Positions 1-64,000 of a stretch of 64,000 nucleotides of DNA are shown one piece after another. The first letter of the stretch is position 1; every line of letters begins with the position of its first letter. The stretch spans positions 310,001 through 374,000 of the forward strand of contig NZ_FKIF01000010.1 in NCBI RefSeq assembly GCF_900078705.1. The letters run 5' to 3'. The translations under genes were made by a program, and so were the position numbers. The notes under the pieces are model-generated. The model made no database searches. It saw only the letters and a program-made list of their open reading frames with translations, and was not told the origin of the DNA. The DNA is from Bordetella ansorpii. GTDB lineage: Bacteria; Pseudomonadota; Gammaproteobacteria; Burkholderiales; Burkholderiaceae_B.

Positions 1-1
1 C

Positions 2-499
2 CTGTACCTGCCCAGCGAGGGCACGGTCCTGTTGGACGGCAGGCCGGTGGGCCACGGCGAGCGCGATGACTACCGGCAGTTGTTCGGCACGGTGCTGTCG
101 GATTTCTTCCTGTTCGAGGACCTGCCCGGCGACCGGCAGTCGCTGCCGGAAACGGCCCGGCCTTATCTGCAGCGGCTGGAACTGGCGCACAAGGTGACGG
201 TCCGGGAGGGCGCCTTCAGCACCGTGGACCTGTCCACCGGACAGCGCAAGCGCCTGGCGCTGGTCCATGCCTATCTGGAGGGCCGGCCGGTGCTGGTGTT
301 CGATGAATGGGCGGCCGACCAGGACCCGGCCTTCCGTCATCTTTTCTACACCGAATTGCTGCCCGAGCTGCGCGCGCAAGGCCGGTCGTTGGTGGTGATC
401 TCGCACGACGACCGGTATTTCCATGTGGCCGACCGCATCGTGCACATGCGGGCGGGCCGCGTCGAGCGGGTCGACGTCCCCGCCAGCCTGGCCGCGTGA
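2..499 (+). CDS. PvdE/SyrD-type cyclic-peptide ABC exporter, C-terminal ATPase part (partial)
   Basis: The reading frame is open from the window edge, so the membrane domain and Walker A lie outside; only the last ~165 residues are seen. What remains is the C-terminal half of an ABC ATPase: a signature loop LSTGQRKRLAL, a Walker B reading VLVFDEWAADQDP, and a switch histidine in VVISHDDRYF. The DEWAADQDP form and the STGQRKR signature are typical, as I know the family, of the cyclic-peptide/siderophore exporter group (PvdE, SyrD) rather than of lipid exporters. It ends 14 bp before a convergent MFS gene. The substrate is not visible; a peptide siderophore or lipopeptide is an inference from the family. 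Confidence 0.8.
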   Translation: MYLPSEGTVLLDGRPVGHGERDDYRQLFGTVLSDFFLFEDLPGDRQSLPETARPYLQRLELAHKVTVREGAFSTVDLSTGQRKRLALVHAYLEGRPVLVFDEWAADQDPAFRHLFYTELLPELRAQGRSLVVISHDDRYFHVADRIVHMRAGRVERVDVPASLAA

Positions 500-512
500 A
501 GAGACCGGCCCG

Positions 513-1790
513 TCAGGCGGCCAGCACCCGCGGACGCGGCGTGCGGTGGATCATCAGCGCGATCACCGCCGCCACCAGGCCCGTGGCGCCCGACAGCACG
601 AAGGCCATCAGGTAGCTGCCCGTGCTTTCGCGCACGAAGCCGCCCATCCAGGCCGCGCTGGCCGCGCCCAGTTGATGTCCGGCCACGATCCAGCCGAACA
701 CCACCGGGGCATCGCGCTCGCCGAAGGCGTCGGTGGTCAGGCGCAGCGTGGGCGGCACGGTGGCGATCCAGTCCAGGCCGTAGAAGATGGCGAAGATCGA
801 CAGGCTGTAGAACGAGAAATCGGAGTAGGGCAGATACATCAGCGACAGGCCGCGCAGCGCGTAGTACGTGAACAGCAGCTTGCGCGGATCGTAGCGGTCG
901 GTCAGCCAGCCCGAGGCCGTGGTGCCCACCAGGTCGAACACGCCCATCAGCGCCAGCAGGCCGGCGGCCTGCACCTCGGCGATGCCGTGGTCGCCGCACA
1001 GCGCGATCAGGTGGGTGCCGATCAGGCCATTGGTGGTGAAGCCGCACACGAAGAACGTGGCGAACAGATACCAGAACACGCGCTTGCCCGCGGCCTGGCG
1101 CAGCACGCCGAAGGTGGCGGCCACCATGCCGGTGCGCGGCGCGGGGGCCGAGGGCAGGGTGCCGGGCTCGCTGCCATAGGGCACCAGGTTCACGTCGGCG
1201 GGGCGGTCGGGCACCAGCAGCCAGGCCAACGGCGCCATGACCAGGGCGGCGGCGGCCACCACCCAGACCACGAGGGTCCAGTCGCCGGACGAGGCCAGCT
1301 TGGCCAGGATCGGCAGGAACACCAGGTTGCCCGTGGCCGTGCTGGCGGTGAGCAGGCCCATCATCAGCCCGCGGCGGCGGACGAACCAGCGGTTGACCAC
1401 CGTGGCGCCCAGCACCACGGCCACCGCGCCCGAGGCCATGCCCGAGAACACGCCCCAGGTGGCCAGCAGATGCCAGGTCTCGGTCATGTAGGCGCTGGCG
1501 GCGCTGGAGGCCGACATCACCAGCAGGGCGCAGATCAGCACGCGGCGCAGGCCGAAGCGCTCCATGGCCGCCGCGGCGAACGGGCCCATCAGGCCGTAGA
1601 AGAAGATGCCGATGGCGGCGGCCAGCGAAATCGAGGAGCGGCTCCAGCCGAAGGATTCTTCCAGCGGCACCAGCAGCACGCTGGGCGTGGAGCGCAGGCC
1701 GGCCGAGACCAGCAGGGCGAAGAAGATGACGGCGACCACGACGAAGGCATAGCGCTGGCCAAAGCGGGGAACGGCGCGGTGGAAGATCAT
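513..1790 (-). CDS. MFS transporter (OFA/monocarboxylate-like)
   Basis: A 425-residue protein with about twelve hydrophobic segments, the usual size for the major facilitator superfamily. The N-terminal stretch FGWSRSSISLAAAIGIFFYG and the loop ERFGLRRVL fit the oxalate/formate-antiporter-like branch; the substrate is unknown. The start codon at 1790 directly abuts an inverted repeat and has no Shine-Dalgarno sequence, while the only good promoter lies within 60 bp, so the leader is very short. It is divergent from the TetR gene at 1952 and is the obvious target of that regulator. An efflux role is therefore likely but inferred. Confidence 0.85.
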   Translation of the reverse strand: MIFHRAVPRFGQRYAFVVVAVIFFALLVSAGLRSTPSVLLVPLEESFGWSRSSISLAAAIGIFFYGLMGPFAAAAMERFGLRRVLICALLVMSASSAASAYMTETWHLLATWGVFSGMASGAVAVVLGATVVNRWFVRRRGLMMGLLTASTATGNLVFLPILAKLASSGDWTLVVWVVAAAALVMAPLAWLLVPDRPADVNLVPYGSEPGTLPSAPAPRTGMVAATFGVLRQAAGKRVFWYLFATFFVCGFTTNGLIGTHLIALCGDHGIAEVQAAGLLALMGVFDLVGTTASGWLTDRYDPRKLLFTYYALRGLSLMYLPYSDFSFYSLSIFAIFYGLDWIATVPPTLRLTTDAFGERDAPVVFGWIVAGHQLGAASAAWMGGFVRESTGSYLMAFVLSGATGLVAAVIALMIHRTPRPRVLAA

Positions 1791-1851
1791 GTTACTGACC
1801 GGTACGTATCAAGAGGGGCGTATAGTACGTACCGGTCAGTAACGCCGTCAA
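1791..1851 (-). promoter_or_regulatory. Sigma-70 promoter with paired TetR operators
   Basis: A perfect 18-bp inverted repeat, GTTACTGACCGGTACGTA at 1791-1808 and its complement at 1826-1843, separated by 17 bp. Each arm is itself close to a palindrome around ACCGGT, the form of a TetR half-operator pair. Reading leftward, TTGACG (1846-1851) and TACTAT (1822-1827) make a -35/-10 pair with an 18-bp spacer. One arm fills the spacer and the other covers the initial transcribed region. This arrangement would block the MFS promoter when the divergent TetR protein binds. Confidence 0.8.
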
Positions 1852-1951
1852 GCGCATTTTCGATTCCGTGCCGGCGCGCGCCCGTACGGGCATTGCAGAA
1901 CGCCGCCTTGTTATGCTCGGGCGATCCGCGCGCCATTTTCCAGGGCCTTCC

Positions 1952-2551
1952 ATGACGAACAAAGCCTCCCTTCCCGATGCCCCGCCGCGTCCCGCGCCGG
2001 CGGCCGACCGCATCCGCAAGAGTGCGCGCCAGCTCTTCTATCACCAGGGCATACGCGCCGTGGGAGTGGACGCCATCGTGGCCGAGGCCGGCGTCACCAA
2101 GCCCAGCCTGTACCGTAGCTTCTCGTCCAAGGACGAACTGGCGGCGGCGTATCTGCGTGACTACGAGAGCGAGTTCTGGGCCCGCCTGGATGCCGCTGCC
2201 GCCGCGCATCCCGGCGATCCGCGCGCGCAGATCCTGGCGTATTTCGGTGGCCTGACCGCGCGCGCCACGGCGCCGGGCTGCTATCGCGGCTGCGGCCTGA
2301 GCAATGCGGTGGTGGAGTATCCCGAGAAAGACCATCCGGCGCGGCAAGTGGCCGTCGCGCACAAGCGCGAACTGCGCAGGCGCCTGGTGGACATGGCGCG
2401 CGACATGGGCGCGCGTGATCCGCAGGCCCTGGGCGATGGCTTGCTGCTGCTGCTCGAAGGCACGTTCGTATCGGGGCAGATCTTCGGCGCGGACGGCCCC
2501 GCCAAACATCTGCGTGAGATCGCGGACCGGCTGATCGAGGCAAGCCTGTAG
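1952..2551 (+). CDS. TetR-family regulator
   Basis: 199 residues. The N-terminal helix-turn-helix is clear: IRKSARQLFYHQGIRAVGVD, then IVAEAGVTKPSLYRSFSSKDEL at about residues 35-60. The C-terminal half is the variable ligand-binding domain, with a Cys pair in CYRGCGLSN as in several redox- or electrophile-linked TetR proteins. The start at 1952 was chosen because the helix-turn-helix begins the usual ~15-20 residues later; upstream in-frame starts would add an unrelated tail. It is divergent from the MFS gene, with the paired operator between them, so it probably represses that gene and perhaps itself. Confidence 0.88.
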   Translation: MTNKASLPDAPPRPAPAADRIRKSARQLFYHQGIRAVGVDAIVAEAGVTKPSLYRSFSSKDELAAAYLRDYESEFWARLDAAAAAHPGDPRAQILAYFGGLTARATAPGCYRGCGLSNAVVEYPEKDHPARQVAVAHKRELRRRLVDMARDMGARDPQALGDGLLLLLEGTFVSGQIFGADGPAKHLREIADRLIEASL

Positions 2552-2560
2552 CCCCTTTCC

Positions 2561-3007
2561 ATGATCTCCTTACGCAAATCCACCCCGGCGGATGCGCCGC
2601 GCGCGCTCGACATCTGGCGGCGGGCGGTGGATGCCACGCACCATTTCCTGGCCCCAGAAGACCGCCAGGCCATCGAGGCCGAGGTCGCGGCCTTCCTGCC
2701 GCGGGCGCCGCTGGAGCTGGCGGTCGACGCGGCGGACCGCGCCATTGCCTTCATGCTGCTGGATGGCAACCGCATGGAGGCCCTGTTCGTCGATCCGGCG
2801 CATCGCGGGGCCGGCGTGGGCCGCTTGCTCGTGCGGCACGCGCTGTTCCGGCATCCGGACCTGTACACCGACGTCAATGCGCAGAATGGCCAAGCCATCG
2901 GGTTCTACGAGCGGCTGGGCTTTCAGGCCATCGGCCGGTCCGAACAGGACGGGCAGGGCAGGCCATACCCGCTGATCCATCTTCGCCACCGGCCCGCCCG
3001 GGCCTGA
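2561..3007 (+). CDS. GNAT-family N-acetyltransferase
   Basis: 148 residues, the normal size for a single GNAT domain. The acetyl-CoA pyrophosphate loop is seen as HRGAGVGRLL (residues ~82-91), after the strand MEALFVDPA and before NGQAIGFYERLGF, all standard GNAT motifs. The overall pattern is close to the YjaB/PA4866-like small-molecule acetyltransferases, but the substrate cannot be read. It starts 9 bp after the TetR gene and is probably co-transcribed with it. A small hairpin with a T-run follows at 3069. Confidence 0.85.
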   Translation: MISLRKSTPADAPRALDIWRRAVDATHHFLAPEDRQAIEAEVAAFLPRAPLELAVDAADRAIAFMLLDGNRMEALFVDPAHRGAGVGRLLVRHALFRHPDLYTDVNAQNGQAIGFYERLGFQAIGRSEQDGQGRPYPLIHLRHRPARA

Positions 3008-3035
3008 GCCCGCGCTTTCGCCCGAGCCCAAAAAG

Positions 3036-3056
3036 AACGGCGCCTCGCGGCGCCGT
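3036..3056 (-). terminator. Terminator of glnK-amtB
   Basis: A perfect 9-bp stem, AACGGCGCC/GGCGCCGTT, with loop TCGC. On the minus strand it is followed by CTTTTTGGG, giving the T-run expected downstream of amtB. Confidence 0.75.
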
Positions 3057-3068
3057 TCCGTACTGCTC

Positions 3069-3085
3069 AGCCTTTTCGGCTTTTT
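3069..3085 (+). terminator. Short terminator-like hairpin
   Basis: AGCC-TTTTC-GGCT followed by four more T. It is weakly stable but correctly placed downstream of the GNAT gene for rightward transcription. Confidence 0.45.
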
Positions 3086-3136
3086 CCCCCGGGGTCTGCA
3101 GGGCGGGCGTATGGTGCCCGCCTCTGGTGTTCCTGC

Positions 3137-4375
3137 TTAGCTGTGGTACGCGGACTCGCCGTGGCTGGTCACGTCCAGGCCTTCGCGTTCCTGGTCTTCC
3201 GGCACACGCAGGCCGCACAGCATGTCCGCGATCTTGTAGGCGATCCAGGCCACGATGCCCGACCAGATGATGGTCAGCAGCACGCCTTCGAGCTGCACCC
3301 AGACCTGGCCGGCGATGGCGCCGACGCTGTCCAGGCCCGGGCCGCCCAGGGCCTTGGCGTTGAACACGCCGGTCAGCAGGGCGCCGACGATGCCGCCCAC
3401 GCCGTGCACGCCGAACACGTCCAGCGCGTCATCGGCACGCAGCATGCGCTTCAGGCCGTTGACACCCCACACGCAGATCACGCCCGCCACCACGCCGATC
3501 ACCAGCGCGCCCACCGGGCCCACCAGGCCGGCGGCCGGGGTGATGCCGACCAGGCCGGCGATCGCGCCGGAAGCGGCGCCCAGCATCGAGGGCTTGCCCT
3601 TCAGGCTCCACTCGGTCAGCGTCCAGGCCAGCACCGCGCCTGCCGTGGCGACCATCGTGTTGAAGAAGGCCAGCGTGGCGCCTTCGTTGGCGGCCAGCGA
3701 CGAACCGGCGTTGAAACCGAACCAGCCCACCCACAGCAGCATGGCGCCGATGTAGGTCATGGGCAGGTTGTGCGGCTGCATCGCTTCACGGCCGTAGCCG
3801 ACGCGCTTGCCGATCACGTAGGCGCCCACCAGGCCGGCCACGCCGGCGTTGATGTGCACCACGGTGCCGCCGGCGAAGTCCAGCGCGCCCTTGGCGTTCA
3901 TCAGGCCGGGCGCGGTTTCCGAGACGAACCACACCATGTGGGCGATGGGAACGTAGGCGAACGTGAACCAGATCGCCGTGAAGACCAGCACGGCGGAGAA
4001 GCGGACGCGCTCGGCGAAGCTGCCCACGATCAGCGCGCAGGTGATGCCGGCGAACGTGGCCTGGAACGACGCGAATAGGATCTCGGTCAGCGAGGCCGAC
4101 ATGGCGTACGAACCATCCGCCGGCGTGAACATGCCGGAGAAGAACACCCGCGAGAAGCCGCCGAAGAAGGCGTTGCCTTCGGTGAAGGCCAGCGAGTAGC
4201 CGTAGATGAACCACAGCACGACGCCCAGGGCGAACGTGCACAGCACCTGCATCAGCACCGACAGCACGTTCTTGCTGCGCACCAGGCCGCCGTAGAACAG
4301 TGCCAGGCCGGGGACCGCCATCATCAACACCAGCAGTGTCGAGACGAGCAACCAGGAGATATCCGCTTTATCCAT
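3137..4375 (-). CDS. amtB: Ammonium transporter AmtB
   Basis: 412 residues with eleven predicted membrane helices, forming the trimeric ammonia/ammonium channel of the inner membrane. The two pore histidines are present: His174 in GGTVVHINAG and His324 in FGVHGVGG. The C-terminal tail ends DVTSHGESAYHS, the cytoplasmic segment that binds GlnK. It lies immediately downstream of the PII gene (36 bp) in the standard glnK-amtB order, so PII blocks the channel when nitrogen is plentiful. It has no separate promoter that I can see and is expected to share the sigma-54 promoter upstream of glnK. Confidence 0.97.
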   Translation of the reverse strand: MDKADISWLLVSTLLVLMMAVPGLALFYGGLVRSKNVLSVLMQVLCTFALGVVLWFIYGYSLAFTEGNAFFGGFSRVFFSGMFTPADGSYAMSASLTEILFASFQATFAGITCALIVGSFAERVRFSAVLVFTAIWFTFAYVPIAHMVWFVSETAPGLMNAKGALDFAGGTVVHINAGVAGLVGAYVIGKRVGYGREAMQPHNLPMTYIGAMLLWVGWFGFNAGSSLAANEGATLAFFNTMVATAGAVLAWTLTEWSLKGKPSMLGAASGAIAGLVGITPAAGLVGPVGALVIGVVAGVICVWGVNGLKRMLRADDALDVFGVHGVGGIVGALLTGVFNAKALGGPGLDSVGAIAGQVWVQLEGVLLTIIWSGIVAWIAYKIADMLCGLRVPEDQEREGLDVTSHGESAYHS

Positions 4376-4411
4376 TTCTAATAGGCTCCAATGAGTCTTT
4401 CTCTGTGTGCT

Positions 4412-5383
<972 letters not shown>

Positions 5384-5659
5384 ATGATGAATAATCGCAC
5401 GCAGTGGATGGAAGACCTGCAGAAGAATCTGTCCGATCTGATCGCCCGCAGCCCCGCCGCCGACCTGGAGCGCAACGCGCGCGCCATGATGACGCAGACG
5501 TTCACCCGGCTCGACCTGGTCACCCGCGAAGAGTTCGAGGTGCAGACCGACCTGCTGGCGCGCGCCCGCATGCGCGTCGATCAGTTGGGCGAGCAGGTGC
5601 AGCAGTTGCAGGCCCGCCTGGATGCGCTGGAAGCAAAGGGCGGCGGTTCGCCCTCCTGA
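5384..5659 (+). CDS. ubiK: Ubiquinone biosynthesis accessory factor UbiK (BMFP domain)
   Basis: 91 residues: an N-terminal amphipathic segment (WMEDLQKNLSDLIARSPAADLERNAR in outline) and a C-terminal coiled coil (VDQLGEQVQQLQARLDALEA). This is the BMFP/YqiC family, which assembles with UbiJ and helps late steps of ubiquinone synthesis at the membrane. A good GAAGGA ribosome site precedes it. In relatives it commonly sits between glnK and comM, and here comM lies about 3.4 kb further on, separated by a block of accessory genes. Confidence 0.9.
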   Translation: MMNNRTQWMEDLQKNLSDLIARSPAADLERNARAMMTQTFTRLDLVTREEFEVQTDLLARARMRVDQLGEQVQQLQARLDALEAKGGGSPS

Positions 5660-5679
5660 GCGCGGGACGCGCCGCGGCC

Positions 5680-6870
5680 TCAGCCCGAGGCGGTTGCGCG
5701 CTTGCCCAGGCCGCTGGCCACTGCCGTCGACACCGCCAACAGGATCAGCGTGGCGCCATAAAGGTCCGTGGTTGCCCGCAGGCCCAGTTCATGCGCCATC
5801 ACACCCGCCAGCAGCGCGGGCAGGCTGAAGGCCAGGTAGCTCAGCACGAAGAACGCCGCCACCAGTCCCGCGCGTTCGGTGGGCTGCGCCAGCGGCACGA
5901 CCGACCGTAACGCGCCCTGGAAGGCCGCGCCGAAACCGGTGCCCGCCAGGCAGGTGCCGGCGAAGAACAGCGCGGCACTATCCAGGTGCACACCGGTCAG
6001 CGTCACCACCAGGCCAGCCGCCAGCGCGATCGATCCTGTCATCAGCAGGCGAGGCGTGGGCAATCCCCGCAGCAGGGCGATGGCCCCGAAGCCGCTCATC
6101 GTCAGCGCGAATACCACCCAGCCGCCCACCACGATATTGTCGGAATGCGTGACGCTGCGAGCCAGGGTCGGCCCCAGCGATAAATAGAATCCGCCCAGCG
6201 CCCACAGGGCGATGTTGACCGGTAGGATACGCAGCATGGCCCCGCGCGCCGCGGGCGGCACCCGGACGCGCGGGCGCATCGAGGCCAGCAGGCCCGGCAC
6301 GCGGCTTGCGGATTCCGGCAGCCTCAGCACCAGCAGCGCTTCGGCGGCCAGCAGGACGATCAGCAGCAGGTAGGTCAGGCGCAGCGGCGCGGGCGCGTAT
6401 TGCACCAGCAGGCTGGCGCCCAGGGCGCCGATTCCCATGCCGAACAACGGCGCCAGGGAATTGAGCAGGGGACCGCGTTCGCGGCTGGCGTCGAGCAGGC
6501 CGGCGCCCAGGGCGCTGATCGCCATGCCGGTGGCCAGCCCCTGCAACGCGCGCGCCAGCAGCAGCATCGGCGCGCCATCCGCGGCGGCGAAGATTGACAG
6601 GGCCAGCATGTTCAGCAGGATGCTGCCCACGATCACGGGCCGCCGGCCCAGATGGTCGGACAGCGGGCCGGTGGTCAGCAATGCGGCAAGCAGGCTGAAG
6701 GCGTAGATGGCGAATACCAGCGTCAACGTGCCGGAAGAGAAGTGCCAGGTTTCCTGGTACACCCGGTACAGCGGCGTGGGAGCGCTGGACGCACCCAGGA
6801 ATGTCGCGGCGGTCAACGAGTAGACGGCGAGTGCGCGTGCGGAGGCAGCGGGGGTGTAGATGGCGTTCAT
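5680..6870 (-). CDS. MFS drug-efflux-type transporter
   Basis: 396 residues, twelve hydrophobic segments, with the MFS motif A form GPLSDHLGRRPVIV after helix 2 and LARALQGLATGMA in helix 4, which suggests a DHA-type exporter. The chosen start MNAIYTP has GGAG six bases upstream; a further in-frame ATG six codons earlier is less well placed. It is divergent from a TetR gene with an inverted-repeat operator between them. The substrate is unknown. Confidence 0.85.
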   Translation of the reverse strand: MNAIYTPAASARALAVYSLTAATFLGASSAPTPLYRVYQETWHFSSGTLTLVFAIYAFSLLAALLTTGPLSDHLGRRPVIVGSILLNMLALSIFAAADGAPMLLLARALQGLATGMAISALGAGLLDASRERGPLLNSLAPLFGMGIGALGASLLVQYAPAPLRLTYLLLIVLLAAEALLVLRLPESASRVPGLLASMRPRVRVPPAARGAMLRILPVNIALWALGGFYLSLGPTLARSVTHSDNIVVGGWVVFALTMSGFGAIALLRGLPTPRLLMTGSIALAAGLVVTLTGVHLDSAALFFAGTCLAGTGFGAAFQGALRSVVPLAQPTERAGLVAAFFVLSYLAFSLPALLAGVMAHELGLRATTDLYGATLILLAVSTAVASGLGKRATASG

Positions 6871-6897
6871 TGACACTCCGGCGGTCAAAAGCTAGAT

Positions 6898-6942
6898 AAT
6901 TGCTTTAGTGCAGCATAGATCATTACTCTCACTAAAGCAATT
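6898..6942. promoter_or_regulatory. TetR operator between divergent MFS and tetR
   Basis: A perfect 13-bp inverted repeat, AATTGCTTTAGTG (6898-6910) and CACTAAAGCAATT (6930-6942). A further half-site-like AGCTTTAG follows at 6947. It is AT-rich in a GC-rich genome and placed between the two divergent start codons, so it would control both. Confidence 0.75.
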
Positions 6943-6996
6943 TAATAGCTTTAGATTCACCAGAAGCGTTCGGATTTGACGCAAGGAGTCCACATC

Positions 6997-7590
6997 ATGC
7001 CGATACGAGAGGGTGTGCGGCCGGGCGGGCGCAGTGCGCGCGTGCAGGCGTCGGTGCATCAGGCAGTAAAGAGCCTGCTGGACGAAATGTCCAGCGAGGA
7101 GGTGACGGTGGCGTTGGTGGCGGCGCAAGCCGGGGTCACCCCTTCCACCATCTATCGACGATGGGGCGACCTGCAGACCTTGCTGGCCGACGTGGCGGTC
7201 GACCGGTTCCATCCCGATGGCGATCCTGGGGATACGGGATCGTTCCGCAGCGACCTGGAGGCGTGGGCGCAAGGGTACGTCGAGGAAATGACCTCGGCGC
7301 CGGGCCGCCAGATGCTGCGCGACGTGATGGCCGGCATGAGCGCCACCGACAGCGGCCCCGCGTGCCAGTGCGCGACCATCGTGCGGGCGCATCTGCAGAT
7401 GTTCGTGGATCGCGCGCACCAGCGTGGCGAGGGCGGCGTGCCGGACATGGACGACGTGCTGGATTTCGTCGTGGCGCCGATCACGTACCGGCTGCTGTTC
7501 GATACGGTGCCGGTGGATCCGGGCTTCGCGAAGCTTTGTGTCGCCAGGCTGCTGGACGCGCGGGTGGGCGAGCCTGCCCTTACGGCATGA
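6997..7590 (+). CDS. TetR-family regulator
   Basis: 197 residues. The DNA-binding domain is residues ~15-60, with the recognition helix in [22 protein letters not shown]. The C-terminal part fits the TetR_C subgroup with HxxMFVDRA near residue 130. AAGGAG lies eight bases before the chosen ATG; the in-frame ATG seven codons upstream has no site. It overlaps the convergent oxidoreductase by 11 bp and is divergent from the MFS gene it probably represses. Confidence 0.88.
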
Positions 7591-8554
7591 GCCCGGGGTC
7601 GACCGCGATGGCGATTTTTCCCTGCAGGCCGTTGTCGGGGCTTTCCAGCCGGGCGTGGGCCAGCGGGACATCGGCAAGCGAGTAGACGGCGCCCACGTGC
7701 GGCCGTAGTTGGCCGCGCTCCACCAATGCGCCGAGCTCATCGAGCTTGCCGCGGTGTTGCCGCGTGAAGACGAAGTGATAGCTCGCGTTCTTGCCCCAGG
7801 CCTGGATGACGTTCTGCGGCTGGGCGATGTCCACGATCGACACGACACGGCCCAACTGCGCGAGCACGTCGGGGCTGCGCGACAGGGTATTGCCGCCGAT
7901 GGTGTCGAACACGACGTCGACGCCGCGTCCCTCCGTCTGCCGCATGATGGCCTCGACGTAATCTTCCTTCTCGTAGTCGATCATCACGTCAGCGCCCATC
8001 TTTCGTGCGAAGTCGAAGTTTGCTGCGCGTACGGTGGTGTACACCCTGGCGCCGATGGCCTTTGCGAGCTGGATCGCCACATGGCCCACGCCCCCCGCGC
8101 CGCCGTGCACCAGAATGCTTTCCCCCACTCTCAGCGCCGCGCGGACCACCAGGGCCTCCCACGCCGTTCCGCCCACCAGGGACAGGCTGGCCGCCTCGAG
8201 ATGGTTCAGCGAAGCGGGCTTCCTGCCGACGATGCTGGCGTCGGCCACGTGGTACTCGGCGTAGCTCCCCGGCCCGTGGAATATCTGCGGGGTGTACCAG
8301 ACCTCGTCTCCCACGGAGAAAGCCGTCACGCCCGGTCCGACGGCTTCGACGACGCCGGAGACGTCGTGCCCGGTGATGGCAGGCAGCGGCACCAGGTCGG
8401 GATAGTCGCCACGCCTGACCTGGTAATCCAGGGGATTGATGGAGGTGGCATGCACCCGGACCAGGATCTGGCCCGCCTGGGGCTGGGGCTTGGGGGCGTC
8501 GAGAAGCTCGAACGCGTCCGGGCCGCCGAATGACTTGAGTACTAGCGCTTTCAT
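7580..8554 (-). CDS. Zinc-independent MDR oxidoreductase (NADPH:quinone reductase-like)
   Basis: 324 residues of the medium-chain dehydrogenase/reductase superfamily. The N-terminal GroES-like fold has [14 protein letters not shown] and lacks the structural zinc cysteines; the Rossmann motif is [20 protein letters not shown] near residue 150. These features point to NAD(P)H:quinone or enone reductases. The neighbour upstream is an ArsR regulator transcribed in the same direction, and near-identical palindromes precede both genes, so the two are probably regulated together. The natural substrate is unknown; detoxification of quinones or reactive enones is an inference. Confidence 0.87.
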
Positions 8555-8581
8555 GGTGATCCTTATTTCTGGAAAAAGGGA

Positions 8582-8598
8582 TATCGGGAATTATCGAT
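8582..8598 (-). promoter_or_regulatory. Probable ArsR operator upstream of the oxidoreductase
   Basis: TATCGGGAATTATCGAT, an imperfect palindrome 28 bp before the oxidoreductase start. It shares the TATCGGGAA arm with the palindrome upstream of the ArsR gene at 8951. Confidence 0.55.
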
Positions 8599-8637
8599 TT
8601 AACAGGTTGATAAAAAGCGCTGGGAAGGCGCTGACGA

Positions 8638-8940
8638 TCAAAGCTCTTTGCCTATGAGCTCGGTAAGCGCGCTGATGGTGGCCTCGTTCCGCTTGTAGTA
8701 GGTCCACTGGCCGATGCGCCGGACTTCGACCAGGCCCGCCCGTTGCAAGGTCGCAAGGTAATCGGACACCGTCGACTGCGACAGCCCGACCCCTTCCTGG
8801 ATGCTGCTGACGCAGACACCGACCGTCAGAACATCCCCTTCGTCTTGCGGAGGGAAATTGTTCACCGGATCCTTCAGGCCTTGCAGGATCTGAAGACGGG
8901 TACGGTTCGACAGGGCTTTGAATACTTCGAGCAGGTCCAT
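8638..8940 (-). CDS. ArsR-family winged-helix regulator
   Basis: 100 residues, a single ArsR/SmtB winged helix: FKALSNRTRLQILQGL, then VGLSQSTVSDYLATLQRAGLV as the recognition helix, then the wing EVRRIGQWTYYKRN. It does not show the classic metal-binding ELCVCDL motif; a lone cysteine in VGVCVSSIQ could serve redox sensing instead. The palindrome close upstream suggests autoregulation, and the matching half-repeat before the next gene suggests control of the quinone-reductase-like enzyme. Confidence 0.88.
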   Translation of the reverse strand: MDLLEVFKALSNRTRLQILQGLKDPVNNFPPQDEGDVLTVGVCVSSIQEGVGLSQSTVSDYLATLQRAGLVEVRRIGQWTYYKRNEATISALTELIGKEL

Positions 8941-8950
8941 GGCGCTATCG

Positions 8951-8968
8951 TATCGGAATTTCCCGATA
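8951..8968. promoter_or_regulatory. ArsR autoregulatory operator
   Basis: TATCGGAATTTCCCGATA, with 6-bp arms TATCGG/CCGATA that extend further with one mismatch. It lies 11-28 bp upstream of the ArsR start codon and matches the element at 8582. Confidence 0.6.
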
Positions 8969-9109
8969 TGTCAATGCAAAAAAATGCCGACGTTTCGTCC
9001 GCCGCCTCGCCGGGGCGGGCCTGGGTGACGTTTCTGTCTCTCGGCGCCCGGCGCGGCCGGCCACAATTGCCCATACTGGCCCGCTCGTCATCCATCGAGC
9101 AGGCCATCC

Positions 9110-10615
9110 ATGACCCTAGCCGTATTCGCCAGCCGCGCCCTGTCCGGCCTGGAAGCGCCCGCCGTGCGCGTGGAAACCCACCTGGGCACGGGGTTGCCGT
9201 CGTTCAGCGTCGTGGGCTTGCCGGATACGGAGGTGCGTGAAAGCCGCGAACGCGTGCGCGCGGCGCTGGCCAACAGCGGCTTCGAGTTTCCGCCGGGGCG
9301 CATCACCGTCAATCTGTCGCCCGCCGACCTGCCCAAGGCGTCGGCGCGTTTCGACCTGCCCATCGCGCTGGGACTGCTGCTGGCCTCCGGCCAACTCACG
9401 CTTGCGGCAAGTATGCCGGCGCATGCATTGGCGGACATCGTGCTGGCGGGGGAGTTGTCCCTGACCGGCGCGCTGGTGCCGGTGGCATCCCCATTGCCGT
9501 TGGCGTTGGCCGTGGCCCGCGAGCGGCCCGGGGCCGTGCTGGTGCTGCCCACGGGCAGCGCGGAGATCGCGGCCTGGGTGCCGGGCGTGCGGGTGCTGTC
9601 CGCGCGGACGCTGGCCGAGGTGGCGGCGCATCTGGCCGGCGCCTCGGCGTTGCCGGCCGCGCAACCGGCAGCCTGGCCCGCCGCGCCGGACATGCCCTGC
9701 CTGTCGGATGTGCGCGGCCAGCCCGCGGCGCGGCGGGCGTTGGAAGTCTGCGCGGCGGGCGCCCATAGCCTGCTGATGGTCGGGCCGCCGGGGGCGGGCA
9801 AGAGCATGCTGGCGCAGCGCCTGCCGGGATTGCTGCCGCCGATGTCCGTGACGCATGCGCTGGAGGCCGCCGCGTTGGCCGCGCTGGCGGGCGGCGTGTT
9901 GCCATTGGGACAACCGCCGCTGCGCGCGCCGCACCACACCGTCTCGGCGACGGCATTGGTGGGCGGCGGCAGCAAACCGAGGCCGGGGGAGATCAGCCTG
10001 GCCCACCGGGGAGTGCTCTTCCTCGACGAACTCCCGGAGTTCGGCAGAAAAGCACTGGAGTCCTTGCGCGAGCCCTTGGAGACGGGCAGGGTCGCCATCT
10101 CGCGCGCCTTGCATCAGGTCGAGTATCCCGCGCGGTTTCAATTGGTGGCGGCCATGAATCCCTGCCCCTGCGGATGGCGGGGCCACCCCACGCGGCCGTG
10201 CCGTTGCAGTCCGGATCAGGTGCAGCGCTATGCGGGCAAGATATCCGGACCCTTGCTGGATCGCATCGACCTGCACCTGGCCATTCCACCCGCGGACCTG
10301 CACTGGCTGGACGAGCCGCCGGGCGAGCCTTCGTCGGTGGTGCGGATGCGCGTGGTGCGTTGTCGCGAGCGCCAGATGGCCCGGCAGGACAAGCCCAATG
10401 CCGCGCTGCAAGGCGCGGAGCTCGAACGGCATTGCCCGATGCCGCAGGCGGCGCGCAATCTCCTGCAGCAGGCCATCCGTAAATTGGATGGTTCGGCGCG
10501 CGCCTTGCACCGTGCCTTGCGGGTGGCGCGCACGCTGGCGGATCTGGACGGGGCGCACGAGATCGATACGCGGCATGTGGCCGAGGCCGTGCAGTATCGG
10601 CGGGCGTCGGTGTGA
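9110..10615 (+). CDS. comM: ComM/YifB AAA+ Mg-chelatase-like protein
   Basis: 501 residues. The N-terminal ChlI domain (to ~residue 180) has VVGLPDTEVRESRERVRAAL. The AAA+ core has Walker A GPPGAGKS near residue 226 and Walker B VLFLDELPEF near 305. A small zinc-like cluster follows in NPCPCGWRGHPTRPCRC, and the C-terminal lid closes the protein. In naturally competent bacteria ComM is a hexameric helicase that promotes branch migration in transformation; in others it is called YifB. Length and domain order are complete. It follows the accessory block that separates it from ubiK. Confidence 0.93.
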   Translation: MTLAVFASRALSGLEAPAVRVETHLGTGLPSFSVVGLPDTEVRESRERVRAALANSGFEFPPGRITVNLSPADLPKASARFDLPIALGLLLASGQLTLAASMPAHALADIVLAGELSLTGALVPVASPLPLALAVARERPGAVLVLPTGSAEIAAWVPGVRVLSARTLAEVAAHLAGASALPAAQPAAWPAAPDMPCLSDVRGQPAARRALEVCAAGAHSLLMVGPPGAGKSMLAQRLPGLLPPMSVTHALEAAALAALAGGVLPLGQPPLRAPHHTVSATALVGGGSKPRPGEISLAHRGVLFLDELPEFGRKALESLREPLETGRVAISRALHQVEYPARFQLVAAMNPCPCGWRGHPTRPCRCSPDQVQRYAGKISGPLLDRIDLHLAIPPADLHWLDEPPGEPSSVVRMRVVRCRERQMARQDKPNAALQGAELERHCPMPQAARNLLQQAIRKLDGSARALHRALRVARTLADLDGAHEIDTRHVAEAVQYRRASV

Positions 10616-10655
10616 TCGCGCGGGTACCGGGCCAGGGGTGATTCTGCGCGATGAT

Positions 10656-11678
10656 TCAGCCCTGGTTTTCCAGCGTGCTCCGATACGCGTACACCCCCGG
10701 CGATCCGCCCGTCATGATGAACAGCACCGAGCCGCCCGCCGCGAATTCTCCGGCGCGAATCGATGCGAGCAGGCCCGCGAACGCCTTGCCGCTGTACACA
10801 GGATCCAGCACCAGGCCTTCCGTGCGGGCCAGCAGGCGCACGGCATCGATCATGGCCGGCGTCGGCAATCCATATCCCGGCCCCAACTGCGAGTCGGTGA
10901 CATCGATCGCGTCGGCATCGAGCGCGCCCGGGCGCCGCAACTGCGAGAAGATCGCTTCCACCAGGCTGGCCGTGCGTTGCCTCGCCACGTCCTGCCGCGC
11001 CAGGATGGTGTATCCCCGCACGCGCCGCGCATCGCCGCCCAGCCACTGCAGCCCGGCCAGCAGGCCCGCGTGCGTGCCGAAGCTGCCCGTGGGAATCACG
11101 ATGCGCGAGAAGCGGGTCTCCATGGCCCGTTCCTGTTGCAGCAGTTCCGCCGCGCAGGCCACATAGCCCAGTGCGCCCAAGGGAGACGATCCACCCAGGC
11201 CCACCACGTAGGCCTTGCGGCCCTGGCGTTGCAGTTCGCCCGCGCGCTGCCGGGCCGCGAGCAGCGGATCGGCGTCCCGCGCGACCCGGTGCACCGCGGC
11301 GCCGAACAGTTGGTCCAGCAGCACGTTGCCGTTGTGGGCGTAGGCCTCGTCTTCGTACGCCACCATGTCGGCCAGCACCAGCTCGCAGGCCAGGCCCGCC
11401 CGCGCCGAGGCGGCCGCCGTCAGCCGGGCGTGGTTGGACTGCAACCCGCCCGTGGTGATGAAAGTGTCGCACCCTTGGGCAAGCGCCTGCCCGACCAGGA
11501 ACTCCAGCTTGCGCAGCTTGTTGCCGCCCAAGCCGACGCCCATCAGGTCGTCGCGTTTGACGTGGATCCGGATCGGGCTGCCCAGGCGGCTTTCCAACCT
11601 AGACAGGCGCTGGATGGGCGTGGGGCCGTCCAGCAGGGGAAACCGCTCGAAGCGGCTCAATGCGTCGTTCAGGTCCAT
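10656..11678 (-). CDS. PLP-dependent D-cysteine desulfhydrase / ACC deaminase family
   Basis: 340 residues of the tryptophan-synthase-beta-like fold II family. The PLP lysine is Lys54 in GLGGNKLRKLEF, and the phosphate-binding and substrate loop TTGGLQSNHAR follows at about residue 75. Family members either deaminate 1-aminocyclopropane-1-carboxylate or release sulfide from D-cysteine (DcyD). The tail SPGVYAYRSTL resembles D-cysteine desulfhydrases, but the exact substrate is not certain from sequence alone. It is convergent with comM and divergent from the cupin operon. Confidence 0.85.
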   Translation of the reverse strand: MDLNDALSRFERFPLLDGPTPIQRLSRLESRLGSPIRIHVKRDDLMGVGLGGNKLRKLEFLVGQALAQGCDTFITTGGLQSNHARLTAAASARAGLACELVLADMVAYEDEAYAHNGNVLLDQLFGAAVHRVARDADPLLAARQRAGELQRQGRKAYVVGLGGSSPLGALGYVACAAELLQQERAMETRFSRIVIPTGSFGTHAGLLAGLQWLGGDARRVRGYTILARQDVARQRTASLVEAIFSQLRRPGALDADAIDVTDSQLGPGYGLPTPAMIDAVRLLARTEGLVLDPVYSGKAFAGLLASIRAGEFAAGGSVLFIMTGGSPGVYAYRSTLENQG

Positions 11679-11883
11679 CGTGTCTGCATGTTCGTCTTTC
11701 CGCCGGAACCGCCATTAGGCCACAGGGCAGCGGCTCTGCCCGCCTGTCGCCTTCGCCGGCGGCATTGGCGGCGGGCCGTGCGGGAAGGATGGCGCTGTCC
11801 AGCGCAAGCCGTCCCCGCCTTTGCACCCCGGGAAGCGGGGCCATCCTCGACGGCGGGATGCCGTGCATTGCATTTTTATTTTC

Positions 11884-11910
11884 CGTATACGAAAATGTTT
11901 TTCATACACG
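11884..11910. promoter_or_regulatory. Operator-like inverted repeat upstream of the cupin operon
   Basis: GTATACGAAAA (11885-11895), then TG, then TTTTTCATAC, forming a near-palindrome centred about 11897, about 30 bp before the cupin start. The GTATAC/GTATG ends resemble GntR-family operators, although the only regulator gene near the operon is of the IclR type (15888). It is the sole striking element in the 249-bp gap between the deaminase-family gene and the cupin. Confidence 0.5.
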
Positions 11911-11927
11911 CGAAAAACGGAGACAGC

Positions 11928-12320
11928 ATGACCACGACCCCCTCGTGGCTGGTGCGCGAGGCCGACGTGCCTGGCTACCATCCCGCCAACCACACCGGCA
12001 CGCTCAACCGCCGCCTCATCGGCCCCGCCAACGTCGGTTCCAAGCACGTCGAGGTGCTGCTGGGCGTGATCGAGAAGGGCAGCGGCGCGTTGCCCCATGC
12101 GCACCCCGGCATCGAACAGGTCTGCTATCTGCTGGCGGGTACGGCGCGCGCGCAGGTGGGCGACGAGTCCGCCGACATGCAGCCGGGCGACTGCTGTTAT
12201 TTCCCGCCCGACATTCCGCACGTGTTCACGGTGACCAGCGATACCCCGGCCCGCCTGCTGGTGATCTACACGCCGCCGTACGAAGAATCGCCCGACCGGG
12301 TGATCCGCGGCGCTGCCTGA
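11928..12320 (+). CDS. Cupin-domain protein
   Basis: 130 residues forming a single beta-barrel. The metal ligands of cupin motif 1 are recognisable in LPHAHPGIEQVCYLLAG (His, His, Glu) and motif 2 in PGDCCYFPPDIPHVFTV. A ribosome site GGAGA precedes the ATG. First gene of a putative operon with a Bug receptor, a CoA transferase and an acyl-CoA dehydrogenase; a role as a small isomerase, dioxygenase or sensor in the same catabolic route is possible, but nothing in the sequence fixes it. Confidence 0.85.
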   Translation: MTTTPSWLVREADVPGYHPANHTGTLNRRLIGPANVGSKHVEVLLGVIEKGSGALPHAHPGIEQVCYLLAGTARAQVGDESADMQPGDCCYFPPDIPHVFTVTSDTPARLLVIYTPPYEESPDRVIRGAA

Positions 12321-12450
12321 GCGGCGCCGAGGCGCCGTGCCATCGGGACGCGGGCTCAGGCCGGCGCGCCATGGATGGCCCGCATGCCTGCCCGCGCCGG
12401 CGTCCCGATCGGCATGGGCCCATATCCCTATAACGACAGGAGACAAAACC

Positions 12451-13428
12451 ATGCAGCAATTCCGATCCTTCCTGGGGGCGGCCGTCCTGGCCGTCGCCGG
12501 GCTGTGCGCCGCGGCGCCCGCCATGGCCGCCGACAACTATCCCTCGCGTCCCATCACGCTGGTCGTGCCGTTCCCTGCGGGGGCGGGCACCGACGCCGTG
12601 GGCCGCATCTTCGCGGGCGAGCTGGGCGCCATCCTGGGCCAGCCCGTCGTGGTGGAGAACCGGCCGGGCGCCAACTCCACCATCGCGGGCAATCTGGTGG
12701 CGCGCGCCAAGCCGGACGGCTACACGCTGTTCGTCACCACGAACACCTCGCATTCGGCCGCGCCGTGGCTGATGAAGAGCATTCCGTACGATCCCATCAA
12801 GGATTTCACGCCCATCGCGCGCGGCGGCAATCTGCCGTTCATGCTGGTGGTCAATCCCAAGCGGCCGTACAGGAACGTGCAGGAGCTGGTCGACTACGCG
12901 CGCAAGAATCCCGGCAAGGTCACCTACGCCAGCGGCAACAGCACGGGCATCGTGGCCGGCGCCACGCTGGCGCACCAGACCAAGACCGACATGCTGCACA
13001 TTCCCTACAAGGGCACGCCGCAGGCGCTGACCGACGTGGTGGGCGGGCAGGTCGACTTCATGTTCACCGATCTCACGTCCGGCATGCCGTTCGTGCAATC
13101 GGGCCAGTTGCGCGCCCTGGCCGTGTCCACCGCCGAACGCAGCAAGATCGTGCCCGACCTGCCGTCGATGCGCGAGGCCGGCGTGCCCAATTTCGACCTG
13201 AACTCCTGGAACGGCTACTTCGGCCCGGCGGGCATGCCGCCGGAAGTCGTGGCCAGGCTCAACCAGGCCATCAACCAGATCGTGGCCAAGCCCGAGATGC
13301 GCAAGCGCCTGGCCGACCTGGGCTTCGACGCCTTCAGCGGCACGCCGCAGGAATTCGGCGCCTTCGTCCGCCAGCAGCTCGACCTGTGGGGCAAACTGGT
13401 GCGCGACGCCGGCATCCAACCCGAATGA
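12451..13428 (+). CDS. Bug-family tripartite tricarboxylate transporter substrate-binding protein
   Basis: 325 residues with a typical Sec signal peptide ending AMA-AD at about residue 27. The mature protein has the Bug signatures YPSRPITLVVPFPAGAGTD and VENRPGANSTIAGNLVA and the periplasmic two-lobe fold. These receptors bind carboxylates such as tricarballylate, nicotinate or aromatic acids. No TctA/TctB membrane partners are adjacent, which is common for the many orphan Bug genes in Bordetella-like genomes. Its stop overlaps the CoA-transferase start (ATGA), so the substrate is probably the acid degraded by the following enzymes. Confidence 0.93.
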   Translation: MQQFRSFLGAAVLAVAGLCAAAPAMAADNYPSRPITLVVPFPAGAGTDAVGRIFAGELGAILGQPVVVENRPGANSTIAGNLVARAKPDGYTLFVTTNTSHSAAPWLMKSIPYDPIKDFTPIARGGNLPFMLVVNPKRPYRNVQELVDYARKNPGKVTYASGNSTGIVAGATLAHQTKTDMLHIPYKGTPQALTDVVGGQVDFMFTDLTSGMPFVQSGQLRALAVSTAERSKIVPDLPSMREAGVPNFDLNSWNGYFGPAGMPPEVVARLNQAINQIVAKPEMRKRLADLGFDAFSGTPQEFGAFVRQQLDLWGKLVRDAGIQPE

Positions 13429-14669
13429 CGCAACCTTCCGATTCCCGCTTCGACCCGGCCGCGCAGGCCGCAGGCCCCTTGGCCGGCCTGCGCGTGCTGG
13501 ACCTCAGTACCGTCGTGATGGGGCCTTATGCCACGCAGATGCTCGGCGACCTGGGCGCCGACGTCATCAAGGTCGAGCCTCCCGCCGGCGACAACCTGCG
13601 CGCCGTCGGCCCCATGCGCAATCCCGGCATGGGCCACCTGCACCTGCACCTGAACCGCAACAAGCGTTCGCTGGTGCTGGACCTGAAGACGTCCGCGGGC
13701 CGCGACGCCTGCCTGCGGCTGGCCGCGGACTGCGACGCGCTGCTCTACAACATCCGCCCGCGGGCGATGGCGCGCCTGGGCCTGTCGTACGAAGCGGTGG
13801 CGGCGGTGAATCCGCGCATCGTGTACGTGGGCGCCTATGGCTTCAGCGAAGCCGGCCCGTACGCGGGCCGGCCCGCCTATGACGACCTCATCCAGGGCCT
13901 GGCCGGCCTGGGCGACCTGTCGGTGCGGCAGGGCTCGGACGTGCCGCGCTATGCGCCGCTGACCCTGGCCGACCGCAGCGTCGGGCTGAACGTGGCGATC
14001 GCGCTGCTGGCCGGCGTGCTGCATGCGCGTGGGCACGGCCGGGGCCAGGCGATCGAGATGCCCATGTTCGAGGGCATGGCCCACATGGTGCTGGGCGACC
14101 ACCTGGGCGGGGCGACCTTCGATCCGCCGATGGGGCCCACCGGCTATGCGCGCCTGCTGGCCGAGCATCGCCGGCCCTACGCCACTTCCGACGGCTACCT
14201 GTCGCTGCTGATCTACAACGACAAGCACTGGCGCGCCTTCTTCACGCTGATCGGCCAGCCCGGGCTGCTGCAGGATCCGCGCTTTTGCACCCACACCGCG
14301 CGCGCCGCGCACATCGGCGAGGTCTACGCCTACGTGGCCGGGATCATCCGTACGCGCTCCACCGCGCAGTGGCTGCAGGAACTGGCGCGCGCCGACATCC
14401 CGGCCGCGCCGCTGTATTCGGTCGAAGACCTGATGGCCGACGAGCACATGCGCGCCACCGATTTCGTGCGCAGCGTCGACCATCCCACCGAGGGCAGGCT
14501 GCGCACCCCCGCCCCCCTGGGACGCTACGCCGACACACCGACCGCGCTGCGCCGTCCCGCGCCGCGCCTGGGCGAGCATGGCCGCGAGATCCTGCGCGAA
14601 GCGGGGTTCGACGACACGGCCATCGACCGCCTGATTGCCGAACATGTCACCATCTCCGGGGAGACCTGA
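13425..14669 (+). CDS. CaiB/BaiF family (class III) CoA transferase
   Basis: 414 residues, normal for the family. Recognisable blocks are LRVLDLSTVVMGPYATQMLGDLGADVIKVEPP (residues ~22-53), LNRNKRSLVLDLK, and the active-site region RPAYDDLIQGLAG with the catalytic aspartate at 153/154. The enzyme moves CoA between acyl groups, activating the imported acid. It is translationally coupled to the Bug receptor upstream (4-bp overlap) and to the acyl-CoA dehydrogenase downstream (TGATG), so the three products should work in one pathway. Confidence 0.93.
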   Translation: MTQPSDSRFDPAAQAAGPLAGLRVLDLSTVVMGPYATQMLGDLGADVIKVEPPAGDNLRAVGPMRNPGMGHLHLHLNRNKRSLVLDLKTSAGRDACLRLAADCDALLYNIRPRAMARLGLSYEAVAAVNPRIVYVGAYGFSEAGPYAGRPAYDDLIQGLAGLGDLSVRQGSDVPRYAPLTLADRSVGLNVAIALLAGVLHARGHGRGQAIEMPMFEGMAHMVLGDHLGGATFDPPMGPTGYARLLAEHRRPYATSDGYLSLLIYNDKHWRAFFTLIGQPGLLQDPRFCTHTARAAHIGEVYAYVAGIIRTRSTAQWLQELARADIPAAPLYSVEDLMADEHMRATDFVRSVDHPTEGRLRTPAPLGRYADTPTALRRPAPRLGEHGREILREAGFDDTAIDRLIAEHVTISGET

Positions 14670-15835
14670 TGGATTTCGAGCTTTCCGCGGACCAGTCCGC
14701 GCTGTGCGATGCGATCGGGCGCGTGTGCGCCCGCTATCCCGACGAATACTGGCTGGCGCGCGACCGCGACGGCGCGTTTCCGCACGAGTTCCACGCCGAC
14801 CTGGCGCGCGATGGCTGGCTGGGCATCGCCATGCCGCAGGAATACGGCGGCGCCGGCATGGGCATGACCGAGGCCGCGCTGATGATGCAGTCGATCGCGG
14901 CCTCGGGGGCGGGCTTCACCGGCGCGTCCGCCGTGCACATGAACATCTTCGGCCTGAACCCCGTGGTGGTGTTCGGCACGGACGAGCAGCGCGGCCGCTG
15001 GCTGCCGCCCCTGATCGAGGGCAGGCACAAGGCCTGTTTCGCCGTCACCGAACCGGATGCCGGCCTGGACACCACGCGGCTGTCCACCCGCGCCGAACGC
15101 GTGGAGGGCGGCTACGTGGTGCATGGCCGCAAGATCTGGATCTCGACCGCGCAGGTGGCCGACAAGATGCTGCTGCTGGCGCGCACCACGCCGCTGGCGG
15201 ACGTCTCCAAGCCCACGCAGGGGCTGTCGCTGTTCTACACCGACCTGGACCGCTCGCGCGTGGAAGTGCGCGAGATCGAGAAAATGGGCCGCAAGGCCGT
15301 GGACTCGAACATGCTGTTCATCGATGGCCTGCGCATTGCCGAATCGGACCGCATCGGCGAAGAGGGCAAGGGCTTCGAGTACATCCTGCATGGCCTGAAT
15401 CCGGAGCGCATCCTGATCGGCGCGGAGGCCGTCGGCCTGGGCCGCGCCGCGCTGGACCGCGCGGTGCGCTATGCCGGCGAGCGCGTGGTGTTCGGCCGGC
15501 CCATCGGCCAGAACCAGGGCATCCAGCATCCGCTGGCCCAGGTCTGGATGCAGCTGGAGGCCGCCAACCTGATGGTGATGCGCGCCGCCACCCAGTACGA
15601 CGCCGGCCTGCCGTGCGCGCCCAGCGCCAACGCGGGCAAGTACCTGGCCGCGGAAGCCGGCCACAACGCCTGCCAGACCGCCATCCTGACGCTGGGCGGC
15701 ATGGGCTATGCCAAGGAATACCACGTCGAGCGCCTGCTGCGCGAAAGCTACATCCCGCGCATCGCGCCGGTCAGCCCGCAACTGATCATGTGCTTCATCG
15801 CCGAGAAGGTGCTGGGGCTGCCGCGCTCTTACTGA
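14669..15835 (+). CDS. Acyl-CoA dehydrogenase
   Basis: 388 residues with the three-domain acyl-CoA dehydrogenase fold. FAD and substrate motifs include CFAVTEPDAGLDTTRLST (~residue 120-137) and KIWISTAQVADKMLLLAR; the C-terminal signature is ILTLGGMGYAKEYHVERLLRE. The usual catalytic glutamate of the short-chain C-terminal EGT motif is not present: the matching stretch reads YIPRIAPVSPQ, so the base must be elsewhere or the activity differs. It is the last gene of the cupin-Bug-CaiB operon and is convergent with the IclR gene. Confidence 0.9.
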   Translation: MDFELSADQSALCDAIGRVCARYPDEYWLARDRDGAFPHEFHADLARDGWLGIAMPQEYGGAGMGMTEAALMMQSIAASGAGFTGASAVHMNIFGLNPVVVFGTDEQRGRWLPPLIEGRHKACFAVTEPDAGLDTTRLSTRAERVEGGYVVHGRKIWISTAQVADKMLLLARTTPLADVSKPTQGLSLFYTDLDRSRVEVREIEKMGRKAVDSNMLFIDGLRIAESDRIGEEGKGFEYILHGLNPERILIGAEAVGLGRAALDRAVRYAGERVVFGRPIGQNQGIQHPLAQVWMQLEAANLMVMRAATQYDAGLPCAPSANAGKYLAAEAGHNACQTAILTLGGMGYAKEYHVERLLRESYIPRIAPVSPQLIMCFIAEKVLGLPRSY

Positions 15836-15887
15836 AGAGGCTCCGGGCCGGCGCGCGCCGCGGATCCCGGGCTGCCGGGACGCCCGT

Positions 15888-16628
15888 TCAGCCCGCCGGA
15901 TTTTCCAGCAGGGAGCCGGCCTGCCGCAGCAATTCGGCGTATTCGTGCTGGCGCGGCTCGATGCGCTGCACGGGTCCGCCGATCGACATGGCGTAGTGTT
16001 CGCCCGACAGGTTCACGGGCCACGCCACCGCGCCCACGTCCTGGATGGATTCGCCGATGTTGGCGAACCAGCCCCGTTGCAGGGAATGCGCCAGTTCGGC
16101 CTCGATCGCTTCCACCGTCACCAGCGTGCGCTCGTTGTAGCGGGTCATGGGCCGGCGCGCCAGCAGCGCCTGGCGTGCCTCGGGGGGCAACGTCGACAGC
16201 AGGGCCTTGCCGAGCGAATTGGCGTGCGCCTCGCGGAATTCCCCGGCCATCGCCACGTAGCGGATGGTGTGCGGCGAATCCAGCACATCCAGATAGACCA
16301 CCCGGCCTTCGCCGTCCAGCTTGGCGAACACCACGGTTTCCTGGGTGGCCTCGCGCAGCGCCGACAGGCGCGGATAGACGCGATCCAGCACCGGATCGGC
16401 GCGGGCGATGGACTGCGCCATGGCCAGCAGGCGCGACGTGGGGTAGTAGCCCTGGCGCCGCCCGGTTTCATACAGATAGCCCAGGTTGGTCAGGGTGCGG
16501 ATCAGCGCCAGGCAACTGGACACCGGCACGTCGGACAGGCGCGCCAGCTCGGAGAGCGACAGCGGCCGTTTCTCGCGCGCGTAGATTTCGATGATTTCTA
16601 TGACTCGCAGCGCGGTCTTGACGCTCAT
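15888..16628 (-). CDS. IclR-family regulator
   Basis: 246 residues. The N-terminal winged helix (LRVIEIIEIYAREKRPLSLSELA, then LSDVPVSSCLALIRTLTNLGYL) is followed by the GAF-like effector domain with the family stretch HANSLGKALLSTLPPE. Facing the catabolic operon and ending 53 bp from it, it is the best candidate for its regulator, although it could also control the divergent DUF481 gene. A short palindrome lies 52 bp upstream of the start. Confidence 0.88.
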   Translation of the reverse strand: MSVKTALRVIEIIEIYAREKRPLSLSELARLSDVPVSSCLALIRTLTNLGYLYETGRRQGYYPTSRLLAMAQSIARADPVLDRVYPRLSALREATQETVVFAKLDGEGRVVYLDVLDSPHTIRYVAMAGEFREAHANSLGKALLSTLPPEARQALLARRPMTRYNERTLVTVEAIEAELAHSLQRGWFANIGESIQDVGAVAWPVNLSGEHYAMSIGGPVQRIEPRQHEYAELLRQAGSLLENPAG

Positions 16629-16679
16629 GGGCGGAAAACGGGCTTGTTCCAAGGGGCCGCGGCGGGCAGGGCGGATGTG

Positions 16680-16694
16680 CGGGTATGGTACCCG
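16680..16694. promoter_or_regulatory. Palindrome in the iclR/DUF481 divergent region
   Basis: CGGGTA-TGG-TACCCG, a perfect 6-bp inverted repeat with 3-bp spacer, between divergent starts at 16628 and 16815. It is the size of an IclR half-operator pair. Function inferred from position only. Confidence 0.45.
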
Positions 16695-16814
16695 ACACCG
16701 GGCCGGCGGGGCCCCTTGCCGAACGTCCTGACACAAGGGGCAACACTGCGAGCGTTGTTTGCGCCGCAGCAATTCTCTAGGATGGTCCGTTTCGCAGCCA
16801 GACCAGGGACGTTC

Positions 16815-17861
16815 ATGCCGTACAGGAATCTCATCGCCGCCAGGCTGCCCTTTTCCGCCATGCTGTGCCTGCTGGCCGGCGCCGCGCACGCCGATACGGT
16901 GTGGCTGAAGAATGGCGACCGCATCTCCGGCACGGTGCGTTCGCTGGACGCGGGCAAGTTGCTCATCAGCACTGATTACGGCGGCGATGTCCGCATCGCG
17001 GCGGACAAGATCAAGACCTTGCAGACGGAAGGCGACCTGGTCCTGCGGGACCAGACCTTCGGCCGCGAATACCGCGCCAGCCTGGCGGCGGCCAATCCGG
17101 GCGCGGTCGTGGTGCGTGGCGTGGTGACCGAGGACGGGGCGTCCGAACCGGTGGACCGCCAGCTGCCGCTGTCTTCGTTGGATGGCCTGGTACGGCCGCG
17201 CCCGTTCCTGACCGACGCCCTGTGGACGGGGCGCGTCGACGTCGCCGCCAATCGCAAGACCGCTTCGACCGAAACGCAGGATTATTCCGCCGCGGTGCAG
17301 GCCGGCCTGCGCCATGGCCTGTGGCGGCACGCCTTGACGGCCAACTATGCGCGCAGCAAGGAAGAGGACAGCGTCAACACCAACAACTACGGCGTCGACT
17401 ACACGCTGGACCGTTTCCTGTCCGAGCAGGCATTCTGGCAGGGGCGGGTGTTGCATCGGCGCGACTGGGTGGAGGATCTGAATCGCCAGACGGGCTATGG
17501 CACGGGGCCCGGCTATCAGTTCTGGGACGACGAGCGGGGCGCCTTCTCGATGTCGGCGCTCTTCGGCCGGGTTCACTACGGCTATGACGATGGCGGCAGC
17601 GACAACAGCTACGCCGCCAGCCTGCGGTGGGACTACCTGAAGTATTTCAGCGGCAAACAGTACGAGATCTATGCGCGGGGCGAGCTGACGCGGCCCTTCG
17701 GCGGCGCCGCCCAGGTCTCCGTATCGGGCGAGATGGGGGCCAGATACAACCTCAACAGCTGGCTGTCCCTCTATGCGAAATACGCCCGCAACCAGGTGAG
17801 CAGTTCACGCGAATCCATCAACGAATCCATCTTCGGCACCGGTCTTGGCGTGAGGTGGTAG
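16815..17861 (+). CDS. DUF481-family outer-membrane-type protein
   Basis: 348 residues. An N-terminal signal peptide (hydrophobic core ARLPFSAMLCLLAGAAHA, cleavage near residue 27) is followed by a small beta segment, DTVWLKNGDRISGTVRSLDAGKLLISTDYGG in outline, found in many DUF481 proteins. The rest is alternating aromatic and polar beta strands ending GTGLGVRW with a C-terminal aromatic residue, as in outer-membrane barrels. The function of the family is poorly known. A single gene with its own region upstream, divergent from iclR. Confidence 0.85.
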   Translation: MPYRNLIAARLPFSAMLCLLAGAAHADTVWLKNGDRISGTVRSLDAGKLLISTDYGGDVRIAADKIKTLQTEGDLVLRDQTFGREYRASLAAANPGAVVVRGVVTEDGASEPVDRQLPLSSLDGLVRPRPFLTDALWTGRVDVAANRKTASTETQDYSAAVQAGLRHGLWRHALTANYARSKEEDSVNTNNYGVDYTLDRFLSEQAFWQGRVLHRRDWVEDLNRQTGYGTGPGYQFWDDERGAFSMSALFGRVHYGYDDGGSDNSYAASLRWDYLKYFSGKQYEIYARGELTRPFGGAAQVSVSGEMGARYNLNSWLSLYAKYARNQVSSSRESINESIFGTGLGVRW

Positions 17862-17914
17862 GGCCCAGGCGCAGGGCGGCCCGATGGCCGATCCGTTTCT
17901 TTTCGCTCAGCCGG

Positions 17915-18195
17915 TCGACACGCGGGATAAAAATGCCATATAATCAAGGGCTTTTCCGGATTCGTCCGGGGAACATCGGCAGTGCCGGGCAGCACCAGTA
18001 CGGCAGTGCCGGTAGTTCATAAAGTAGTTACCCCTAGAAGTGGCGCGGGTCTACAAGTTTTGTGTTCAGGTATCGAAAGATACGGGCGGGGTTCATCTCC
18101 TGCTTGGCAACGGCTCCCGGGCAATCCGGGGTTGGCGCACGATCGCAAGCACCTGTCCGCCATGCAACATCAACACGTCCAAGAATGGAATCATC
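17915..18195 (+). promoter_or_regulatory. Promoter and ~245-nt leader of rpmI-rplT-pheST-ihfA
   Basis: TCGACA (17915-17920), an 18-bp spacer and a perfect TATAAT (17939-17944) form a strong sigma-70 promoter. Transcription from about 17951 gives a ~245-nt untranslated leader before rpmI. The leader contains GTATC-GAAA-GATAC (18070-18083), a GNRA-capped hairpin, and a GC-rich stem around 18111-18140. This covers the 334-bp gap between the DUF481 gene and rpmI; no infC reading frame is present. An L20-binding autoregulatory leader is a reasonable guess but not demonstrated. Confidence 0.6.
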
Positions 18196-18393
18196 ATGCC
18201 CAAGATGAAAACCAAGAAAAGCGCTTCCAAGCGCTTTCAGGTTCGCGGCAGCGGATCGATCAAGCGCGGTCAGGCGTTCAAGCGTCACATCCTGACCAAG
18301 AAGACCACCAAGAACAAGCGCCAACTGCGCGGTTCCGCAGCGGTCCACGAAACCAACGTCGCCTCCGTCAAGGCGATGATGCCGTTCGCTTGA
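18196..18393 (+). CDS. rpmI: 50S ribosomal protein L35
   Basis: 65 residues, full length. [14 protein letters not shown] at the start and [17 protein letters not shown] in the middle are diagnostic of L35. It is small, basic, and binds 23S rRNA. It is followed after 13 bp by rplT in the universal order, but the usual upstream neighbour infC is missing. Confidence 0.98.
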
Positions 18394-18406
18394 TAGGAGA
18401 TCATAT

Positions 18407-18766
18407 ATGCCTCGCGTCAAACGCGGCGTAACTGCCCGCGCACGTCACAAGAAAGTCATCAAGGCCGCCAAGGGTTACCGTGGCCGCCGTGGTAATGTTT
18501 TCCGTATCGCCAAGCAAGCGGTCATGCGCGCTGGCCAATACGCCTACCGCGATCGCCGCAACAAGAAGCGCACCTTCCGCGCCCTGTGGATCACCCGTAT
18601 CAACGCCGCCGTGCGTGAACAGGGCCTGAGCTACAGCGTGTTCATCGCCGGCCTGAAGAAGGCAGCGATCGAACTCGACCGCAAGGTCCTGGCCGACCTG
18701 GCCGTCCGCGACAAGGCCGGCTTCGCCGCCATTGTCCAGCAAGCCAAGGCCGCTTTGGCCGCCTGA
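18407..18766 (+). CDS. rplT: 50S ribosomal protein L20
   Basis: 119 residues with the conserved [17 protein letters not shown] start, [13 protein letters not shown], and [19 protein letters not shown]20 is needed for early large-subunit assembly and in many bacteria represses its own operon through the leader mRNA. A terminator-like hairpin follows, so pheS expression may depend on read-through. Confidence 0.98.
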
Positions 18767-18792
18767 TCGCGCATCTATCGCGCATCGCGCTT

Positions 18793-18821
18793 GCAAACGG
18801 GGCTGTCATGGCCCCGTTTGC
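18793..18821 (+). terminator. Terminator or attenuator between rplT and pheS
   Basis: GCAAACGGGGC, loop TGTCAT, then GGCCCCGTTTGC followed by GTTTTG. The stem is 11 bp and strong, but the T-run is short. In E. coli the pheST genes are attenuated just here; no Phe-rich leader peptide is visible in this 77-bp gap, so partial termination is more likely. Confidence 0.7.
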
Positions 18822-18843
18822 GTTTTGAAGGCTGTTATACGCC

Positions 18844-19866
18844 ATGACTCAAGAGCTCGACGACCTGGTTTCCCAGGCAGACGAACGTTTCGCCGCTTCG
18901 GCCGATGCCGCTTCGCTCGAGAACGCCAAGGCGCGTTTCCTCGGCAAGGAGGGCGCCCTGACGGTGCTTCTGAAAGGCCTGGGCAAGCTCGATCCCGACG
19001 CCAAGCGCGAGATGGGGGCCCGGATCAACCAGGCCAAGCAGCGCATCGAAGGGCTGCTCACCGCCCGCCGCGCCGCGCTGGCGCAGGCCGAGCTCGATGC
19101 CCGCCTGGCATCCGAGACCATCGACGTCACGCTGCCGGGCCGCGGCAAGGCCGTGGGGGGCATCCACCCGGTCATCCGCACCTGGGAACGCGTCGAAGAG
19201 ATCTTCCGCTCCATCGGTTTCGACGTGGCCGACGGCCCCGAAGTCGAGAACGACTGGACCAACTTCACGGCGTTGAACAATCCGCTTGACCACCCCGCGC
19301 GGTCCATGCAGGACACGTTCTACGTCGACATGCAGGACGCCGACGGCCTGCCGCTGCTGCTGCGCACGCACACCAGCCCCATGCAGGTGCGTTACGCCCG
19401 CATGCACCAGCCGCCCATCAAGGTCATCGCCCCGGGCCGCACCTATCGCGTGGACAGCGACGCCACGCACTCGCCGATGTTCCACCAGGTCGAAGGCCTG
19501 TGGATCGCCGAGGACATCTCCTTCGCCGACCTGAAGGGCGTGTACACCGACTTCCTGCGCTGCTTCTTCGAAAGCGACGACCTGGTGGTGCGGTTCCGCC
19601 CGTCGTTCTTCCCGTTCACCGAGCCCTCGGCCGAGATCGACATGATGTTCACGTCCGGTCCCAACCGCGGCCGCTGGCTGGAAATCTCGGGGTCGGGCCA
19701 GGTGCATCCGCAGGTGGTGCGCAACTTCGGGCTGGATCCGGAGCGCTACATCGGCTTTGCCTTCGGCTCGGGCCTCGAACGCCTGACCATGCTGCGTTAC
19801 GGCGTGAACGACCTGCGCCAATTCTACGAAGGCGACCTGCGCTTCCTGCGCCAATTTAATCAGTAG
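18844..19866 (+). CDS. pheS: Phenylalanyl-tRNA synthetase alpha subunit
   Basis: 340 residues, complete. An N-terminal coiled coil is followed by the class II catalytic core: motif 2 in [15 protein letters not shown], the substrate loop FHQVEGLW, and motif 3 [14 protein letters not shown] near the C-terminus. It forms the alpha2-beta2 enzyme with PheT, encoded 172 bp downstream; the gap holds a repeat element rather than a tight junction. Confidence 0.98.
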
Positions 19867-19904
19867 CCCCCCCTACGCGCTGCGCGCGCCCCCCAAGGGG
19901 GGCG
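19867..19904. repeat. REP-like GC hairpin element
   Basis: A run of C, then the palindromic ACGCGCTGCGCGCG, then CCCCCCAAGGGGGG. I recognise this arrangement as a common intergenic repeat in Bordetella/Achromobacter-type genomes; copy number here cannot be judged because only one is in the window. It could fold on the pheS 3' end and tune read-through to pheT. Confidence 0.6.
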
Positions 19905-20038
19905 ACAGCTACGGACCGGCAAAGCCGGATCCGTGCTGTCCGCGGTGCCCGAGGTTCTTCTGAGTGGTGTTGGTTGTGGTGCCGACGTTGTTGACTTGAA
20001 TTTGTCTGGATGGCGCGCAAGCGCCCTGGAAAACTGAC

Positions 20039-22459
20039 ATGCAAATCCCCGAATCCTGGCTGCGTTCGCTGGTCAATCCTCCGATCTCCTCCGACGAGCT
20101 GGCGCACCAGCTCACCATGGCCGGCCTCGAAGTCGAGGACGCCGTGCCCGCCGCGCCGCCGTTTTCCGGCGTGGTGGTGGCCCGCATCGCCGAGATCGCC
20201 CCGCATCCCGATGCCGACAAGCTGCGCGTCTGTCAGGTCGACGATGGTTCGGGCCAGTTGCTGCAGATCGTCTGCGGCGCGCCCAATGCCGCGGCCGGCA
20301 TCACCGTGCCGCTGGCGCGCGTGGGCGCCGAACTGCCTGGTGGCATGAAGATCGGCGTGGCCAGGATGCGCGGCGTGCAATCGTCGGGCATGCTGTGCTC
20401 GGCGCGCGAACTGGGCCTGTCGCAAGATCACGCCGGCCTGATGCTGCTGCCCGACACGCTGACGCCGGGCCAGGACATCCGCCAGGCGCTCGACCTGGAC
20501 GACACCGTCTTCACGCTCAAGCTCACGCCCAACCGCGCCGACTGCCTGTCGATGGTGGGCGTGGCGCGCGAAGTGTCCGCGTTGTCGGGCCTGCCGCTGG
20601 CGCTGCCGGCCCTCGAGCCCGTGGCACCTTCCATCGATGACCGCCTGAAGGTCAACGTTCAGGCGCCCGACCTGTGCGGCCGTTTCGCCGGCCGCGTCAT
20701 CCGCGGCGTCAACGCCCGCGCGGCCACGCCCGACTGGATGCGCGGCCGCCTCGAGCGCGCCGGCCAGCGTTCCATCTCGGCGCTGGTCGACATCTCGAAC
20801 TACGTCATGCTCGAACTGGGCCGTCCCACCCACGTGTTCGACCTGGACAAGGTGTCCGGCGAACTGACCGTGCGCTGGGGCCGCACCGGCGAGTCGCTGG
20901 AACTGCTCAACGGCCAGACCATCGCGCTGGACGAGCGCGTCGGCGTCATCAGCGCCGGCGACCAGGTCGAGAGCCTGGCGGGCATCATGGGCGGCGAGTC
21001 CACGTCCGTCACGCTGGACACCCGGAACATCTACCTCGAGGCCGCCTTCTGGTGGCCCGAGGCCATCGCCGGCCGCGCGCGCCGCTACAAGTTCAGCACC
21101 GACGCCAGCCACCGCTTCGAGCGCGGCGTCGACTACGACAGCATTCCCGACCACATCGAGCGCATCACGCGCCTGATCGTCGACATCTGCGGCGGCCAGG
21201 TCGGCCCCCTGGACGACCAGATCGTCAACCTGCCCACCCGCGAACCCGTGCGCATGCGCCTGGCGCGCTGCCACCGCGTGCTGGGCGTGACCGTGTCCGC
21301 CGAGGAAGTGGCGCAGATCTTCACGCGCCTGGGCCTGCCTTTCACCCGCGAGGGTGACGATTTCGTGGTGCAGCCGCCCACCTACCGCTTCGACCTGGTC
21401 ATCGAGGAAGACCTGATCGAGGAAGTGGCGCGCATCCATGGTTTCGAGCGCATCCCCAGCGTGCCGCCGATGGCGCGCGCCAAGATGCACGCGCAGCCGG
21501 AGACCCGCCCCAGCCTGCACGGCCTGCGCCGCCAGGTGGCCGCGCGCGATTACCAGGAAGTGGTCAACTACAGCTTCGTCGAAGCCACCTGGGAACGCGA
21601 CTACGCGGGCAACGAGAATCCCGTGCGCCTGGTCAACCCCATCGCCAGCCATCTGTCGGTGATGCGTTCGAGCCTGATCGCCGGCCTGGTCGCCATCGTC
21701 CGCCACAACGCCAACCGCAAGCAGTCGCGCGTGCGCCTGTTCGAACTGGGCCGCGTGTTCCAGCGCGATGCCGGCGCCGCCGACGGCGAGCTGGCCGTGG
21801 CCGGTCTCACCCAGCCCCTGAAACTGTCGGGCGCCGCCTGGGGCCCGGCCGTGGCCGAGCAGTGGGCCGAGCCGGTGCGCCAGGTCGATTTCTACGACGT
21901 CAAGATGGACGTCGAGGCGCTGTTCGGCGCGCGCGCCGCTGGCCTGCGTTTCATTGCCGACAGCCATCCCGCGCTGCATCCGGGCCGTGGCGCCCGCATC
22001 GAGCTCGATGGCCACGCCATCGGCTGGCTGGGCGAGCTGCATCCGCGCCTGGCGCAGCAGGCCGAGCTGGCGCATGCGACGGTGGTGTTCGAGCTGGATG
22101 TCGATGCCTTGCAGGCCGGCCGTCTGCCGCAGGTGCGCGAACTGTCGCGCCAGCCCGTGGTGGTGCGCGACCTGGCGCTGTGGGTGGCCGCCGCCACGCC
22201 GGCCCAGGCGCTGCTGGACACCGTCCTGGCCACCGTGCGGGCCGACGCCCAACTGGCCGTGGTGCAGGAGGTGCGCCTGTTCGACGTGTGGCGCGAGAAG
22301 ACGCAGGCCGGCCAGCCCGCGCCGGCCGAGAAAAGCCTTGCCTTCCGTTTCTGGCTACAGGACACTGAGGTCACGCTGGACGAGGCTCGCGTCTCCGACT
22401 GCCTGGCACGTATCCGCGATGCGCTGGCCGCCGCTCACGGCGCACGCCTGCGCGATTGA
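20039..22459 (+). CDS. pheT: Phenylalanyl-tRNA synthetase beta subunit
   Basis: 806 residues, full length. Domains in order: B1 and the EMAP/tRNA-binding fold ([21 protein letters not shown], ~residues 42-62), the B3/B4 editing domain ([31 protein letters not shown]), the B5 DNA-binding-like domain, the catalytic-like core ([18 protein letters not shown]), and the C-terminal ferredoxin-fold anticodon-binding domain. Edits mischarged Tyr-tRNA-Phe. Ends 2 bp before ihfA. Confidence 0.98.
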
Positions 22460-22461
22460 TC

Positions 22462-22815
22462 ATGGGGACCGCTTTGATTGCCGAACCGCGCACACTGACC
22501 AAGGCCGAGTTGGCCGAACTGCTCTTCGAGCGGGTCGGCCTGAACAAGCGCGAGGCCAAGGACATCGTCGATACGTTCTTCGAGGAAATCCGTGAGGCGC
22601 TGGCGCGCGGCGATGCCGTCAAGCTCTCGGGTTTCGGCAATTTCCAGGTGCGCGACAAACCGCCGCGTCCTGGCCGCAACCCCAAGACCGGCGAGACCAT
22701 CCCCATCGCGGCGCGCCGCGTGGTCACGTTCCATGCGAGCCAGAAATTGAAGGGCGTGGTCGAGCAAGCCCCGCCCGTGGCCGAATCCGACCCGGACCCG
22801 GACGCTTCGGCTTGA
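22462..22815 (+). CDS. ihfA: Integration host factor alpha subunit
   Basis: 117 residues. [56 protein letters not shown] and the tip proline RPGRNP define the HU/IHF fold, and the alpha subtype is supported by the location after pheT. IHF-alpha pairs with IHF-beta to bend DNA. The ATG at 22462 was chosen; an ATT codon two residues earlier is unlikely. An acidic C-terminal tail ([10 protein letters not shown]) is longer than in E. coli. IHF may also be relevant to the prophage, since Mu transposition and regulation use it. Confidence 0.97.
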
Positions 22816-22923
22816 TGCCTGTATCTCCGCTTGCGGCAGCGCCCGGCGCTTTTCAGGCCTAGTGATACGCTTTGTCGGCAATTGTCATCGATCCCCAAGG
22901 AATCAGCGGCATAAAATCCCTCT

Positions 22924-23340
22924 ATGACCCGTCCCGAAACCACCGCCGTCGTCCTTCCCCCCATTCCCGCCAAGCGTTACTTCACCATCGGTGAGGTCAG
23001 CGACCTGTGCGGGGTCAAGCCGCACGTGCTGCGCTACTGGGAGCAGGAATTCACGCAGCTCAAGCCGGTCAAGCGGCGCGGCAACCGCCGCTACTACCAG
23101 CATCACGAAGTGCTGCTGATCCGCAAGATCCGTTCGCTGCTGTACGAGCAGGGCTTCACCATCAGCGGCGCCCGCAATCGCCTGGGCGACGTGCGCGACG
23201 CCGCCGCGCATGACCCCGAAGCCGCCGTGCGCCTGAGCGCCGCGGAGATGCAATCGCTGCGCGCCGAGCTGGGCGGCATCTCGATGATGCTGGGCGAGGC
23301 CCTGGCGCTGGCGGAAAGCCGGCAGACGCCGCGGGGCTGA
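22924..23340 (+). CDS. MerR-family regulator
   Basis: 138 residues. The winged helix begins at ~residue 19: YFTIGEVSDLCGVKPHVLRYWEQEFTQLKPVKRRGNRRYY in outline, the MlrA/MerR pattern, then a coiled dimerisation helix. There is no cysteine-rich metal site, so it is not a mercury or copper sensor. Its place after ihfA is conserved in related genomes. Target genes cannot be read from the window. Confidence 0.9.
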   Translation: MTRPETTAVVLPPIPAKRYFTIGEVSDLCGVKPHVLRYWEQEFTQLKPVKRRGNRRYYQHHEVLLIRKIRSLLYEQGFTISGARNRLGDVRDAAAHDPEAAVRLSAAEMQSLRAELGGISMMLGEALALAESRQTPRG

Positions 23341-23880
23341 TCCCTTGCGGTGATAAGGGCAAGGGCGGCCGTTCTCGAGCCGCCTGACGCCAATTTCTCG
23401 ATTTCCCGGCTGCAACCCCGCCGGGAACGTCATTCGGGCCATGTGGCCGCTGCCAGACGTCCACGTGAGCGCGGGGCGCCGCATCCTTCGACTTCACCCT
23501 CCCATCGGTCGACAGCAGGTTGGCCGCAAGACGCGGACGGATAATCGTGCCGCGCCGCGTCGGCCCATGCGCCCAAAGGTCGCTGGCGAGGGGGGCGGTT
23601 GCTGCTGGATCGCAGATGATTTGCCGGGGGCCAGACGCTGCGATGGGATACTTGGCGTCCTGCGCGCCGGGTCCTTCTTCGAATTCGTTCCTGAAGAGCA
23701 AGGAAAGCCCTGGCCGGGCACGCCAACGGCGCTGGCCGTTACAACTCACCACGCCCCCACGGACCCGCCCATCGGGCAAAGATGCGAGCCGGATCCCGGC
23801 GACGGATAGAGGGAGCGGCCCTGGAAGCCTTCGTCGAAGAGGCGCGGGAGGCGCGCAAAAATGCCGGGCAAAAGAACAAG
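23341..23880. other. Gene-free stretch next to tRNA-Pro
   Basis: About 540 bp downstream of the MerR gene. Open frames on both strands lack ribosome sites and give unstructured Arg/Pro/Gly-rich translations, so none is called. It abuts the 3' side of a tRNA gene, a frequent integration site, but I see no second copy of the tRNA 3' end and no integrase remnant here. Confidence 0.5.
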
Positions 23881-23908
23881 GCCGTTAGTGATTGCTATCA
23901 CTAACGGC
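23881..23908 (-). terminator. Terminator of tRNA-Pro
   Basis: GCCGTTAGTGAT, loop TGCT, ATCACTAACGGC: a perfect 12-bp stem. On the minus strand it is followed by CTTGTTCTTTT, a broken T-run, 12 nt past the tRNA CCA end. Confidence 0.8.
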
Positions 23909-23919
23909 CTCGGTATTGC

Positions 23920-24494
<575 letters not shown>

Positions 24495-24665
24495 ATGGAT
24501 CCCCTGTTCATGACGTTCATTCAATTCCTCGGTTTCTGGCTGGTCTTGATGGCCGGCGTGACGATCCTGGGACCGCGCATCGCGCAACTGATACGCCAGC
24601 GCATGCTGCGTCCGGCGCCGATCCCGATCCGCCAGGGACGCCCGAGCGACCGCTCCATGTCCTGA
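24495..24665 (+). CDS. Small single-pass membrane protein
   Basis: 56 residues beginning MDPLFMTFIQFLGFWLVLMA. One transmembrane segment spans about residues 6-27, followed by a basic tail (RIAQLIRQRMLRPAPIPIRQ). AGAAGG lies nine bases before the ATG, and the frame is cleanly bounded. No function is recognised. The positive-inside pattern places the tail in the cytoplasm. Confidence 0.55.
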   Translation: MDPLFMTFIQFLGFWLVLMAGVTILGPRIAQLIRQRMLRPAPIPIRQGRPSDRSMS

Positions 24666-24772
24666 CCTCGAGCCCGCGGCGCCATTGCGGCCGCGGGCTT
24701 GTCTTTCGAGGGCGGGCCGGGGCGTGCGTGCTATTGTCGGGCTTTCCGTATCCGGCTTCTGGCAACGCACCT

Positions 24773-25003
24773 ATGACCACCGCCCGCATCCAGCAAGGTG
24801 AATTGGCTTCCTGGCTCGGCGCCATCTCCGCGGCGGACACCGCCGAGACCCGCGCCGCCGTGGCTCGGGACATCCCGCGGCATGTCGCCGACGCCTTGCA
24901 GATCCTGCGGTGCATCGAGCCGGTCGAGGGCGGGTATGGCCTGACGGACAAAGGCCGGCTGTCGCTGCGCATGGCGGATCCGGCCGCCATCCATCTGCGG
25001 TAA
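24773..25003 (+). CDS. Hypothetical protein
   Basis: 76 residues: TARIQQGELASWLGAISAAD, then an alanine-rich helix, then ILRCIEPVEGGYGLTDKGRLSLRMADP. The last part resembles the wing of a winged-helix fold (GYGLTDKGR), suggesting a small DNA- or RNA-binding protein, but I cannot assign a family. Codon usage is normal for the genome. The start was taken at the first ATG giving this globular sequence. Confidence 0.5.
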   Translation: MTTARIQQGELASWLGAISAADTAETRAAVARDIPRHVADALQILRCIEPVEGGYGLTDKGRLSLRMADPAAIHLR

Positions 25004-25207
25004 GCGCCAGGCACGGCCCGCGAGCCATCGCGGTTTGTCGCGCGGAATCCACTGAAATGGGCCTGTAGCCATTTTGTCATCGCATGATGAACTCCAAGGC
25101 ACCAGCCTTGTCTTATCCTGACAAAAGCGGGGTGTACGCTGCCCGCTGACGTCGCGTGGAACGAGTCACGCGTCTCTTTCTTATAAGCAACCGACTGGGA
25201 GGGCGCC

Positions 25208-25420
25208 ATGCAGCATCATGACCAGGAAGTTCTGATCGACGTTTCCACCGCCGCCATGGACACTGGCGGCTACGGCGTACTGTTGACCGTCACGGCCGAA
25301 GGCGGCACCGAAGTCGACGCCGCGTTTTCCTATCTCGGGGCCTGCGCATCCCTGGACGAGGCGCGAGAGCGCGCCGAATCCTTTGCGATGGATTGGCTGC
25401 AGGAAAACGTCTATCGATGA
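25208..25420 (+). CDS. Hypothetical protein
   Basis: 70 residues, acidic, with DVSTAAMDTGGYGVLLTVTA and SLDEARERAESFAMDWLQENV. The ribosome site GGGAGG is well placed. The beta-strand then amphipathic-helix pattern looks like a small cytosolic alpha/beta protein. No family recognised; preceded by a 200-bp gap without other features. Confidence 0.6.
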   Translation: MQHHDQEVLIDVSTAAMDTGGYGVLLTVTAEGGTEVDAAFSYLGACASLDEARERAESFAMDWLQENVYR

Positions 25421-25547
25421 CGCTGCGCCGCTAGCCGCGTGCCGTTGGCTGCGGCGTTTCGGGTTATCGTTGCGCCAGCCGCTCGCCGGCCGGACCGTCA
25501 TGCGGTCAGGCCGGCGGCGTGCGGGTTCTCCGTATTCCGACGATTTC

Positions 25548-26654
25548 ATGCCTCACGCCCTGGCCGACACCGTACACGCACTGCGCCGACATCTCGATGA
25601 CGTGGTCCTGCCGCAATGGCGGCAAGCGGGCTTCAATGCCGTGCTGGGGTTGCCGCACGAGGCGATCTCCCAGGAGGGCGTGCCGCTGCCCGATGAACGC
25701 TATCGTGCGATGGCGTGCGCACGCCAGCTCTATGTGCATGCCCGCGCGCCGGGGCAGGCCGCCGCCGCGCATGCCACGTTGCTGTTCGACGGCCTGCTGC
25801 GCCATTTCCACGATACGGCGTCGGGCAACTGGCGTTTCAGCGTGGATGCCGAGGCGCGCCCGCTCGATACCACCCAAGACCTCTACACCTACGCGTTCGT
25901 GATCTTCGCCAGTGCCGTGTATTTCGGGCGCACGCGCGATCCGCGCGCGCGCAAGGCCATGCTGTCCACGACGCAAGCGGTGGAAGCGCGCTTTCGCCGG
26001 CCCGACGGAGGCTACGATGCCGCGCTGAGCGCCGCTGGCGTGGCCCTGCGCGGCCCGGAACAGAATCCCGTCATGCACCTGACCGAGGCCTATCTGGCCG
26101 CGGCGCGCGTGGCCGAGCCGGCCTGGTTCGCGCAGAAGCTGCGCGACATCGCCGACGACGTCGCGGGCCGGCATCTGGACGCGCGCACCCAGTGCATCGC
26201 CGAGCTGCCGCTGGGCACGGCGGGCAATCGCATCGAGCCCGGCCACCAGTTCGAATGGATGGCCCTGCTGCAGTCCGCGCCGCAGGTCTATGACGGCCTG
26301 AGCCTGACGCTGGCCATGCCGCGCGGCAGCCTGTGGGCGCGCGGGCAGGGGGTCGACGGGTCGACGGCGGGGGTATGCGCCGCGCTGGATCCGGCGGGCC
26401 AGGTGCGCGATCCCCTGCAGCGTATCTGGGCGCAGACCGAATACGCCCGCTATCTGGCGCTGGTGGGAGACTATCCGGCGCTTGCCGGGCAGTTGGCGCA
26501 GTTCCGCGCCCGTTTTCTGCACGACACCGGCTGGCGCGAAGTGCTGCGGCCCGATGGGGAATTGGCGCGCGCCGATATGCCCGCGACGACGCCATATCAC
26601 CTTTCGACGTGTTACGAGGCACTGGAAAACGTGCTTGAAACTCTTGCGAAATAA
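25548..26654 (+). CDS. AGE-family (N-acylglucosamine 2-epimerase-like) sugar isomerase
   Basis: 368 residues forming the (alpha/alpha)6 barrel of the AGE superfamily. Signposts are DTTQDLYTYAFVIFASAVYF (~residue 105), QNPVMHLTEAYLAAARV with the metal/substrate His-Glu pair, IEPGHQFEWMALL with the catalytic His, and a final His in TPYHLSTCYEALE. Members interconvert glucose, mannose, cellobiose or N-acetyl-hexosamines; which one is not decidable. The start at 25548 was preferred over the in-frame upstream ATGs because family homology starts with VHALRRHLDD. An 8-bp stem hairpin follows the stop at 26655. Confidence 0.87.
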   Translation: MPHALADTVHALRRHLDDVVLPQWRQAGFNAVLGLPHEAISQEGVPLPDERYRAMACARQLYVHARAPGQAAAAHATLLFDGLLRHFHDTASGNWRFSVDAEARPLDTTQDLYTYAFVIFASAVYFGRTRDPRARKAMLSTTQAVEARFRRPDGGYDAALSAAGVALRGPEQNPVMHLTEAYLAAARVAEPAWFAQKLRDIADDVAGRHLDARTQCIAELPLGTAGNRIEPGHQFEWMALLQSAPQVYDGLSLTLAMPRGSLWARGQGVDGSTAGVCAALDPAGQVRDPLQRIWAQTEYARYLALVGDYPALAGQLAQFRARFLHDTGWREVLRPDGELARADMPATTPYHLSTCYEALENVLETLAK

Positions 26655-26759
26655 GTCACTTCTCATAGGGAAGTGACGCATTCGTACCACGGCAGGGCGT
26701 TCGGATTTGACGAAACCCCTTACAATTCGTTGGTTACACGCAATTGTCGGGGGAAAGTC

Positions 26760-26975
26760 ATGAGTGTCATGTGTCCAGCGTGCCGGTCCATCACTGCCGG
26801 CCTGTCCGGCGTCTCGCCGCATGGCGAACTGGGTTATCAGGGGTTCACCAGCCCCACGCAGCAAGGCCGCGAGAACAACCGCGTGGAGCACTTCCGTTGC
26901 GTGCGTTGCGAATCCAAGTGGCTGCGCGAGACCGATCGGTGGGGGTTCGACATGGGTTTTCGTCTGGCCCCCTGA
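26760..26975 (+). CDS. Small zinc-ribbon protein
   Basis: 71 residues with two CxxC knuckles, MCPAC near the N-terminus and FRCVRCESKW near residue 47, spaced as in a zinc ribbon. GGGGGAAAG precedes the ATG. The partner nucleic acid or protein is unknown. A perfect 8-bp hairpin just upstream (26655-26677) probably separates it from the epimerase gene. Confidence 0.65.
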   Translation: MSVMCPACRSITAGLSGVSPHGELGYQGFTSPTQQGRENNRVEHFRCVRCESKWLRETDRWGFDMGFRLAP

Positions 26976-27092
26976 ACCCGCTGCTCGATGGCGCCGGCAA
27001 GGGATGGCGCATTAACCCTCTTAAGCCTGTGGGTTTTCCCGCCGTTATCGGCTTGTTGCGCCCTTGCATGGCGCGCAAGATGGGATACCAGC

Positions 27093-27338
27093 ATGTCATC
27101 GAAAGTGCTTGATGGTTTCAACGTGGTGGCCTACGCCACGCACCCCCAAGGTGGCATTCCCGCCCGGGCGTTCATCGAAACCAGGGCGGTAGCGGGCGAG
27201 GCAGACGCCCAGGTGTTCGAGATATTCACGTCGCGCCGTTTCCGGAACACGATCGAAGCGATGTCCGCGGCGCGCAATGCGCTGGCGGCGGTTCGGTCGG
27301 TCGACCCCGACGGCCTGCCCGACCCCTTGCCGCAGTAG
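27093..27338 (+). CDS. Hypothetical protein
   Basis: 81 residues: LDGFNVVAYATHPQGGIPARAFIETRAVAGEADAQVFEIF in outline, then an arginine-rich helix and a proline-rich end. It ends 8 bp from the convergent ABC transporter stop. Globular-looking and with normal codon bias, but no family recognised. Confidence 0.5.
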   Translation: MSSKVLDGFNVVAYATHPQGGIPARAFIETRAVAGEADAQVFEIFTSRRFRNTIEAMSAARNALAAVRSVDPDGLPDPLPQ

Positions 27339-27345
27339 CTGCGTT

Positions 27346-29151
27346 TCAGGCGTCGTCCGCCACGCGCGACGACTCCTGCTGGCGTGCCCACAATCCCGCA
27401 TAGACGCCGCCCTGCGCCAGCAGGTCGTGGTGCCTGCCGCGTTCGACGATGCGCCCGTCGCCCATGACCAGGATCTCGTCGGCATCGGCGATGGTGGACA
27501 GGCGGTGGGCGATGATCAGCGTGGTTCGGCCTCTGCTGACTTCGCGCAGGTTGGCCTGGATCTCGCGCTCGGTGTGGGTGTCCAGGGCGCTGGTCGCCTC
27601 GTCGAACAGGAAGATCGCCGGGTTCTTCAGGATGGTGCGGGCAATGGCCACGCGCTGTTTTTCGCCGCCCGACAGCTTCAGGCCGCGTTCGCCCACCACC
27701 GTGCGGTAGCCGTCCGGCATGGACAGGATGTGCGCGTGGATGTGCGCCAGGCGCGCGGCCTCCTCGATGTCCGCGTCGGTGGCGCCGGGACGGCCATAGC
27801 CGATGTTGTAGTGGATGGTGTCGTTGAACAGCACGGTGTCCTGCGGCACCACGCCGATGGCCGCGCGCACGCTGGACTGCGTGACCTGGCGGATGTCCTG
27901 GCCATCGATCAGGATGGCGCCCGAGTCCACGTCGTAGAAGCGGAACACCAGGCGCGCCAGCGTGGATTTGCCCGCGCCGGAGGCGCCCACCACGGCCACG
28001 GTCCTGCCGGCCGGCACGCTGAAGCTGACGCCCTTCAGGATGGGACGGCGCGGGTCGTAGCCGAAATGCACGTCGCGGAACTCCAGCGCGGCGCCGTCCG
28101 CCTTCAGGGGCCGCGCGCCGGGGGCATCGGCCACTTCACGCTGTTGGCCCAGCAGCGTGAACATGCTTTCCATGTCGACCAGCGCCTGCTTGATCTCCCG
28201 GTAGATGAAGCCGAAGAAGTTCAGCGGCTGGTACAGCTGCAGCAGGTAGGTATTGACCAGCACGAAGTCGCCCAGCGTGTGCCGGCCATCGGCGATGCCC
28301 TGGGCGGCCATCGCCATCACCACGGTCAGGCCGATCGAGATGATGAGCGCCTGGCCGACGTTCAGGATGGACAGGCTGACCTGGCTGCGCACGGCGGCGC
28401 GTTCGTAGCGCTGCAGCGAGGCGTCGAAGCGGGCGGCTTCGTGGGCTTCGTTGCCGAAGTACTTCACGGTCTCGTAGTTCAGCAGGCTCTCGATGGCCTT
28501 GGTGTTGGCCTCGGAGTCGGTGTCGTTCATCTGGCGGCGGAACTTGGTGCGCCATTCGGTCACCGCCAGCGTGTAGGCCAGGTACAGCGTGACCGTGCCG
28601 GCGGTCGCCAGGGCCAGCCAGATGTCGAACATGCGCCACAGGATCACGCAGACCAGCGCGATCTGGAAAAAAGTGGGCAGGATGCTGAACAGGAGGTAGG
28701 ACAGCAGCGTCTGGATGCCCTTGGTGCCGCGTTCGATGGCGCGCGTCAGGCCGCCCGTCTGGCGCGCCAGGTGAAAGCGCAGCGCCAGCGCATGCAGGTG
28801 CTGGAAAACCTGCAGCGCCACCGCACGGATGGCGTGCTGGCCGACCTTGGCGAAGATGGCATCGCGCAATTCGGAGAACAGCAGGGACAGCACCCGGGCC
28901 GCGCCATAGCCCAGGATGATGCCCAGCGGCACCGTGACCAGCCCGTTGGGCTGCGGCCCGCCCAGGTGGTCGACCGCGTGCTTGTACAGGATGGGCACGT
29001 AGACCTGGGCGATCTGCGCGGCCAGCAGGGCGAGCACGGCCGCCACGACGCGCCAGCGCAGGTCTTTGCGGCCCTTGGGCCACAGATAGGGCAGCAGGGG
29101 TTTCAGGGTGGCGAGGCGGCCCTGCGGGGCGGGATTGTCGGATTTGCTCAT
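27346..29151 (-). CDS. Atm1/ABCB7-type ABC transporter (fused permease-ATPase)
   Basis: 601 residues: six membrane helices (to ~residue 310) then the ATPase. The stretch AIESLLNYETVKYFGNEAHE (~residue 225-245, in outline) is diagnostic of the Atm1 branch that exports glutathione-bound sulfur or metal species. Walker A is GASGAGKST (~378), signature LSGGEKQR, Walker B IFLFDEATSALD, switch His in IIAHRLST. The start MSKSDNP was chosen; 15 upstream codons have no support. Divergent from the aldo/keto reductase. Role inferred: glutathione-complex or heavy-metal export. Confidence 0.92.
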   Translation of the reverse strand: MSKSDNPAPQGRLATLKPLLPYLWPKGRKDLRWRVVAAVLALLAAQIAQVYVPILYKHAVDHLGGPQPNGLVTVPLGIILGYGAARVLSLLFSELRDAIFAKVGQHAIRAVALQVFQHLHALALRFHLARQTGGLTRAIERGTKGIQTLLSYLLFSILPTFFQIALVCVILWRMFDIWLALATAGTVTLYLAYTLAVTEWRTKFRRQMNDTDSEANTKAIESLLNYETVKYFGNEAHEAARFDASLQRYERAAVRSQVSLSILNVGQALIISIGLTVVMAMAAQGIADGRHTLGDFVLVNTYLLQLYQPLNFFGFIYREIKQALVDMESMFTLLGQQREVADAPGARPLKADGAALEFRDVHFGYDPRRPILKGVSFSVPAGRTVAVVGASGAGKSTLARLVFRFYDVDSGAILIDGQDIRQVTQSSVRAAIGVVPQDTVLFNDTIHYNIGYGRPGATDADIEEAARLAHIHAHILSMPDGYRTVVGERGLKLSGGEKQRVAIARTILKNPAIFLFDEATSALDTHTEREIQANLREVSRGRTTLIIAHRLSTIADADEILVMGDGRIVERGRHHDLLAQGGVYAGLWARQQESSRVADDA

Positions 29152-29365
29152 GACTGTTTCAAGGGGCGTGACAAGCCCGTGAGGCCGATGCGGCACGCAT
29201 TATGCTATACAGGCCTGTCATCCTGCCGGATAGCGCCATCATGCGATGACGCCGTCCCGCATGGCATTCATCAGACTCTCGCGCAGAACGTCCGGGCCGG
29301 CAATAAGCGCTCTTGCGGCCCTGGCGCCGTTCTTGGTGCGGCAACACGATTTTCAGGGAGGTTGT

Positions 29366-30190
29366 ATGGCGCAAGTCCCCGTATTCAAGTTGAACGATGG
29401 CAATGCGATGCCCCAGTTGGGGTTCGGCGTCTGGCAGGTTCCGAACGACCAGGCCAGCGCGGCTGTCCAGGAGGCCCTGGCGGCGGGCTACCGCTCGATC
29501 GACACCGCGGCCATCTACGGCAACGAACCGGGCGTGGGCGAGGGGCTGCGCGCGGCGCGCGTGGGCCGCAAAGACCTGTTCGTCACCACCAAGCTGTGGA
29601 ACGACAAGCACGGCTACGACGATGCCCAGCGCGCGATGGACGAAAGCCTGCAGAAGCTCGGCCTGGCTTACGTCGACTTGTACCTGATCCACTGGCCCGT
29701 GGCCGGCAGCGACCGTTTCGTCGATGCCTGGCGCGCCATGGTGGCCATGAAGGAAGACGGGCGTGCGCGTTCGATCGGCGTATCCAATTTCACGCAGGCG
29801 GCTCTGCAACGCCTGATCGACGAAACCGGCGTGGTGCCCGCCGTGAACCAGATCGAGCTGCATCCTGGCTTCACCCAGCGCGAACTGCGCGCCTTCCATG
29901 CCGAACACGGCATCGCCACCGAGTCCTGGAGCCCGCTGGGCCAGGGCGGCGCGCTGCACGACGAGACCATCGCCGGCATCGCCCGCAAGCATGGCAAGAC
30001 GCCCGCCCAGGTCACGCTGCGATGGCACATCCAGAACGGCCTGATCGCGATTCCCAAGTCGGTGACGCCGGAACGCATCCGCGCCAATCTCGACGTCTTC
30101 GGTTTCGAGCTGTCGGCCGACGAGATGGCCGCCATCGACGGCATTCCGGACAGCGGCCGCCTTGGGCCGGATCCGGAAAGCTTCAAGTAA
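29366..30190 (+). CDS. Aldo/keto reductase (DkgA-like)
   Basis: 274 residues, TIM barrel. The family signatures are all present: MPQLGFGVWQV, GYRSIDTAAIYGNEPGVGEGL (with catalytic Asp and Tyr), the Lys in TTKLW, and the active-site His in YLIHWPVAG. The C-terminal IPKSVTPERIRANLDVF binds NADPH. Most similar in pattern to 2,5-diketo-D-gluconate reductases, which in practice reduce many aldehydes such as methylglyoxal. Ribosome site CAGGGAGG precedes the ATG; a terminator follows. Confidence 0.92.
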   Translation: MAQVPVFKLNDGNAMPQLGFGVWQVPNDQASAAVQEALAAGYRSIDTAAIYGNEPGVGEGLRAARVGRKDLFVTTKLWNDKHGYDDAQRAMDESLQKLGLAYVDLYLIHWPVAGSDRFVDAWRAMVAMKEDGRARSIGVSNFTQAALQRLIDETGVVPAVNQIELHPGFTQRELRAFHAEHGIATESWSPLGQGGALHDETIAGIARKHGKTPAQVTLRWHIQNGLIAIPKSVTPERIRANLDVFGFELSADEMAAIDGIPDSGRLGPDPESFK

Positions 30191-30210
30191 GAGGCACCGG
30201 GCCCCAAAGA

Positions 30211-30263
30211 CATCGCCGCCCACGAGACCGCGCAGAGCGGCCCCGTGGGCGGCGATGTGTTCT
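30211..30263 (+). terminator. Terminator of the aldo/keto reductase gene
   Basis: CATCGCCGCCCACG at 30211-30224 pairs perfectly with CGTGGGCGGCGATG at 30244-30257, followed by TGTTCTTT. The 14-bp stem has a 19-nt loop. Confidence 0.7.
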
Positions 30264-30291
30264 TTAAGGCTCGCCGGGCGGTAGGACGGGC

Positions 30292-30486
30292 CTATCCGCG
30301 TTCGCGGCGCACCGGACGCAGCCAGTAGCGGGCGATCACCACCAGCAGCCAGGCCAGCGACAGCCACGAGGCCCAGTGCCAGATGCCGGTGCCCAGCAGG
30401 GCGGCCAGCAGGCCGAAGGTGCTGAGTATGCCCAACAGGATGGGCATGCCCCACACGAACATGAAATGCGAGCGCGTGGCGGTCAT
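30292..30486 (-). CDS. Small two-helix membrane protein linked to PepSY
   Basis: 64 residues with two hydrophobic segments (MFVWGMPILLGILSTFGLL and WLSLAWLLVVIARYW) and a basic end RPVRRERG. It starts inside the stop of the PepSY gene (ATGA), so the two are translationally coupled. Small helpers of this kind accompany PepSY iron-reductase-like proteins. The exact role is unknown. Confidence 0.7.
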   Translation of the reverse strand: MTATRSHFMFVWGMPILLGILSTFGLLAALLGTGIWHWASWLSLAWLLVVIARYWLRPVRRERG

Positions 30487-31658
30487 GCGGGGCTCCGTTG
30501 CGGTTGCGCGGCGGCCTGGTGGCGGCGCACCAGTTCGGCCACGCGGGCATCGGTGGCCTTGCGGCGGGCCAGCCACAGGTACAGGCCGCTGCCCAGCACC
30601 ACGATGGTGATCAGGTCGAGCAGGGCCCAGAGGATCTTCAGGGGCATGCCGGCGTAGTCGCCGAAGTGCAGCGGACGGGAGAGCTCCAGCGCGGTCAGGT
30701 ACCAGGGCATCTGCGCGACCTTGGTCAGGTCGCCGGTGACGGCGTCGACCAGGACCGGGGTGTTCAACTTGGACGTGAGCGGCGTGCTGCCGCGCAGCCA
30801 CACCAGGTAATGATGCGGGCTGCCGTAGGCGTTGCCGGGGAACACGACGCTGGTCAGCTCGCGGCCGGGAACGGCCTTCAGGGCCGTGTCGGCGGCGGCC
30901 TGCGGCGAGGCCAGGTCGGTCGGCACCGGCTTGCCCTGGTAGGGCTCGAGCAGCGGCGGCAGTTCGGATGACTGCCACAGCGCGAACATGGGCGTGGACA
31001 GTTCGTTGATGACGCCCGTGACGCCCACCACCATGCCCCATACCAGCGTGACGATGCCCAGCAGATTGTGCAGGTCCAGCCACTTGATGCGGTTGGAGCG
31101 GTCGGCGCGCACGGTGCCGAAGTCCAGTTTCTTCATGAAGGGGCCGTACAGCACGACGCCCGACACGATGGCCACGACGAACAGCAGGCCCATGAAACCC
31201 AGGAACAGTTCACCGGCCAGGCCCGCGTACAGGTCGGTGTGCAGCGCCAGCATGATGCCCATGAAGCTGAACTTGTCCTCGGCATACAGCGGACCGTCTT
31301 CCAGCACGTCGGCGGTGCGGGCGTCCAACTGGACGGCATGGCCCTGGGCGACGCCGTCGCCCAGCTTGGGCGTCATGCCGACGTAGACTTTCGGATCGTG
31401 GTCGTCCATGTAGACGTAGTCCACGAACTCCTTGGGATACAAGGACTTGGCGCGGGCGACGTAGCTGTCGACGGACGCGTTCGGCGTGCCGGCGGGCAGT
31501 TCCGCGACGGGCTTGCCGTCGCTGAGCAGGTCTTCGATCTCGTGGTGGAAGACCAGCGGCAAGCCGGTGATACAGATGATCAGCAGGAAGAGGGTGCAGA
31601 CCAGGCTGGTCCACTTGTGGACCAGATACCAGGTCTTGATCTTGGAGGCGGTGCTCAT
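30483..31658 (-). CDS. PepSY-associated transmembrane protein (siderophore/iron uptake related)
   Basis: 391 residues with four membrane helices. The N-terminal YLVHKWTSLVCTLFLLIICITGLPLVFHHEIED in outline is the PepSY_TM start; conserved histidines in ALHTDLYAG and WLDLHNLLG could bind haem. Such proteins act in the inner membrane in reduction of Fe(III)-siderophores after TonB-dependent uptake. A Fur-box-like repeat lies 40-55 bp upstream. A receptor gene would be expected beyond, but that position is now occupied by the prophage. Start MSTASKIKTW chosen; the longer form would begin with a basic tail and lacks a ribosome site. Confidence 0.87.
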   Translation of the reverse strand: MSTASKIKTWYLVHKWTSLVCTLFLLIICITGLPLVFHHEIEDLLSDGKPVAELPAGTPNASVDSYVARAKSLYPKEFVDYVYMDDHDPKVYVGMTPKLGDGVAQGHAVQLDARTADVLEDGPLYAEDKFSFMGIMLALHTDLYAGLAGELFLGFMGLLFVVAIVSGVVLYGPFMKKLDFGTVRADRSNRIKWLDLHNLLGIVTLVWGMVVGVTGVINELSTPMFALWQSSELPPLLEPYQGKPVPTDLASPQAAADTALKAVPGRELTSVVFPGNAYGSPHHYLVWLRGSTPLTSKLNTPVLVDAVTGDLTKVAQMPWYLTALELSRPLHFGDYAGMPLKILWALLDLITIVVLGSGLYLWLARRKATDARVAELVRRHQAAAQPQRSPA

Positions 31659-31695
31659 GAGGCGGCCTTGCAGGCGAGGGGCGCGAAAAATAGCA

Positions 31696-31712
31696 AGAAT
31701 AATAGTTATTCT
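31696..31712 (-). promoter_or_regulatory. Fur-box-like operator
   Basis: AGAATAA-TAG-TTATTCT, a perfect 7-bp inverted repeat in an AT-rich patch. This is the AATAAT/TTATT core expected for Fur, 38 bp upstream of the PepSY start. The prophage end lies 101 bp further on. Confidence 0.7.
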
Positions 31713-31812
31713 CAGCCCGGCACGCAAATGCTGACGGAAAGCTGATCGTGCTTTTCGTCAGAGGGCTTCCGGCCTGCCTTCCAGGCTGCTGTGCAAGCCC
31801 TACAGCGGTTGC

Positions 31813-31890
31813 TGAAGCGGCGCGCGATATTTGCGGTACGCGGCGTGAGATAAATGGCCCTGATTTGGGTTTCATTAGAAGAAACGAAAT
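31813..31890. repeat. Phage right terminus with transposase-binding sites
   Basis: TGAAGCGGCGCGCGAT begins the phage. Its first 11 bases, and 14 of the first 15, equal the Mu right end as I recall it. GAGATAAATG at 31847 resembles a second Mu block (ACGATAAATG). GTTTCATTAGAAGAAACGAA (31869-31888) fits the MuA site consensus GTTTCAYTNNAARYRCGAAA with one inserted base. The host base before the end is C31812; the 5-bp target copy would be GTTGC if duplication is as in Mu. Confidence 0.75.
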
Positions 31891-31917
31891 TACAAAACGA
31901 TAAACCTGCGGCTTTTT

Positions 31918-32940
31918 ATGAGCCGCTGGATACATCGCCCGCAAACCCTTACCCCGACCCTCTCCGACGCCCTCGAGCGCTACCAGGCTGAGATATCTCC
32001 TAGAAAAAAAGGCGCAGCCACAGACGCGTCGATTGCGAAACGCTGGCTGGCCACACGGCTGGCCACCCGCCGCCTCAGCTCCATCACGGACACAGAGATC
32101 AGCAGCATCGCTGCCGAGTGGCTCCAGACCCTGGCGCCTGCGACGGTGGTTCGTCGCCTGGCACTGCTCTCCCATCTCTATACGGTGGCCAGGAAGACCT
32201 GGAAACACCGTCAACTCGCCAACCCGGTCCAGTTCGTCGACCGTCCTGCGGTCAACAATGCCCGCGAGCGCCGGCTCTACGACAACATCAGGCTGCGCGG
32301 CGTCCCGGCTGCGGAATGCCCCCGCAGCGAGATCGAGTGGCTGATCCGGGCGACTAGGTCGGCCGAGTTACCCACCATCATGGTGCTGGCCGCAGAGTCC
32401 GGCATGCGACGCTCGGAGCTGGTGGTCGCAGCGCGGCGGGAGCGGATCGACCTGACCCATGGCGTCGTGCACCTGGATGACACCAAGAACGGGGAGCGGC
32501 GCGCCGTTCCGTTAACTCCCTGGGCGCTGGCCTGGCTCAAGCTGTACTTAGTGGGCAAGCCGTCCAGGGGGCGCATCTTCTCGATTTCCCCCTCGGCTGC
32601 CACCCGCGCCTTCGCCCGCGCACGTGATCGAGCCAGGCGCCAGTATGAAGCTCTATGCAGGCGCTATGGCCGCGCGCCGCGACCGGAGTACTTCGTCGAC
32701 CTCCGGCTGCATGATCTGCGACACGAAGCCACGACCAGGCTGGCCGAGGTCTACGACATGCACAAGCTCGCCAAAGTGACGGGGCACAGGGACACGCGCA
32801 TGCTGCTGCGCTACTACCATCCCTCTGGCCGAGACCTGGCCAGAGAGCTGGCGCGCAGCGACCTCGGCCGCCGGCAGCGCGCCCAGTTGTCGGCCGGCAT
32901 CACACCAGCCCTGCTGGCTCAGCGTGCACATTCCAGCTGA
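31918..32940 (+). CDS. Rci-like tyrosine recombinase (tail-fibre shufflon)
   Basis: 340 residues. The catalytic set of tyrosine recombinases is complete: Arg164 (SGMRRSE), Lys190 (DDTKNGERR), His265-x-x-Arg268 (LHDLRHE), His290 (TGHRD) and Tyr299 (LLRYYHP). Blocks LALLSHLYTVARKTW, IDLTHGVVHLDDTKNGE and LHDLRHEATTRLAE closely parallel what I remember of the R64 shufflon recombinase Rci. Transposition is supplied by a DDE transposase, so an integrase is not needed. It sits at the phage right end, the place of gin in Mu, and its last 41 bp overlap the convergent dam gene. It starts 105 bp inside the phage end. Inferred role: inversion at the 12-bp cores at 34442-35731. Confidence 0.85.
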   Translation: MSRWIHRPQTLTPTLSDALERYQAEISPRKKGAATDASIAKRWLATRLATRRLSSITDTEISSIAAEWLQTLAPATVVRRLALLSHLYTVARKTWKHRQLANPVQFVDRPAVNNARERRLYDNIRLRGVPAAECPRSEIEWLIRATRSAELPTIMVLAAESGMRRSELVVAARRERIDLTHGVVHLDDTKNGERRAVPLTPWALAWLKLYLVGKPSRGRIFSISPSAATRAFARARDRARRQYEALCRRYGRAPRPEYFVDLRLHDLRHEATTRLAEVYDMHKLAKVTGHRDTRMLLRYYHPSGRDLARELARSDLGRRQRAQLSAGITPALLAQRAHSS

Positions 32941-33691
32941 AGATCACCAGCTCGCGGCGCGGTGCACCGGCGCCCGCGCCCACGGTGTAGACGATGTCGG
33001 TCGACTCGATTGGGTAGGCGCTGAACAGCTTTCGAATGGCCGGATGATCATTGAGGGTGACGATGGCTTTCCCCTTCAGCTGGCCCAGCACGGCCGCGAG
33101 CAGCTCGTATTGATCCCAGCCGAACTGGACTCCATACCCCTCGGTCTCCCAATACGGCGGGTCCATGAAAAAGAACGTATGCACCCGGTCATAGCGCCGG
33201 ATGCACTCGTTCCACGGCAAGTTTTCTATATAGGCGCTGGCCAGCCTGAGATGGGCGGCCGACAGGTTCTCCTCGATGCGCAGGAGATTCAACCCAGGTG
33301 GTGCGGTGGTGGCCGTGCCATAGGTCTGCCCGTCAACGCGGCCTCCGAACGCACTGTGCTGCAGGTAAAAGAACCGGGCGGCGCGCTGGATGTCCGTCAG
33401 CGTCTGAGACGGCGTCTCCTTGAGCCACTCGAACACCTGACGGCTCGACAACGCCCATTTGAACTGCCGGACGAATTCCTCCAAGTGACACTTGACCACC
33501 CGGTAGAGATTCACCAGTTCGCCGTTGACATCATTCAGCACCTCGGCATCGGCCGGCACCGGCCGCAGAAAGAACATCGCGGCGCCGCCGGCAAACGGCT
33601 CGACGTAGCACTGGTGAGGGGGGAAGTACGGGAGAAGCCGGTCGGCCAGGCGGCGCTTGCCGCCGAGCCAGGGGATGATTGGTGATGCCAT
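32900..33691 (-). CDS. dam: D12-class DNA adenine methyltransferase
   Basis: 263 residues. The N-terminal PWLGGKRRL (7-15) and AdoMet motif EPFAGGAAMFF (31-41) with the catalytic motif DPPY (177-180) define the Dam/MboIA (alpha) class, normally GATC-specific. Mu-like phages often carry a DNA modification gene at this end (mom in Mu), which protects entering DNA from restriction. The ATG at 33691 begins the conserved region; upstream codons of the longer open frame are spurious. Its 3' end overlaps the recombinase gene by 41 bp on the opposite strand. Confidence 0.9.
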   Translation of the reverse strand: MASPIIPWLGGKRRLADRLLPYFPPHQCYVEPFAGGAAMFFLRPVPADAEVLNDVNGELVNLYRVVKCHLEEFVRQFKWALSSRQVFEWLKETPSQTLTDIQRAARFFYLQHSAFGGRVDGQTYGTATTAPPGLNLLRIEENLSAAHLRLASAYIENLPWNECIRRYDRVHTFFFMDPPYWETEGYGVQFGWDQYELLAAVLGQLKGKAIVTLNDHPAIRKLFSAYPIESTDIVYTVGAGAGAPRRELVIFSWNVHAEPAGLV

Positions 33692-33784
33692 TTTGTAAAT
33701 AGGTTTCAAAATGGTAGCCTTGGCGCGCCTGTGCACAGGTGACGCGGCCCTGGCCACGCCCGCAGCTTGTCCTGCTGGTGCGGG

Positions 33785-33814
33785 ACGTGTTCGATGCTCC
33801 AACATCGAACACGT
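33785..33814. terminator. Perfect hairpin between tfa and dam
   Basis: ACGTGTTCGATG, loop CTCCAA, CATCGAACACGT: a 12-bp perfect stem 11 bp past the tfa stop. There is no T-run on the minus strand, so a Rho-independent terminator is doubtful; it may instead separate late transcripts from dam or protect an mRNA 3' end. Confidence 0.5.
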
Positions 33815-33825
33815 CGCCGCGTCTT

Positions 33826-34416
33826 TTATTCGACCGCTGCAGGTTTTTCGGGCCACGTCACGCTGGTGGGGAAGCCAACCTGCTCCGGGACGTCGCGCAG
33901 TGCCTGCAGGTAGTCCAGCACCGTCTGAGGCAACGGAACGGCCGTTGTGACAGAGCGCAGCACCAGGCCGTTGGTAGCGTTCAGCAGTTCGTCGCGCCTC
34001 GCACGGACGGCCCTTGCCTGTGCCGCCAGCTCCGCTGCCTGATCGAGCACCCAGGCCATCGTGCTGGCGTCCCAGCGGTGATTCTCCGTCGGCCGCGGTT
34101 GTGCCGTCAGCCACTCGGGCAACGGGCCGGTGCCAGGGTACATCTGCCCGTCGACTTCTTCGGCGAGGTCGTAGGGCCGACCGTCCGAGGTCACGAACAG
34201 CGGGACAGTACGATAGTCGGCCTCGACCAGCCACTGCCCGGTTCCAGCATTACCGAACGTCGGTTCGTAATCCGGGATGGACGTGTCCCAACGAGCAATC
34301 TGCCCCTCCGGCAGGTTGGGCGGCTCGTCCTGCACGCACATGCCCGGCCGCGGACCTTCGCAGGGCCATGCATGCAAGAGCAACCCGCGCGCGTCGACTT
34401 GATACACCATTTCCAT
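33826..34416 (-). CDS. tfa: Tail fibre assembly protein (Tfa/U-like)
   Basis: 196 residues. The C-terminal half RPTENHRWDASTMAWVLD, then AELAAQARAVRARRDELLNAT and LPQTVLDYLQALRDVPEQ is the Caudo_TAP pattern of fibre assembly chaperones. Start MEMVYQ has AGGAGA seven bases upstream. It sits just beyond the cassette array and 25 bp from core A. One tfa therefore serves all fibre variants, whereas Mu has paired U and U'. Expressed on the late strand together with the fibre. Confidence 0.87.
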   Translation of the reverse strand: MEMVYQVDARGLLLHAWPCEGPRPGMCVQDEPPNLPEGQIARWDTSIPDYEPTFGNAGTGQWLVEADYRTVPLFVTSDGRPYDLAEEVDGQMYPGTGPLPEWLTAQPRPTENHRWDASTMAWVLDQAAELAAQARAVRARRDELLNATNGLVLRSVTTAVPLPQTVLDYLQALRDVPEQVGFPTSVTWPEKPAAVE

Positions 34417-34441
34417 ACACACTCTCCTGTTGTGGGATTGA

Positions 34442-34453
34442 CACTGCAAATGC
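34442..34453 (+). repeat. Recombination core A (CACTGCAAATGC)
   Basis: 12-bp core with left flank GATTGA and right flank GAGATCGCTGG. In the expressed site E the left flank ends TGA as well (TGACACTGCAAATGC in both). It bounds the array on the tfa side. Confidence 0.8.
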
Positions 34454-34661
34454 GAGATCGCTGGGGTCGCGCCAGGCAGATCAGTTCCGCGAGCATCGCC
34501 ACTCGCTGAACGTATCCGGCCAGGTAGCCATAACAGCCCAGGCCGGCTCGGGCTTCTCGGCGCTGGGGCTGCAGTTCCAGGACGCGGGGTTCGTCGTGCC
34601 GAACGGCGGCTCGGAGACTCGCTCGGTTAACACGGCGTACTGCCCGCGGATCCATGTCTGA
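34443..34661 (+). pseudogene. Silent tail-fibre C-terminal cassette A
   Basis: 73 codons beginning TANARSLGSRQADQF and ending NTAYCPRIHV stop, in frame with core A exactly as in the expressed fibre. It has no start or promoter of its own and is opposite in strand to the fibre gene. It is the shortest cassette; the middle part (SGQVAITAQAGSGFSALGL) is unrelated to the other tips while the two ends are conserved. Inversion at A and E would fuse it to the fibre. Confidence 0.8.
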
Positions 34662-34667
34662 CCTCGC

Positions 34668-34679
34668 CACTGCAAATGC
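34668..34679 (+). repeat. Recombination core B (CACTGCAAATGC)
   Basis: Core with flanks ACCTCGC and GCGCGTCCTGGGCAGC. Both flanks are shared with cores C and D, so the repeated unit in B-D is about 35 bp. The preceding cassette's TGA stop is directly adjacent. Confidence 0.85.
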
Positions 34680-34926
34680 GCGCGTCCTGGGCAGCCGGCA
34701 GGCTGAGGCTACTGGCCCGCTAGCGCTGAGAACATATGCGGCCGCTGAAACCGGGTCCAATCTGTCGGTGCTGCGCACCTCCGCGCTGGGGTCGGCCAGC
34801 CTCACCACCAACACCGGCACTGCCGTGAGCAACGGCAGCAACCTGTATCTCGGATTGGCCACCGGCGGTAGCGGTGCTGAGCTGCGGCCGGTAAATACTG
34901 CCTACTACCCGAGAATCCATGCCTGA
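34669..34926 (+). pseudogene. Silent tail-fibre C-terminal cassette B
   Basis: 86 codons: TANARVLGSRQAEATGPLAL, a variable serine/threonine-rich middle, then ELRPVNTAYYPRIHA stop. It continues the fibre frame across core B. An apparent ATG at 34654 comes from the end of cassette A and is not a real start. The tip resembles cassette C most (TGP, NALSYG/TAVSNG, GGAGAELRP). Confidence 0.82.
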
Positions 34927-34935
34927 TGACCTCGC

Positions 34936-34947
34936 CACTGCAAATGC
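34936..34947 (+). repeat. Recombination core C (CACTGCAAATGC)
   Basis: Core with flanks ACCTCGC and GCGCACCCTGGGCAGC, two bases different from B on the right side. It follows the TGATGA stop of cassette B. Confidence 0.85.
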
Positions 34948-35194
34948 GCGCACCCTGGGCAGCCGGCAATCGGCCGCCACAGGCCCCGTCGACGTCACGG
35001 TCTGGACGGCCAACCGTTTCGGCGGGACGCTGAGCGTGCTGTCGCCTCCGCGCCTGGGCGCGGCCGGCCTCATCGAATCCACCGGCAACGCCCTCAGCTA
35101 CGGGACCGACCTGTACGTCGGGCGTGGTGTCGGAGGGGCGGGTGCCGAACTCCGTCCAAACAACGTTGCCTACCATCCGCGCCTCCATGTGTGA
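34937..35194 (+). pseudogene. Silent tail-fibre C-terminal cassette C
   Basis: 86 codons: TANARTLGSRQSAATGPVDV through GGAGAELRPNNVAYHPRLHV stop. Same length as B with conserved ends and a divergent middle (TANRFGGTLSVLSPPRLG). No promoter or ribosome site precedes it. Would be expressed after inversion between C and E, which also turns cassette D to the minus strand behind it. Confidence 0.82.
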
Positions 35195-35200
35195 CCTCGC

Positions 35201-35212
35201 CACTGCAAATGC
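35201..35212 (+). repeat. Recombination core D (CACTGCAAATGC)
   Basis: Core with flanks ACCTCGC and GCGCGTCCTGGGCAGC, identical to B over 35 bp. Inverted relative to site E, 531 bp from outer edge to outer edge. Confidence 0.85.
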
Positions 35213-35462
35213 GCGCGTCCTGGGCAGCTACCAGCCCGACGCCCAGCAACGCATCACGGGCGGTCCCGGCACCATGCCGTATGCAGGCGCTCAAACCGGC
35301 CCGTTCGTGGTGAGCGCCCGATATGGCTCTGGCATCTCGTTCGCGGGCAGCACCGTGGACACCAACTACGGCGCTATGGCGTTCGACAATGCCCGGACCG
35401 CCCGCACCTCGTCCGAAAACCGATCTACCAACGTTGCGTTCGCGCCAAGGATCCATGTGTGA
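35202..35462 (+). pseudogene. Silent tail-fibre C-terminal cassette D
   Basis: 87 codons: TANARVLGSYQPDAQQRITG, variable middle with VVSARYGSGISFAGST, then SSENRSTNVAFAPRIHV stop. The last block matches the expressed tip (SSETRSLNAAYAPRIHV) closely. Its stop lies only 4 bp from the stop of the expressed cassette on the other strand, so D and E are tail-to-tail. Confidence 0.83.
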
Positions 35463-35466
35463 ATGC

Positions 35467-36270
35467 CTATACATGGATTCGGGGCGCATATGCAGCGTTC
35501 AAGCTACGGGTCTCCGAAGACGACCTGGCCGTGAACGCGCTGTCGAAGGTGATCGACGACGAACCGCCAACGGTTCCGCTGTTCCCGACCGGTACTGTGT
35601 TGAACGGACTGTCGGAAAAAACGCCGCTGGCGCTCTGCGACGTGGCTGTCCGGCCGACCCAGCCCAGGCCACCATTGAGCCGCTGCATGGCATCCGACTG
35701 CCGGGACCCGAGGGTCCTGGCATTTGCAGTGTCAGCGTCAGTACCGTATGCGCGGTCGAACATATTGCGCATGTCCGGCACGCGGATCTGGCCACCCGAC
35801 CTGGCGAAGTTGTAGGCTCCGACGACATAACTGGCGGCTGCGACCAGGAGGCCGTTCTCCTGCGCCCAGGCCAGCAAGTGCTTTCCGGGATAGGTGGTTT
35901 CGTTGAGCCAGGCACCTTCGGCGGCGATCTGCCACGGGCGCGCGGTGCGCGACCATCCGTGTTCGTACTCGCCCAACTTGGCCGATCGGTAGCCGCCCGT
36001 CCAGTACGTACCCAGCGGCACCCACACCCAGACGTCCTGGGCTTCGATGACCCACACGGGGCCGACATCAGCCGTCAGCGCCGTCACCGTCGCCATGCTC
36101 ATCACCGGCATGGTGCGATCCACGCGAGCCAGCTCGAAGCCCCTCGGCGTCTGGCCGTCGTGAACGTGAAGGGTCCCGCGGGTCGTGTTGACCGTCACCT
36201 CGCGGACCTTGCCGGTAAACGTTTCATGCTCGCCGGCCGTGCCGCCGCGCAGTTGCAGAGGGGTACTCAC
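35467..36270 (-). CDS. Tail fibre with exchangeable C-terminus
   Basis: 267 residues. Residues 1-180 are constant: a short adaptor (LQLRGGTAGEHETFTGKVREV), a beta region with WVWVPLGTYWTGGYRS, and the tail-collar segment GGQIRVPDMRNMFDRAYG at ~161-178. Codon 181 lies in core E, and residues 181-267 are the currently expressed tip, ending AAYAPRIHV. The GTG start overlaps the stop of the preceding fibre-related gene. The tip is expected to contact the host receptor. Three of the four silent tips match it in length and all match it in end sequences, so replacement by inversion keeps the frame. Confidence 0.85.
   Translation of the reverse strand: MSTPLQLRGGTAGEHETFTGKVREVTVNTTRGTLHVHDGQTPRGFELARVDRTMPVMSMATVTALTADVGPVWVIEAQDVWVWVPLGTYWTGGYRSAKLGEYEHGWSRTARPWQIAAEGAWLNETTYPGKHLLAWAQENGLLVAAASYVVGAYNFARSGGQIRVPDMRNMFDRAYGTDADTANARTLGSRQSDAMQRLNGGLGWVGRTATSQSASGVFSDSPFNTVPVGNSGTVGGSSSITFDSAFTARSSSETRSLNAAYAPRIHV
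35720..35731 (-). repeat. Recombination core E inside the fibre gene
   Basis: The same 12-bp core in the opposite orientation to A-D, encoding (D)TANAR at codons 180-185 of the fibre. Left flank GCTGA, right flank CAGGACCCTCGGG. The codon phase is identical to that of all four silent copies. Confidence 0.85.
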
Positions 36271-37118
36271 GTCAGGTCTCCCAAATCCAGGTTGCCCAGG
36301 TCGTCAATGGTGACCGAGCTCTTCGTTGCCAGCGAACCCAATCCGAGCGCGGTGCGAGCGCCTGCCGCGGTGGTGCTACCGGTGCCGCCACTTGAGATCG
36401 GAAGCGCGCCCGTGACGCCGAACGTAATGTTCGCCGTACCATCGAATGACGTGGCGGCCGTTGAGGCCAGGTTGACCTGGAATGATCGAGGCGTGGTCAA
36501 CTTCACGGCGGCGAGCGCGTTCCCGCCGGAGTCGAAACGGGCCACCAGCCACTTCAGCGCGTTCCGGGTAACCTGCAGCAGACTGGCCACGGAAGTGGAC
36601 GTTCCTGCCGCAGGCAGAGTACTCGCCGCCGCAGCGTCGGCCAGGGTGTAGTTCGCAGCGGCCAAGCCGGCGGCGGCGATACGCGCGTCCACCCGTGCAT
36701 TCGTGTAGTACAGGTTGGCCGCACCCTCGACAACGTCGTCCGTCGTCCCAGGCGAGGCGACCAGCTCCACATAGGTGGAGCCCGACCAGCGGTACTGTCG
36801 ACTGGTGTCCAGCGCCACAAATATCTTGCCCGTCTCGCCAGGTGTGGGAAATCCTGCCCTGTTCGCGTACTCGAGCACGTCGTCGACGTATGACGGCAGG
36901 TTGGCCGCCGGTACCTTTTGATCCGCGCCCAGAGGGGCAACGCCACCGGCAACGCCGACCTGGCTGAACCCGACCATCGGCAGGCCGCCCGGCGTGACGC
37001 CGTCGTGGACGACGACGACCTTCTTAGTGATGTCCACCGTGAGTTCGCGCTGCGCCCCTACAAAGGTGGCGTGTTGAGCGGTCGTACCGCCCCGGAATTG
37101 AAGTGTTTTCCCGCTCAT
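36267..37118 (-). CDS. Tail-fibre-associated structural protein
   Basis: 283 residues. It begins with the same adaptor as the fibre (LQFRGGTTAQHATFVGAQRELTVD, compare the fibre start) and has the phage-tail block NLYYTNARVDARIA, followed by SFQVNLASTAATSFDGTANI and ISSGGTGSTTAAGARTALGLGS, a pattern common in tail-fibre shafts. It ends LGNLDLGDLT, the same tail as the preceding gene. Overlapping start and stop codons couple it to both neighbours. Probably a shaft or connector for the variable fibre. Confidence 0.75.
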   Translation of the reverse strand: MSGKTLQFRGGTTAQHATFVGAQRELTVDITKKVVVVHDGVTPGGLPMVGFSQVGVAGGVAPLGADQKVPAANLPSYVDDVLEYANRAGFPTPGETGKIFVALDTSRQYRWSGSTYVELVASPGTTDDVVEGAANLYYTNARVDARIAAAGLAAANYTLADAAAASTLPAAGTSTSVASLLQVTRNALKWLVARFDSGGNALAAVKLTTPRSFQVNLASTAATSFDGTANITFGVTGALPISSGGTGSTTAAGARTALGLGSLATKSSVTIDDLGNLDLGDLT

Positions 37119-37444
37119 GAGAGGTTCCCAAGGTCAAGATGATCGAAACCGTCGTCGTCGCCAGGCGTCGGGTCGGTAATGCTGCCGAAATCGAAAACCT
37201 GATGTGCGCGGACCCCGCGCTTGGCCAGCTCCTGTATCGCAGCCAGCAACTGCCCGTTGTTGGTGGCGTCCAGGGTCAAGCCGGCTGCCTCGATGACCGT
37301 GGCTATTTCCTCCTGGACGGCATCGAACCACTCAGCCTCCAGATCGGTCGCCGGGAGCCCTGCAACGAGGTCTCCGTTGGTGAACCCGTCACGACCTGCA
37401 CCGAACTTGTTCTGCAGCCGTGTGGGAGTAGCTATTCGTCGCAT
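37115..37444 (-). CDS. Small tail protein upstream of the fibre genes
   Basis: 109 residues: MRRIATPTRLQNKFGAGRDGFTNGD, then an acidic helix EAEWFDAVQEEIATVIEAAG, and NNGQLLAAIQELAKRG. This combination is seen at the N-termini of many phage tail fibres (the EWFN-x-QEEI block), so it looks like a detached fibre N-terminus that attaches to the baseplate. It ends DDDGFDHLDLGNLS, sharing the LGNL end with the next gene. Coupled by ATGA overlap. Confidence 0.7.
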   Translation of the reverse strand: MRRIATPTRLQNKFGAGRDGFTNGDLVAGLPATDLEAEWFDAVQEEIATVIEAAGLTLDATNNGQLLAAIQELAKRGVRAHQVFDFGSITDPTPGDDDGFDHLDLGNLS

Positions 37445-38064
37445 AGCGTGCCTATAGAAAGTAAGCCGGAAGAGTCCTCGTAACCAACGAGCGCAATGGT
37501 GTGCGCCGGCCGATAGCGCGACAGCAAGCAGAGCAGCCCGGGATCCCCCCACACGCGCAGTGGAGCCGTACACGCCGTGGTAGCGGTGGCCGATACGGCT
37601 TCGGTAGCAGCCCCGGTATTTACCCGCCAGGCGTAGCGCCACCCGCCCTGGTTGATTGCGGCTGTGCAGCGACTGGTCGCCCGGAACGGGACAAACTCCT
37701 GGATCCGAGCGTCGGGGTACCCCAATGTGACCGCCATCTGCCGGAAGTACTCCGGCCGAGCGTCGCCGAGCATCAGCCGACGGGTGTTGACCCGCAGGCG
37801 CCGCTGGTCTTTGCTGACCTGCTCATTGAGGCATCCGCACTCGTCGGGAAACAGCCGTTCCCAATCTTCAAGAAGTTCATCGGCCTGCAGCGGGTCGAAC
37901 TGAGCCACCAAGGACAGCGCCCTCTGCTCGACGCCCCTCATGGCAGCGCCGCACGCCTCAAGGACTCGCGCCAGCACACCGTCGGCGGCGCGGTTGATCG
38001 CTGAACTCGGGGGCAGCAGCGCTAGCAGCGCCTCGCGCCAGGCGCCCACACTCATGGGGTCCAC
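37432..38064 (-). CDS. Mu gp48-like tail protein (DUF2313/YmfQ)
   Basis: 210 residues. WREALLALLPPSSAINRAADGVLARVLEACG, then LFPDECGC and RRLRVNTRRLMLGDARPEYFRQMAVTLGYPD are the DUF2313 pattern. Baseplate-periphery protein next to the fibres. The GTG start at 38064 has GGAGG six bases upstream, better than the ATG nine bases later, although it overlaps the preceding gene by 13 bp. Confidence 0.87.
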   Translation of the reverse strand: MDPMSVGAWREALLALLPPSSAINRAADGVLARVLEACGAAMRGVEQRALSLVAQFDPLQADELLEDWERLFPDECGCLNEQVSKDQRRLRVNTRRLMLGDARPEYFRQMAVTLGYPDARIQEFVPFRATSRCTAAINQGGWRYAWRVNTGAATEAVSATATTACTAPLRVWGDPGLLCLLSRYRPAHTIALVGYEDSSGLLSIGTLCDE

Positions 38065-39107
38065 TGGACACCTCCGAACGTTGCCAGCTCGCTGGCCAGG
38101 CAGACCACATTGCCTGCGGGTGATACCAAACGATGATCAGTCTCGCCGGCGGCGATCGATATCGCCTCGGACATATGACTGCGCAACAGCGTTCCACCCG
38201 GCACAGCGTCGCGAACGTGCATGTCCTGCAGCTCGGCGATGACGGCGGCGCGCACCTCCGGCGTGTCCGGACGCAGCCCGGCAATCACATAGATAATGGG
38301 CTTGGCCACGACCGCCAGTACGTAGAGCTCGGCGGTGACCGGCCGCACGGTTTCGATGTGCGCCTGAACAGCCTCGATCTCCCCCGCATCGGGAATGGGA
38401 TCGTCGTCGTCATCGCGGACAAAGCGAACTACGACTGTTCCAGGCCCCATGCCTGCGGGCGTACACCAGGCCCGGGTGACACCCGGAACCTGTTTTGCCC
38501 ACGCCACATAATCGTCAGCGCTGCCACCGTGCGGAGGGCGGCGGATGCGTTCCAGGATCCGAGCCCGGAACGGTTCAGGGCTCTCGACGTCGGCACCTCC
38601 AGAGATTGCCGTCGATGCCACGGCCACGCTGTTGATGCCGGCCACGGGGCTGACGAGGGTGAACTGGGCGCCCGGCGCGGTGTTGCCGGCCTGCCCAGGC
38701 TCTTCGGCGGTGATCCTGGCGACCGCTGTGCCGCCGGCCACAATGACCCCGACGTCGACGGTGTATCGCGCGCCGTCCGCGCGCTGGAGCACGCTGCCGG
38801 CCGGCAGCGCAGCGCCGTCAGCCCCCTCGATGGGCAGCGGCCCCGTCGCCGCTGCGGCAGGGGTCCGCGTGACACCCCAGCGCGCGCCGTGCGTATCGAG
38901 ATATTCAGCATCGCACTGGTCGGGCCACGCCCGCTTCAGCAGTATTTCAACGTACTTGTACAGGGCATCGAGACCACCGGACAGCACGCGCACCACGACG
39001 CCCACCAGGCTGCGCCGGGCTCGCGCGAGAACGCCCGGCAAGCGGCTTTCCATTTCGGATGCCGTCTGGTCGATCAGTTCAGGGAGAGTGGGACGGTTGA
39101 ATGCCAT
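38052..39107 (-). CDS. Baseplate J-like protein (Mu gp47)
   Basis: 351 residues. The N-terminal LPELIDQTASEMESRLPG, the central AARWGVTRTPAAAATGPLPIEG-type block, and GGADVESPEPFRARILERIRRPPHGGSADDY in outline are the P2 J / Mu gp47 family signatures. It forms the wedge of the baseplate. The start MAFNRPTLPEL was chosen over upstream ATGs because it follows gp46 by 1 bp. Confidence 0.92.
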   Translation of the reverse strand: MAFNRPTLPELIDQTASEMESRLPGVLARARRSLVGVVVRVLSGGLDALYKYVEILLKRAWPDQCDAEYLDTHGARWGVTRTPAAAATGPLPIEGADGAALPAGSVLQRADGARYTVDVGVIVAGGTAVARITAEEPGQAGNTAPGAQFTLVSPVAGINSVAVASTAISGGADVESPEPFRARILERIRRPPHGGSADDYVAWAKQVPGVTRAWCTPAGMGPGTVVVRFVRDDDDDPIPDAGEIEAVQAHIETVRPVTAELYVLAVVAKPIIYVIAGLRPDTPEVRAAVIAELQDMHVRDAVPGGTLLRSHMSEAISIAAGETDHRLVSPAGNVVCLASELATFGGVQWTP

Positions 39108-39108
39108 T

Positions 39109-39585
39109 TCACGCCTCGCCGAACGATTCCCCGGCCAGGCGCCACGCTTGCGTCTCGCCATTCCACTCGAATCGGTAGCGCCGGTCCACGCCATTGACGC
39201 GCAGGGTGACGTAGATCACCAGCCAGCCCATCCGCGGGACGAATGCGCTCACGCTGACGGCGCTGGCCAGGCCGTCAGCGACCATCCATGCGAGCGCCTC
39301 CTGGGCATAGTCGCGGGCTCGCTGAACCACGGATGGCAGCTGCTTTTCCCTCGCCAGCAACCACCATCGGCAGCCGAACCGGTCACCCGGCGGCGTGGCG
39401 TAGGCATCGGCCCACCAGCCGCGTCGATCCTCTCCAGGCCCCACCTCATGCTCCTGTGCCATGCGGTCGGTGCACAGGCTCAGCAACACAGCCGTTTTCA
39501 GCGTGTCGTCGCCAGCGAAATCGGCCCCGTCCAGGCTCATGTCGAGCAGGCCGGTTTCAGGGTCGAGGGAGAGTGCGCAGTCCAT
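39109..39585 (-). CDS. Mu gp46-like baseplate protein
   Basis: 158 residues: LSLDPETGLLDMSLDGADFAGDD near the start, DRRGWWADAYATPPGDRFGCRWWLLAREKQ in the centre (in outline), the GP46 family pattern of W25-like baseplate components. A late-promoter motif lies 34 bp upstream. Confidence 0.9.
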   Translation of the reverse strand: MDCALSLDPETGLLDMSLDGADFAGDDTLKTAVLLSLCTDRMAQEHEVGPGEDRRGWWADAYATPPGDRFGCRWWLLAREKQLPSVVQRARDYAQEALAWMVADGLASAVSVSAFVPRMGWLVIYVTLRVNGVDRRYRFEWNGETQAWRLAGESFGEA

Positions 39586-39618
39586 GCCCGCAATCCTCGC
39601 GGATCACGGAGGAACCCT

Positions 39619-39639
39619 CTATTAAACGGGTTTACCTGC
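39619..39639 (-). promoter_or_regulatory. Late-promoter motif, copy 3
   Basis: Minus-strand AGGTAAACCCGTTTAATAG, matching GGTAAANCCRTTTAATAG. It ends 34 bp before the gp46 start and overlaps the 3' edge of the gp45 gene. Confidence 0.65.
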
Positions 39640-40214
39640 TAGCGAACCGGCCCGCCGGAGACGGCGTCGCCGGCCTGGACGCCGTCGTGCTCATGGTTCA
39701 TGCCGATATCGACGCCCTGGTGTTTGACGCTGTCGCCGGTGAAATTCACGGGGCCGGCGATGTTGTTGCCGACCCCTGTCTGGTTTTCGACGGAGATGCC
39801 GCCACGCACGCGCACGTCGGCGTCCAGGTCAATCAGCGGCGTGTCGGTCACCGTCACCGGCCAGCCGGCACCGCGAATGATGATGCCGCCGCGCGTCAGA
39901 TGCACCACCTGCCCCAGGTCGTCGTACAGTGCGACTTCGCCTTCGGACAGCCCACGCAGGCGGTACCGTCGGTCGTCGACGCTGATCACGATCACGTGGT
40001 TGGTACTGCCCCCGACCGACAGCGCCACGCTCTCGGCGTCGTCGTACGGCACAGACGTCAGGCCATATTGCTGGAACCGCTCCACGCGGTCGCGCACGAC
40101 GCCCGCCTGGATCCGGACCTGCATGGTCTGCAGCCCGCCTGCATCGTCGACCCCGCCGATCAGGGCGCGGGCGATGGCCAGGCGCAGACGGCCGACCGCG
40201 GCGGAGAAATTCAT
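39639..40214 (-). CDS. Baseplate assembly protein V / spike (Mu gp45)
   Basis: 191 residues. The N-terminal LRLAIARALIGGVDDAGGLQTMQVRI leads to an OB fold, then a repetitive beta region and a C-terminal histidine and acidic stretch (VKHQGVDIGMNHEHDGVQAG) that may bind metal at the spike tip, as in Mu gp45, where iron sits at the needle end. Forms the central spike under the tail tube. Confidence 0.9.
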   Translation of the reverse strand: MNFSAAVGRLRLAIARALIGGVDDAGGLQTMQVRIQAGVVRDRVERFQQYGLTSVPYDDAESVALSVGGSTNHVIVISVDDRRYRLRGLSEGEVALYDDLGQVVHLTRGGIIIRGAGWPVTVTDTPLIDLDADVRVRGGISVENQTGVGNNIAGPVNFTGDSVKHQGVDIGMNHEHDGVQAGDAVSGGPVR

Positions 40215-41326
40215 CGTGCGCGCCCCTTGCCAGATAGATCCCAGGGCGTGTCATCGTCACCCCGATGCTTGCGGCGCTTGCGCCGGCGGCGCGGCGAGGC
40301 GCCCTCGAGGTCGAACGCCTCCGGCCGGCAGACCGTGAGCGTCGTGCGCCGGCCGCGCTCGTCCAGGCTATACCGACATGCCGCGATCAGCATGTCCATG
40401 TCCAGGAACATCCTGGGACTGATAACCCGTACCAGGGTGTTCGGTCGCCACAACGCGCCAGTCTGCCCGTCCCGGCCAGTGCGCCAGCCCACGACAACGA
40501 TCCGGGCGCGCTTGCCTCGACCCATGCGGGTGGAGACCTCCCACTGGGCACGCTCCTGGGATTCTGCCGTGCTCAGCCCCTGTTCGGAATGGATGATGAG
40601 CGGCCGATATCGGTCGATCTCCGGATCCTCGGCCGCGGCTTCGACGTGCGCGGCGATCTCGCCATACTGGTTGTCGGTGCCCGTCCGTTGTGCCTTGAGC
40701 AGAATCTTGGAGTGCCGCCGCGCCCAGGTGTGGCGCGCCTCGATCCGCTTGATATTCTCTCCCTCGACCAGGCGCGTCTCGATGAGCTCCTCGCTCGCCC
40801 GGGTCAGCACGAGGTGTCCCTCCGGCGAGCTGGTCACCAGCACTGCCTTGGCGCGCGCGGCACGGTCGATGGCATCGAACGCTTTCTCGCCATCGTCCAG
40901 CGCGAAGCTCTCGAATACATCATCCTCGGCCAGCATCAGTACGTCGATGCCGAACGGCTTGCAGATGTCCCGTACGATTTGCGAGAGCCGTGCGCCGTTC
41001 CACTGGCCGCCGCCATGGATCGCCGAGCTGTCCACCAGGTCGCCGGTCTTGTCGCGGCCGCTTACGGTCAACGCGCAGGATTGATCGTCCAAGTCGATGT
41101 TCAGGGTATCGATGTAGCCAGTGATGAGCAGGTCGCGCCCGACCCGCACTTCGCAGGGTAGCCCCTCGCGCAGACCGATCGGGGCATCCTGGCCAGGCCA
41201 GCGGTGTGTCAACGAGAGCTCGAATTCGCCAGCGAGCTGCTCGATCCCGCGCTCGACCGTGACGGACTTCCAGCCGCCATAGGCCCGCCCACCGACCACT
41301 AGCGTCAGCAGATTATCCTGGGCCAT
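40211..41326 (-). CDS. Baseplate hub protein (Mu gp44/P, gpD-like)
   Basis: 371 residues. LTLVVGGRAYGGWKSVTVERGIEQLAGEFEL (outline) at the N-terminus and GYIDTLNIDLDDQSCALTVSGRDKTGDLVDSS are the Mu P/late control D hub signatures. It links the tail tube to the spike. The C-terminal tail is very basic (RRRRKRRKHRG). Overlaps gp45 by 4 bp. Confidence 0.9.
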   Translation of the reverse strand: MAQDNLLTLVVGGRAYGGWKSVTVERGIEQLAGEFELSLTHRWPGQDAPIGLREGLPCEVRVGRDLLITGYIDTLNIDLDDQSCALTVSGRDKTGDLVDSSAIHGGGQWNGARLSQIVRDICKPFGIDVLMLAEDDVFESFALDDGEKAFDAIDRAARAKAVLVTSSPEGHLVLTRASEELIETRLVEGENIKRIEARHTWARRHSKILLKAQRTGTDNQYGEIAAHVEAAAEDPEIDRYRPLIIHSEQGLSTAESQERAQWEVSTRMGRGKRARIVVVGWRTGRDGQTGALWRPNTLVRVISPRMFLDMDMLIAACRYSLDERGRRTTLTVCRPEAFDLEGASPRRRRKRRKHRGDDDTPWDLSGKGRAR

Positions 41327-42615
41327 CAGCGCAGCACCTCCAGCTCGCGGGCCGGCACGAACAGGGGGTTGAGTACCCCGTTGCGCGTGACGATCTCGTC
41401 GGCCCGCGTAGCATCCTGGTACACGCGCTGCGCGATCAGCAGCGCGGGCAGCACCGCCTGGGTAGTGATGGTCGAGCGTTGCAGCAGCCGATCGGCTTGC
41501 TCCGACACGTCGCGCACGATGGCCACGCGCAGGGCGATCAGCGCGGCCGCCACTTCGGCCGGCGGATCGTAGGCCTCCAGCTCGTGGTCAATCTCGTCGA
41601 GCACTACGGCGGCCTGTTCCTGAGCGTCTTGCGACGTCACGATATCGCCGGCGCCAATCGCGTCAGACAGGATCCGCGCCTGCGCGGCCACAACCTGCGC
41701 ACGGACGAACTCCTGCACCACGGCCAAGTTGACCTGGCGCTGCGCGGCCGTCGTCCCCCGGCGCTGCGCCGCCCCACCTTCGCCTCCTTCTCCGCCGGGC
41801 GGCACGCTGGACGCCACCCCGGGAGTCACCCATGGCGCAGGGTCGTTCGCGCCGAACTCCGCGCGCAGATCGGCCAGCGCGGATTTCGGCCGGCGCAGGG
41901 CTAGGTTCAATTGCTGATACAGCGACTGCATCTGCAGCGCCAGCGTTTCAGGGGTGCGGATAAGCGCCGACACGCGACTGGATATCGACGAGATTCCGCG
42001 CACGATGTCGCCTGCGGCCTCGACCAGACCGTTCAGACTGACCATGCGCTGCAGAGCGTCCAGGGCAGACGTGACGCGCCCGATCACGTCCGTCGCCAGG
42101 ACGGCCGCGCCCGAAACGTCGAGCAGCGACGCCAGGCGATCGATGGACACCAAACCCAGGCCGTCGGCCGCGTCGTGAACCAGGCCCTGGGTACTCGAGG
42201 CCTCCTGGGGAAACGTGTTTTCGCCGGCCTCGGCGAACGTGATGGAGAACCGCGCGACGCCGCCCTCTGCGCTGGATTCCCGGATGCTCACCTGCCCGAT
42301 GACGACGACATTGAGCATGCCGTAGCGCGGATGGATAAGCTCTCCGGGGCCATAGGCCTCCAGCGCCGCGATCAATGCGTCGCGCTGCTGCAGGTAATCT
42401 TCACCGAGCACATAGCCCGTGATCTGGAATTGCCGCGCACGACGGCCCAGGTCGTCGGCGAACGGCACGTCGCGCAGGGGATACTCGTGCAGCTCGTTGC
42501 GCCGGCCCACGCCGGTATCCGAGTCGGTAGTGCGGAATGGCACGCCGCGAAAGCTCGCACCCACACCAGCACCATCGGAATGGTTCACCCGCCGCAGTTC
42601 TTCACGCCACCCCAT
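41326..42615 (-). CDS. Mu gp43/N-like baseplate protein (DNA circularisation N-terminal family)
   Basis: 429 residues. The N-terminus MGWREELRRVNHSDGAG, SFRGVPFRTTDSDTGVGRR and FADDLGRRARQFQITGYVLGEDY are the DNA-circularisation/N family block. The middle is helical and alanine-rich, with a glycine-rich linker GGEGGEGGAAQRRG near residue 270. Despite the family name the protein is structural, in the baseplate of Mu. Ends one base into the hub gene. Confidence 0.9.
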   Translation of the reverse strand: MGWREELRRVNHSDGAGVGASFRGVPFRTTDSDTGVGRRNELHEYPLRDVPFADDLGRRARQFQITGYVLGEDYLQQRDALIAALEAYGPGELIHPRYGMLNVVVIGQVSIRESSAEGGVARFSITFAEAGENTFPQEASSTQGLVHDAADGLGLVSIDRLASLLDVSGAAVLATDVIGRVTSALDALQRMVSLNGLVEAAGDIVRGISSISSRVSALIRTPETLALQMQSLYQQLNLALRRPKSALADLRAEFGANDPAPWVTPGVASSVPPGGEGGEGGAAQRRGTTAAQRQVNLAVVQEFVRAQVVAAQARILSDAIGAGDIVTSQDAQEQAAVVLDEIDHELEAYDPPAEVAAALIALRVAIVRDVSEQADRLLQRSTITTQAVLPALLIAQRVYQDATRADEIVTRNGVLNPLFVPARELEVLR

Positions 42616-42617
42616 AT

Positions 42618-44795
42618 TCAGTCCGTATCCACGTTGGTGCGGCCGACCGCGCCGGTCATGCTCGTGCCGTCATTGGGTTTGAGCTCGGTGTGCGCCTGCA
42701 CGCCCGGCGCTGCCGTCACGTTGACCGTGATTTCGCCGCCGATGCGGGTATTGGCCAGCAGCTCCTGCAGACGATGCGTCATGTCGTCGCGCGAGGCCGC
42801 CATGGCATCGCGCTCGGCCTGCACACGGTTAATGGACTCGGGCGTGTCGCCCGCATCGCGCTTGGCGGCAATCAGCTGGTCGAACTCCGCCAGCCGCGCC
42901 TCGCGGTCGGCGATGCGCTGGCGCAGGCCGCCCTCGGTATTGGTCATCCGGTCGTAGGCATACGCGCCGAGCACAGGGGCGCCCACCAGCAGCCCGCCCG
43001 CGGCCAAGCCGGTGGCACCCAGCGCAGTGGCGCCTGCCGCGGTAACCTCAGCGGCCCCAACTGCGGCGCTGCCGGCAGCGCGGACGCCCTGCGCGCCGGC
43101 GCTCCAGCCTCCACGCAGCATCTTGCCGGCGCCAGCGCCGACACCCTTGCCGCCGAGTACCGCCCCGCCCAGGCCGATCACGCCCGCCGTCACGGCCAGG
43201 CCCTGCAGCGCGGTCGTCGCGCCGCTGATCGCGGCTGCCAGCTCGGGGTACTTTCCGGCCAGGTCGGTGAACGTATCCGCTACGGACGAGACCGCCGGCC
43301 CCAGCTTGATCATGGCGTCGTAGTTGGCGAACTCTGCCGCCTGCTTAGCCTGGTTGAGTCGAAAACTGGGCGAATCCTCGACCGTCCACATATTGCGACT
43401 TACCGCATCCGCCCCATACACGAGAGAATCCGTGGCCACCTTGCCGACGTTCTCTCGGTCGGCCAGAAACCCAACGAGGGCCTTCATGGCTTGTTGATCC
43501 GGAAACAGCTTCGAGATGACGCCGCCCTGGGCGATCTTCATGACCGATCCCAGTGCCTCTTGTCGATCGCTGCCAGTTTCCGCGCTACGGTACGCCTTGA
43601 GCGCCGCCTGATAGTTTTTATTCTTGGCCAGCTGTTCCTCGATGATGCTCGCCGTAACGTCCAACGCATCCTGACCTTGCATGCGGCCTTCGGCCAACCG
43701 TTTGTCGTAGTTGATGCCCAGCTTGGCAAAATTGGCCCGGGTGTCCTGCGCGCCCATCTTTCCCAGGAGGTTCTGGGTGTTCGTCGCGGCTTCGTCCGAC
43801 GTCCCCGCGGTGAGCCGCGATGCCTGGTTCAGCGCTGCCAGCTTCGCGAAGCCCTCCAGGCCGGACAGGCCAACGTTCGACGCCGCCGCGAACTGGCCCG
43901 GCAATGCCTTCGCCATATCCCGGATCTCGAAAGCGCCACTTTGCCCGGCGTAGGTGGCGGCACCAAATGCCTTCGCCATGTCCTCGGGCTTGATGCCCAT
44001 GCTCGCGTTCGCGGCAAATGCGATTTGCGCGAAGTCGTCGCCAGCTGCCTGGTTGGCAGTGGCGGCACGCACAGCCTCCCGAAAGATCGTCAGAGAATCG
44101 CGCGCCTCAAAGCGCCCAGAAGATAGCAGCGAATTCAGCGTGGCCGCCGCGTCCTCTCGAGTGCCGCCGCCGTACCGGATGGCCTGGCGGATAGCTTGGT
44201 CCATCTCCTGCCGTCCTGCAAAGCGCCGCGCCCGATCCTCGTCGGCCGACAACGAAGGATCGCCATAGGCCGTATTGGCCATGCCTGCGAGCTGCTCATC
44301 GTATGCGAAAGCCCGACCGACCTTCGGCGCCACGACCGCCGCGCCCGCGGCGAGCCCCGCCACGACCATACCGGCGCGCTGCATACCCGCCACGGCCCGC
44401 TGCCGCGTGCTGTAAACGCCCATCTCGGCATTGAGCCTGCCGATGGTTTCGCGCATCTGTTCGGCCGCGCGGCGCTGCTCGCGCCAGGTCAGCGTGCCGC
44501 TGGAGGTCAAGCGTTGGTAGGCGGCCTGGGTGCGCAGGATTTCCCGCTGAACACGCTGCTCGGAACGGATGCCCAGCGATTCCCGGGCCTGCGCCATGCG
44601 CGTGAACTCGCTGCGGGAGCGCGTGGACATGGTGACCAGGGACGTCTCGGTCGCTTTGGCCGCCTTGTTGATGGCGGAGAGATCCTTTGTGCCCACGCCG
44701 GCCAGGCTGTCCAAGGACTTCTTGGCTTCCTGGGCCGCCTTGGCCAGGCCGGCCGCATCGCCCGTGACTCGGACGCCGACGGTGAATTCGCTCAT
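42618..44795 (-). CDS. Tail tape measure protein
   Basis: 725 residues. The N-terminal coiled region (VGVRVTGDAAGLAKAAQEAKKSLDSL) is followed by the PhageMin_Tail domain (residues ~170-400, with IRYGGGTREDAAATLNSLLS and GIKPEDMAKAFGAA), hydrophobic segments near 530-610 that could cross a membrane, and a C-terminal coiled coil. Its length sets tail length; at about 0.15 nm per residue the tail would be ~110 nm, an estimate only. Confidence 0.92.
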   Translation of the reverse strand: MSEFTVGVRVTGDAAGLAKAAQEAKKSLDSLAGVGTKDLSAINKAAKATETSLVTMSTRSRSEFTRMAQARESLGIRSEQRVQREILRTQAAYQRLTSSGTLTWREQRRAAEQMRETIGRLNAEMGVYSTRQRAVAGMQRAGMVVAGLAAGAAVVAPKVGRAFAYDEQLAGMANTAYGDPSLSADEDRARRFAGRQEMDQAIRQAIRYGGGTREDAAATLNSLLSSGRFEARDSLTIFREAVRAATANQAAGDDFAQIAFAANASMGIKPEDMAKAFGAATYAGQSGAFEIRDMAKALPGQFAAASNVGLSGLEGFAKLAALNQASRLTAGTSDEAATNTQNLLGKMGAQDTRANFAKLGINYDKRLAEGRMQGQDALDVTASIIEEQLAKNKNYQAALKAYRSAETGSDRQEALGSVMKIAQGGVISKLFPDQQAMKALVGFLADRENVGKVATDSLVYGADAVSRNMWTVEDSPSFRLNQAKQAAEFANYDAMIKLGPAVSSVADTFTDLAGKYPELAAAISGATTALQGLAVTAGVIGLGGAVLGGKGVGAGAGKMLRGGWSAGAQGVRAAGSAAVGAAEVTAAGATALGATGLAAGGLLVGAPVLGAYAYDRMTNTEGGLRQRIADREARLAEFDQLIAAKRDAGDTPESINRVQAERDAMAASRDDMTHRLQELLANTRIGGEITVNVTAAPGVQAHTELKPNDGTSMTGAVGRTNVDTD

Positions 44796-44947
44796 TGGCC
44801 CGGCTTCTTCTTGATTAGTTGCTCAACGTAGAACTCTGCCTCCGACTGCGGCAGCGCCAGAATCTCGGCCCGGCTCCAGCCGAGCCGGGCGGCCAAGATC
44901 ATGATCTGCAGGAGCGCGCCCTCGCGGCCGCGCGTTAGGCTTCCCCC
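44792..44947 (-). CDS. Tail assembly chaperone, frameshift extension (Mu gp42-like)
   Basis: The -1 frame relative to gp41 is open from 44989 to 44792 and encodes GREGALLQIMILAARLGWSRAEILALPQSEAEFYVEQLIKKKPGQ in outline, without its own ribosome site at the gp41 end. It would be joined to gp41 by a -1 slip at the five-G run at 44943-44947 (CTG GGG GAA). Mu-like and lambda-like phages conserve such a frameshift. The product ends overlapping the tape-measure start by 4 bp. Confidence 0.65.
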   Translation of the reverse strand, partial: GGSLTRGREGALLQIMILAARLGWSRAEILALPQSEAEFYVEQLIKKKPGQ

Positions 44948-45234
44948 AGCTTTTCGGCCTCGTTCATCGCCTCGCGGATCACGGCCCACTGCTTGCCGTT
45001 CAGCGACTTGAACTGCGCCGGCGCGAACGGCCCGGTGTCATCGCCGGCGCGCACCAGCACCTGGCAGGCCAGGGCTACCTGGAACGCGGTCGGCTGCAGC
45101 GACGGGCTGGCCTCTTTCTCGGCCTCGAGCGAGTCGCCCAGCAGTGGCTCGCGGACCTCGATCTCGGTGACATCCTTGCCGCCCAGCTTCCATGGCTTGG
45201 GCAGTTTCTTGATGACGGTCAGGGGGGTAGCCAT
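44935..45234 (-). CDS. Tail assembly chaperone (Mu gp41-like)
   Basis: 99 residues: LTVIKKLPKPWKLGGKDVTEIEVREPLLGDSLEAE in outline and PAQFKSLNGKQWAVIREAMNEAEKLGEA. This is the gp41/E-type chaperone that wraps the tape measure during tail assembly. The slippery G run is six codons before... the end of the reading frame, within KLGEA. The start MATPLTV follows the tube gene by 32 bp with AGGACC upstream. Confidence 0.8.
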   Translation of the reverse strand: MATPLTVIKKLPKPWKLGGKDVTEIEVREPLLGDSLEAEKEASPSLQPTAFQVALACQVLVRAGDDTGPFAPAQFKSLNGKQWAVIREAMNEAEKLGEA

Positions 45235-45266
45235 ATTGGTCCTTGAAAGAAATTTGCAGACAGGCG

Positions 45267-45620
45267 TCAGCCTTCGATGCACTCGACGCCGTTGAACACG
45301 AGCGTCACTTCGCCGCCGGCCCCGAGCACGGGCGGCGACGCGCACCAGGCGCTGCGGATGGTGAATCCCACGCCCGTGTCGGTCTGGAATCGCAGCGTCT
45401 CGTCCGTGATCGCACCCAGCTCGGCCAGGCTGATATCCGCCGTGTGGCTGATGGTGCAGTTCACCACCGGCGCAGTGGTGGCTTCGGTGTAGCCGTCGAC
45501 GCCGCTGTCGCTGGTGACCGCGGTACGCGAGACGCCGCCGATGTCCAGCGTGGCGCCCGGTTTGCTGCGCAGGCGGCGCCCGCCCACGCTGATGTATACC
45601 CGGCCGGTTACTTGGGGCAT
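45267..45620 (-). CDS. Tail tube protein (Mu gpM)
   Basis: 117 residues, matching Mu M. TGRVYISVGGRRLRSKPGATLDIGG starts a beta-barrel, and the strand ADISLAELGAITDETLRFQTD is typical. It polymerises inside the sheath. Directly downstream of the sheath gene, as in Mu. Confidence 0.9.
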   Translation of the reverse strand: MPQVTGRVYISVGGRRLRSKPGATLDIGGVSRTAVTSDSGVDGYTEATTAPVVNCTISHTADISLAELGAITDETLRFQTDTGVGFTIRSAWCASPPVLGAGGEVTLVFNGVECIEG

Positions 45621-45632
45621 GGTCTGGCCTCC

Positions 45633-47105
45633 TTACAGAATGAACTGGATGCTGCCCGCGAAAATGCGGAACTGGTTGACGAGGTCAGGCGGGATGACGG
45701 CGTTGACGCGGTTGCGGTCGACCATGCTGCGCTGAACGACCAGCGCGGTCTTGAACTCTTCGAATCCCTCCAGCAGGCCTGCCTTTTCCAGCTTCTTGCC
45801 CGTGGCAACCAACGTGCCTTTGATCATCGACGGCGTTGCGATCGGCTGCGCGGGGTCGAAGTCGGTTCCGTCGTCGGCCAACTTGTGGCGCGGGTAGTCC
45901 GTGGCCACCGCCACGCGGAACGCATAGCGCATGTAGTCCGCGGTCCATACGGACTCGAGATCCAGGTACGAGACGTCCTCGATCCCCCAGGCGTTGGTCT
46001 GGTAGGTGGTGACCACGCGCTCGATGAGCACAGTGCCGTCCTGGGCCACGGTGAACGTGCTGCAGCCGTCGCGCAGCAGCAGGTCGCGCTCTTCGCGCCG
46101 GAACCGGTCTGCCGGCCGCGGAGCCAGCAGGCCCGGCAGGACGAGCGTCTGCAACGGCCGGGCCGGGTCGATGGCGCCGTTGAACTCGGCTACAGCGCCC
46201 AGCACCGCGCCCCACAGGTAGGGCGCCTGGGGCGCCCCCTTCACACCGATGAACGTGCTGTGCGCGTTGTTGCGCGCGGACCCATAGGTGGTGAGCGTTC
46301 CGTGCGTGCCGGCCACGCCGACGAACACGTGCCCGGTACGCATATCCATGCCGCCGAACCGGCTGCCCAGCTCCGCCTCGACCAGCGCCATGTTCGCCGC
46401 GTCGCTCCACGGCGAGATGATGGTGTAGAACGACTCGTCGGAGATCGCTGCCAGCGCGTCGGCCGCGTCCGGATTGCCGGCGCCCGTCACGCCATCGGCG
46501 ATCGCCACCGTGATGCCGGCGGGCAGCACCTCGTCGTCGTAGAAGTTCGTCAAAACGGCGATGCCCTGCGTGAATGCGCCTTTGTGGCGTGCCGTCAGCG
46601 TCACCACGTCGTCAACCGCGGCGGCGGTGACCGGGCCGTTGGCATAGGCGCCGACGACGGCGGCGATCGCCGTGGCGACCGTCGAGGGGGTGTCGCCCGC
46701 GGCAACGCCGATCGACAGCTTCTGGCCGTTGATGTACAGCGCGATCGTGCCAGCCGCCGTAGCCGGGCCGCTGACCGTGATGACCTTGGTCGCGGCCACG
46801 CCAGCGGCCAGGTCCTCGAGCCCCAGTGCCCAGACGTCGCTGGTCTTGTTCGCTGCCCGCACCAGGCGCAGCATCTCGTGCAGAACGCTGCCCCTGCCGA
46901 ACAGGGCAGCGCCTTCATCGCCGCTGTTGATGCGGTACAGCGTCTCGGCCGAGGCCGTGCCGGTGGCGAGCATGTTGCCCATCACCAGGATTCGACGGTC
47001 CAGCGACGGCAGGCCGCGCAACGCCTTGCTGTTGTCGATCTCGAGAAACTGGCCCGGCGTGCGGATGTCGGTCGGGATCGTGTTGAAAATGATGTTGTCC
47101 GGCAT
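45633..47105 (-). CDS. Tail sheath protein (Mu gpL)
   Basis: 490 residues. The N-terminus IIFNTIPTDIRTPGQFLEID, then VITVSGPATAAGTIALYINGQK and the C-terminal contraction domain with TDYPRHKLADDGTDFDPAQPIATP are Mu L-like. It marks the phage as a contractile-tailed myovirus. The start MPDNIIF was chosen over upstream ATGs because GAGCGAGC and a short gap follow gp38. Confidence 0.93.
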   Translation of the reverse strand: MPDNIIFNTIPTDIRTPGQFLEIDNSKALRGLPSLDRRILVMGNMLATGTASAETLYRINSGDEGAALFGRGSVLHEMLRLVRAANKTSDVWALGLEDLAAGVAATKVITVSGPATAAGTIALYINGQKLSIGVAAGDTPSTVATAIAAVVGAYANGPVTAAAVDDVVTLTARHKGAFTQGIAVLTNFYDDEVLPAGITVAIADGVTGAGNPDAADALAAISDESFYTIISPWSDAANMALVEAELGSRFGGMDMRTGHVFVGVAGTHGTLTTYGSARNNAHSTFIGVKGAPQAPYLWGAVLGAVAEFNGAIDPARPLQTLVLPGLLAPRPADRFRREERDLLLRDGCSTFTVAQDGTVLIERVVTTYQTNAWGIEDVSYLDLESVWTADYMRYAFRVAVATDYPRHKLADDGTDFDPAQPIATPSMIKGTLVATGKKLEKAGLLEGFEEFKTALVVQRSMVDRNRVNAVIPPDLVNQFRIFAGSIQFIL

Positions 47106-47118
47106 GGCGGCTCGCTCC

Positions 47119-47334
47119 TTACGAGGTGATGGCCTTGCCGGTCTTGGCCGAGGCGGCCTTGCCGGCAGCGGTTTCGGTGACGGCCACGACGTCGCCATCG
47201 AGCCGGCGGCGACGCCAGTACGTGGTCAGCATGACAGGCTCGCCGCTGGGGTTGAGATAGCCGCCCTGGGGCTTGCGGACCCGCAGCGGCACGCCGTCGA
47301 CGACGGCGGGTTTCAGAATGACGGGATCGGCCAT
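47119..47334 (-). CDS. Mu gp38-like protein (DUF2635)
   Basis: 71 residues: ILKPAVVDGVPLRVRKPQGGYLNPSGEPV in outline, the DUF2635 pattern located between the tail terminator and the sheath as in Mu. Function unknown. Confidence 0.88.
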   Translation of the reverse strand: MADPVILKPAVVDGVPLRVRKPQGGYLNPSGEPVMLTTYWRRRRLDGDVVAVTETAAGKAASAKTGKAITS

Positions 47335-47346
47335 GGTGGCTCCTGT

Positions 47347-47976
47347 TCAGGGTTCGTTGGCGCCGGCGCCCGCGAGCGGAATGTCCGCCTGCAGGTCCGG
47401 CTGGTCGTCGCTGTAATCGGGCGGTTCGGCAAGCCATTTCCCGTACTCGCCGCTGACCGCGTGCGGGGCGATGTCCATGTCGAGGTGGACGTGGCGCAGG
47501 TCGCCAAGGCTGTCGAGTTCCTCAGGATCGTCCGGCAGCGCCATGGGCGAGCTTTCAACGGAGACGCCCAACACCGTCAATCCGGCAGCCTCGAATACAT
47601 CGGCAGGCTCCAGATACTCGGCCCGGCGTACCGTCCAGCTGGCCTCGCCAATGCGCCGCCCGTGCAGCGCCCGGAGCACCAGGGTCAGCAGCTGGTCGGC
47701 ACCGGTCGTCACACCGTCTCCGAGCCGCGCTTGGGCGTTGCCGGCCACGTTTCGCACGACAATTCCCACCGTGAACGACAGCACACCCATGTCGTCCGCG
47801 ATGCGATAGGCGCCCTCGGTCACATACAGCGCAGGCGCGTCGACCAGATAGCGCTGCAGCATCCGCTGATCGTCCGGCACGGCCGGCAGGCTGCCCACAG
47901 TGCGCGTGGTCTTCTGAATGCCGGGGCGCGCCTTCAGGGCTGCGATGATCGCCAGTTCGTGTCTACCGAGCACCAC
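47347..47976 (-). CDS. Tail terminator-like protein (Mu gp37, DUF1834)
   Basis: 209 residues. LGRHELAIIAALKARPGI near the start and LVDAPALYVTEGAYRI, with a long variable C-terminus ending PDLQADIPLAGAGANEP. DUF1834 proteins occupy the place of tail-terminator genes between head completion protein G and the sheath. It overlaps G by 14 bp. Confidence 0.85.
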   Translation of the reverse strand: MVLGRHELAIIAALKARPGIQKTTRTVGSLPAVPDDQRMLQRYLVDAPALYVTEGAYRIADDMGVLSFTVGIVVRNVAGNAQARLGDGVTTGADQLLTLVLRALHGRRIGEASWTVRRAEYLEPADVFEAAGLTVLGVSVESSPMALPDDPEELDSLGDLRHVHLDMDIAPHAVSGEYGKWLAEPPDYSDDQPDLQADIPLAGAGANEP

Positions 47977-48553
47977 CGCCTCCTGCTGCCGCCTGGATGA
48001 CCTGCACCGAGAGACGGCCCATGGCCCAGAGATCCTCGCGGTTCACGCCCAGGAACGGGCGCGCGGGCATGCGGATCTTGTAAGCCTGAACCTCGTGCCA
48101 GCTTTCTCGGGCGCGCGTGTGCCTGTCACGGGCGAACACCGCCAGTTTTTTCGCGCCAGCCTGGCGCAGCAAGCTTCCACGGGCGTCCGTACGCAGCCGC
48201 ACCCGCACCGAATGCGGAGCACGCTCGATGACGCCGCCCAACTGGTGAATGGGGGCATAAACGACATTGCTGCCCCAAGCCGCGAAATCGCCGCCGTAGA
48301 CGCTGGTGATGCTCCGCAGCAGGCGGCGCGACAGGATCAGCGTCTTGCCGCCCGTCTTCGCGGCGCGGCGGCTGGGCTTCCATGCCGCGCCATCCGGGCC
48401 GGCCTGCCGCTCGAAGCGCAGCCGCGTGGAATTCTCGCCATAGTTGGCGAACGCCTGGAACATCGGTCGGGGAGAACGGCCCAGCGCGCCCAGGCGCGTC
48501 AGCGCGGCATCCAGCGCGCGCTGGCCGTCGTGCCGGATCGTGGCCTGGACCAT
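47963..48553 (-). CDS. Virion morphogenesis protein (Mu gpG)
   Basis: 196 residues: RALDAALTRLGALGRSPRPMFQAFANYGENSTRLRFE in outline, WKPSRRAAKTGGKTLILSRRLLRSITS, and MPARPFLGVNREDLW near the end, the Phage_tail_S/Mu G family. Needed for head-tail joining. The start overlaps the gp36 stop (TGATG). Confidence 0.9.
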   Translation of the reverse strand: MVQATIRHDGQRALDAALTRLGALGRSPRPMFQAFANYGENSTRLRFERQAGPDGAAWKPSRRAAKTGGKTLILSRRLLRSITSVYGGDFAAWGSNVVYAPIHQLGGVIERAPHSVRVRLRTDARGSLLRQAGAKKLAVFARDRHTRARESWHEVQAYKIRMPARPFLGVNREDLWAMGRLSVQVIQAAAGGGGAR

Positions 48554-49059
48554 CAGAGAAATCCTCCGGATTTCCTGCGGTCCCACACTCTGCCTGACGT
48601 GAACAGCAGCGCCTCAGCGCCGCCGGCCGGCGCGGCGCCCGAGTCGGCGTCCACGCCCAGCTGCAGCACGCCCGCGGCCACGTCGCGCAGGAACTTGATG
48701 TTGGCCTCGTAGCGCATCTTGACCGGGTCGGTGAGCTGGTCGTCGTACAGATAGAACCGGGCCAGCTCGCAGGCGATGCGCGTGAGCACCTGGGGCACGG
48801 GCGCGAGCGGCAGTTTGTACCGGCCGGTGAGGTAGCCGTCGATGGTGTTGCGCGCGTCGTCCAGCGCGCGGCCGATCTTTTCCATGGCCCGCGCGATCGC
48901 GGCGCGCTCGGCGTCCGTGAATCCGCTCAGGTCACCGTCGGCCGCGGCCGTACGCAGCATCTCGTCGGTGACGAGACGCGGCATCTGGCGATCGGCGCGC
49001 TGCGCGATCTCATCGGGATCGAAGCGCACGAGCAGCTCGGTGGGGGTTGCGTAGGTCAT
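48553..49059 (-). CDS. Mu gp36-like head-tail protein (DUF1320)
   Basis: 168 residues. MTYATPTELLVRFDPDEIAQRADR and DDARNTIDGYLTGRYKLPLAPVPQVLTRIACELARFYLYDD in outline are diagnostic of DUF1320, adaptor-like proteins next to the capsid gene. The chosen start is the ATG preceded by the GACCTTTTCC region; 12 extra codons upstream are unlikely. A 145-bp gap separates it from the capsid gene. Confidence 0.9.
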   Translation of the reverse strand: MTYATPTELLVRFDPDEIAQRADRQMPRLVTDEMLRTAAADGDLSGFTDAERAAIARAMEKIGRALDDARNTIDGYLTGRYKLPLAPVPQVLTRIACELARFYLYDDQLTDPVKMRYEANIKFLRDVAAGVLQLGVDADSGAAPAGGAEALLFTSGRVWDRRKSGGFL

Positions 49060-49204
49060 GGAAAAGGTCGCAGGTGCCGGGGCTATACCAACCACTTCCC
49101 GTTATCCAGCCCCGGCATGAGGTTGGCGGTGTAGCGCCTGGCAGGCTCCCCCCAACCGCCAGGCGCAGCGGATAGGGATCACGGCCTCGCGGGGAGGATT
49201 CGAT

Positions 49205-50110
49205 TTACAGCCAGTTGCTGATCATCAGCTTCAGGCGGTCCTTCAAGCCGTTGCTGATGGTGGTGGTGCCATCGCTGATCAGATCGCTCGTCAGCAGCGT
49301 GGTCGCCTTGCGCTGCAGGTTGCCCGGCACGACCAGCAGCGTCGCCTTCAGGTTCAGCTTGCGCCCGTGGTCACCGGTGCGCGACTCGAGCGTTTCGATG
49401 GCGTTCCAGAGGTTGTCGGCGTTCAGCTCCTTGGTGCTGGACTGGGCCAGCTGCCAGAAGCCGAAACCGGCATTGCCGCGCCGGTCCGTGCCGTACTTGA
49501 ATTCCGCGCGATCGAACACGTTGTCGTCGGTCTCGTTGTCCTTGGCCACGAACACGGGTTTCTTGCGGTTCTGGAAAATCAGCGGCTTGAGTGCACGCGT
49601 GGTATCGAGCACGTACCAGGTACCGTTGCCGCCGGGGCCGTCGTCGATGTTCGATTGCGTGGCCTTCTTGCCCTTTTCGTCCAGTACGGGGTGGCTGGCG
49701 CTGAAGAACGGTTGCTTGTCGTAGCACAGGGCGGTGCGGCCGGCCGCCAGCAGACCGAACACCAGTTGATCCGGGTGCGCGGCGACGCTGCGGCCCATCT
49801 CGGTGAACATGGGGCTGTAGATGCCGTACTGGTCATCATCGATCGCGGTGCGGGGCACACCGATGGTCAGCTCGAACGGCTTGTTCTTGATCGTGTAGTC
49901 GTGTTCCTGCAGTCCATGGACCACGCGATCGCCGATCCACTCGCGCATGTTGGGGAGCTGGCCCAGCCAGCCATATTCCTCGCTGCCCGTGGTGCTGGGC
50001 ACCTCGGTGGCGATCTGCAGGTACTGGCTTTCGGCCTGGTCCAGGCCGGCCTGGAATGCCGCATTGAACGCCACGCGCAGCGTCGTCAGGTTGGCACGGT
50101 TGATGATCAT
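49205..50110 (-). CDS. Major capsid protein (Mu gpT)
   Basis: 301 residues. MIINRANLTTLRVAFNAAFQ, REWIGDRVVHGLQEHDYTIKNKPFELTIGV and YGIYSPMFTEMGRSVAAHPDQLVF are the Mu T capsid blocks (HK97 fold). Unlike HK97 itself, Mu T is not known to be cleaved heavily. Preceded by a decoration-like gene and the protease/scaffold. Confidence 0.94.
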   Translation of the reverse strand: MIINRANLTTLRVAFNAAFQAGLDQAESQYLQIATEVPSTTGSEEYGWLGQLPNMREWIGDRVVHGLQEHDYTIKNKPFELTIGVPRTAIDDDQYGIYSPMFTEMGRSVAAHPDQLVFGLLAAGRTALCYDKQPFFSASHPVLDEKGKKATQSNIDDGPGGNGTWYVLDTTRALKPLIFQNRKKPVFVAKDNETDDNVFDRAEFKYGTDRRGNAGFGFWQLAQSSTKELNADNLWNAIETLESRTGDHGRKLNLKATLLVVPGNLQRKATTLLTSDLISDGTTTISNGLKDRLKLMISNWL

Positions 50111-50151
50111 GTCGGATGCTCCGAATGTAGAAAGGGTTTCGGACGGGCAGG

Positions 50152-50580
50152 TCAGGCTGCGGCGCCGGCGCTGGCGTTCACCACCACGCTGGCCGCGCCA
50201 ATGTCGATCCAGACTTCGTCGCCCTCGATGTCGAACACCAGGCCGGCCACGGCCGTGCCGGTCTTGCCGACGGTCTGATCGTCCACGACATAGGCCACGG
50301 ATCCGATGTCGGCGCGCGTCAACTCGGCCGCGCCGGCCGCATTGCCGAACCGCCAGACGCCGCGCGAGCCGTCCACGCGCTCGTCGCCATCGGCCTGTAC
50401 CGCGCGAACCTGGGCGACCGCACGCACAGCATTGCCGGCAGCCGTTGCCCGCACGGCGTTGCCGTCGCCGTCCAGGGCGTACATACCGCCCGCGTAGATC
50501 ACGGCGCCAGCGGCCAGCGGATCGGAAACCTGCTCGCCCTGGCGGTACGGCGTGCTGCGGTCGGAAGTCAGTGCAGTCAT
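50152..50580 (-). CDS. Head decoration-like protein (DUF2190-like)
   Basis: 142 residues, alanine/valine/glycine-rich with short beta strands: DPLAAGAVIYAGGMYALDGDGNAVRAT, GSVAYVVDDQTVGKTG. The position between scaffold and capsid and the repeating beta pattern fit a capsid-decorating protein. No sharper assignment possible. Confidence 0.7.
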   Translation of the reverse strand: MTALTSDRSTPYRQGEQVSDPLAAGAVIYAGGMYALDGDGNAVRATAAGNAVRAVAQVRAVQADGDERVDGSRGVWRFGNAAGAAELTRADIGSVAYVVDDQTVGKTGTAVAGLVFDIEGDEVWIDIGAASVVVNASAGAAA

Positions 50581-50620
50581 GGGGGGGCTCCTATCGGGGG
50601 AAATGGTTCAGCCGGTGGGG

Positions 50621-51151
50621 TCAGCCGGTGGCCAGCGCGGCCTTCTGCTTCTTGAAGTCGTCCGGGCTGATGCCGGTGGCCGCGCATACGGCGAGTTCGG
50701 CCTGCGTGAGCTCGCCCTGGCCGCCGCCGCCATCGCGCTTGATGGTGTCGGTCTGGCGCCGGCCCGCGAGCGCGGGATTGGCGGGAGCGGCCTGGACAAG
50801 GGCCTTGAGCTGCGCCAGGCTGGACTTGCCCACTTCGCGCAGGGTGGTTTCGTAGGCTTCGGACGCGATGCGGCCCTCGTCCTTGGCCAGATCGATTACC
50901 GCGTCGATCTCGCGCTGCAGCTCTTGAGCGCGTAGCGTTGCCAGCTCCTGGTTGAGCTGGGTAACGGTGTCGATGGGCACGTACTTGGCCGGATCCGGCG
51001 CGGCCGCCTTGAGCGTAGCCAGTTCGGCGCTCAGGCCGCCGGCCTGCGCCGCCTGGGTCTTGAGCGTGGCCAACGCCGACACGCCCTGTTCGAGGGTTGC
51101 GGTCTCGGGCAGGCCGAGGCCATCGAGAAGGGCTTTGAGCAGAGGGTTCAT
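50621..51151 (-). CDS. Nested scaffold protein (Mu gpZ-like)
   Basis: An in-frame internal start at 51151 (MNPLLKALLDGLGLPE) has GAGGACACC directly upstream and would give the 176-residue scaffold alone, as the Z product within Mu I. The sequence is a long helix with the acidic/alanine pattern of scaffolds. Confidence 0.6.
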   Translation of the reverse strand: MNPLLKALLDGLGLPETATLEQGVSALATLKTQAAQAGGLSAELATLKAAAPDPAKYVPIDTVTQLNQELATLRAQELQREIDAVIDLAKDEGRIASEAYETTLREVGKSSLAQLKALVQAAPANPALAGRRQTDTIKRDGGGGQGELTQAELAVCAATGISPDDFKKQKAALATG

Positions 51152-51709
51152 GGTGTCCTCGGTAGTGGGAAATTGGCCCGCCAGCTGCGCGCTGAGCGCA
51201 GCCAGCCGGGCGCTGGTCAGCCCGTCGAGCGCCGGGCGGTTGGTCAGGGCTGCTCCGACCAGGCCGAGCACCTCGCCGGTCTCGGGGTCGTGCATGAACG
51301 TCGCCGACTGATACCGGTATTCATCCTCGTCCAGGTACTTCTTGGCGCGCGGGGTCCACTGCACGTCGCGGGCGAATAGCCCCTCGCCAGGCCGGTAAAC
51401 GAGATTGGCGCCTTCGATCCATCCGGCTGCCGGCGCGGGCTGGCCGTTGACAGCGGCCTGCTGTGTCTGGTGTTCGTAGTCGATGGGCAGCGCGTTGCTG
51501 CTGGCGCGTGCGTGGGCGATAACCCGAGCGGCGGCGGCGGCATTGAGCCGGTACACGCCGGATTTCGGCATCTGGCGCGCATCTTCGATCGCGGCCGGCT
51601 TGAAATCGCCGTCGGGCAACAGGTGCAGTTCGCGCACGTCCTCGCCATCGCGCTTGAGTTGCACGGCGAAGGTGGTCAGGACGGGGCTACGGGAGCGAGA
51701 CTTGGGCAT
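50621..51709 (-). CDS. Prohead protease with scaffold (Mu gpI)
   Basis: 362 residues. The N-terminal protease domain has LHLLPDGDFKPAAIEDARQM, LPIDYEHQTQQAA (catalytic His region) and SATFMHDPETGEVLGLVGAALTNRPAL (Ser/nucleophile region). After about residue 187 the protein is the helical scaffold, ending with the capsid-binding tail. A late-promoter motif lies 34 bp upstream. The protein processes itself and the scaffold during head maturation. Confidence 0.9.
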   Translation of the reverse strand: MPKSRSRSPVLTTFAVQLKRDGEDVRELHLLPDGDFKPAAIEDARQMPKSGVYRLNAAAAARVIAHARASSNALPIDYEHQTQQAAVNGQPAPAAGWIEGANLVYRPGEGLFARDVQWTPRAKKYLDEDEYRYQSATFMHDPETGEVLGLVGAALTNRPALDGLTSARLAALSAQLAGQFPTTEDTMNPLLKALLDGLGLPETATLEQGVSALATLKTQAAQAGGLSAELATLKAAAPDPAKYVPIDTVTQLNQELATLRAQELQREIDAVIDLAKDEGRIASEAYETTLREVGKSSLAQLKALVQAAPANPALAGRRQTDTIKRDGGGGQGELTQAELAVCAATGISPDDFKKQKAALATG

Positions 51710-51742
51710 GGGCGCCAGTCTGCTGCCCTGCCCGCAATTGCT

Positions 51743-51762
51743 CTATTAAATGGCTTTACCGC
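51743..51762 (-). promoter_or_regulatory. Late-promoter motif, copy 2
   Basis: Minus-strand GCGGTAAAGCCATTTAATAG, 19 of 20 bases identical to copy 1. It ends 34 bp before the protease/scaffold start. Confidence 0.7.
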
Positions 51763-51896
51763 GTGCAGGCCGCAGCGGTATGATCATTCTACGTTGCGAG
51801 GTTCAGGGAAATCGGCGTCTGATCCAACACGGCCACGGCCGGATGGCATGTGAGAGTGCCCTGCGTTGACAGGGGTGCCGTCTCACCGCAACGTCT

Positions 51897-53177
51897 CTAC
51901 ATCAGATTGACCAAGCCCCGCCGGGTAAACGACTCCGGGTCAATCATCTCCATCGACACCACCACATTGCCCGCGCTGGCGCCGCGCGCCTGTACGTCGA
52001 GATCCACGACGATTTTCACCACCTGCGTGGAACTCGTTGGCGACGTGCACAGCAATACCACACGGTTGCCGTCCAGCCAGGCCTCGCCGATCCGGCGCAA
52101 GTCCGCCGGCAGCTCGCTGACAAATTCGACGCCGGCGCCCTTGGCCTGACGTTCGGCGGTGCGGCCTTCGCCGATCAGGTGGCGCAGCTTGGACATCAGC
52201 ACATGAATGGTGGCGCGCGAGTCCGGGGCCGATAATTTGCCCGCGGCCTGCAGCTTACTCACGACGCCAGGCGCAAAGGCGCCCACCACGCGCCGCTGGC
52301 CGAGCTCTCGTCGCTCGCGCTGCGGCGCGGCGTATCGTCCGACGAACTCATGAAACTCGGCTTGCACCAGCGGCGCCCACAGATCGGCGCCGTCGGTCAG
52401 CACGCGCGCGGCGGTCGTCGCCGCCGCCGCATCGGCCTTGTCCATCATGGACCGAGCCAGGTTCGCCCGGCGCAGGCCCGGCGGATAGTGGAACGCCGGA
52501 TGCACCCCCTGAGGCACGTCGACCGTTTCCCCCGTGCGGCTGTTCGTGTAAGCCACATACCGCTCCGGCGGTGGCTGCTCCACTGTCAGTCCCATCTGGT
52601 CGACCTGGCGCTGGGTGAGCTGCAGCACGCCGCATTTGCAGCCCCACTCCTTCGCTGGCATATGCGCCTGCCACCACGGGTCATCGGCGCGGAATATCTT
52701 TCCGGCCCATGCCGCGTGCGAGAGGCGTGGGTGTTCGCTGGAACTGCGCAGGTATTGCAGGTACGGAAACAGCGTGACGTTGCGCTGGATACGCTCCCAC
52801 TGGCCTTCGCCGTAGGCCGTGGCCAAGTTGGTGTCGAAGATCCGGCGCAACCGGGCATCGCTGCCCAACTGCGCCGTCACCGTCTCGCCGGTCACCGGGT
52901 CGACCATTTCGCGCTTGCCCCACCAGCCCTTGTCCTGCAGGGCCGGGCCGAGCGCGCGGCGGAAATCCTGCCAGGTCGTGCCGTCGGCGATCGCGCGGTC
53001 CACAGCGCCGCGGATGTCCTGGAGCACGTCCATCTGCATGGCCTTCGCCACCGTGAACGCGGCGGCGTGCTCCTGGGCCGGCATATCCTGCCAGGAGAAC
53101 GCCAGGCGGTAGCCCTTCTGGCGAAAGAAGTCGACGGCCTCCTGGGGCGGCAGCGGCTCGAGCTCGATGCCGGCCAT
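51897..53177 (-). CDS. Head morphogenesis protein (Mu gp30/F-like) with extra C-terminal domain
   Basis: 426 residues. The N-terminal ~260 residues are the gpF/SPP1 gp7 head morphogenesis domain: FRRALGPALQDKGWWGKRE, then RSSSEHPRLSHAAWAGKIF and PAKEWGCKCGVLQLTQRQ. The C-terminal ~150 residues (from about 270) are an added domain, ELGQRRVVGAFAPGVVSKLQAAGK, LSKLRHLIGEGRTAERQAKG and WLDGNRVVLLC. Similar positions in other gpF proteins carry nuclease- or toxin-like domains; that identity here is a guess. Ends 188 bp before the late promoter of gpI. Confidence 0.88.
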   Translation of the reverse strand: MAGIELEPLPPQEAVDFFRQKGYRLAFSWQDMPAQEHAAAFTVAKAMQMDVLQDIRGAVDRAIADGTTWQDFRRALGPALQDKGWWGKREMVDPVTGETVTAQLGSDARLRRIFDTNLATAYGEGQWERIQRNVTLFPYLQYLRSSSEHPRLSHAAWAGKIFRADDPWWQAHMPAKEWGCKCGVLQLTQRQVDQMGLTVEQPPPERYVAYTNSRTGETVDVPQGVHPAFHYPPGLRRANLARSMMDKADAAAATTAARVLTDGADLWAPLVQAEFHEFVGRYAAPQRERRELGQRRVVGAFAPGVVSKLQAAGKLSAPDSRATIHVLMSKLRHLIGEGRTAERQAKGAGVEFVSELPADLRRIGEAWLDGNRVVLLCTSPTSSTQVVKIVVDLDVQARGASAGNVVVSMEMIDPESFTRRGLVNLM

Positions 53178-53180
53178 GGA

Positions 53181-54776
53181 TCAGGATTTTCCGCCGTTGG
53201 TCAGGTTGCCCCAGAGCCGCGCGACCAGCGTGCCGCGGCTAAGCAGCTCGGCCATTGCGCCTGGATCTAGCGCGGCCAGGCGTGCCTCGACCGCCGCTCG
53301 GAAATCCTCCAGGGAAGCACTGCTGTCCAGCGCCTCCTGCACAGCCTGCTGGATCGGGTCGGGCCGGGCCTGCCATTCGTCGAGCATGGCGTCGGTCAGG
53401 CCCTCGAGCGCAGCCGAGGCCGGATTCTCTGCGCCGGCCGCGTCCGCCTTCAACCGGCCCAGACGGGCGCGGCTTGGTAGCCTGGCGGAATCGTCACCGG
53501 GGCCGGCGGGATCTGTGGGAGCGACGGCTCGCAGCACGTCGTCGCCGTCCTCGGCCCTGGGAATCTTGAGCTTGCCGTGTGCCCACTCCGTTTTGATCTG
53601 CATGCCCATGCTGACCAGTTTCGGCAGCGAGTCGGCGAGCAGCTTCAGGTCTTCCGGCTCCTGCGTGTCCAGCACCAGGCGCGGGCAGCGCCGCAGCGTC
53701 ATGCGGCCTCGATTGACGGCGAGGATGGGATAGATGAGCTGGCGTGTGATCGTGGTGCCCAGCTGCCTCGCATCCGACTTGGCCAGGTCGTGGCGCAGTT
53801 CGTTGTGGACGTCGCCCAGCGCCTGCGTGCCGTGCTCGCCCTCGCCGCTGGTGAGTGTGCCGCCCAGCACGGCCTTGCTCATCGTGCGCTCCATCAGCCC
53901 GATCATCGCGTCGAATGGCGTGGAGTCCCCCTGGGCGGCCTGCATGAAGTCGATTTTCATGCCCTCCGGCACCACGGCCGCCGCATCATGGCCGATACCG
54001 ATGACCGCGCGCAGCAAGGTGGCGCGGGCCTTGTCGTCGTGATTGTTCGGGTTGTACGTGCCGAGGCGCATCGGCAGTCCGTAGATTTCCAGGAACTCGG
54101 CCAGGTCGCGGATGGCGAAATTGCGGAACAGCCACGGCCAGGCCGTGACGCGGAACAGGCCGGCGCGGGCGATGTAGCCGCTGCGAGATCGGTGCGTGTG
54201 CATGATCCAGCCGAACGGCCACAGCGCCTGGCCATCGACGCTGTTGTCGCGCAGGCGCAGCTCGTTGCGGTTCAGGCCGGGCGAAGTGGGCGTGCGGAAC
54301 CACCCCTGGGGCCGATGTTCGACCAGCACCGGCACGCGCTGGCGTTCGATGGAACCCCAGGTCACCTCCAACGCCGAGAATCCGTGACCGACGGCATCCG
54401 TCATGTCGAACAGGATGTCCTCCATCTCCAGATCCTGCAGCACCTCGGTGACGAACGCAGCCTCGGATTTTTCCGCGGCCGTGGCGCCCTCGGGCGGGCT
54501 GACGGACCATTCGAGCTGGCTGACCGTCAGCCGGCGGGTCTGCATCACGCTGAACAGGTGGCCGTCCTTTTCCTCCATGTCGGCGAACATCTCGTGCTGC
54601 GCCGTGATGTCACCGCGCTCGGCATTCTGCAGGATTTGCGCCAGCCGGGCGGGGGTGAGCCCGCGTGTCGGATGGTTCTCCCACTCTGTCAACAGGTGGC
54701 CGAGCCGCGCGGTCTGTGATTCCTGCAGCTGCTCGCGGGTGATGGGGTTGCCGAACTGGTCAACGATCTGGGCCAT
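53181..54776 (-). CDS. Portal protein (Mu gp29, DUF935)
   Basis: 531 residues. IVDQFGNPITREQLQESQTARLG, DIEDILFDMTDAVGHGFSALEVTWG-type block, and ETYGLPMRLGTYNPNNHDDKA (read EIYGLPMRLGTY in the sequence) are the DUF935 portal signatures. It forms the dodecameric ring for DNA entry. Four bases separate it from the gp30 gene and 18 from the terminase. Confidence 0.93.
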   Translation of the reverse strand: MAQIVDQFGNPITREQLQESQTARLGHLLTEWENHPTRGLTPARLAQILQNAERGDITAQHEMFADMEEKDGHLFSVMQTRRLTVSQLEWSVSPPEGATAAEKSEAAFVTEVLQDLEMEDILFDMTDAVGHGFSALEVTWGSIERQRVPVLVEHRPQGWFRTPTSPGLNRNELRLRDNSVDGQALWPFGWIMHTHRSRSGYIARAGLFRVTAWPWLFRNFAIRDLAEFLEIYGLPMRLGTYNPNNHDDKARATLLRAVIGIGHDAAAVVPEGMKIDFMQAAQGDSTPFDAMIGLMERTMSKAVLGGTLTSGEGEHGTQALGDVHNELRHDLAKSDARQLGTTITRQLIYPILAVNRGRMTLRRCPRLVLDTQEPEDLKLLADSLPKLVSMGMQIKTEWAHGKLKIPRAEDGDDVLRAVAPTDPAGPGDDSARLPSRARLGRLKADAAGAENPASAALEGLTDAMLDEWQARPDPIQQAVQEALDSSASLEDFRAAVEARLAALDPGAMAELLSRGTLVARLWGNLTNGGKS

Positions 54777-54794
54777 AAGTCTCTCGCGCCGGGC

Positions 54795-56597
54795 TCAGAC
54801 CCAGCTTGCAGCGATCCTTGCCGGCCTAAATGGGGCAGGGACGCGTTTATAAACGTTCACAACGGCGATCTTGGCGCGAGCCAGGGTCAGCGTAGCCGCC
54901 ACCCCCAGATAACGCCTCAGCGGGCCGGAAATCCTAAGCGCTTGCCGCCATGCCCCGCCGCCGGTCCAGGTGCCGTCCTCTTCACCGTCATCCGGCAGGG
55001 CGTCCCACCTGCTGGTTTGCCTGGGAACCGGGGTGTATTCGATGGGCGCGGCCATGTTCAGCGAGGCGTACCAGAGAAGCGCCAGCATCACTGCGGCATC
55101 GCCGTGGCGGCTCAACTCCGGATCCTTCAAATCCTTCCGGCGCAGCTTCACGACCATGGGAATGCCCTCGACGTCCTCTATCGAGCGCAGGTCCGCCGAC
55201 ACGTTGTCGTCGCGCGGTAGATCGATGGTTCCGTCCTCGAATGCCTGGATCAGCCGCGGCATCCAGGTGCCGTACCAGGTGCGATTGAGCTTGATCTGGT
55301 GCACCTGGCCATGGCCATATCGGTCGGCCGTGTACTCGGCCAGCGTCTCGCCCGAGCCGGTGGCATCCATCGCACCACCGCATTGGCGCGGTAGCCGGTC
55401 GATGACGTACCAGATGATCTGTTCTTGCTGGCGCGCGGGAACGTTGTGCATCTCGATGATGAAGGGGACGCGCCGCCGTAGATTTCCCTCGACCTGGCCG
55501 ACGCCGAACACCGAGAAATCGCGATGCCGTGCAAAGTCCTGCGCGAAGACCGTCTGCAGCCGCGGGTTCACCATCCGCAGCGCCGGATCTACATGGCGGG
55601 TGATCCAGTCCGCCACGATGGACTTGCGCTCGTCCTCGCCCCTCCTGACGAAATCGTCGTCCAGGGCGAGACGCAGCACCGGCCGCTCCTCGGCCATGGC
55701 CTTTTCGATCCACACGCCGGGCAGGCAGACGCCATTGCCATCGCGCGGGATGGCGTCGAGCTCCTCGCGCATGGCTGCGCGGCGCACGCCGTACGCGCTC
55801 CGAATCTTCGTGTACCACTCCTTTTTGCCGGCATCGGTGGGCGTGGTGCCTTTCATGAAGCACACGCGTTCGTACAGGCCGTTGGCCACGGCGTCGTCGA
55901 ACGTCACCGTCACTACCACGGCGTCGGCACCATAGCGGCCGGCCTCGATGTCGCGGCAAAGCTGCGCGAACGGATTGTGTTTGCCATTGTGTGAGCTGAT
56001 GATGGTGATCTGCCCGCCCCAGATCAGCAGCGCGGTGGCCGCGTCGAGCACGCCCTGCACGTCGGGGTGAAACGCCGCTTCGTCGATCACGACGTGGCCC
56101 TGCAGGCCCCGGATGTTGGCCGGCCGGCTGGACAAGGCGCAGACCTGGAACCCGCTGGAGAATCGAATGCGATAGGCCGTGATGTGCTTGGTGCGTCCGT
56201 TCTCGTCCTGGTCTTCGAACAGGAACTCTTCGACGCCCGACACGCCCTCGCCTTGGGCGCGAGCGATTACCCGCGCGAACTTGGCGCAATAGCCAATCGC
56301 TTCGAGGCCCTTTTCTTTCGTGTCGCCGATGTAAAAGACGTTGTCGCCGCCGGCGGACTTGCGCGCTGCGGCCACCAAGGTCTTGTTCAGCATCGTGCCG
56401 AACGTGATGCCCGTTCGCCTGCCTTTCGGAATGGCGATGATCGACGCCCGTAGGGCGGCAACCTGGCGCTGGTGCAGCATCAGGATGCCGTCGGCCAGCG
56501 GATTGAAGTTGTCCGAAATCGCGCGGACGCTCGCCGGCAGATCGTCCCATTCCAGGACGCGCAGAGTCGAGGCCAGAGGCTGGATGACGGCGACCAT
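54795..56597 (-). CDS. Terminase large subunit (Mu gp28)
   Basis: 600 residues. The ATPase domain has a Walker A-like IPKGRRTGITFGT (~57-69) and Walker B GHVVIDEAAFHPDV near residue 170. The RNase H-like nuclease domain lies C-terminally, with FAQDFARHRDFSVFGVG and a later acidic pair in MDATGSGETLAEY. It packages DNA by the headful mechanism, cutting in host DNA flanking the integrated phage. Confidence 0.93.
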   Translation of the reverse strand: MVAVIQPLASTLRVLEWDDLPASVRAISDNFNPLADGILMLHQRQVAALRASIIAIPKGRRTGITFGTMLNKTLVAAARKSAGGDNVFYIGDTKEKGLEAIGYCAKFARVIARAQGEGVSGVEEFLFEDQDENGRTKHITAYRIRFSSGFQVCALSSRPANIRGLQGHVVIDEAAFHPDVQGVLDAATALLIWGGQITIISSHNGKHNPFAQLCRDIEAGRYGADAVVVTVTFDDAVANGLYERVCFMKGTTPTDAGKKEWYTKIRSAYGVRRAAMREELDAIPRDGNGVCLPGVWIEKAMAEERPVLRLALDDDFVRRGEDERKSIVADWITRHVDPALRMVNPRLQTVFAQDFARHRDFSVFGVGQVEGNLRRRVPFIIEMHNVPARQQEQIIWYVIDRLPRQCGGAMDATGSGETLAEYTADRYGHGQVHQIKLNRTWYGTWMPRLIQAFEDGTIDLPRDDNVSADLRSIEDVEGIPMVVKLRRKDLKDPELSRHGDAAVMLALLWYASLNMAAPIEYTPVPRQTSRWDALPDDGEEDGTWTGGGAWRQALRISGPLRRYLGVAATLTLARAKIAVVNVYKRVPAPFRPARIAASWV

Positions 56598-56658
56598 CAG
56601 GAGTCACCGTCCAACGAGGCAACGCCGCGGCCGGGGACCATCAGGGAATGCCGGATGC

Positions 56659-57240
56659 TCATGGTGCGTGGATCCCCAGGAATTCACGGCGCCAGAAATC
56701 GACCTGTTCGGCATCCATGCCGCGCGCCTTGGCGACCTGCTGCAGGTTCATCTCCTGCTGGGCGAGCAGCTCGCGGCGCGCGCGTTCCTCGGCCTCCACC
56801 TGGAATTTCTTTAGCGTCACGCTCGACCTGGTCAGCGTCGCGATGTTCTTCGCGGCCGCACTGAGCAGGCCTATCCGTTCATCCGGTTTCACGTCCTCGT
56901 CGGTCGCCTCCTGCAGGGCCATGATGGACTCGAACAGTTCCGACTGGATCATGGCCGTCAACGCCTCGCTGCGCGCGTCCTCCCGGTCTCCAGCCTGCGC
57001 GCGAATGAGGCGCGCCGCTTCCGTGCTCGCCCGGATCGCAGACAGGCGCCGCTCCAGCTGCTGCCCATACCTGTGTACCGCTGACCGGCTGGGCAGTTCG
57101 CCAGCGGCGTCCTGCGCCGGAAACCGCTCGCGCAGGTCCGCGATCAGTTCATCGAGCGTGCAGGCGCCTTGCGCGATGCGGGCCTCGATATAGGCTCGCA
57201 CCTCGTCCGGCAGACGTCGGATGGAGGATTTGCGTGCCAT
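56659..57240 (-). CDS. Mu gp27-like protein (DUF3486, small terminase-like)
   Basis: 193 residues. ARKSSIRRLPDEVRAYIEARIAQGACTLDELIADLRERFP in outline is the DUF3486 N-terminal helix-turn-helix, followed by a long helical region (RRELLAQQEMNLQQVAKARG). In Mu gp27 is the probable small terminase that marks the packaging start. Directly before the large subunit, with a 61-bp gap. Confidence 0.88.
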   Translation of the reverse strand: MARKSSIRRLPDEVRAYIEARIAQGACTLDELIADLRERFPAQDAAGELPSRSAVHRYGQQLERRLSAIRASTEAARLIRAQAGDREDARSEALTAMIQSELFESIMALQEATDEDVKPDERIGLLSAAAKNIATLTRSSVTLKKFQVEAEERARRELLAQQEMNLQQVAKARGMDAEQVDFWRREFLGIHAP

Positions 57241-57245
57241 GGCGG

Positions 57246-57554
57246 CTACCAGTACTTCGCCGGGCGAGCAATGCCTGGCTCGCAGTCGATCGTGTACTCG
57301 GCGATGTCCACGCCATAGCGAGTGAGATCAGCCAACCAGCGGCCGCTCGGCTCCTTGACCAGGTTGACCAGCTTGCGGTCTGCCAGGTAATCCAGTTCCC
57401 GGCGCAGCTCCAGCGGCGTGGCGTCGGGATACTGCGTCTGCGCCACGGAAAGAATCGGTCCCTCGTAGGATCCGACCGGCCTCGCATGATTCAGCGTCAG
57501 GAGGATGAGCCAGCGCAGGGCCTCGCGGCGCGCGCGTTCCACGTCAATTTGCAT
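57246..57554 (-). CDS. Mu gp26-like protein
   Basis: 102 residues with a winged-helix look: RREALRWLILLTLNHARPVGSYEGPIL and ATPLELRRELDYLADRKLVNLVKEPSGRW in outline. Same place as gp26 of Mu between the lysis block and the terminase. Function unknown. Confidence 0.82.
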   Translation of the reverse strand: MQIDVERARREALRWLILLTLNHARPVGSYEGPILSVAQTQYPDATPLELRRELDYLADRKLVNLVKEPSGRWLADLTRYGVDIAEYTIDCEPGIARPAKYW

Positions 57555-57879
57555 TCTTAACTCCAGCCAGCCCGCGCAGTTGGGCGTTTTCCAGTTTCAC
57601 GGCCAGGCCGTCCAGCTTGGCTTCGATGATGCTCTGGCCGCGGATATAGTCCTCACGCCGCACATACTCCAGCGGCAGATCAGCACGCAGCTGCATGAGG
57701 TCACGTTCGATGCGCTGCCACTGCCCAGCCTCGTCGCGGTTGGCCGCCTCCAGCACGTTGAAGCGCGCGTCCAGATGCCGTTGCGTTTGCGCCAGCAACA
57801 CCTTGCCCACAGCTCCGCACGCCCCGAAAAATGCCAGCAGCAGCGTGATGAGCTGCCACAGTTCAATCTGTACCGTCAT
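57544..57879 (-). CDS. Small membrane/coiled-coil phage protein (Mu gp25-like, DUF2730)
   Basis: 111 residues: one N-terminal membrane helix (ELWQLITLLLAFFGACGAVGKVLL) then a coiled coil (RHLDARFNVLEAANRDEAGQW, QRIERDLMQLRADLP). It follows the Rz1 gene with an ATGA overlap. The DUF2730 class sits here in many Mu-like phages; its role is unknown. Confidence 0.78.
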   Translation of the reverse strand: MTVQIELWQLITLLLAFFGACGAVGKVLLAQTQRHLDARFNVLEAANRDEAGQWQRIERDLMQLRADLPLEYVRREDYIRGQSIIEAKLDGLAVKLENAQLRGLAGVKNAN

Positions 57880-58157
57880 GGATGGTGTCTCGCGTTGATG
57901 TGGTCCACGGTGTCGACGTGCCTGGCCGCGCAGGTACCGTACAAGCCGTACATGGCCTCCAGGGCAAGCGCGCGGGCCTCGTCAGAGTTCTCAGTCGGGC
58001 GCACGACCGGCGGGCACCGCGCCGCCAGTTCCGCCGGCAGCGAGACCACCTGCGGCGAGGGCATCGGCGCGGGCGGCAGCTGCGGCGAGGACCCGCAGGC
58101 TGTCAGCATCGAGCTGGCACACAGCAGCGCCAGGCTGGCGAGATTTCTCGATGGCAT
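57876..58157 (-). CDS. Outer-membrane spanin lipoprotein (Rz1-like)
   Basis: 93 residues. The signal SLALLCASSMLTAC has a lipobox LTAC with the lipidated cysteine at residue 21, then a proline-rich stretch SSPQLPPAPMPSPQ as in Rz1. It starts inside the Rz gene in another frame and runs 115 bp past its stop. With Rz it spans the periplasm and fuses the membranes at lysis. Confidence 0.88.
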   Translation of the reverse strand: MPSRNLASLALLCASSMLTACGSSPQLPPAPMPSPQVVSLPAELAARCPPVVRPTENSDEARALALEAMYGLYGTCAARHVDTVDHINARHHP

Positions 58158-58422
58158 TCTTCAGCTCCATGTTGGACGTCTTGTTCCGAGCCTCTAGGTT
58201 GGTCATGGCAGTACGGACGGCCCGGTTGGCTGCCGCGCCGTCCGAGATTGCATTGCGCAGTTCGGCCAGGTTCAACCCCAGGTTCTGGACCTGTGCGGCA
58301 TCGTGGGCGGCCTGGGCTTCGAGGGCACCACGTGCGTGGCCGTCCCTGTCGCCCCACCAGTAGCCGGCGCCGCCGGCCGCGAAGGCGGCGAGCAGGCCCC
58401 AGGCGATGATCGTCGGATTCAC
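57991..58422 (-). CDS. Inner-membrane spanin (Rz-like)
   Basis: 143 residues starting at GTG 58422, which overlaps the transglycosylase stop. One membrane helix (TIIAWGLLAAFAAGGAGYWWG) leads into a long periplasmic coiled coil (LNLAELRNAISDGAAANRAV, NLEARNKTSNMELKNAIEK). Rz1 is embedded in its 3' third in another frame. Complete Rz/Rz1 pair. Confidence 0.85.
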   Translation of the reverse strand: MNPTIIAWGLLAAFAAGGAGYWWGDRDGHARGALEAQAAHDAAQVQNLGLNLAELRNAISDGAAANRAVRTAMTNLEARNKTSNMELKNAIEKSRQPGAAVCQLDADSLRVLAAAAARADALAAGGLAAGGTGGAVPAGRAPD

Positions 58423-59054
58423 AGGCACACTCCCGATCCCCAGGCCAGATAGCGCGCCTGGTGCACATACAGAATCCGGCGCGGGTACGCGCGGTTTTCG
58501 CGCCAGTTGGCGGCGCTGCGCCCGGCATTGACCGTTTCGACCTGGTCGAACCACACGGCGCGATCCAGGCCGCGGCCGGCCGCCAGCCGCTGGTCGCGCT
58601 GGATCCACCCGAGCCCCCCGTTGTACGCGGACAGCGTCATGGCCATGCGCTGGCAATCGTCAGCCGCGCTGATGCGCGCATGTAGCCACAGGTCGTACTG
58701 GACCAGCGCGCGTATCGCCCAGCTCGGGTTGAATGGTGCGTTCGCGGCCAGCGTCGGATACAGCCCCGCGATCCATGCCGACGTGTCCGGCATGAACTGG
58801 GCGATCCCTTGCGCGCCCACTGCCGACACTGCATCGGCACGCCAGGCGCTTTCCTGATGCAGCTGCCCGGCGAACACGGCGATAGGAGCGTCCAGCCCCC
58901 ACACGGCACGGCCGTTGCGGATAACGGCGTCACGGTATTGCAGGGACGCGCGTGGCGGCTGCGCTGCCAGTGCCGGCAACGCCGCGCACGACGCGGCCAG
59001 CAGCGTCGTCAGCATCGTCAGCAGCCGGAGCCCGGCAAAGCTGGGTGTCATCAC
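58419..59054 (-). CDS. Endolysin: SLT-family lytic transglycosylase
   Basis: 211 residues. A signal/anchor (LRLLTMLTTLLAASCAALPALA) precedes the SLT domain: GQLHQESAWRADAVSAVGAQGIAQFMPDT in outline has the catalytic Glu in HQESAW; AYNGGLGW follows. It cleaves peptidoglycan without hydrolysis. The leader suggests a SAR-type or Sec-exported endolysin, so the holin may act mostly to depolarise the membrane. Overlaps the holin gene by 4 bp. Confidence 0.9.
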   Translation of the reverse strand: MMTPSFAGLRLLTMLTTLLAASCAALPALAAQPPRASLQYRDAVIRNGRAVWGLDAPIAVFAGQLHQESAWRADAVSAVGAQGIAQFMPDTSAWIAGLYPTLAANAPFNPSWAIRALVQYDLWLHARISAADDCQRMAMTLSAYNGGLGWIQRDQRLAAGRGLDRAVWFDQVETVNAGRSAANWRENRAYPRRILYVHQARYLAWGSGVCL

Positions 59055-59458
59055 AACCCCGTCGCGACCGCGATGATGACGGCCAGCGCGATGATTGCGC
59101 GACGGATCGTCGCCGCCACGAACGCAGTTTCGTAGCCATCCGCGATCGGGTAGTCGACGCGGTGCGTCCCGCAGCAGTTGCCCTCGCGCCAGTCACGCAC
59201 CAGGTAGCCGTCCGGACGGGCGTAGGGGAAGAATGCGCGGTCCAGCCAATAGGCCAGCACCGCCGCGAGCGTGATCAGGGAGATTTTGTAGATGACGACC
59301 GGGATCTGCTGCGGCGATACCAGCCCGATGATCACAATGAAAAACGCGGCGATCGCCAGCCAGGTCGTGAACCGGGGCAGCCGGCGATGCAGGGGGATGT
59401 GGGATAGCGACAAGCGGCCTCCGGGAAAGAACCAGGAACGATGCAGAGCGAGCTGCAT
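59051..59458 (-). CDS. Putative holin
   Basis: 135 residues with three hydrophobic segments: FTTWLAIAAFFIVIIGLVS, VVIYKISLITLAAVLAYWL, and a C-terminal TIRRAIIALAVIIAVATGL. First gene of the late lysis operon, 25 bp below a late-promoter motif and next to the endolysin, so a holin role is likely. No sequence family is certain. Confidence 0.75.
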   Translation of the reverse strand: MQLALHRSWFFPGGRLSLSHIPLHRRLPRFTTWLAIAAFFIVIIGLVSPQQIPVVIYKISLITLAAVLAYWLDRAFFPYARPDGYLVRDWREGNCCGTHRVDYPIADGYETAFVAATIRRAIIALAVIIAVATGL

Positions 59459-59482
59459 CGTGCCGGGCCTCGTCCGGAGGGG

Positions 59483-59502
59483 CTATTAAATGGATTTACC
59501 GC
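59483..59502 (-). promoter_or_regulatory. Late-promoter motif, copy 1
   Basis: Minus-strand GCGGTAAATCCATTTAATAG, which ends 25 bp before the holin start codon. It matches copies 2 and 3 and contains the inverted repeat TAAA-NCCR-TTTA. Confidence 0.7.
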
Positions 59503-59512
59503 GAGAGCGTGC

Positions 59513-60202
59513 TCATTTTTTGTTTGCTTCCTCGAGCTTGGCGCGCAGCGCAGCAGGGCACGACCATCTGCCCTCCCCAGCATTCAGGCAACTGCTGGGC
59601 AGATCGTTCGCCCGAGCAGGCGAGCCGATCACCGTAATAGTGTCCTCGGGAGGGTGATCGATCGACATCTGGCATTCACGCAGCGACTCACTGTACATGT
59701 GCCAGGCAGTGTACAGAGCATTCGCCGTCATCTGAGAGTTCAGATGAGCCGTCCATAACTGTGAGGCCGCCGCGCCCAATCCCCTACACGAGGCAAATGG
59801 TCGAAAAGGCTCTGACAACTGCTGTCCCCGCTCGGTGAGCTTGGCAAATTTTCTGCCTTGGGCAGGTACGGCTGGCGAAATACCACTTTCCCAATATTTA
59901 CGAAGTACAGGCAAGGCAACCTCGACCTCATGACGTACGTCACGTAGGAACACCTCGGCGACTTCCTTTTTCTGGGTGTATTCGGCGAGTTCAGTGTCAG
60001 GCTGGATCGTCCAGATGCCAGCCGCGCAGGCTGGCACGATTCCCAGCGTCAGCGTGGCGGCAAAAATGACCTTGGCATTGTTGGTTCGAATCTTTTTTTT
60101 CAGAGATTTTTTTAGTCCAGCCAGAGCCGAGCCGTCGAGGCAAACAACCAACTGCAAACGACGAATTTCCCGAGCTATTACCCCAACGCTCTTTGCCTTC
60201 AT
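59513..60202 (-). CDS. Membrane-anchored protein co-transcribed with the repressor
   Basis: 229 residues. A basic cytoplasmic N-terminus (KKSLKKKIRTNNAKV near residues 31-45), one membrane helix (VIFAATLTLGIVPACAAGIWT), then a periplasmic part with four further cysteines (CRGLG, CQMSI, SCLNAG, SCPAAL) that could form disulfides. Codon bias is lower in GC than its neighbours. It overlaps the repressor stop by 4 bp, so it should be made in the lysogen. This position in temperate phages often holds exclusion or lysogenic-conversion genes; no family is recognised. Confidence 0.65.
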   Translation of the reverse strand: MKAKSVGVIAREIRRLQLVVCLDGSALAGLKKSLKKKIRTNNAKVIFAATLTLGIVPACAAGIWTIQPDTELAEYTQKKEVAEVFLRDVRHEVEVALPVLRKYWESGISPAVPAQGRKFAKLTERGQQLSEPFRPFASCRGLGAAASQLWTAHLNSQMTANALYTAWHMYSESLRECQMSIDHPPEDTITVIGSPARANDLPSSCLNAGEGRWSCPAALRAKLEEANKK

Positions 60203-60720
60203 TTCTTCTTATCTCCCATGTTGATCGTGATTCGTTTGGCGGCCCTTTTCACTACCGCCCCGAGCTTGTCGGCTTGAATCGAAAAGTCAGCTTTCTTCGG
60301 AGGAGCCTGTTTACCCCCTTCGGGCGCTCGATGTCCAGCTACCGCCGCTGCAGCCCCTAAAGCCGTCGCAGCAGCCATACGCCGAATCGCGTCCCTACCG
60401 TCGTCGGAACTGGCGTCGTAATCGCGGATAAGCGCCCGATGCTCGGGGGAAATGGGTGGTGGAGGCGTGAAGGCTCGAGAGCCTGTCAGGAGGTACTGGA
60501 CATCAGCCCCTGCTTGCGCGATTGCTGCAAGATAGGCCGCGTCCGGCGTGCGCTCGCCCTTTTCATACTTGAGTTGAGCCTGCTTGAGCACCCCGCCGGC
60601 CGCACCAAACTCCGCCTGGCTCATGCCCAGCCGCTGACGTTCCTCTCGAAGTCGCTCGCCAAAGTTATCCAATCGCGCACCAATGTTTGCCTTGACAGGT
60701 ACGCAATTGCGTACCATCAT
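60199..60720 (-). CDS. XRE-family phage repressor
   Basis: Up to 173 residues. The helix-turn-helix is GERLREERQRLGMSQAEFGAAGGVLKQAQLKYEKGERTPDA in outline (residues ~21-62). The C-terminal part is alanine-rich and ends with a basic region (RAAKRITINMGDKKK); there is no LexA-type protease signature. The start is uncertain: the ATGs at 60720/60717 overlap the 18-bp palindrome, and a TTG or GTG farther in is possible. It would act on that palindrome, blocking the early promoter. Confidence 0.85.
   Translation of the reverse strand: MMVRNCVPVKANIGARLDNFGERLREERQRLGMSQAEFGAAGGVLKQAQLKYEKGERTPDAAYLAAIAQAGADVQYLLTGSRAFTPPPPISPEHRALIRDYDASSDDGRDAIRRMAAATALGAAAAVAGHRAPEGGKQAPPKKADFSIQADKLGAVVKRAAKRITINMGDKKK
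60692..60720 (+). promoter_or_regulatory. Early promoter with palindromic operator
   Basis: TTGACA at 60692-60697, then the perfect palindrome GGTACGCAATTGCGTACC at 60698-60715, which fills the 17-bp spacer, then CATCAT at 60715-60720 as a -10. It points right, towards the Ner-like gene and transposase. The palindrome also overlaps the 5' end of the repressor frame, allowing autoregulation. Confidence 0.75.
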
Positions 60721-60761
60721 AGTGCCTAACGGATCGCCCGATATTTACGGCGACCGATTCA

Positions 60762-60775
60762 CCTAACTAATTAGG
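60762..60775. promoter_or_regulatory. Second regulatory palindrome upstream of the ner-like gene
   Basis: CCTAA-CTAA-TTAGG, a 5-bp inverted repeat 20 bp before the Ner-like start. A different sequence from the repressor palindrome, so it may be the target of the Ner-like protein. Confidence 0.5.
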
Positions 60776-60794
60776 CTGTCGAGGATAGCAGAGC

Positions 60795-61052
60795 ATGCAC
60801 CCTGAGGAAATAAAAGCGGCGCTGCGCATCGCCAAAATCACGCCGGCAATGTTGGCGGATGAATTGCAGGTTGCGCCGTCGTCGATTTCACAAACGATCA
60901 GTGGCCGCATCCGCAGCGAACGCATTCAGAGGCGAATCAGCCAGATATTGGGCAAATCGATTTCTGCCATTTGGCCGGACCAGGTGACCCTGCGTCGCAG
61001 TCGTTCGCAGATTGAGGCGCAACGTCGCTCTGTACGCAGGAGCGCTCCATGA
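60795..61052 (+). CDS. Ner/Nlp-type DNA-binding protein
   Basis: 85 residues: [62 protein letters not shown] in outline, the Ner/SfsB helix-turn-helix family including Mu Ner, ending in a basic tail. Mu Ner turns down the early operon and the repressor. GAGGA precedes the ATG. First gene of the rightward operon. Confidence 0.88.
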   Translation: MHPEEIKAALRIAKITPAMLADELQVAPSSISQTISGRIRSERIQRRISQILGKSISAIWPDQVTLRRSRSQIEAQRRSVRRSAP

Positions 61053-61255
61053 AGGCCATCAAAGTCGTCCTCACGCGCACATACCGAAACGAGCCTCTCG
61101 CCACCCTGGATGGTGGGCCGTTCTGCAGCGTAGATCTCACCCCGATGCAGTTGCGCTCGCTCGCCGCTGCGATGGAAGCCATCGCCGTGGCTGCCGAAAA
61201 GCGGCCATGCACGGGGCGTGATTGGACCCGAGGCAGCATGGAGGTTCAGATATGA
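61049..61255 (+). CDS. Small early phage protein, unknown
   Basis: 68 residues, VVLTRTYRNEPLATLDGGPFCSVDLTPMQLRSLAAAMEAIA, then KRPCTGRDW. The start overlaps the Ner-like stop (ATGA) and its end overlaps the next start, so it is a real translationally coupled gene. No family recognised. Confidence 0.65.
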   Translation: MKAIKVVLTRTYRNEPLATLDGGPFCSVDLTPMQLRSLAAAMEAIAVAAEKRPCTGRDWTRGSMEVQI

Positions 61256-61563
61256 GCGCCGATCGTTACCTGAGCGAACAGGTGCAACGCACCTTGAAGG
61301 TGATGCTCGTGCTGGCCAACCGCGACTTCTCCGGCATGCGCTTGAAGGACGTTGCTGCAGCCGTCGACGTGCCCGCACCCACAGCACTGCGAGCACTGGA
61401 GAACTTGCGCGCCGCCGGCCTGGCCGAGCGCGACCCGGCTCAGTCCGACGTGTGGATGCTAGGGCCGAAGCTGGTCCAGATCGCGCATGCCTTCGACCAG
61501 TCCATGGTCCGAGCCCAGGCCGCGCTCGACGAACGCCGCCAGCGCTACACGCGCCTGCCATAA
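61252..61563 (+). CDS. IclR-type winged-helix early protein
   Basis: 103 residues: a single winged helix with MRLKDVAAAVDVPAPTALRALENLRAAGLAER, like the DNA-binding half of IclR proteins without the effector domain, and a C-terminal helix. GGAGG lies eight bases upstream. Probably an early regulator of the phage; target unknown. Confidence 0.75.
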   Translation: MSADRYLSEQVQRTLKVMLVLANRDFSGMRLKDVAAAVDVPAPTALRALENLRAAGLAERDPAQSDVWMLGPKLVQIAHAFDQSMVRAQAALDERRQRYTRLP

Positions 61564-61594
61564 CTCCATCCGTCTGCTACAGGAGCCCCATTCC

Positions 61595-62587
61595 ATGGCC
61601 CGCAAGAAAACAATCACAGCCCCCGCCGAGCCGCTGCCCGCGGTCAACCAGGATGCCTACAACGCCGACCTGGCGACCCTGCGCGCGGCGCAGGAGGGCA
61701 AAACGCAGGACGAAATGGACGAAGTGTTGGCGGCCGGTGTGGACCTCGGCCGTCTCGAAACCGCGCTGTTTTACGCGACTGTCGCGGATTCCGTACTCGT
61801 CCAAACCTATGAAAAGATAAAAAAATCAAAGGGTTGGGTCCACTTCAAAAAGCGCGACGGTCGCGCTTTTGAGAGCCTGGAGGACTTCTGCCAAGAAAAA
61901 TTCGGCAAGAGTCAGCGGCGCCTGCAGGAACTGATCAGCAACCGCAACATCCTCGGCCAAGAGGCCTTCGAGCAGGCCGAACGCATCGGTCTGCACCAGC
62001 GCGACTACAACGCTATCAAGGCGCTGCCGCCCCCCGAGCAGGAGATCGTGCGCCGCGCGGTCGAAGAAGCCCAGACCCGCGAAGAGGTCCTGGATCTGAT
62101 GCAGGAACTGGCCGTGCGCCACGGCCAAGAGCGGGCCGAGCAGCAGAAAGCCATAGACGATGCTAAGGCCGAACAGCGCGCCATGGAGAAGCTGCACGCG
62201 GAAGCGGCCGAGCGCTCGCGTACCCTGCAGACGCAGCTCGAGAAACTCCAGCTGCGCACCGCCAGCTGGGACGACAAGGTCGCGCCATTCAAGGTCGAAA
62301 TTACCGAGCGTCAGACCTTGATCGATGAGGCGCTGATGCGCCATCAGCAGGCCACCGAGGCGCTGGACGCCTGGCTGACGCAGGAACTCGCGACCGAGCC
62401 TGGCTACGACCCGGAGGCGTTGGTCGATCTGCCCCCGCCGGTCCTGTCCGTCGTGTTGCACCTGGCCGATTCCATCGAGCGCACGGCAAGCATGGTTGCC
62501 GCGGCGCGCGCGGATCTGCTGGCCCGGTTCGGTGCCGAGATCGAACTGGCGCGATCCCACGTCCTGACCGACCCTGCAGCGGAGTGA
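61595..62587 (+). CDS. Early phage protein with coiled coil (upstream of transposase)
   Basis: 330 residues. DEMDEVLAAGVDLGRLETALFYATVADSVLVQTYEKIKKSKGW in outline, then WVHFKKRDGRAFESLEDFCQEKFGKSQRRLQELIS (a ParB/KorB-like or DUF3102-like helical region), a long coiled coil (~residues 190-245), and a globular C-terminus. It precedes the transposase by 6 bp. I recall BcepMu-type phages having a helical gene here, but the function is unknown. Confidence 0.7.
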   Translation: MARKKTITAPAEPLPAVNQDAYNADLATLRAAQEGKTQDEMDEVLAAGVDLGRLETALFYATVADSVLVQTYEKIKKSKGWVHFKKRDGRAFESLEDFCQEKFGKSQRRLQELISNRNILGQEAFEQAERIGLHQRDYNAIKALPPPEQEIVRRAVEEAQTREEVLDLMQELAVRHGQERAEQQKAIDDAKAEQRAMEKLHAEAAERSRTLQTQLEKLQLRTASWDDKVAPFKVEITERQTLIDEALMRHQQATEALDAWLTQELATEPGYDPEALVDLPPPVLSVVLHLADSIERTASMVAAARADLLARFGAEIELARSHVLTDPAAE

Positions 62588-62593
62588 GGACGC

Positions 62594-64000
62594 ATGGCAC
62601 TCACCCACGATGCACTCGACTATCTGCGCGGCGTCGCCGTGCAGCTGGACCAGTTGGGCGCCAAGTCGGGGCGCCGCGCCGTGGTCGAATCGGCCGCGGC
62701 GTTCCTGGGCTGGTCGCCCCAGACGGTTTATCGGCAGCTACAGCAGCGCTGCGGCTGGTCGTCCGGCCGCAAGGCGCGCGCGGACAAGGGGCGCACCAGC
62801 GTGGCCGACGACGCCCTGAAAATGCTGGGCGCTGCCCAGCGAGAAAGCATCCGCGACAACGGCAAGCAGACCTTGTTTACCACCACGGCGCGCGGCGTGC
62901 TGGCGCGCAACGGAGTGGAGTTCAACGTGAGCAACGCCCAGCTCAATCGCCTGATGCGCGATCGCCGCCTGAACGTCGACGCCCAGCGAGACGGCACCAG
63001 CGTGCAGCACATGCGGGCGCTGCACCCGAACCATGTGCACCAGATCGATCCGTCGCTTTGCCTCGTGTACTACCTGAAGGGCAAGCAGCACATCATGCGC
63101 GAGCGCGAGTTCTACAAGAACAAGCTGGAGAACTATGCCCGCGTCAAGCTCAAGGTTTACCGGTACGTGCTGTACGACCGCGCCAGTGGCCTGATCGTGC
63201 CGTGGTACACGGAAGCCGAGGGTGAGGACACACACAGCCTGTTTGAATTCCTCATGTTCGCCTGGAGCCGGCGCGATGGGCGCCAGTTTCATGGTGTTCC
63301 GCGTCTGGTTTTGTGGGACAAAGGGTCGGCCAACCGCGCCGGCACGATCCTGAACCTGCTGGACCGCCTAGATGTCCGTTACGAGACGCACGAGGCCGGC
63401 CATGCGCGGGTCAAGGGCGGCGTCGAGGGCGCCAACAACATCGTCGAAACACAGTTCGAGAGCCGTCTGCGCTTCGAGCCTGTTGAGGACGTGGTGCAGT
63501 TGAACCAGGCGGCGTTCGCGTGGGCCAACGCCTACAACGCCAACCTGCTGCCCGGCCAGGACACCCGGCTGCGGCGTGAGGGACTGGCCGTGCCGATGGC
63601 CCGCCTGGACCTGTGGCAGCTCATCACGGCCGAACAGCTACGCGAACTGCCGTCCATCGAGATTTGCCGGGCGCTCATGGCCAGCCGCTCCGAAGAGCGC
63701 AAGGTGCGCCCGGATATGTCGATCAGCTTTCGCCATCCGAACGCCGACAGGTCGCGATCCTATTCGCTGCGCGGCCTGGCCGGCGTGAACCGTGGCGAGC
63801 TGGTGAGCGTGCAGGCACTCGCCTACGGCGAGACCGCCATCCAGGTCAGCGTACCTCGCTACGACGGCGAGATGCTGGTCTACCGCGTCGAACCGGAGCA
63901 TGAGTTCGACCAGTTCGGCGAGCGCCTGTCCGCCGCCGTCATCGGCGAGGAATACAAGGCCATGCCGCATACCGACATTGAGCGCGCCGCGCAGCAGTTG
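62594..64000 (+). CDS. DDE transposase, MuA/BcepMu TnpA type (partial, 3' end outside)
   Basis: 469 codons are open to the window edge. The N-terminus has winged helices (FLGWSPQTVYRQLQQRCGWSS). The catalytic triad is visible: Asp152 in HVHQIDPSLC, Asp242 in LVLWDKGSANR and Glu278 in ARVKGGVEGANN, with the D-35-E spacing of the Mu/retroviral integrase family. A C-terminal beta-barrel follows. It integrates and replicates the phage by transposition. A MuB-like ATPase should lie just beyond 64000. GAGGA precedes the ATG. Confidence 0.92.
   Translation, partial: MALTHDALDYLRGVAVQLDQLGAKSGRRAVVESAAAFLGWSPQTVYRQLQQRCGWSSGRKARADKGRTSVADDALKMLGAAQRESIRDNGKQTLFTTTARGVLARNGVEFNVSNAQLNRLMRDRRLNVDAQRDGTSVQHMRALHPNHVHQIDPSLCLVYYLKGKQHIMREREFYKNKLENYARVKLKVYRYVLYDRASGLIVPWYTEAEGEDTHSLFEFLMFAWSRRDGRQFHGVPRLVLWDKGSANRAGTILNLLDRLDVRYETHEAGHARVKGGVEGANNIVETQFESRLRFEPVEDVVQLNQAAFAWANAYNANLLPGQDTRLRREGLAVPMARLDLWQLITAEQLRELPSIEICRALMASRSEERKVRPDMSISFRHPNADRSRSYSLRGLAGVNRGELVSVQALAYGETAIQVSVPRYDGEMLVYRVEPEHEFDQFGERLSAAVIGEEYKAMPHTDIERAAQQL

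Follow-up and report, generated by a model that had tools for sequence, protein, structure and literature searches.

Tail-fibre locus of a Mu-type prophage

The window analysed here, a stretch of 64,000 nucleotides corresponding to positions 310001-374000 of contig 10 of the 6.2-Mb Bordetella ansorpii genome, contains the right end of a Mu-type transposable prophage that is about 39.6 kb long and is flanked by the 6-bp target duplication GGTTGC. Its genes follow the order recombinase, Dam-like methylase, tail-fibre chaperone, cassettes and constant fibre part, with the recombinase starting 105 bp inside the right end. The features of the locus are as follows:

31813: prophage right end (TG...), with GGTTGC just before it
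31918..32940, plus strand: tyrosine recombinase of 340 aa, the proposed shufflon invertase (PF00589, E 8.7e-18)
33826..34416, minus strand: tail-fibre assembly chaperone, outside the cassettes (PF16778, E 2.3e-17; PHROG tail fiber assembly; scanned as 33826-34449)
34442..34661, plus strand: silent cassette A, core 34442-34453 and tip frame of 72 codons (PHROG tail fiber phrog_1858, E 1.6e-4)
34668..34926, plus strand: silent cassette B, core 34668-34679 and tip frame of 85 codons
34936..35194, plus strand: silent cassette C, core 34936-34947 and tip frame of 85 codons
35201..35462, plus strand: silent cassette D, core 35201-35212 and tip frame of 86 codons (PHROG tail fiber phrog_1858, E 5e-7)
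35467..35731, minus strand: expressed cassette E, with core 35720-35731 and a tip that continues the constant fibre part in frame
35732..36270, minus strand: constant fibre part, 180 codons (Mtd_N PF18454, E 6.7e-13)
36270..35467, minus strand: whole tail-fibre gene, 267 codons, the last 87 from the core onward
71428 in window coordinates, beyond the window (L006:15428): other prophage end (CA), with GGTTGC just after it

Homology between the window and L027, a related IMG/VR contig, begins at 31810, and the same TGAAGCGGCGCGCGA end recurs in L027 and L034 beside flanking DNA that differs. A second CA-GGTTGC, at 70435, was set aside as a prophage end because it lies inside the homology with relatives. 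Domain matches in the prophage include Portal_Mu, Mu_F, Gp27, Baseplate_J, an AAA MuB-like gene (AAA_22) and an rve-type transposase, the last at 25.3 bits, below the Pfam cut-off of 32.6. The element has the DDE transposase, MuB-like ATPase, Mu head genes, TG..CA ends and short target duplication of a Mu-type transposable phage, and its ends and duplication confirm the assignment to the Mu family made in an earlier note on this DNA.

The first 58 residues of the fibre protein resemble the base of Mtd from phage BPP-1 (PDB 1yu0-1yu4, E 1.2e-11), and the whole protein matches the PHROG tail fiber family phrog_1858 over residues 108-266 (E 1.5e-14). The end of the fibre that binds the receptor is probably the expressed tip; this role is read from the family assignment of other tips, because the tip structure could not be predicted and two of the four silent tips have no PHROG family (no match for cassettes B and C up to E 0.1). 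An AlphaFold model of the fibre had a mean pLDDT of 56.8, with the tip mostly below 50, and gave no usable tip structure; Foldseek returned no match for it (best E 1.5). The ATG start of the chaperone gene was inferred from an upstream AGGAG.

The window contains five exact copies of the 12-mer core CACTGCAAATGC, and the rest of the 6.2-Mb genome contains none; the reversed pattern of the 12-mer occurs once in the genome. With up to two mismatches, 11 occurrences were found against 6.24 expected, an unremarkable excess; what matters is the exact repeat, its codon phase and its spacing, and not the count of near matches. All five cores are read in the same phase, as GAC or GCC followed by ACT GCA AAT GC, with the four in silent cassettes running opposite to the one in the fibre gene. 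Each tip frame begins with TANAR and ends with PRI/PRL-H-V/A, and cassettes D and E converge on stops that lie 4 bp apart, at 35462 and 35467. The locus therefore has the anatomy of a shufflon, in which a short site, present in several inverted copies, opens every alternative C-terminus in one reading frame. An exact search for the 12-mer and a reading of the phase uphold the description in the earlier note of these five cores, of the shared starts and endings of the frames (72-87 codons as read here), of the facing stops and of a constant part of 180 residues.

The recombinase is the sole PF00589 match inside the prophage. Alignment A1 shows the R, K, HxxR, H and Y positions, which we take to be the catalytic residues of tyrosine recombinases, all present in the window enzyme; the enzyme of a related array, L021, has N at the second His position. 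The window enzyme is 32.8% identical to plasmid Rci over 338 aa. The one recombinase found in the prophage is of the tyrosine type and distantly related to Rci, as the earlier note had anticipated. A serine invertase of the Gin/Cin/Min kind was ruled out, since the genome has no match to the serine recombinase (Resolvase) profile PF00239, which does match in 10 of 14 control genomes. In a tree of 34 rows the window enzyme groups with those of L034 and L026 (100/100), and Rci falls with PAJU2, L143, L139, L140 and L029 in a group of seven rows whose recombinases are without the phage core, separated from the recombinases with cores (94/99) by a fork that is drawn open; the tree is midpoint-rooted, with many weak forks and two rows on very long branches. 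Seventy named phage records match the recombinase, all below 60% identity, the best 20 of the 70 at 36.6-37.1%. Among plasmids 2323 records match, one of them in the 60-80% identity band. At E 1e-5 no PDB chain matched the recombinase profile, and the single sequence matched three Xer chains weakly.

Core arrays and rearranged cassettes in related phages

Three IMG/VR contigs with 85-86% identical recombinases, L026, L027 (= L035) and L028 (= L034), carry 3, 6 and 9 cores, respectively, one of these cores with one mismatch; L029, with a recombinase 28% identical, has no exact core. A fibre search within the genus found matches in 4 of 15 genomes. One of these (G006) has another two core arrays (L021, L022), each with a neighbouring recombinase of 61-62% identity, and two other fibre relatives (L023, L024) have neither an exact core nor a recombinase match within the fetched stretch. 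A fibre search across genome contigs found no related locus. Searches of viral contigs for two-core patterns returned 23 and 26 stretches, and those of genome contigs returned 11. Eight of the 11 are genuine: two each in Achromobacter ruhlandii and A. dolens, and one each in Herbaspirillum, Paraburkholderia saeva, Pandoraea captiosa and a Burkholderiaceae MAG. One viral stretch (L053) was rejected as an array, as were three in genome contigs (L066, L068, L073), the latter three being TANA repeats in long proteins or lacking a tip frame. The cassette-family and shared-tip counts below exclude all four. The tally of 154 sites at 38 loci, from which the duplicate loci L026, L027, L028 and L065 were dropped, still includes four sites of L053, as the 35 array-derived genomes or records include its record; the site logo excludes L053, L066 and L068 and includes, among its 166 sites, six of L073 that were removed in a recount.

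The A1 recombinase profile matches 28 of these 35 genomes or records, one of them weakly (G028, L042, at a contig end). The seven without a match are the false positive L053 and six true arrays (L030/L052, L043, L046, L049, L055, L063). In each of the six the contig stops no more than about 2.6 kb from the array, on the side opposite the constant part, where the recombinase would lie, and the missing recombinase is therefore no proof of absence. Portal_Mu was found in just 5 of the 35, and phages other than Mu relatives probably carry the shufflon module too, although many of the 35 are fragments. The Mu-family setting stands for the window prophage and is probably no restriction on the system.

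Searching for the recombinase without regard to the core, with at most seven candidates scored per genome, gave at least 39 places in at least 32 of 268 family genomes. Of the 36 newly fetched places, 31 show a core when one mismatch is allowed, an exact core is present in 26, and 26 have two or more sites; the remaining three (the window, L021 and L022) have exact cores. Five loci (L131, L137, L139, L140, L141) have no core at up to one mismatch, and 30 of the 32 recombinase-bearing family genomes have such a core nearby. The recombinase was found in 1 of 399 genomes of an order-wide sample, the window's own, and in 4 of 398 of a phylum sample, again including the window's own and adding three new loci (L148-L150). 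Recombinase and core are linked by this association, and the enzyme would presumably act on the cores.

The core is constrained as DNA. Among 91 TANAR motifs found by protein, copies that are not independent of one another, 89 use ACT GCA AAT GC, compared with 0.15 expected from background codon use in seven window genes (ACT 5%, GCA 10%, AAT 33%). These statistics indicate that the core is kept at the DNA level and rule out conservation at the protein level only; together with the genome-wide uniqueness of the repeats they also rule out a chance origin. Fibre loci reading SANAR or AANAR retain the DNA CTGCAAATGC, and those reading NANAR retain TGCAAATGC. Variant cores also recur within single loci: CACTGCTAATGC twice in L126, CAATGCAAATGC three times in L138 and CATTGCAAATGC three times in L134, and L131, which ends in a 77-bp inverted copy, has variant repeats of the CTGCGAATCCG type. 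A G at position -8 is conserved at 36 of 37 expressed and 115 of 123 silent sites (L073 excluded), all of which had been chosen by their core.

The clearest rearrangement was found between two metagenome phages, L043 and L044, which outside the inverted part differ at a single position in 2876 bp and at another in 533 bp. Between them, bases 3703-4176 (474 bp) are inverted exactly from core to core and the expressed tip is exchanged, while the flanks on the constant and the silent side are unmoved; the crossover is confined to 24 identical bases beginning at the first base of the core. L034 and L035 are 94.1% identical over 6228 bp of constant part and upstream DNA, and each stores as a silent cassette the tip that the other expresses. 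The earlier note had predicted that related phage genomes would carry the cassettes in different orders, and these two pairs, otherwise equal genomes with rearranged cassettes, show that they do. Across 60 loci, 212 cassette copies fall into 150 families, and 19 of the 33 multi-copy families include both expressed and silent members, expressed status being assigned from an upstream sequence motif.

Draft assemblies also break at cores. Among contigs shorter than 3 Mb, 8 of 25 (L109, L111, L112, L113, L118, L121, L135 and L136, the last at a core variant) end within 120 bp of a core, compared with 0.13-0.39 expected. Seven genomes were picked for having a contig that ended at a core, and in four of them (G054, G057, G061, G069) two contigs carry a core next to an end. 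Second prophages or duplicated cassettes (L114, L122) could also account for such breaks.

Proposed switch and competing explanations

We consider it highly probable (about 0.93) that the locus is a multi-cassette DNA-inversion switch, or shufflon, in a Mu-type transposable prophage. The enzyme encoded at 31918-32940, a tyrosine recombinase, would recombine the fibre-gene core with the inverted core of a silent cassette, flipping the DNA between them. The 180-residue constant part would thereby be joined in frame to another tip of 72-87 residues, and the old tip would be stored silent. Repeated inversions would also reorder the silent store, making all five tips reachable; modelling of inversion between inverted cores gives 48 arrangements accessible from the present one, with every tip expressible. 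The core-to-core inversions seen between related phages are those predicted and sustain the shufflon reading of the earlier note; inversion would presumably occur in the window prophage as well. A population of such phages would carry several attachment specificities, if tips choose receptors, and tip swapping may change host range.

A reading in which the repeats are relics of tandem duplication of fibre 3' ends, kept by conservation of the TANAR protein sequence without site-specific recombination, draws on the likeness of the cassettes in their last codons and on the conservation of ANAR and a nearby Q in 21 aligned expressed fibres. It is hardly credible, however, given the rare codons ACT GCA AAT in those 89 of 91 motifs and likewise in silent cassettes, the retention of most of the DNA core where the first residue has changed to S, A or N, and the exact inversion between L043 and L044. 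The recombinase might instead be a prophage integrase or cargo that does not act on the cores, inversion being left to homologous recombination or to an enzyme in trans. Its nearest named phage relatives, among the matches listed, are annotated as integrases (PAJU2, 37% identity), and the genome holds 19 other PF00589 matches outside the prophage. Yet a prophage with transposase-like and MuB-like genes and a 6-bp target duplication should need no integrase, relatives of the recombinase have a core nearby in 31 of the 36 loci that were fetched independently, and site variants are shared within loci (L126, L138, L134). The identity at the inverted sites, moreover, spans just 24 bp, which is short for homologous recombination. 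We regard this explanation as very unlikely.

Slightly easier to entertain, and still improbable, is a decayed shufflon, active in ancestors and fixed in the window prophage. The single arrangement seen would fit it: L025, an IMG/VR contig with the same fibre (100%), has the same cassette arrangement as the window, and may be the same assembly. Against decay stand the five exact cores, cassettes that are all open and in phase, a full-length recombinase and prophage ends that could be found.

Beyond the shufflon that we favour, tips are also shared between phages. L034 and L036 have a cassette in common that is 96% identical in DNA, whereas their recombinases are only 57% identical; the similarity sets in with the first base of a core and extends across the following core, where it ends. 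In two other pairs shown it begins at the core and ends near the stop. Of 94 locus pairs sharing a cassette, 15 have recombinases less than 70% identical and 43 could not be judged. Because the sites are identical, tips may move between phages as core-bounded cassettes. Tentatively, and at somewhat less than even odds, the core within the TANAR codons may be a common plug for fibre tips in many phages of the family, Mu-like and probably others, so that core-bounded tips would form a pool shared by co-resident phages and exchanged by the recombinase or by recombination at cores. Integrons likewise share gene cassettes. Such a pool, if real, would help to explain fast evolution of host range.

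Comparison with known systems

In Mu the chaperone gene lies inside the invertible segment, whereas in the window it lies outside the cassettes. Inversion swaps tail-fibre ends, as proposed for the window, in the Min system of p15B, Gin of Mu, Cin of P1 and phage FRphi with its gin enzyme; FRphi shows three isoforms in reads, one of which alone infects its Enterobacter host (PMC13418256). All of these enzymes are serine recombinases, of which none matched in the window genome.

Closer in mechanism is the Rci/PilV shufflon of IncI plasmids (L142, L145), which (PMC5430464) likewise combines a tyrosine recombinase, inverted sites and alternative adhesin C-termini. Its target is a pilus tip, whereas that in the window is a phage tail fibre. 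The window core is not the 19-bp plasmid Rci site: it differs from the repeats of L142 and L145, with partial resemblance. Set side by side, the window site CTGCAAATGCG, the plasmid Rci sites GTGCCAATCCGG and CTGTCAATCCGG and the L131 site CTGCGAATCCG look alike, a likeness between plasmid and window sites that is suggestive only. Heterogeneous shufflon structures disturb the assembly of IncI2 plasmids, according to the same paper (PMC5430464), which is comparable to the contig ends at cores in the relatives described here.

The base of the fibre leads to another system of the genus. In Bordetella phage BPP-1 the tip of Mtd is diversified by mutation through a diversity-generating retroelement, whereas the window tip would be swapped by inversion. 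A retroelement was ruled out here, as the genome has two RVT_1 matches, on contigs 2 and 6, and none on the contig of the prophage. One Mtd-type base diversified by inversion in the window and by a retroelement in BPP-1 would offer a clean comparison of two strategies.

The nearest published counterpart is the Rin shufflon of Bifidobacterium (PMC6109161) and Eggerthella lenta (PMC8778435) prophages. Rin shares with the window a phage-borne tyrosine recombinase beside silent C-terminal receptor-binding cassettes, a short crossover site inside the gene and inversions between related prophages. The proportions are also similar, with a constant N-terminus of 168 residues in Rin and 180 in the window and a variable C-terminus of 95-100 and 72-87 residues, respectively. 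The rix site, TTCCCTAACCC in Bifidobacterium (PMC6109161) or ttccgtat in Eggerthella (PMC8778435), is unlike CACTGCAAATGC. The Rin phages are actinobacterial and have a separate tyrosine integrase, whereas the window has a transposable prophage with an Rci-like recombinase and a core common to many phages; the two enzymes are compared here by description. Elsewhere, an Rci-like integrase gene is mentioned for a Pseudomonas prophage (PMC2647930), and four proteobacterial species are reported to have prophages with inversions around tail fibres (PMC5903667).

Topic searches of the open-access PMC literature, made without the site sequence, brought up no description that we recognised of a tyrosine-recombinase fibre shufflon in a Mu-like phage. 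We know of nothing else close to the window system. The earlier note had called a multi-cassette fibre shufflon with an Rci-like enzyme in a Mu-family phage unfamiliar; for that combination this holds within those searches, and for the broader kind it does not, since Rin is a published tyrosine-recombinase shufflon of receptor-binding proteins. The kind is thus already known, and what is new is the Rci-like enzyme, the wide spread and the one common site. The host range of such a phage would not be legible from one assembled genome, because only one of up to nine tips is shown. The tyrosine-recombinase tail-fibre shufflon now stands on firm comparative ground, with a site short enough to be recognised immediately.

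Genes flanking and carrying the tail-fibre shufflon

The features of the window considered here are as follows.

32900-33691, minus strand: D12-class adenine methylase gene, between the tyrosine recombinase and tail-fibre assembly chaperone genes
35467-36270, minus strand: fibre gene with the shufflon tip, N-terminal Mtd_N domain
36267-37118, minus strand: neighbouring fibre gene, N-terminal Mtd_N domain

Relatives of the methylase that are 85-90% identical to it occur in four loci of related phages or prophages (L026, L027, L028, and L022), and no methylase match was found in L021. Mtd_N, a domain of the retroelement target protein of Bordetella phage BPP-1, begins both adjacent fibre genes, one of which bears the shufflon tip.

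Shared and repeated cassettes

Two prophages of one Bordetella-genus bacterium (L021 and L022 in genome G006) each carry a shufflon, and a silent cassette is common to both (at 8654 and 6336, respectively; 85% DNA identity). Within single arrays, one cassette is present twice in L114 (7405 and 8635) and likewise in L122 (7779 and 8888), in each case with one copy expressed and one silent, reflecting either duplication or mixed arrangements affecting assembly.

Prophage ends and a variant core

GAGATAAAT / GGATTTATCTC motifs, which are probably transposase-binding sites, lie at both ends of the prophage (window ~31850-31925; L006, the locus holding its other end, 15300-15430). A further related locus, L131, contains variant core repeats CTGCGAATCCG/CTGCGAATGCG spaced 235 bp apart (7704-8195), and its contig ends in an inverted copy (8642-8718). 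These variant repeats occupy an intermediate position, with the phage core on one side and the sites of plasmid Rci on the other.
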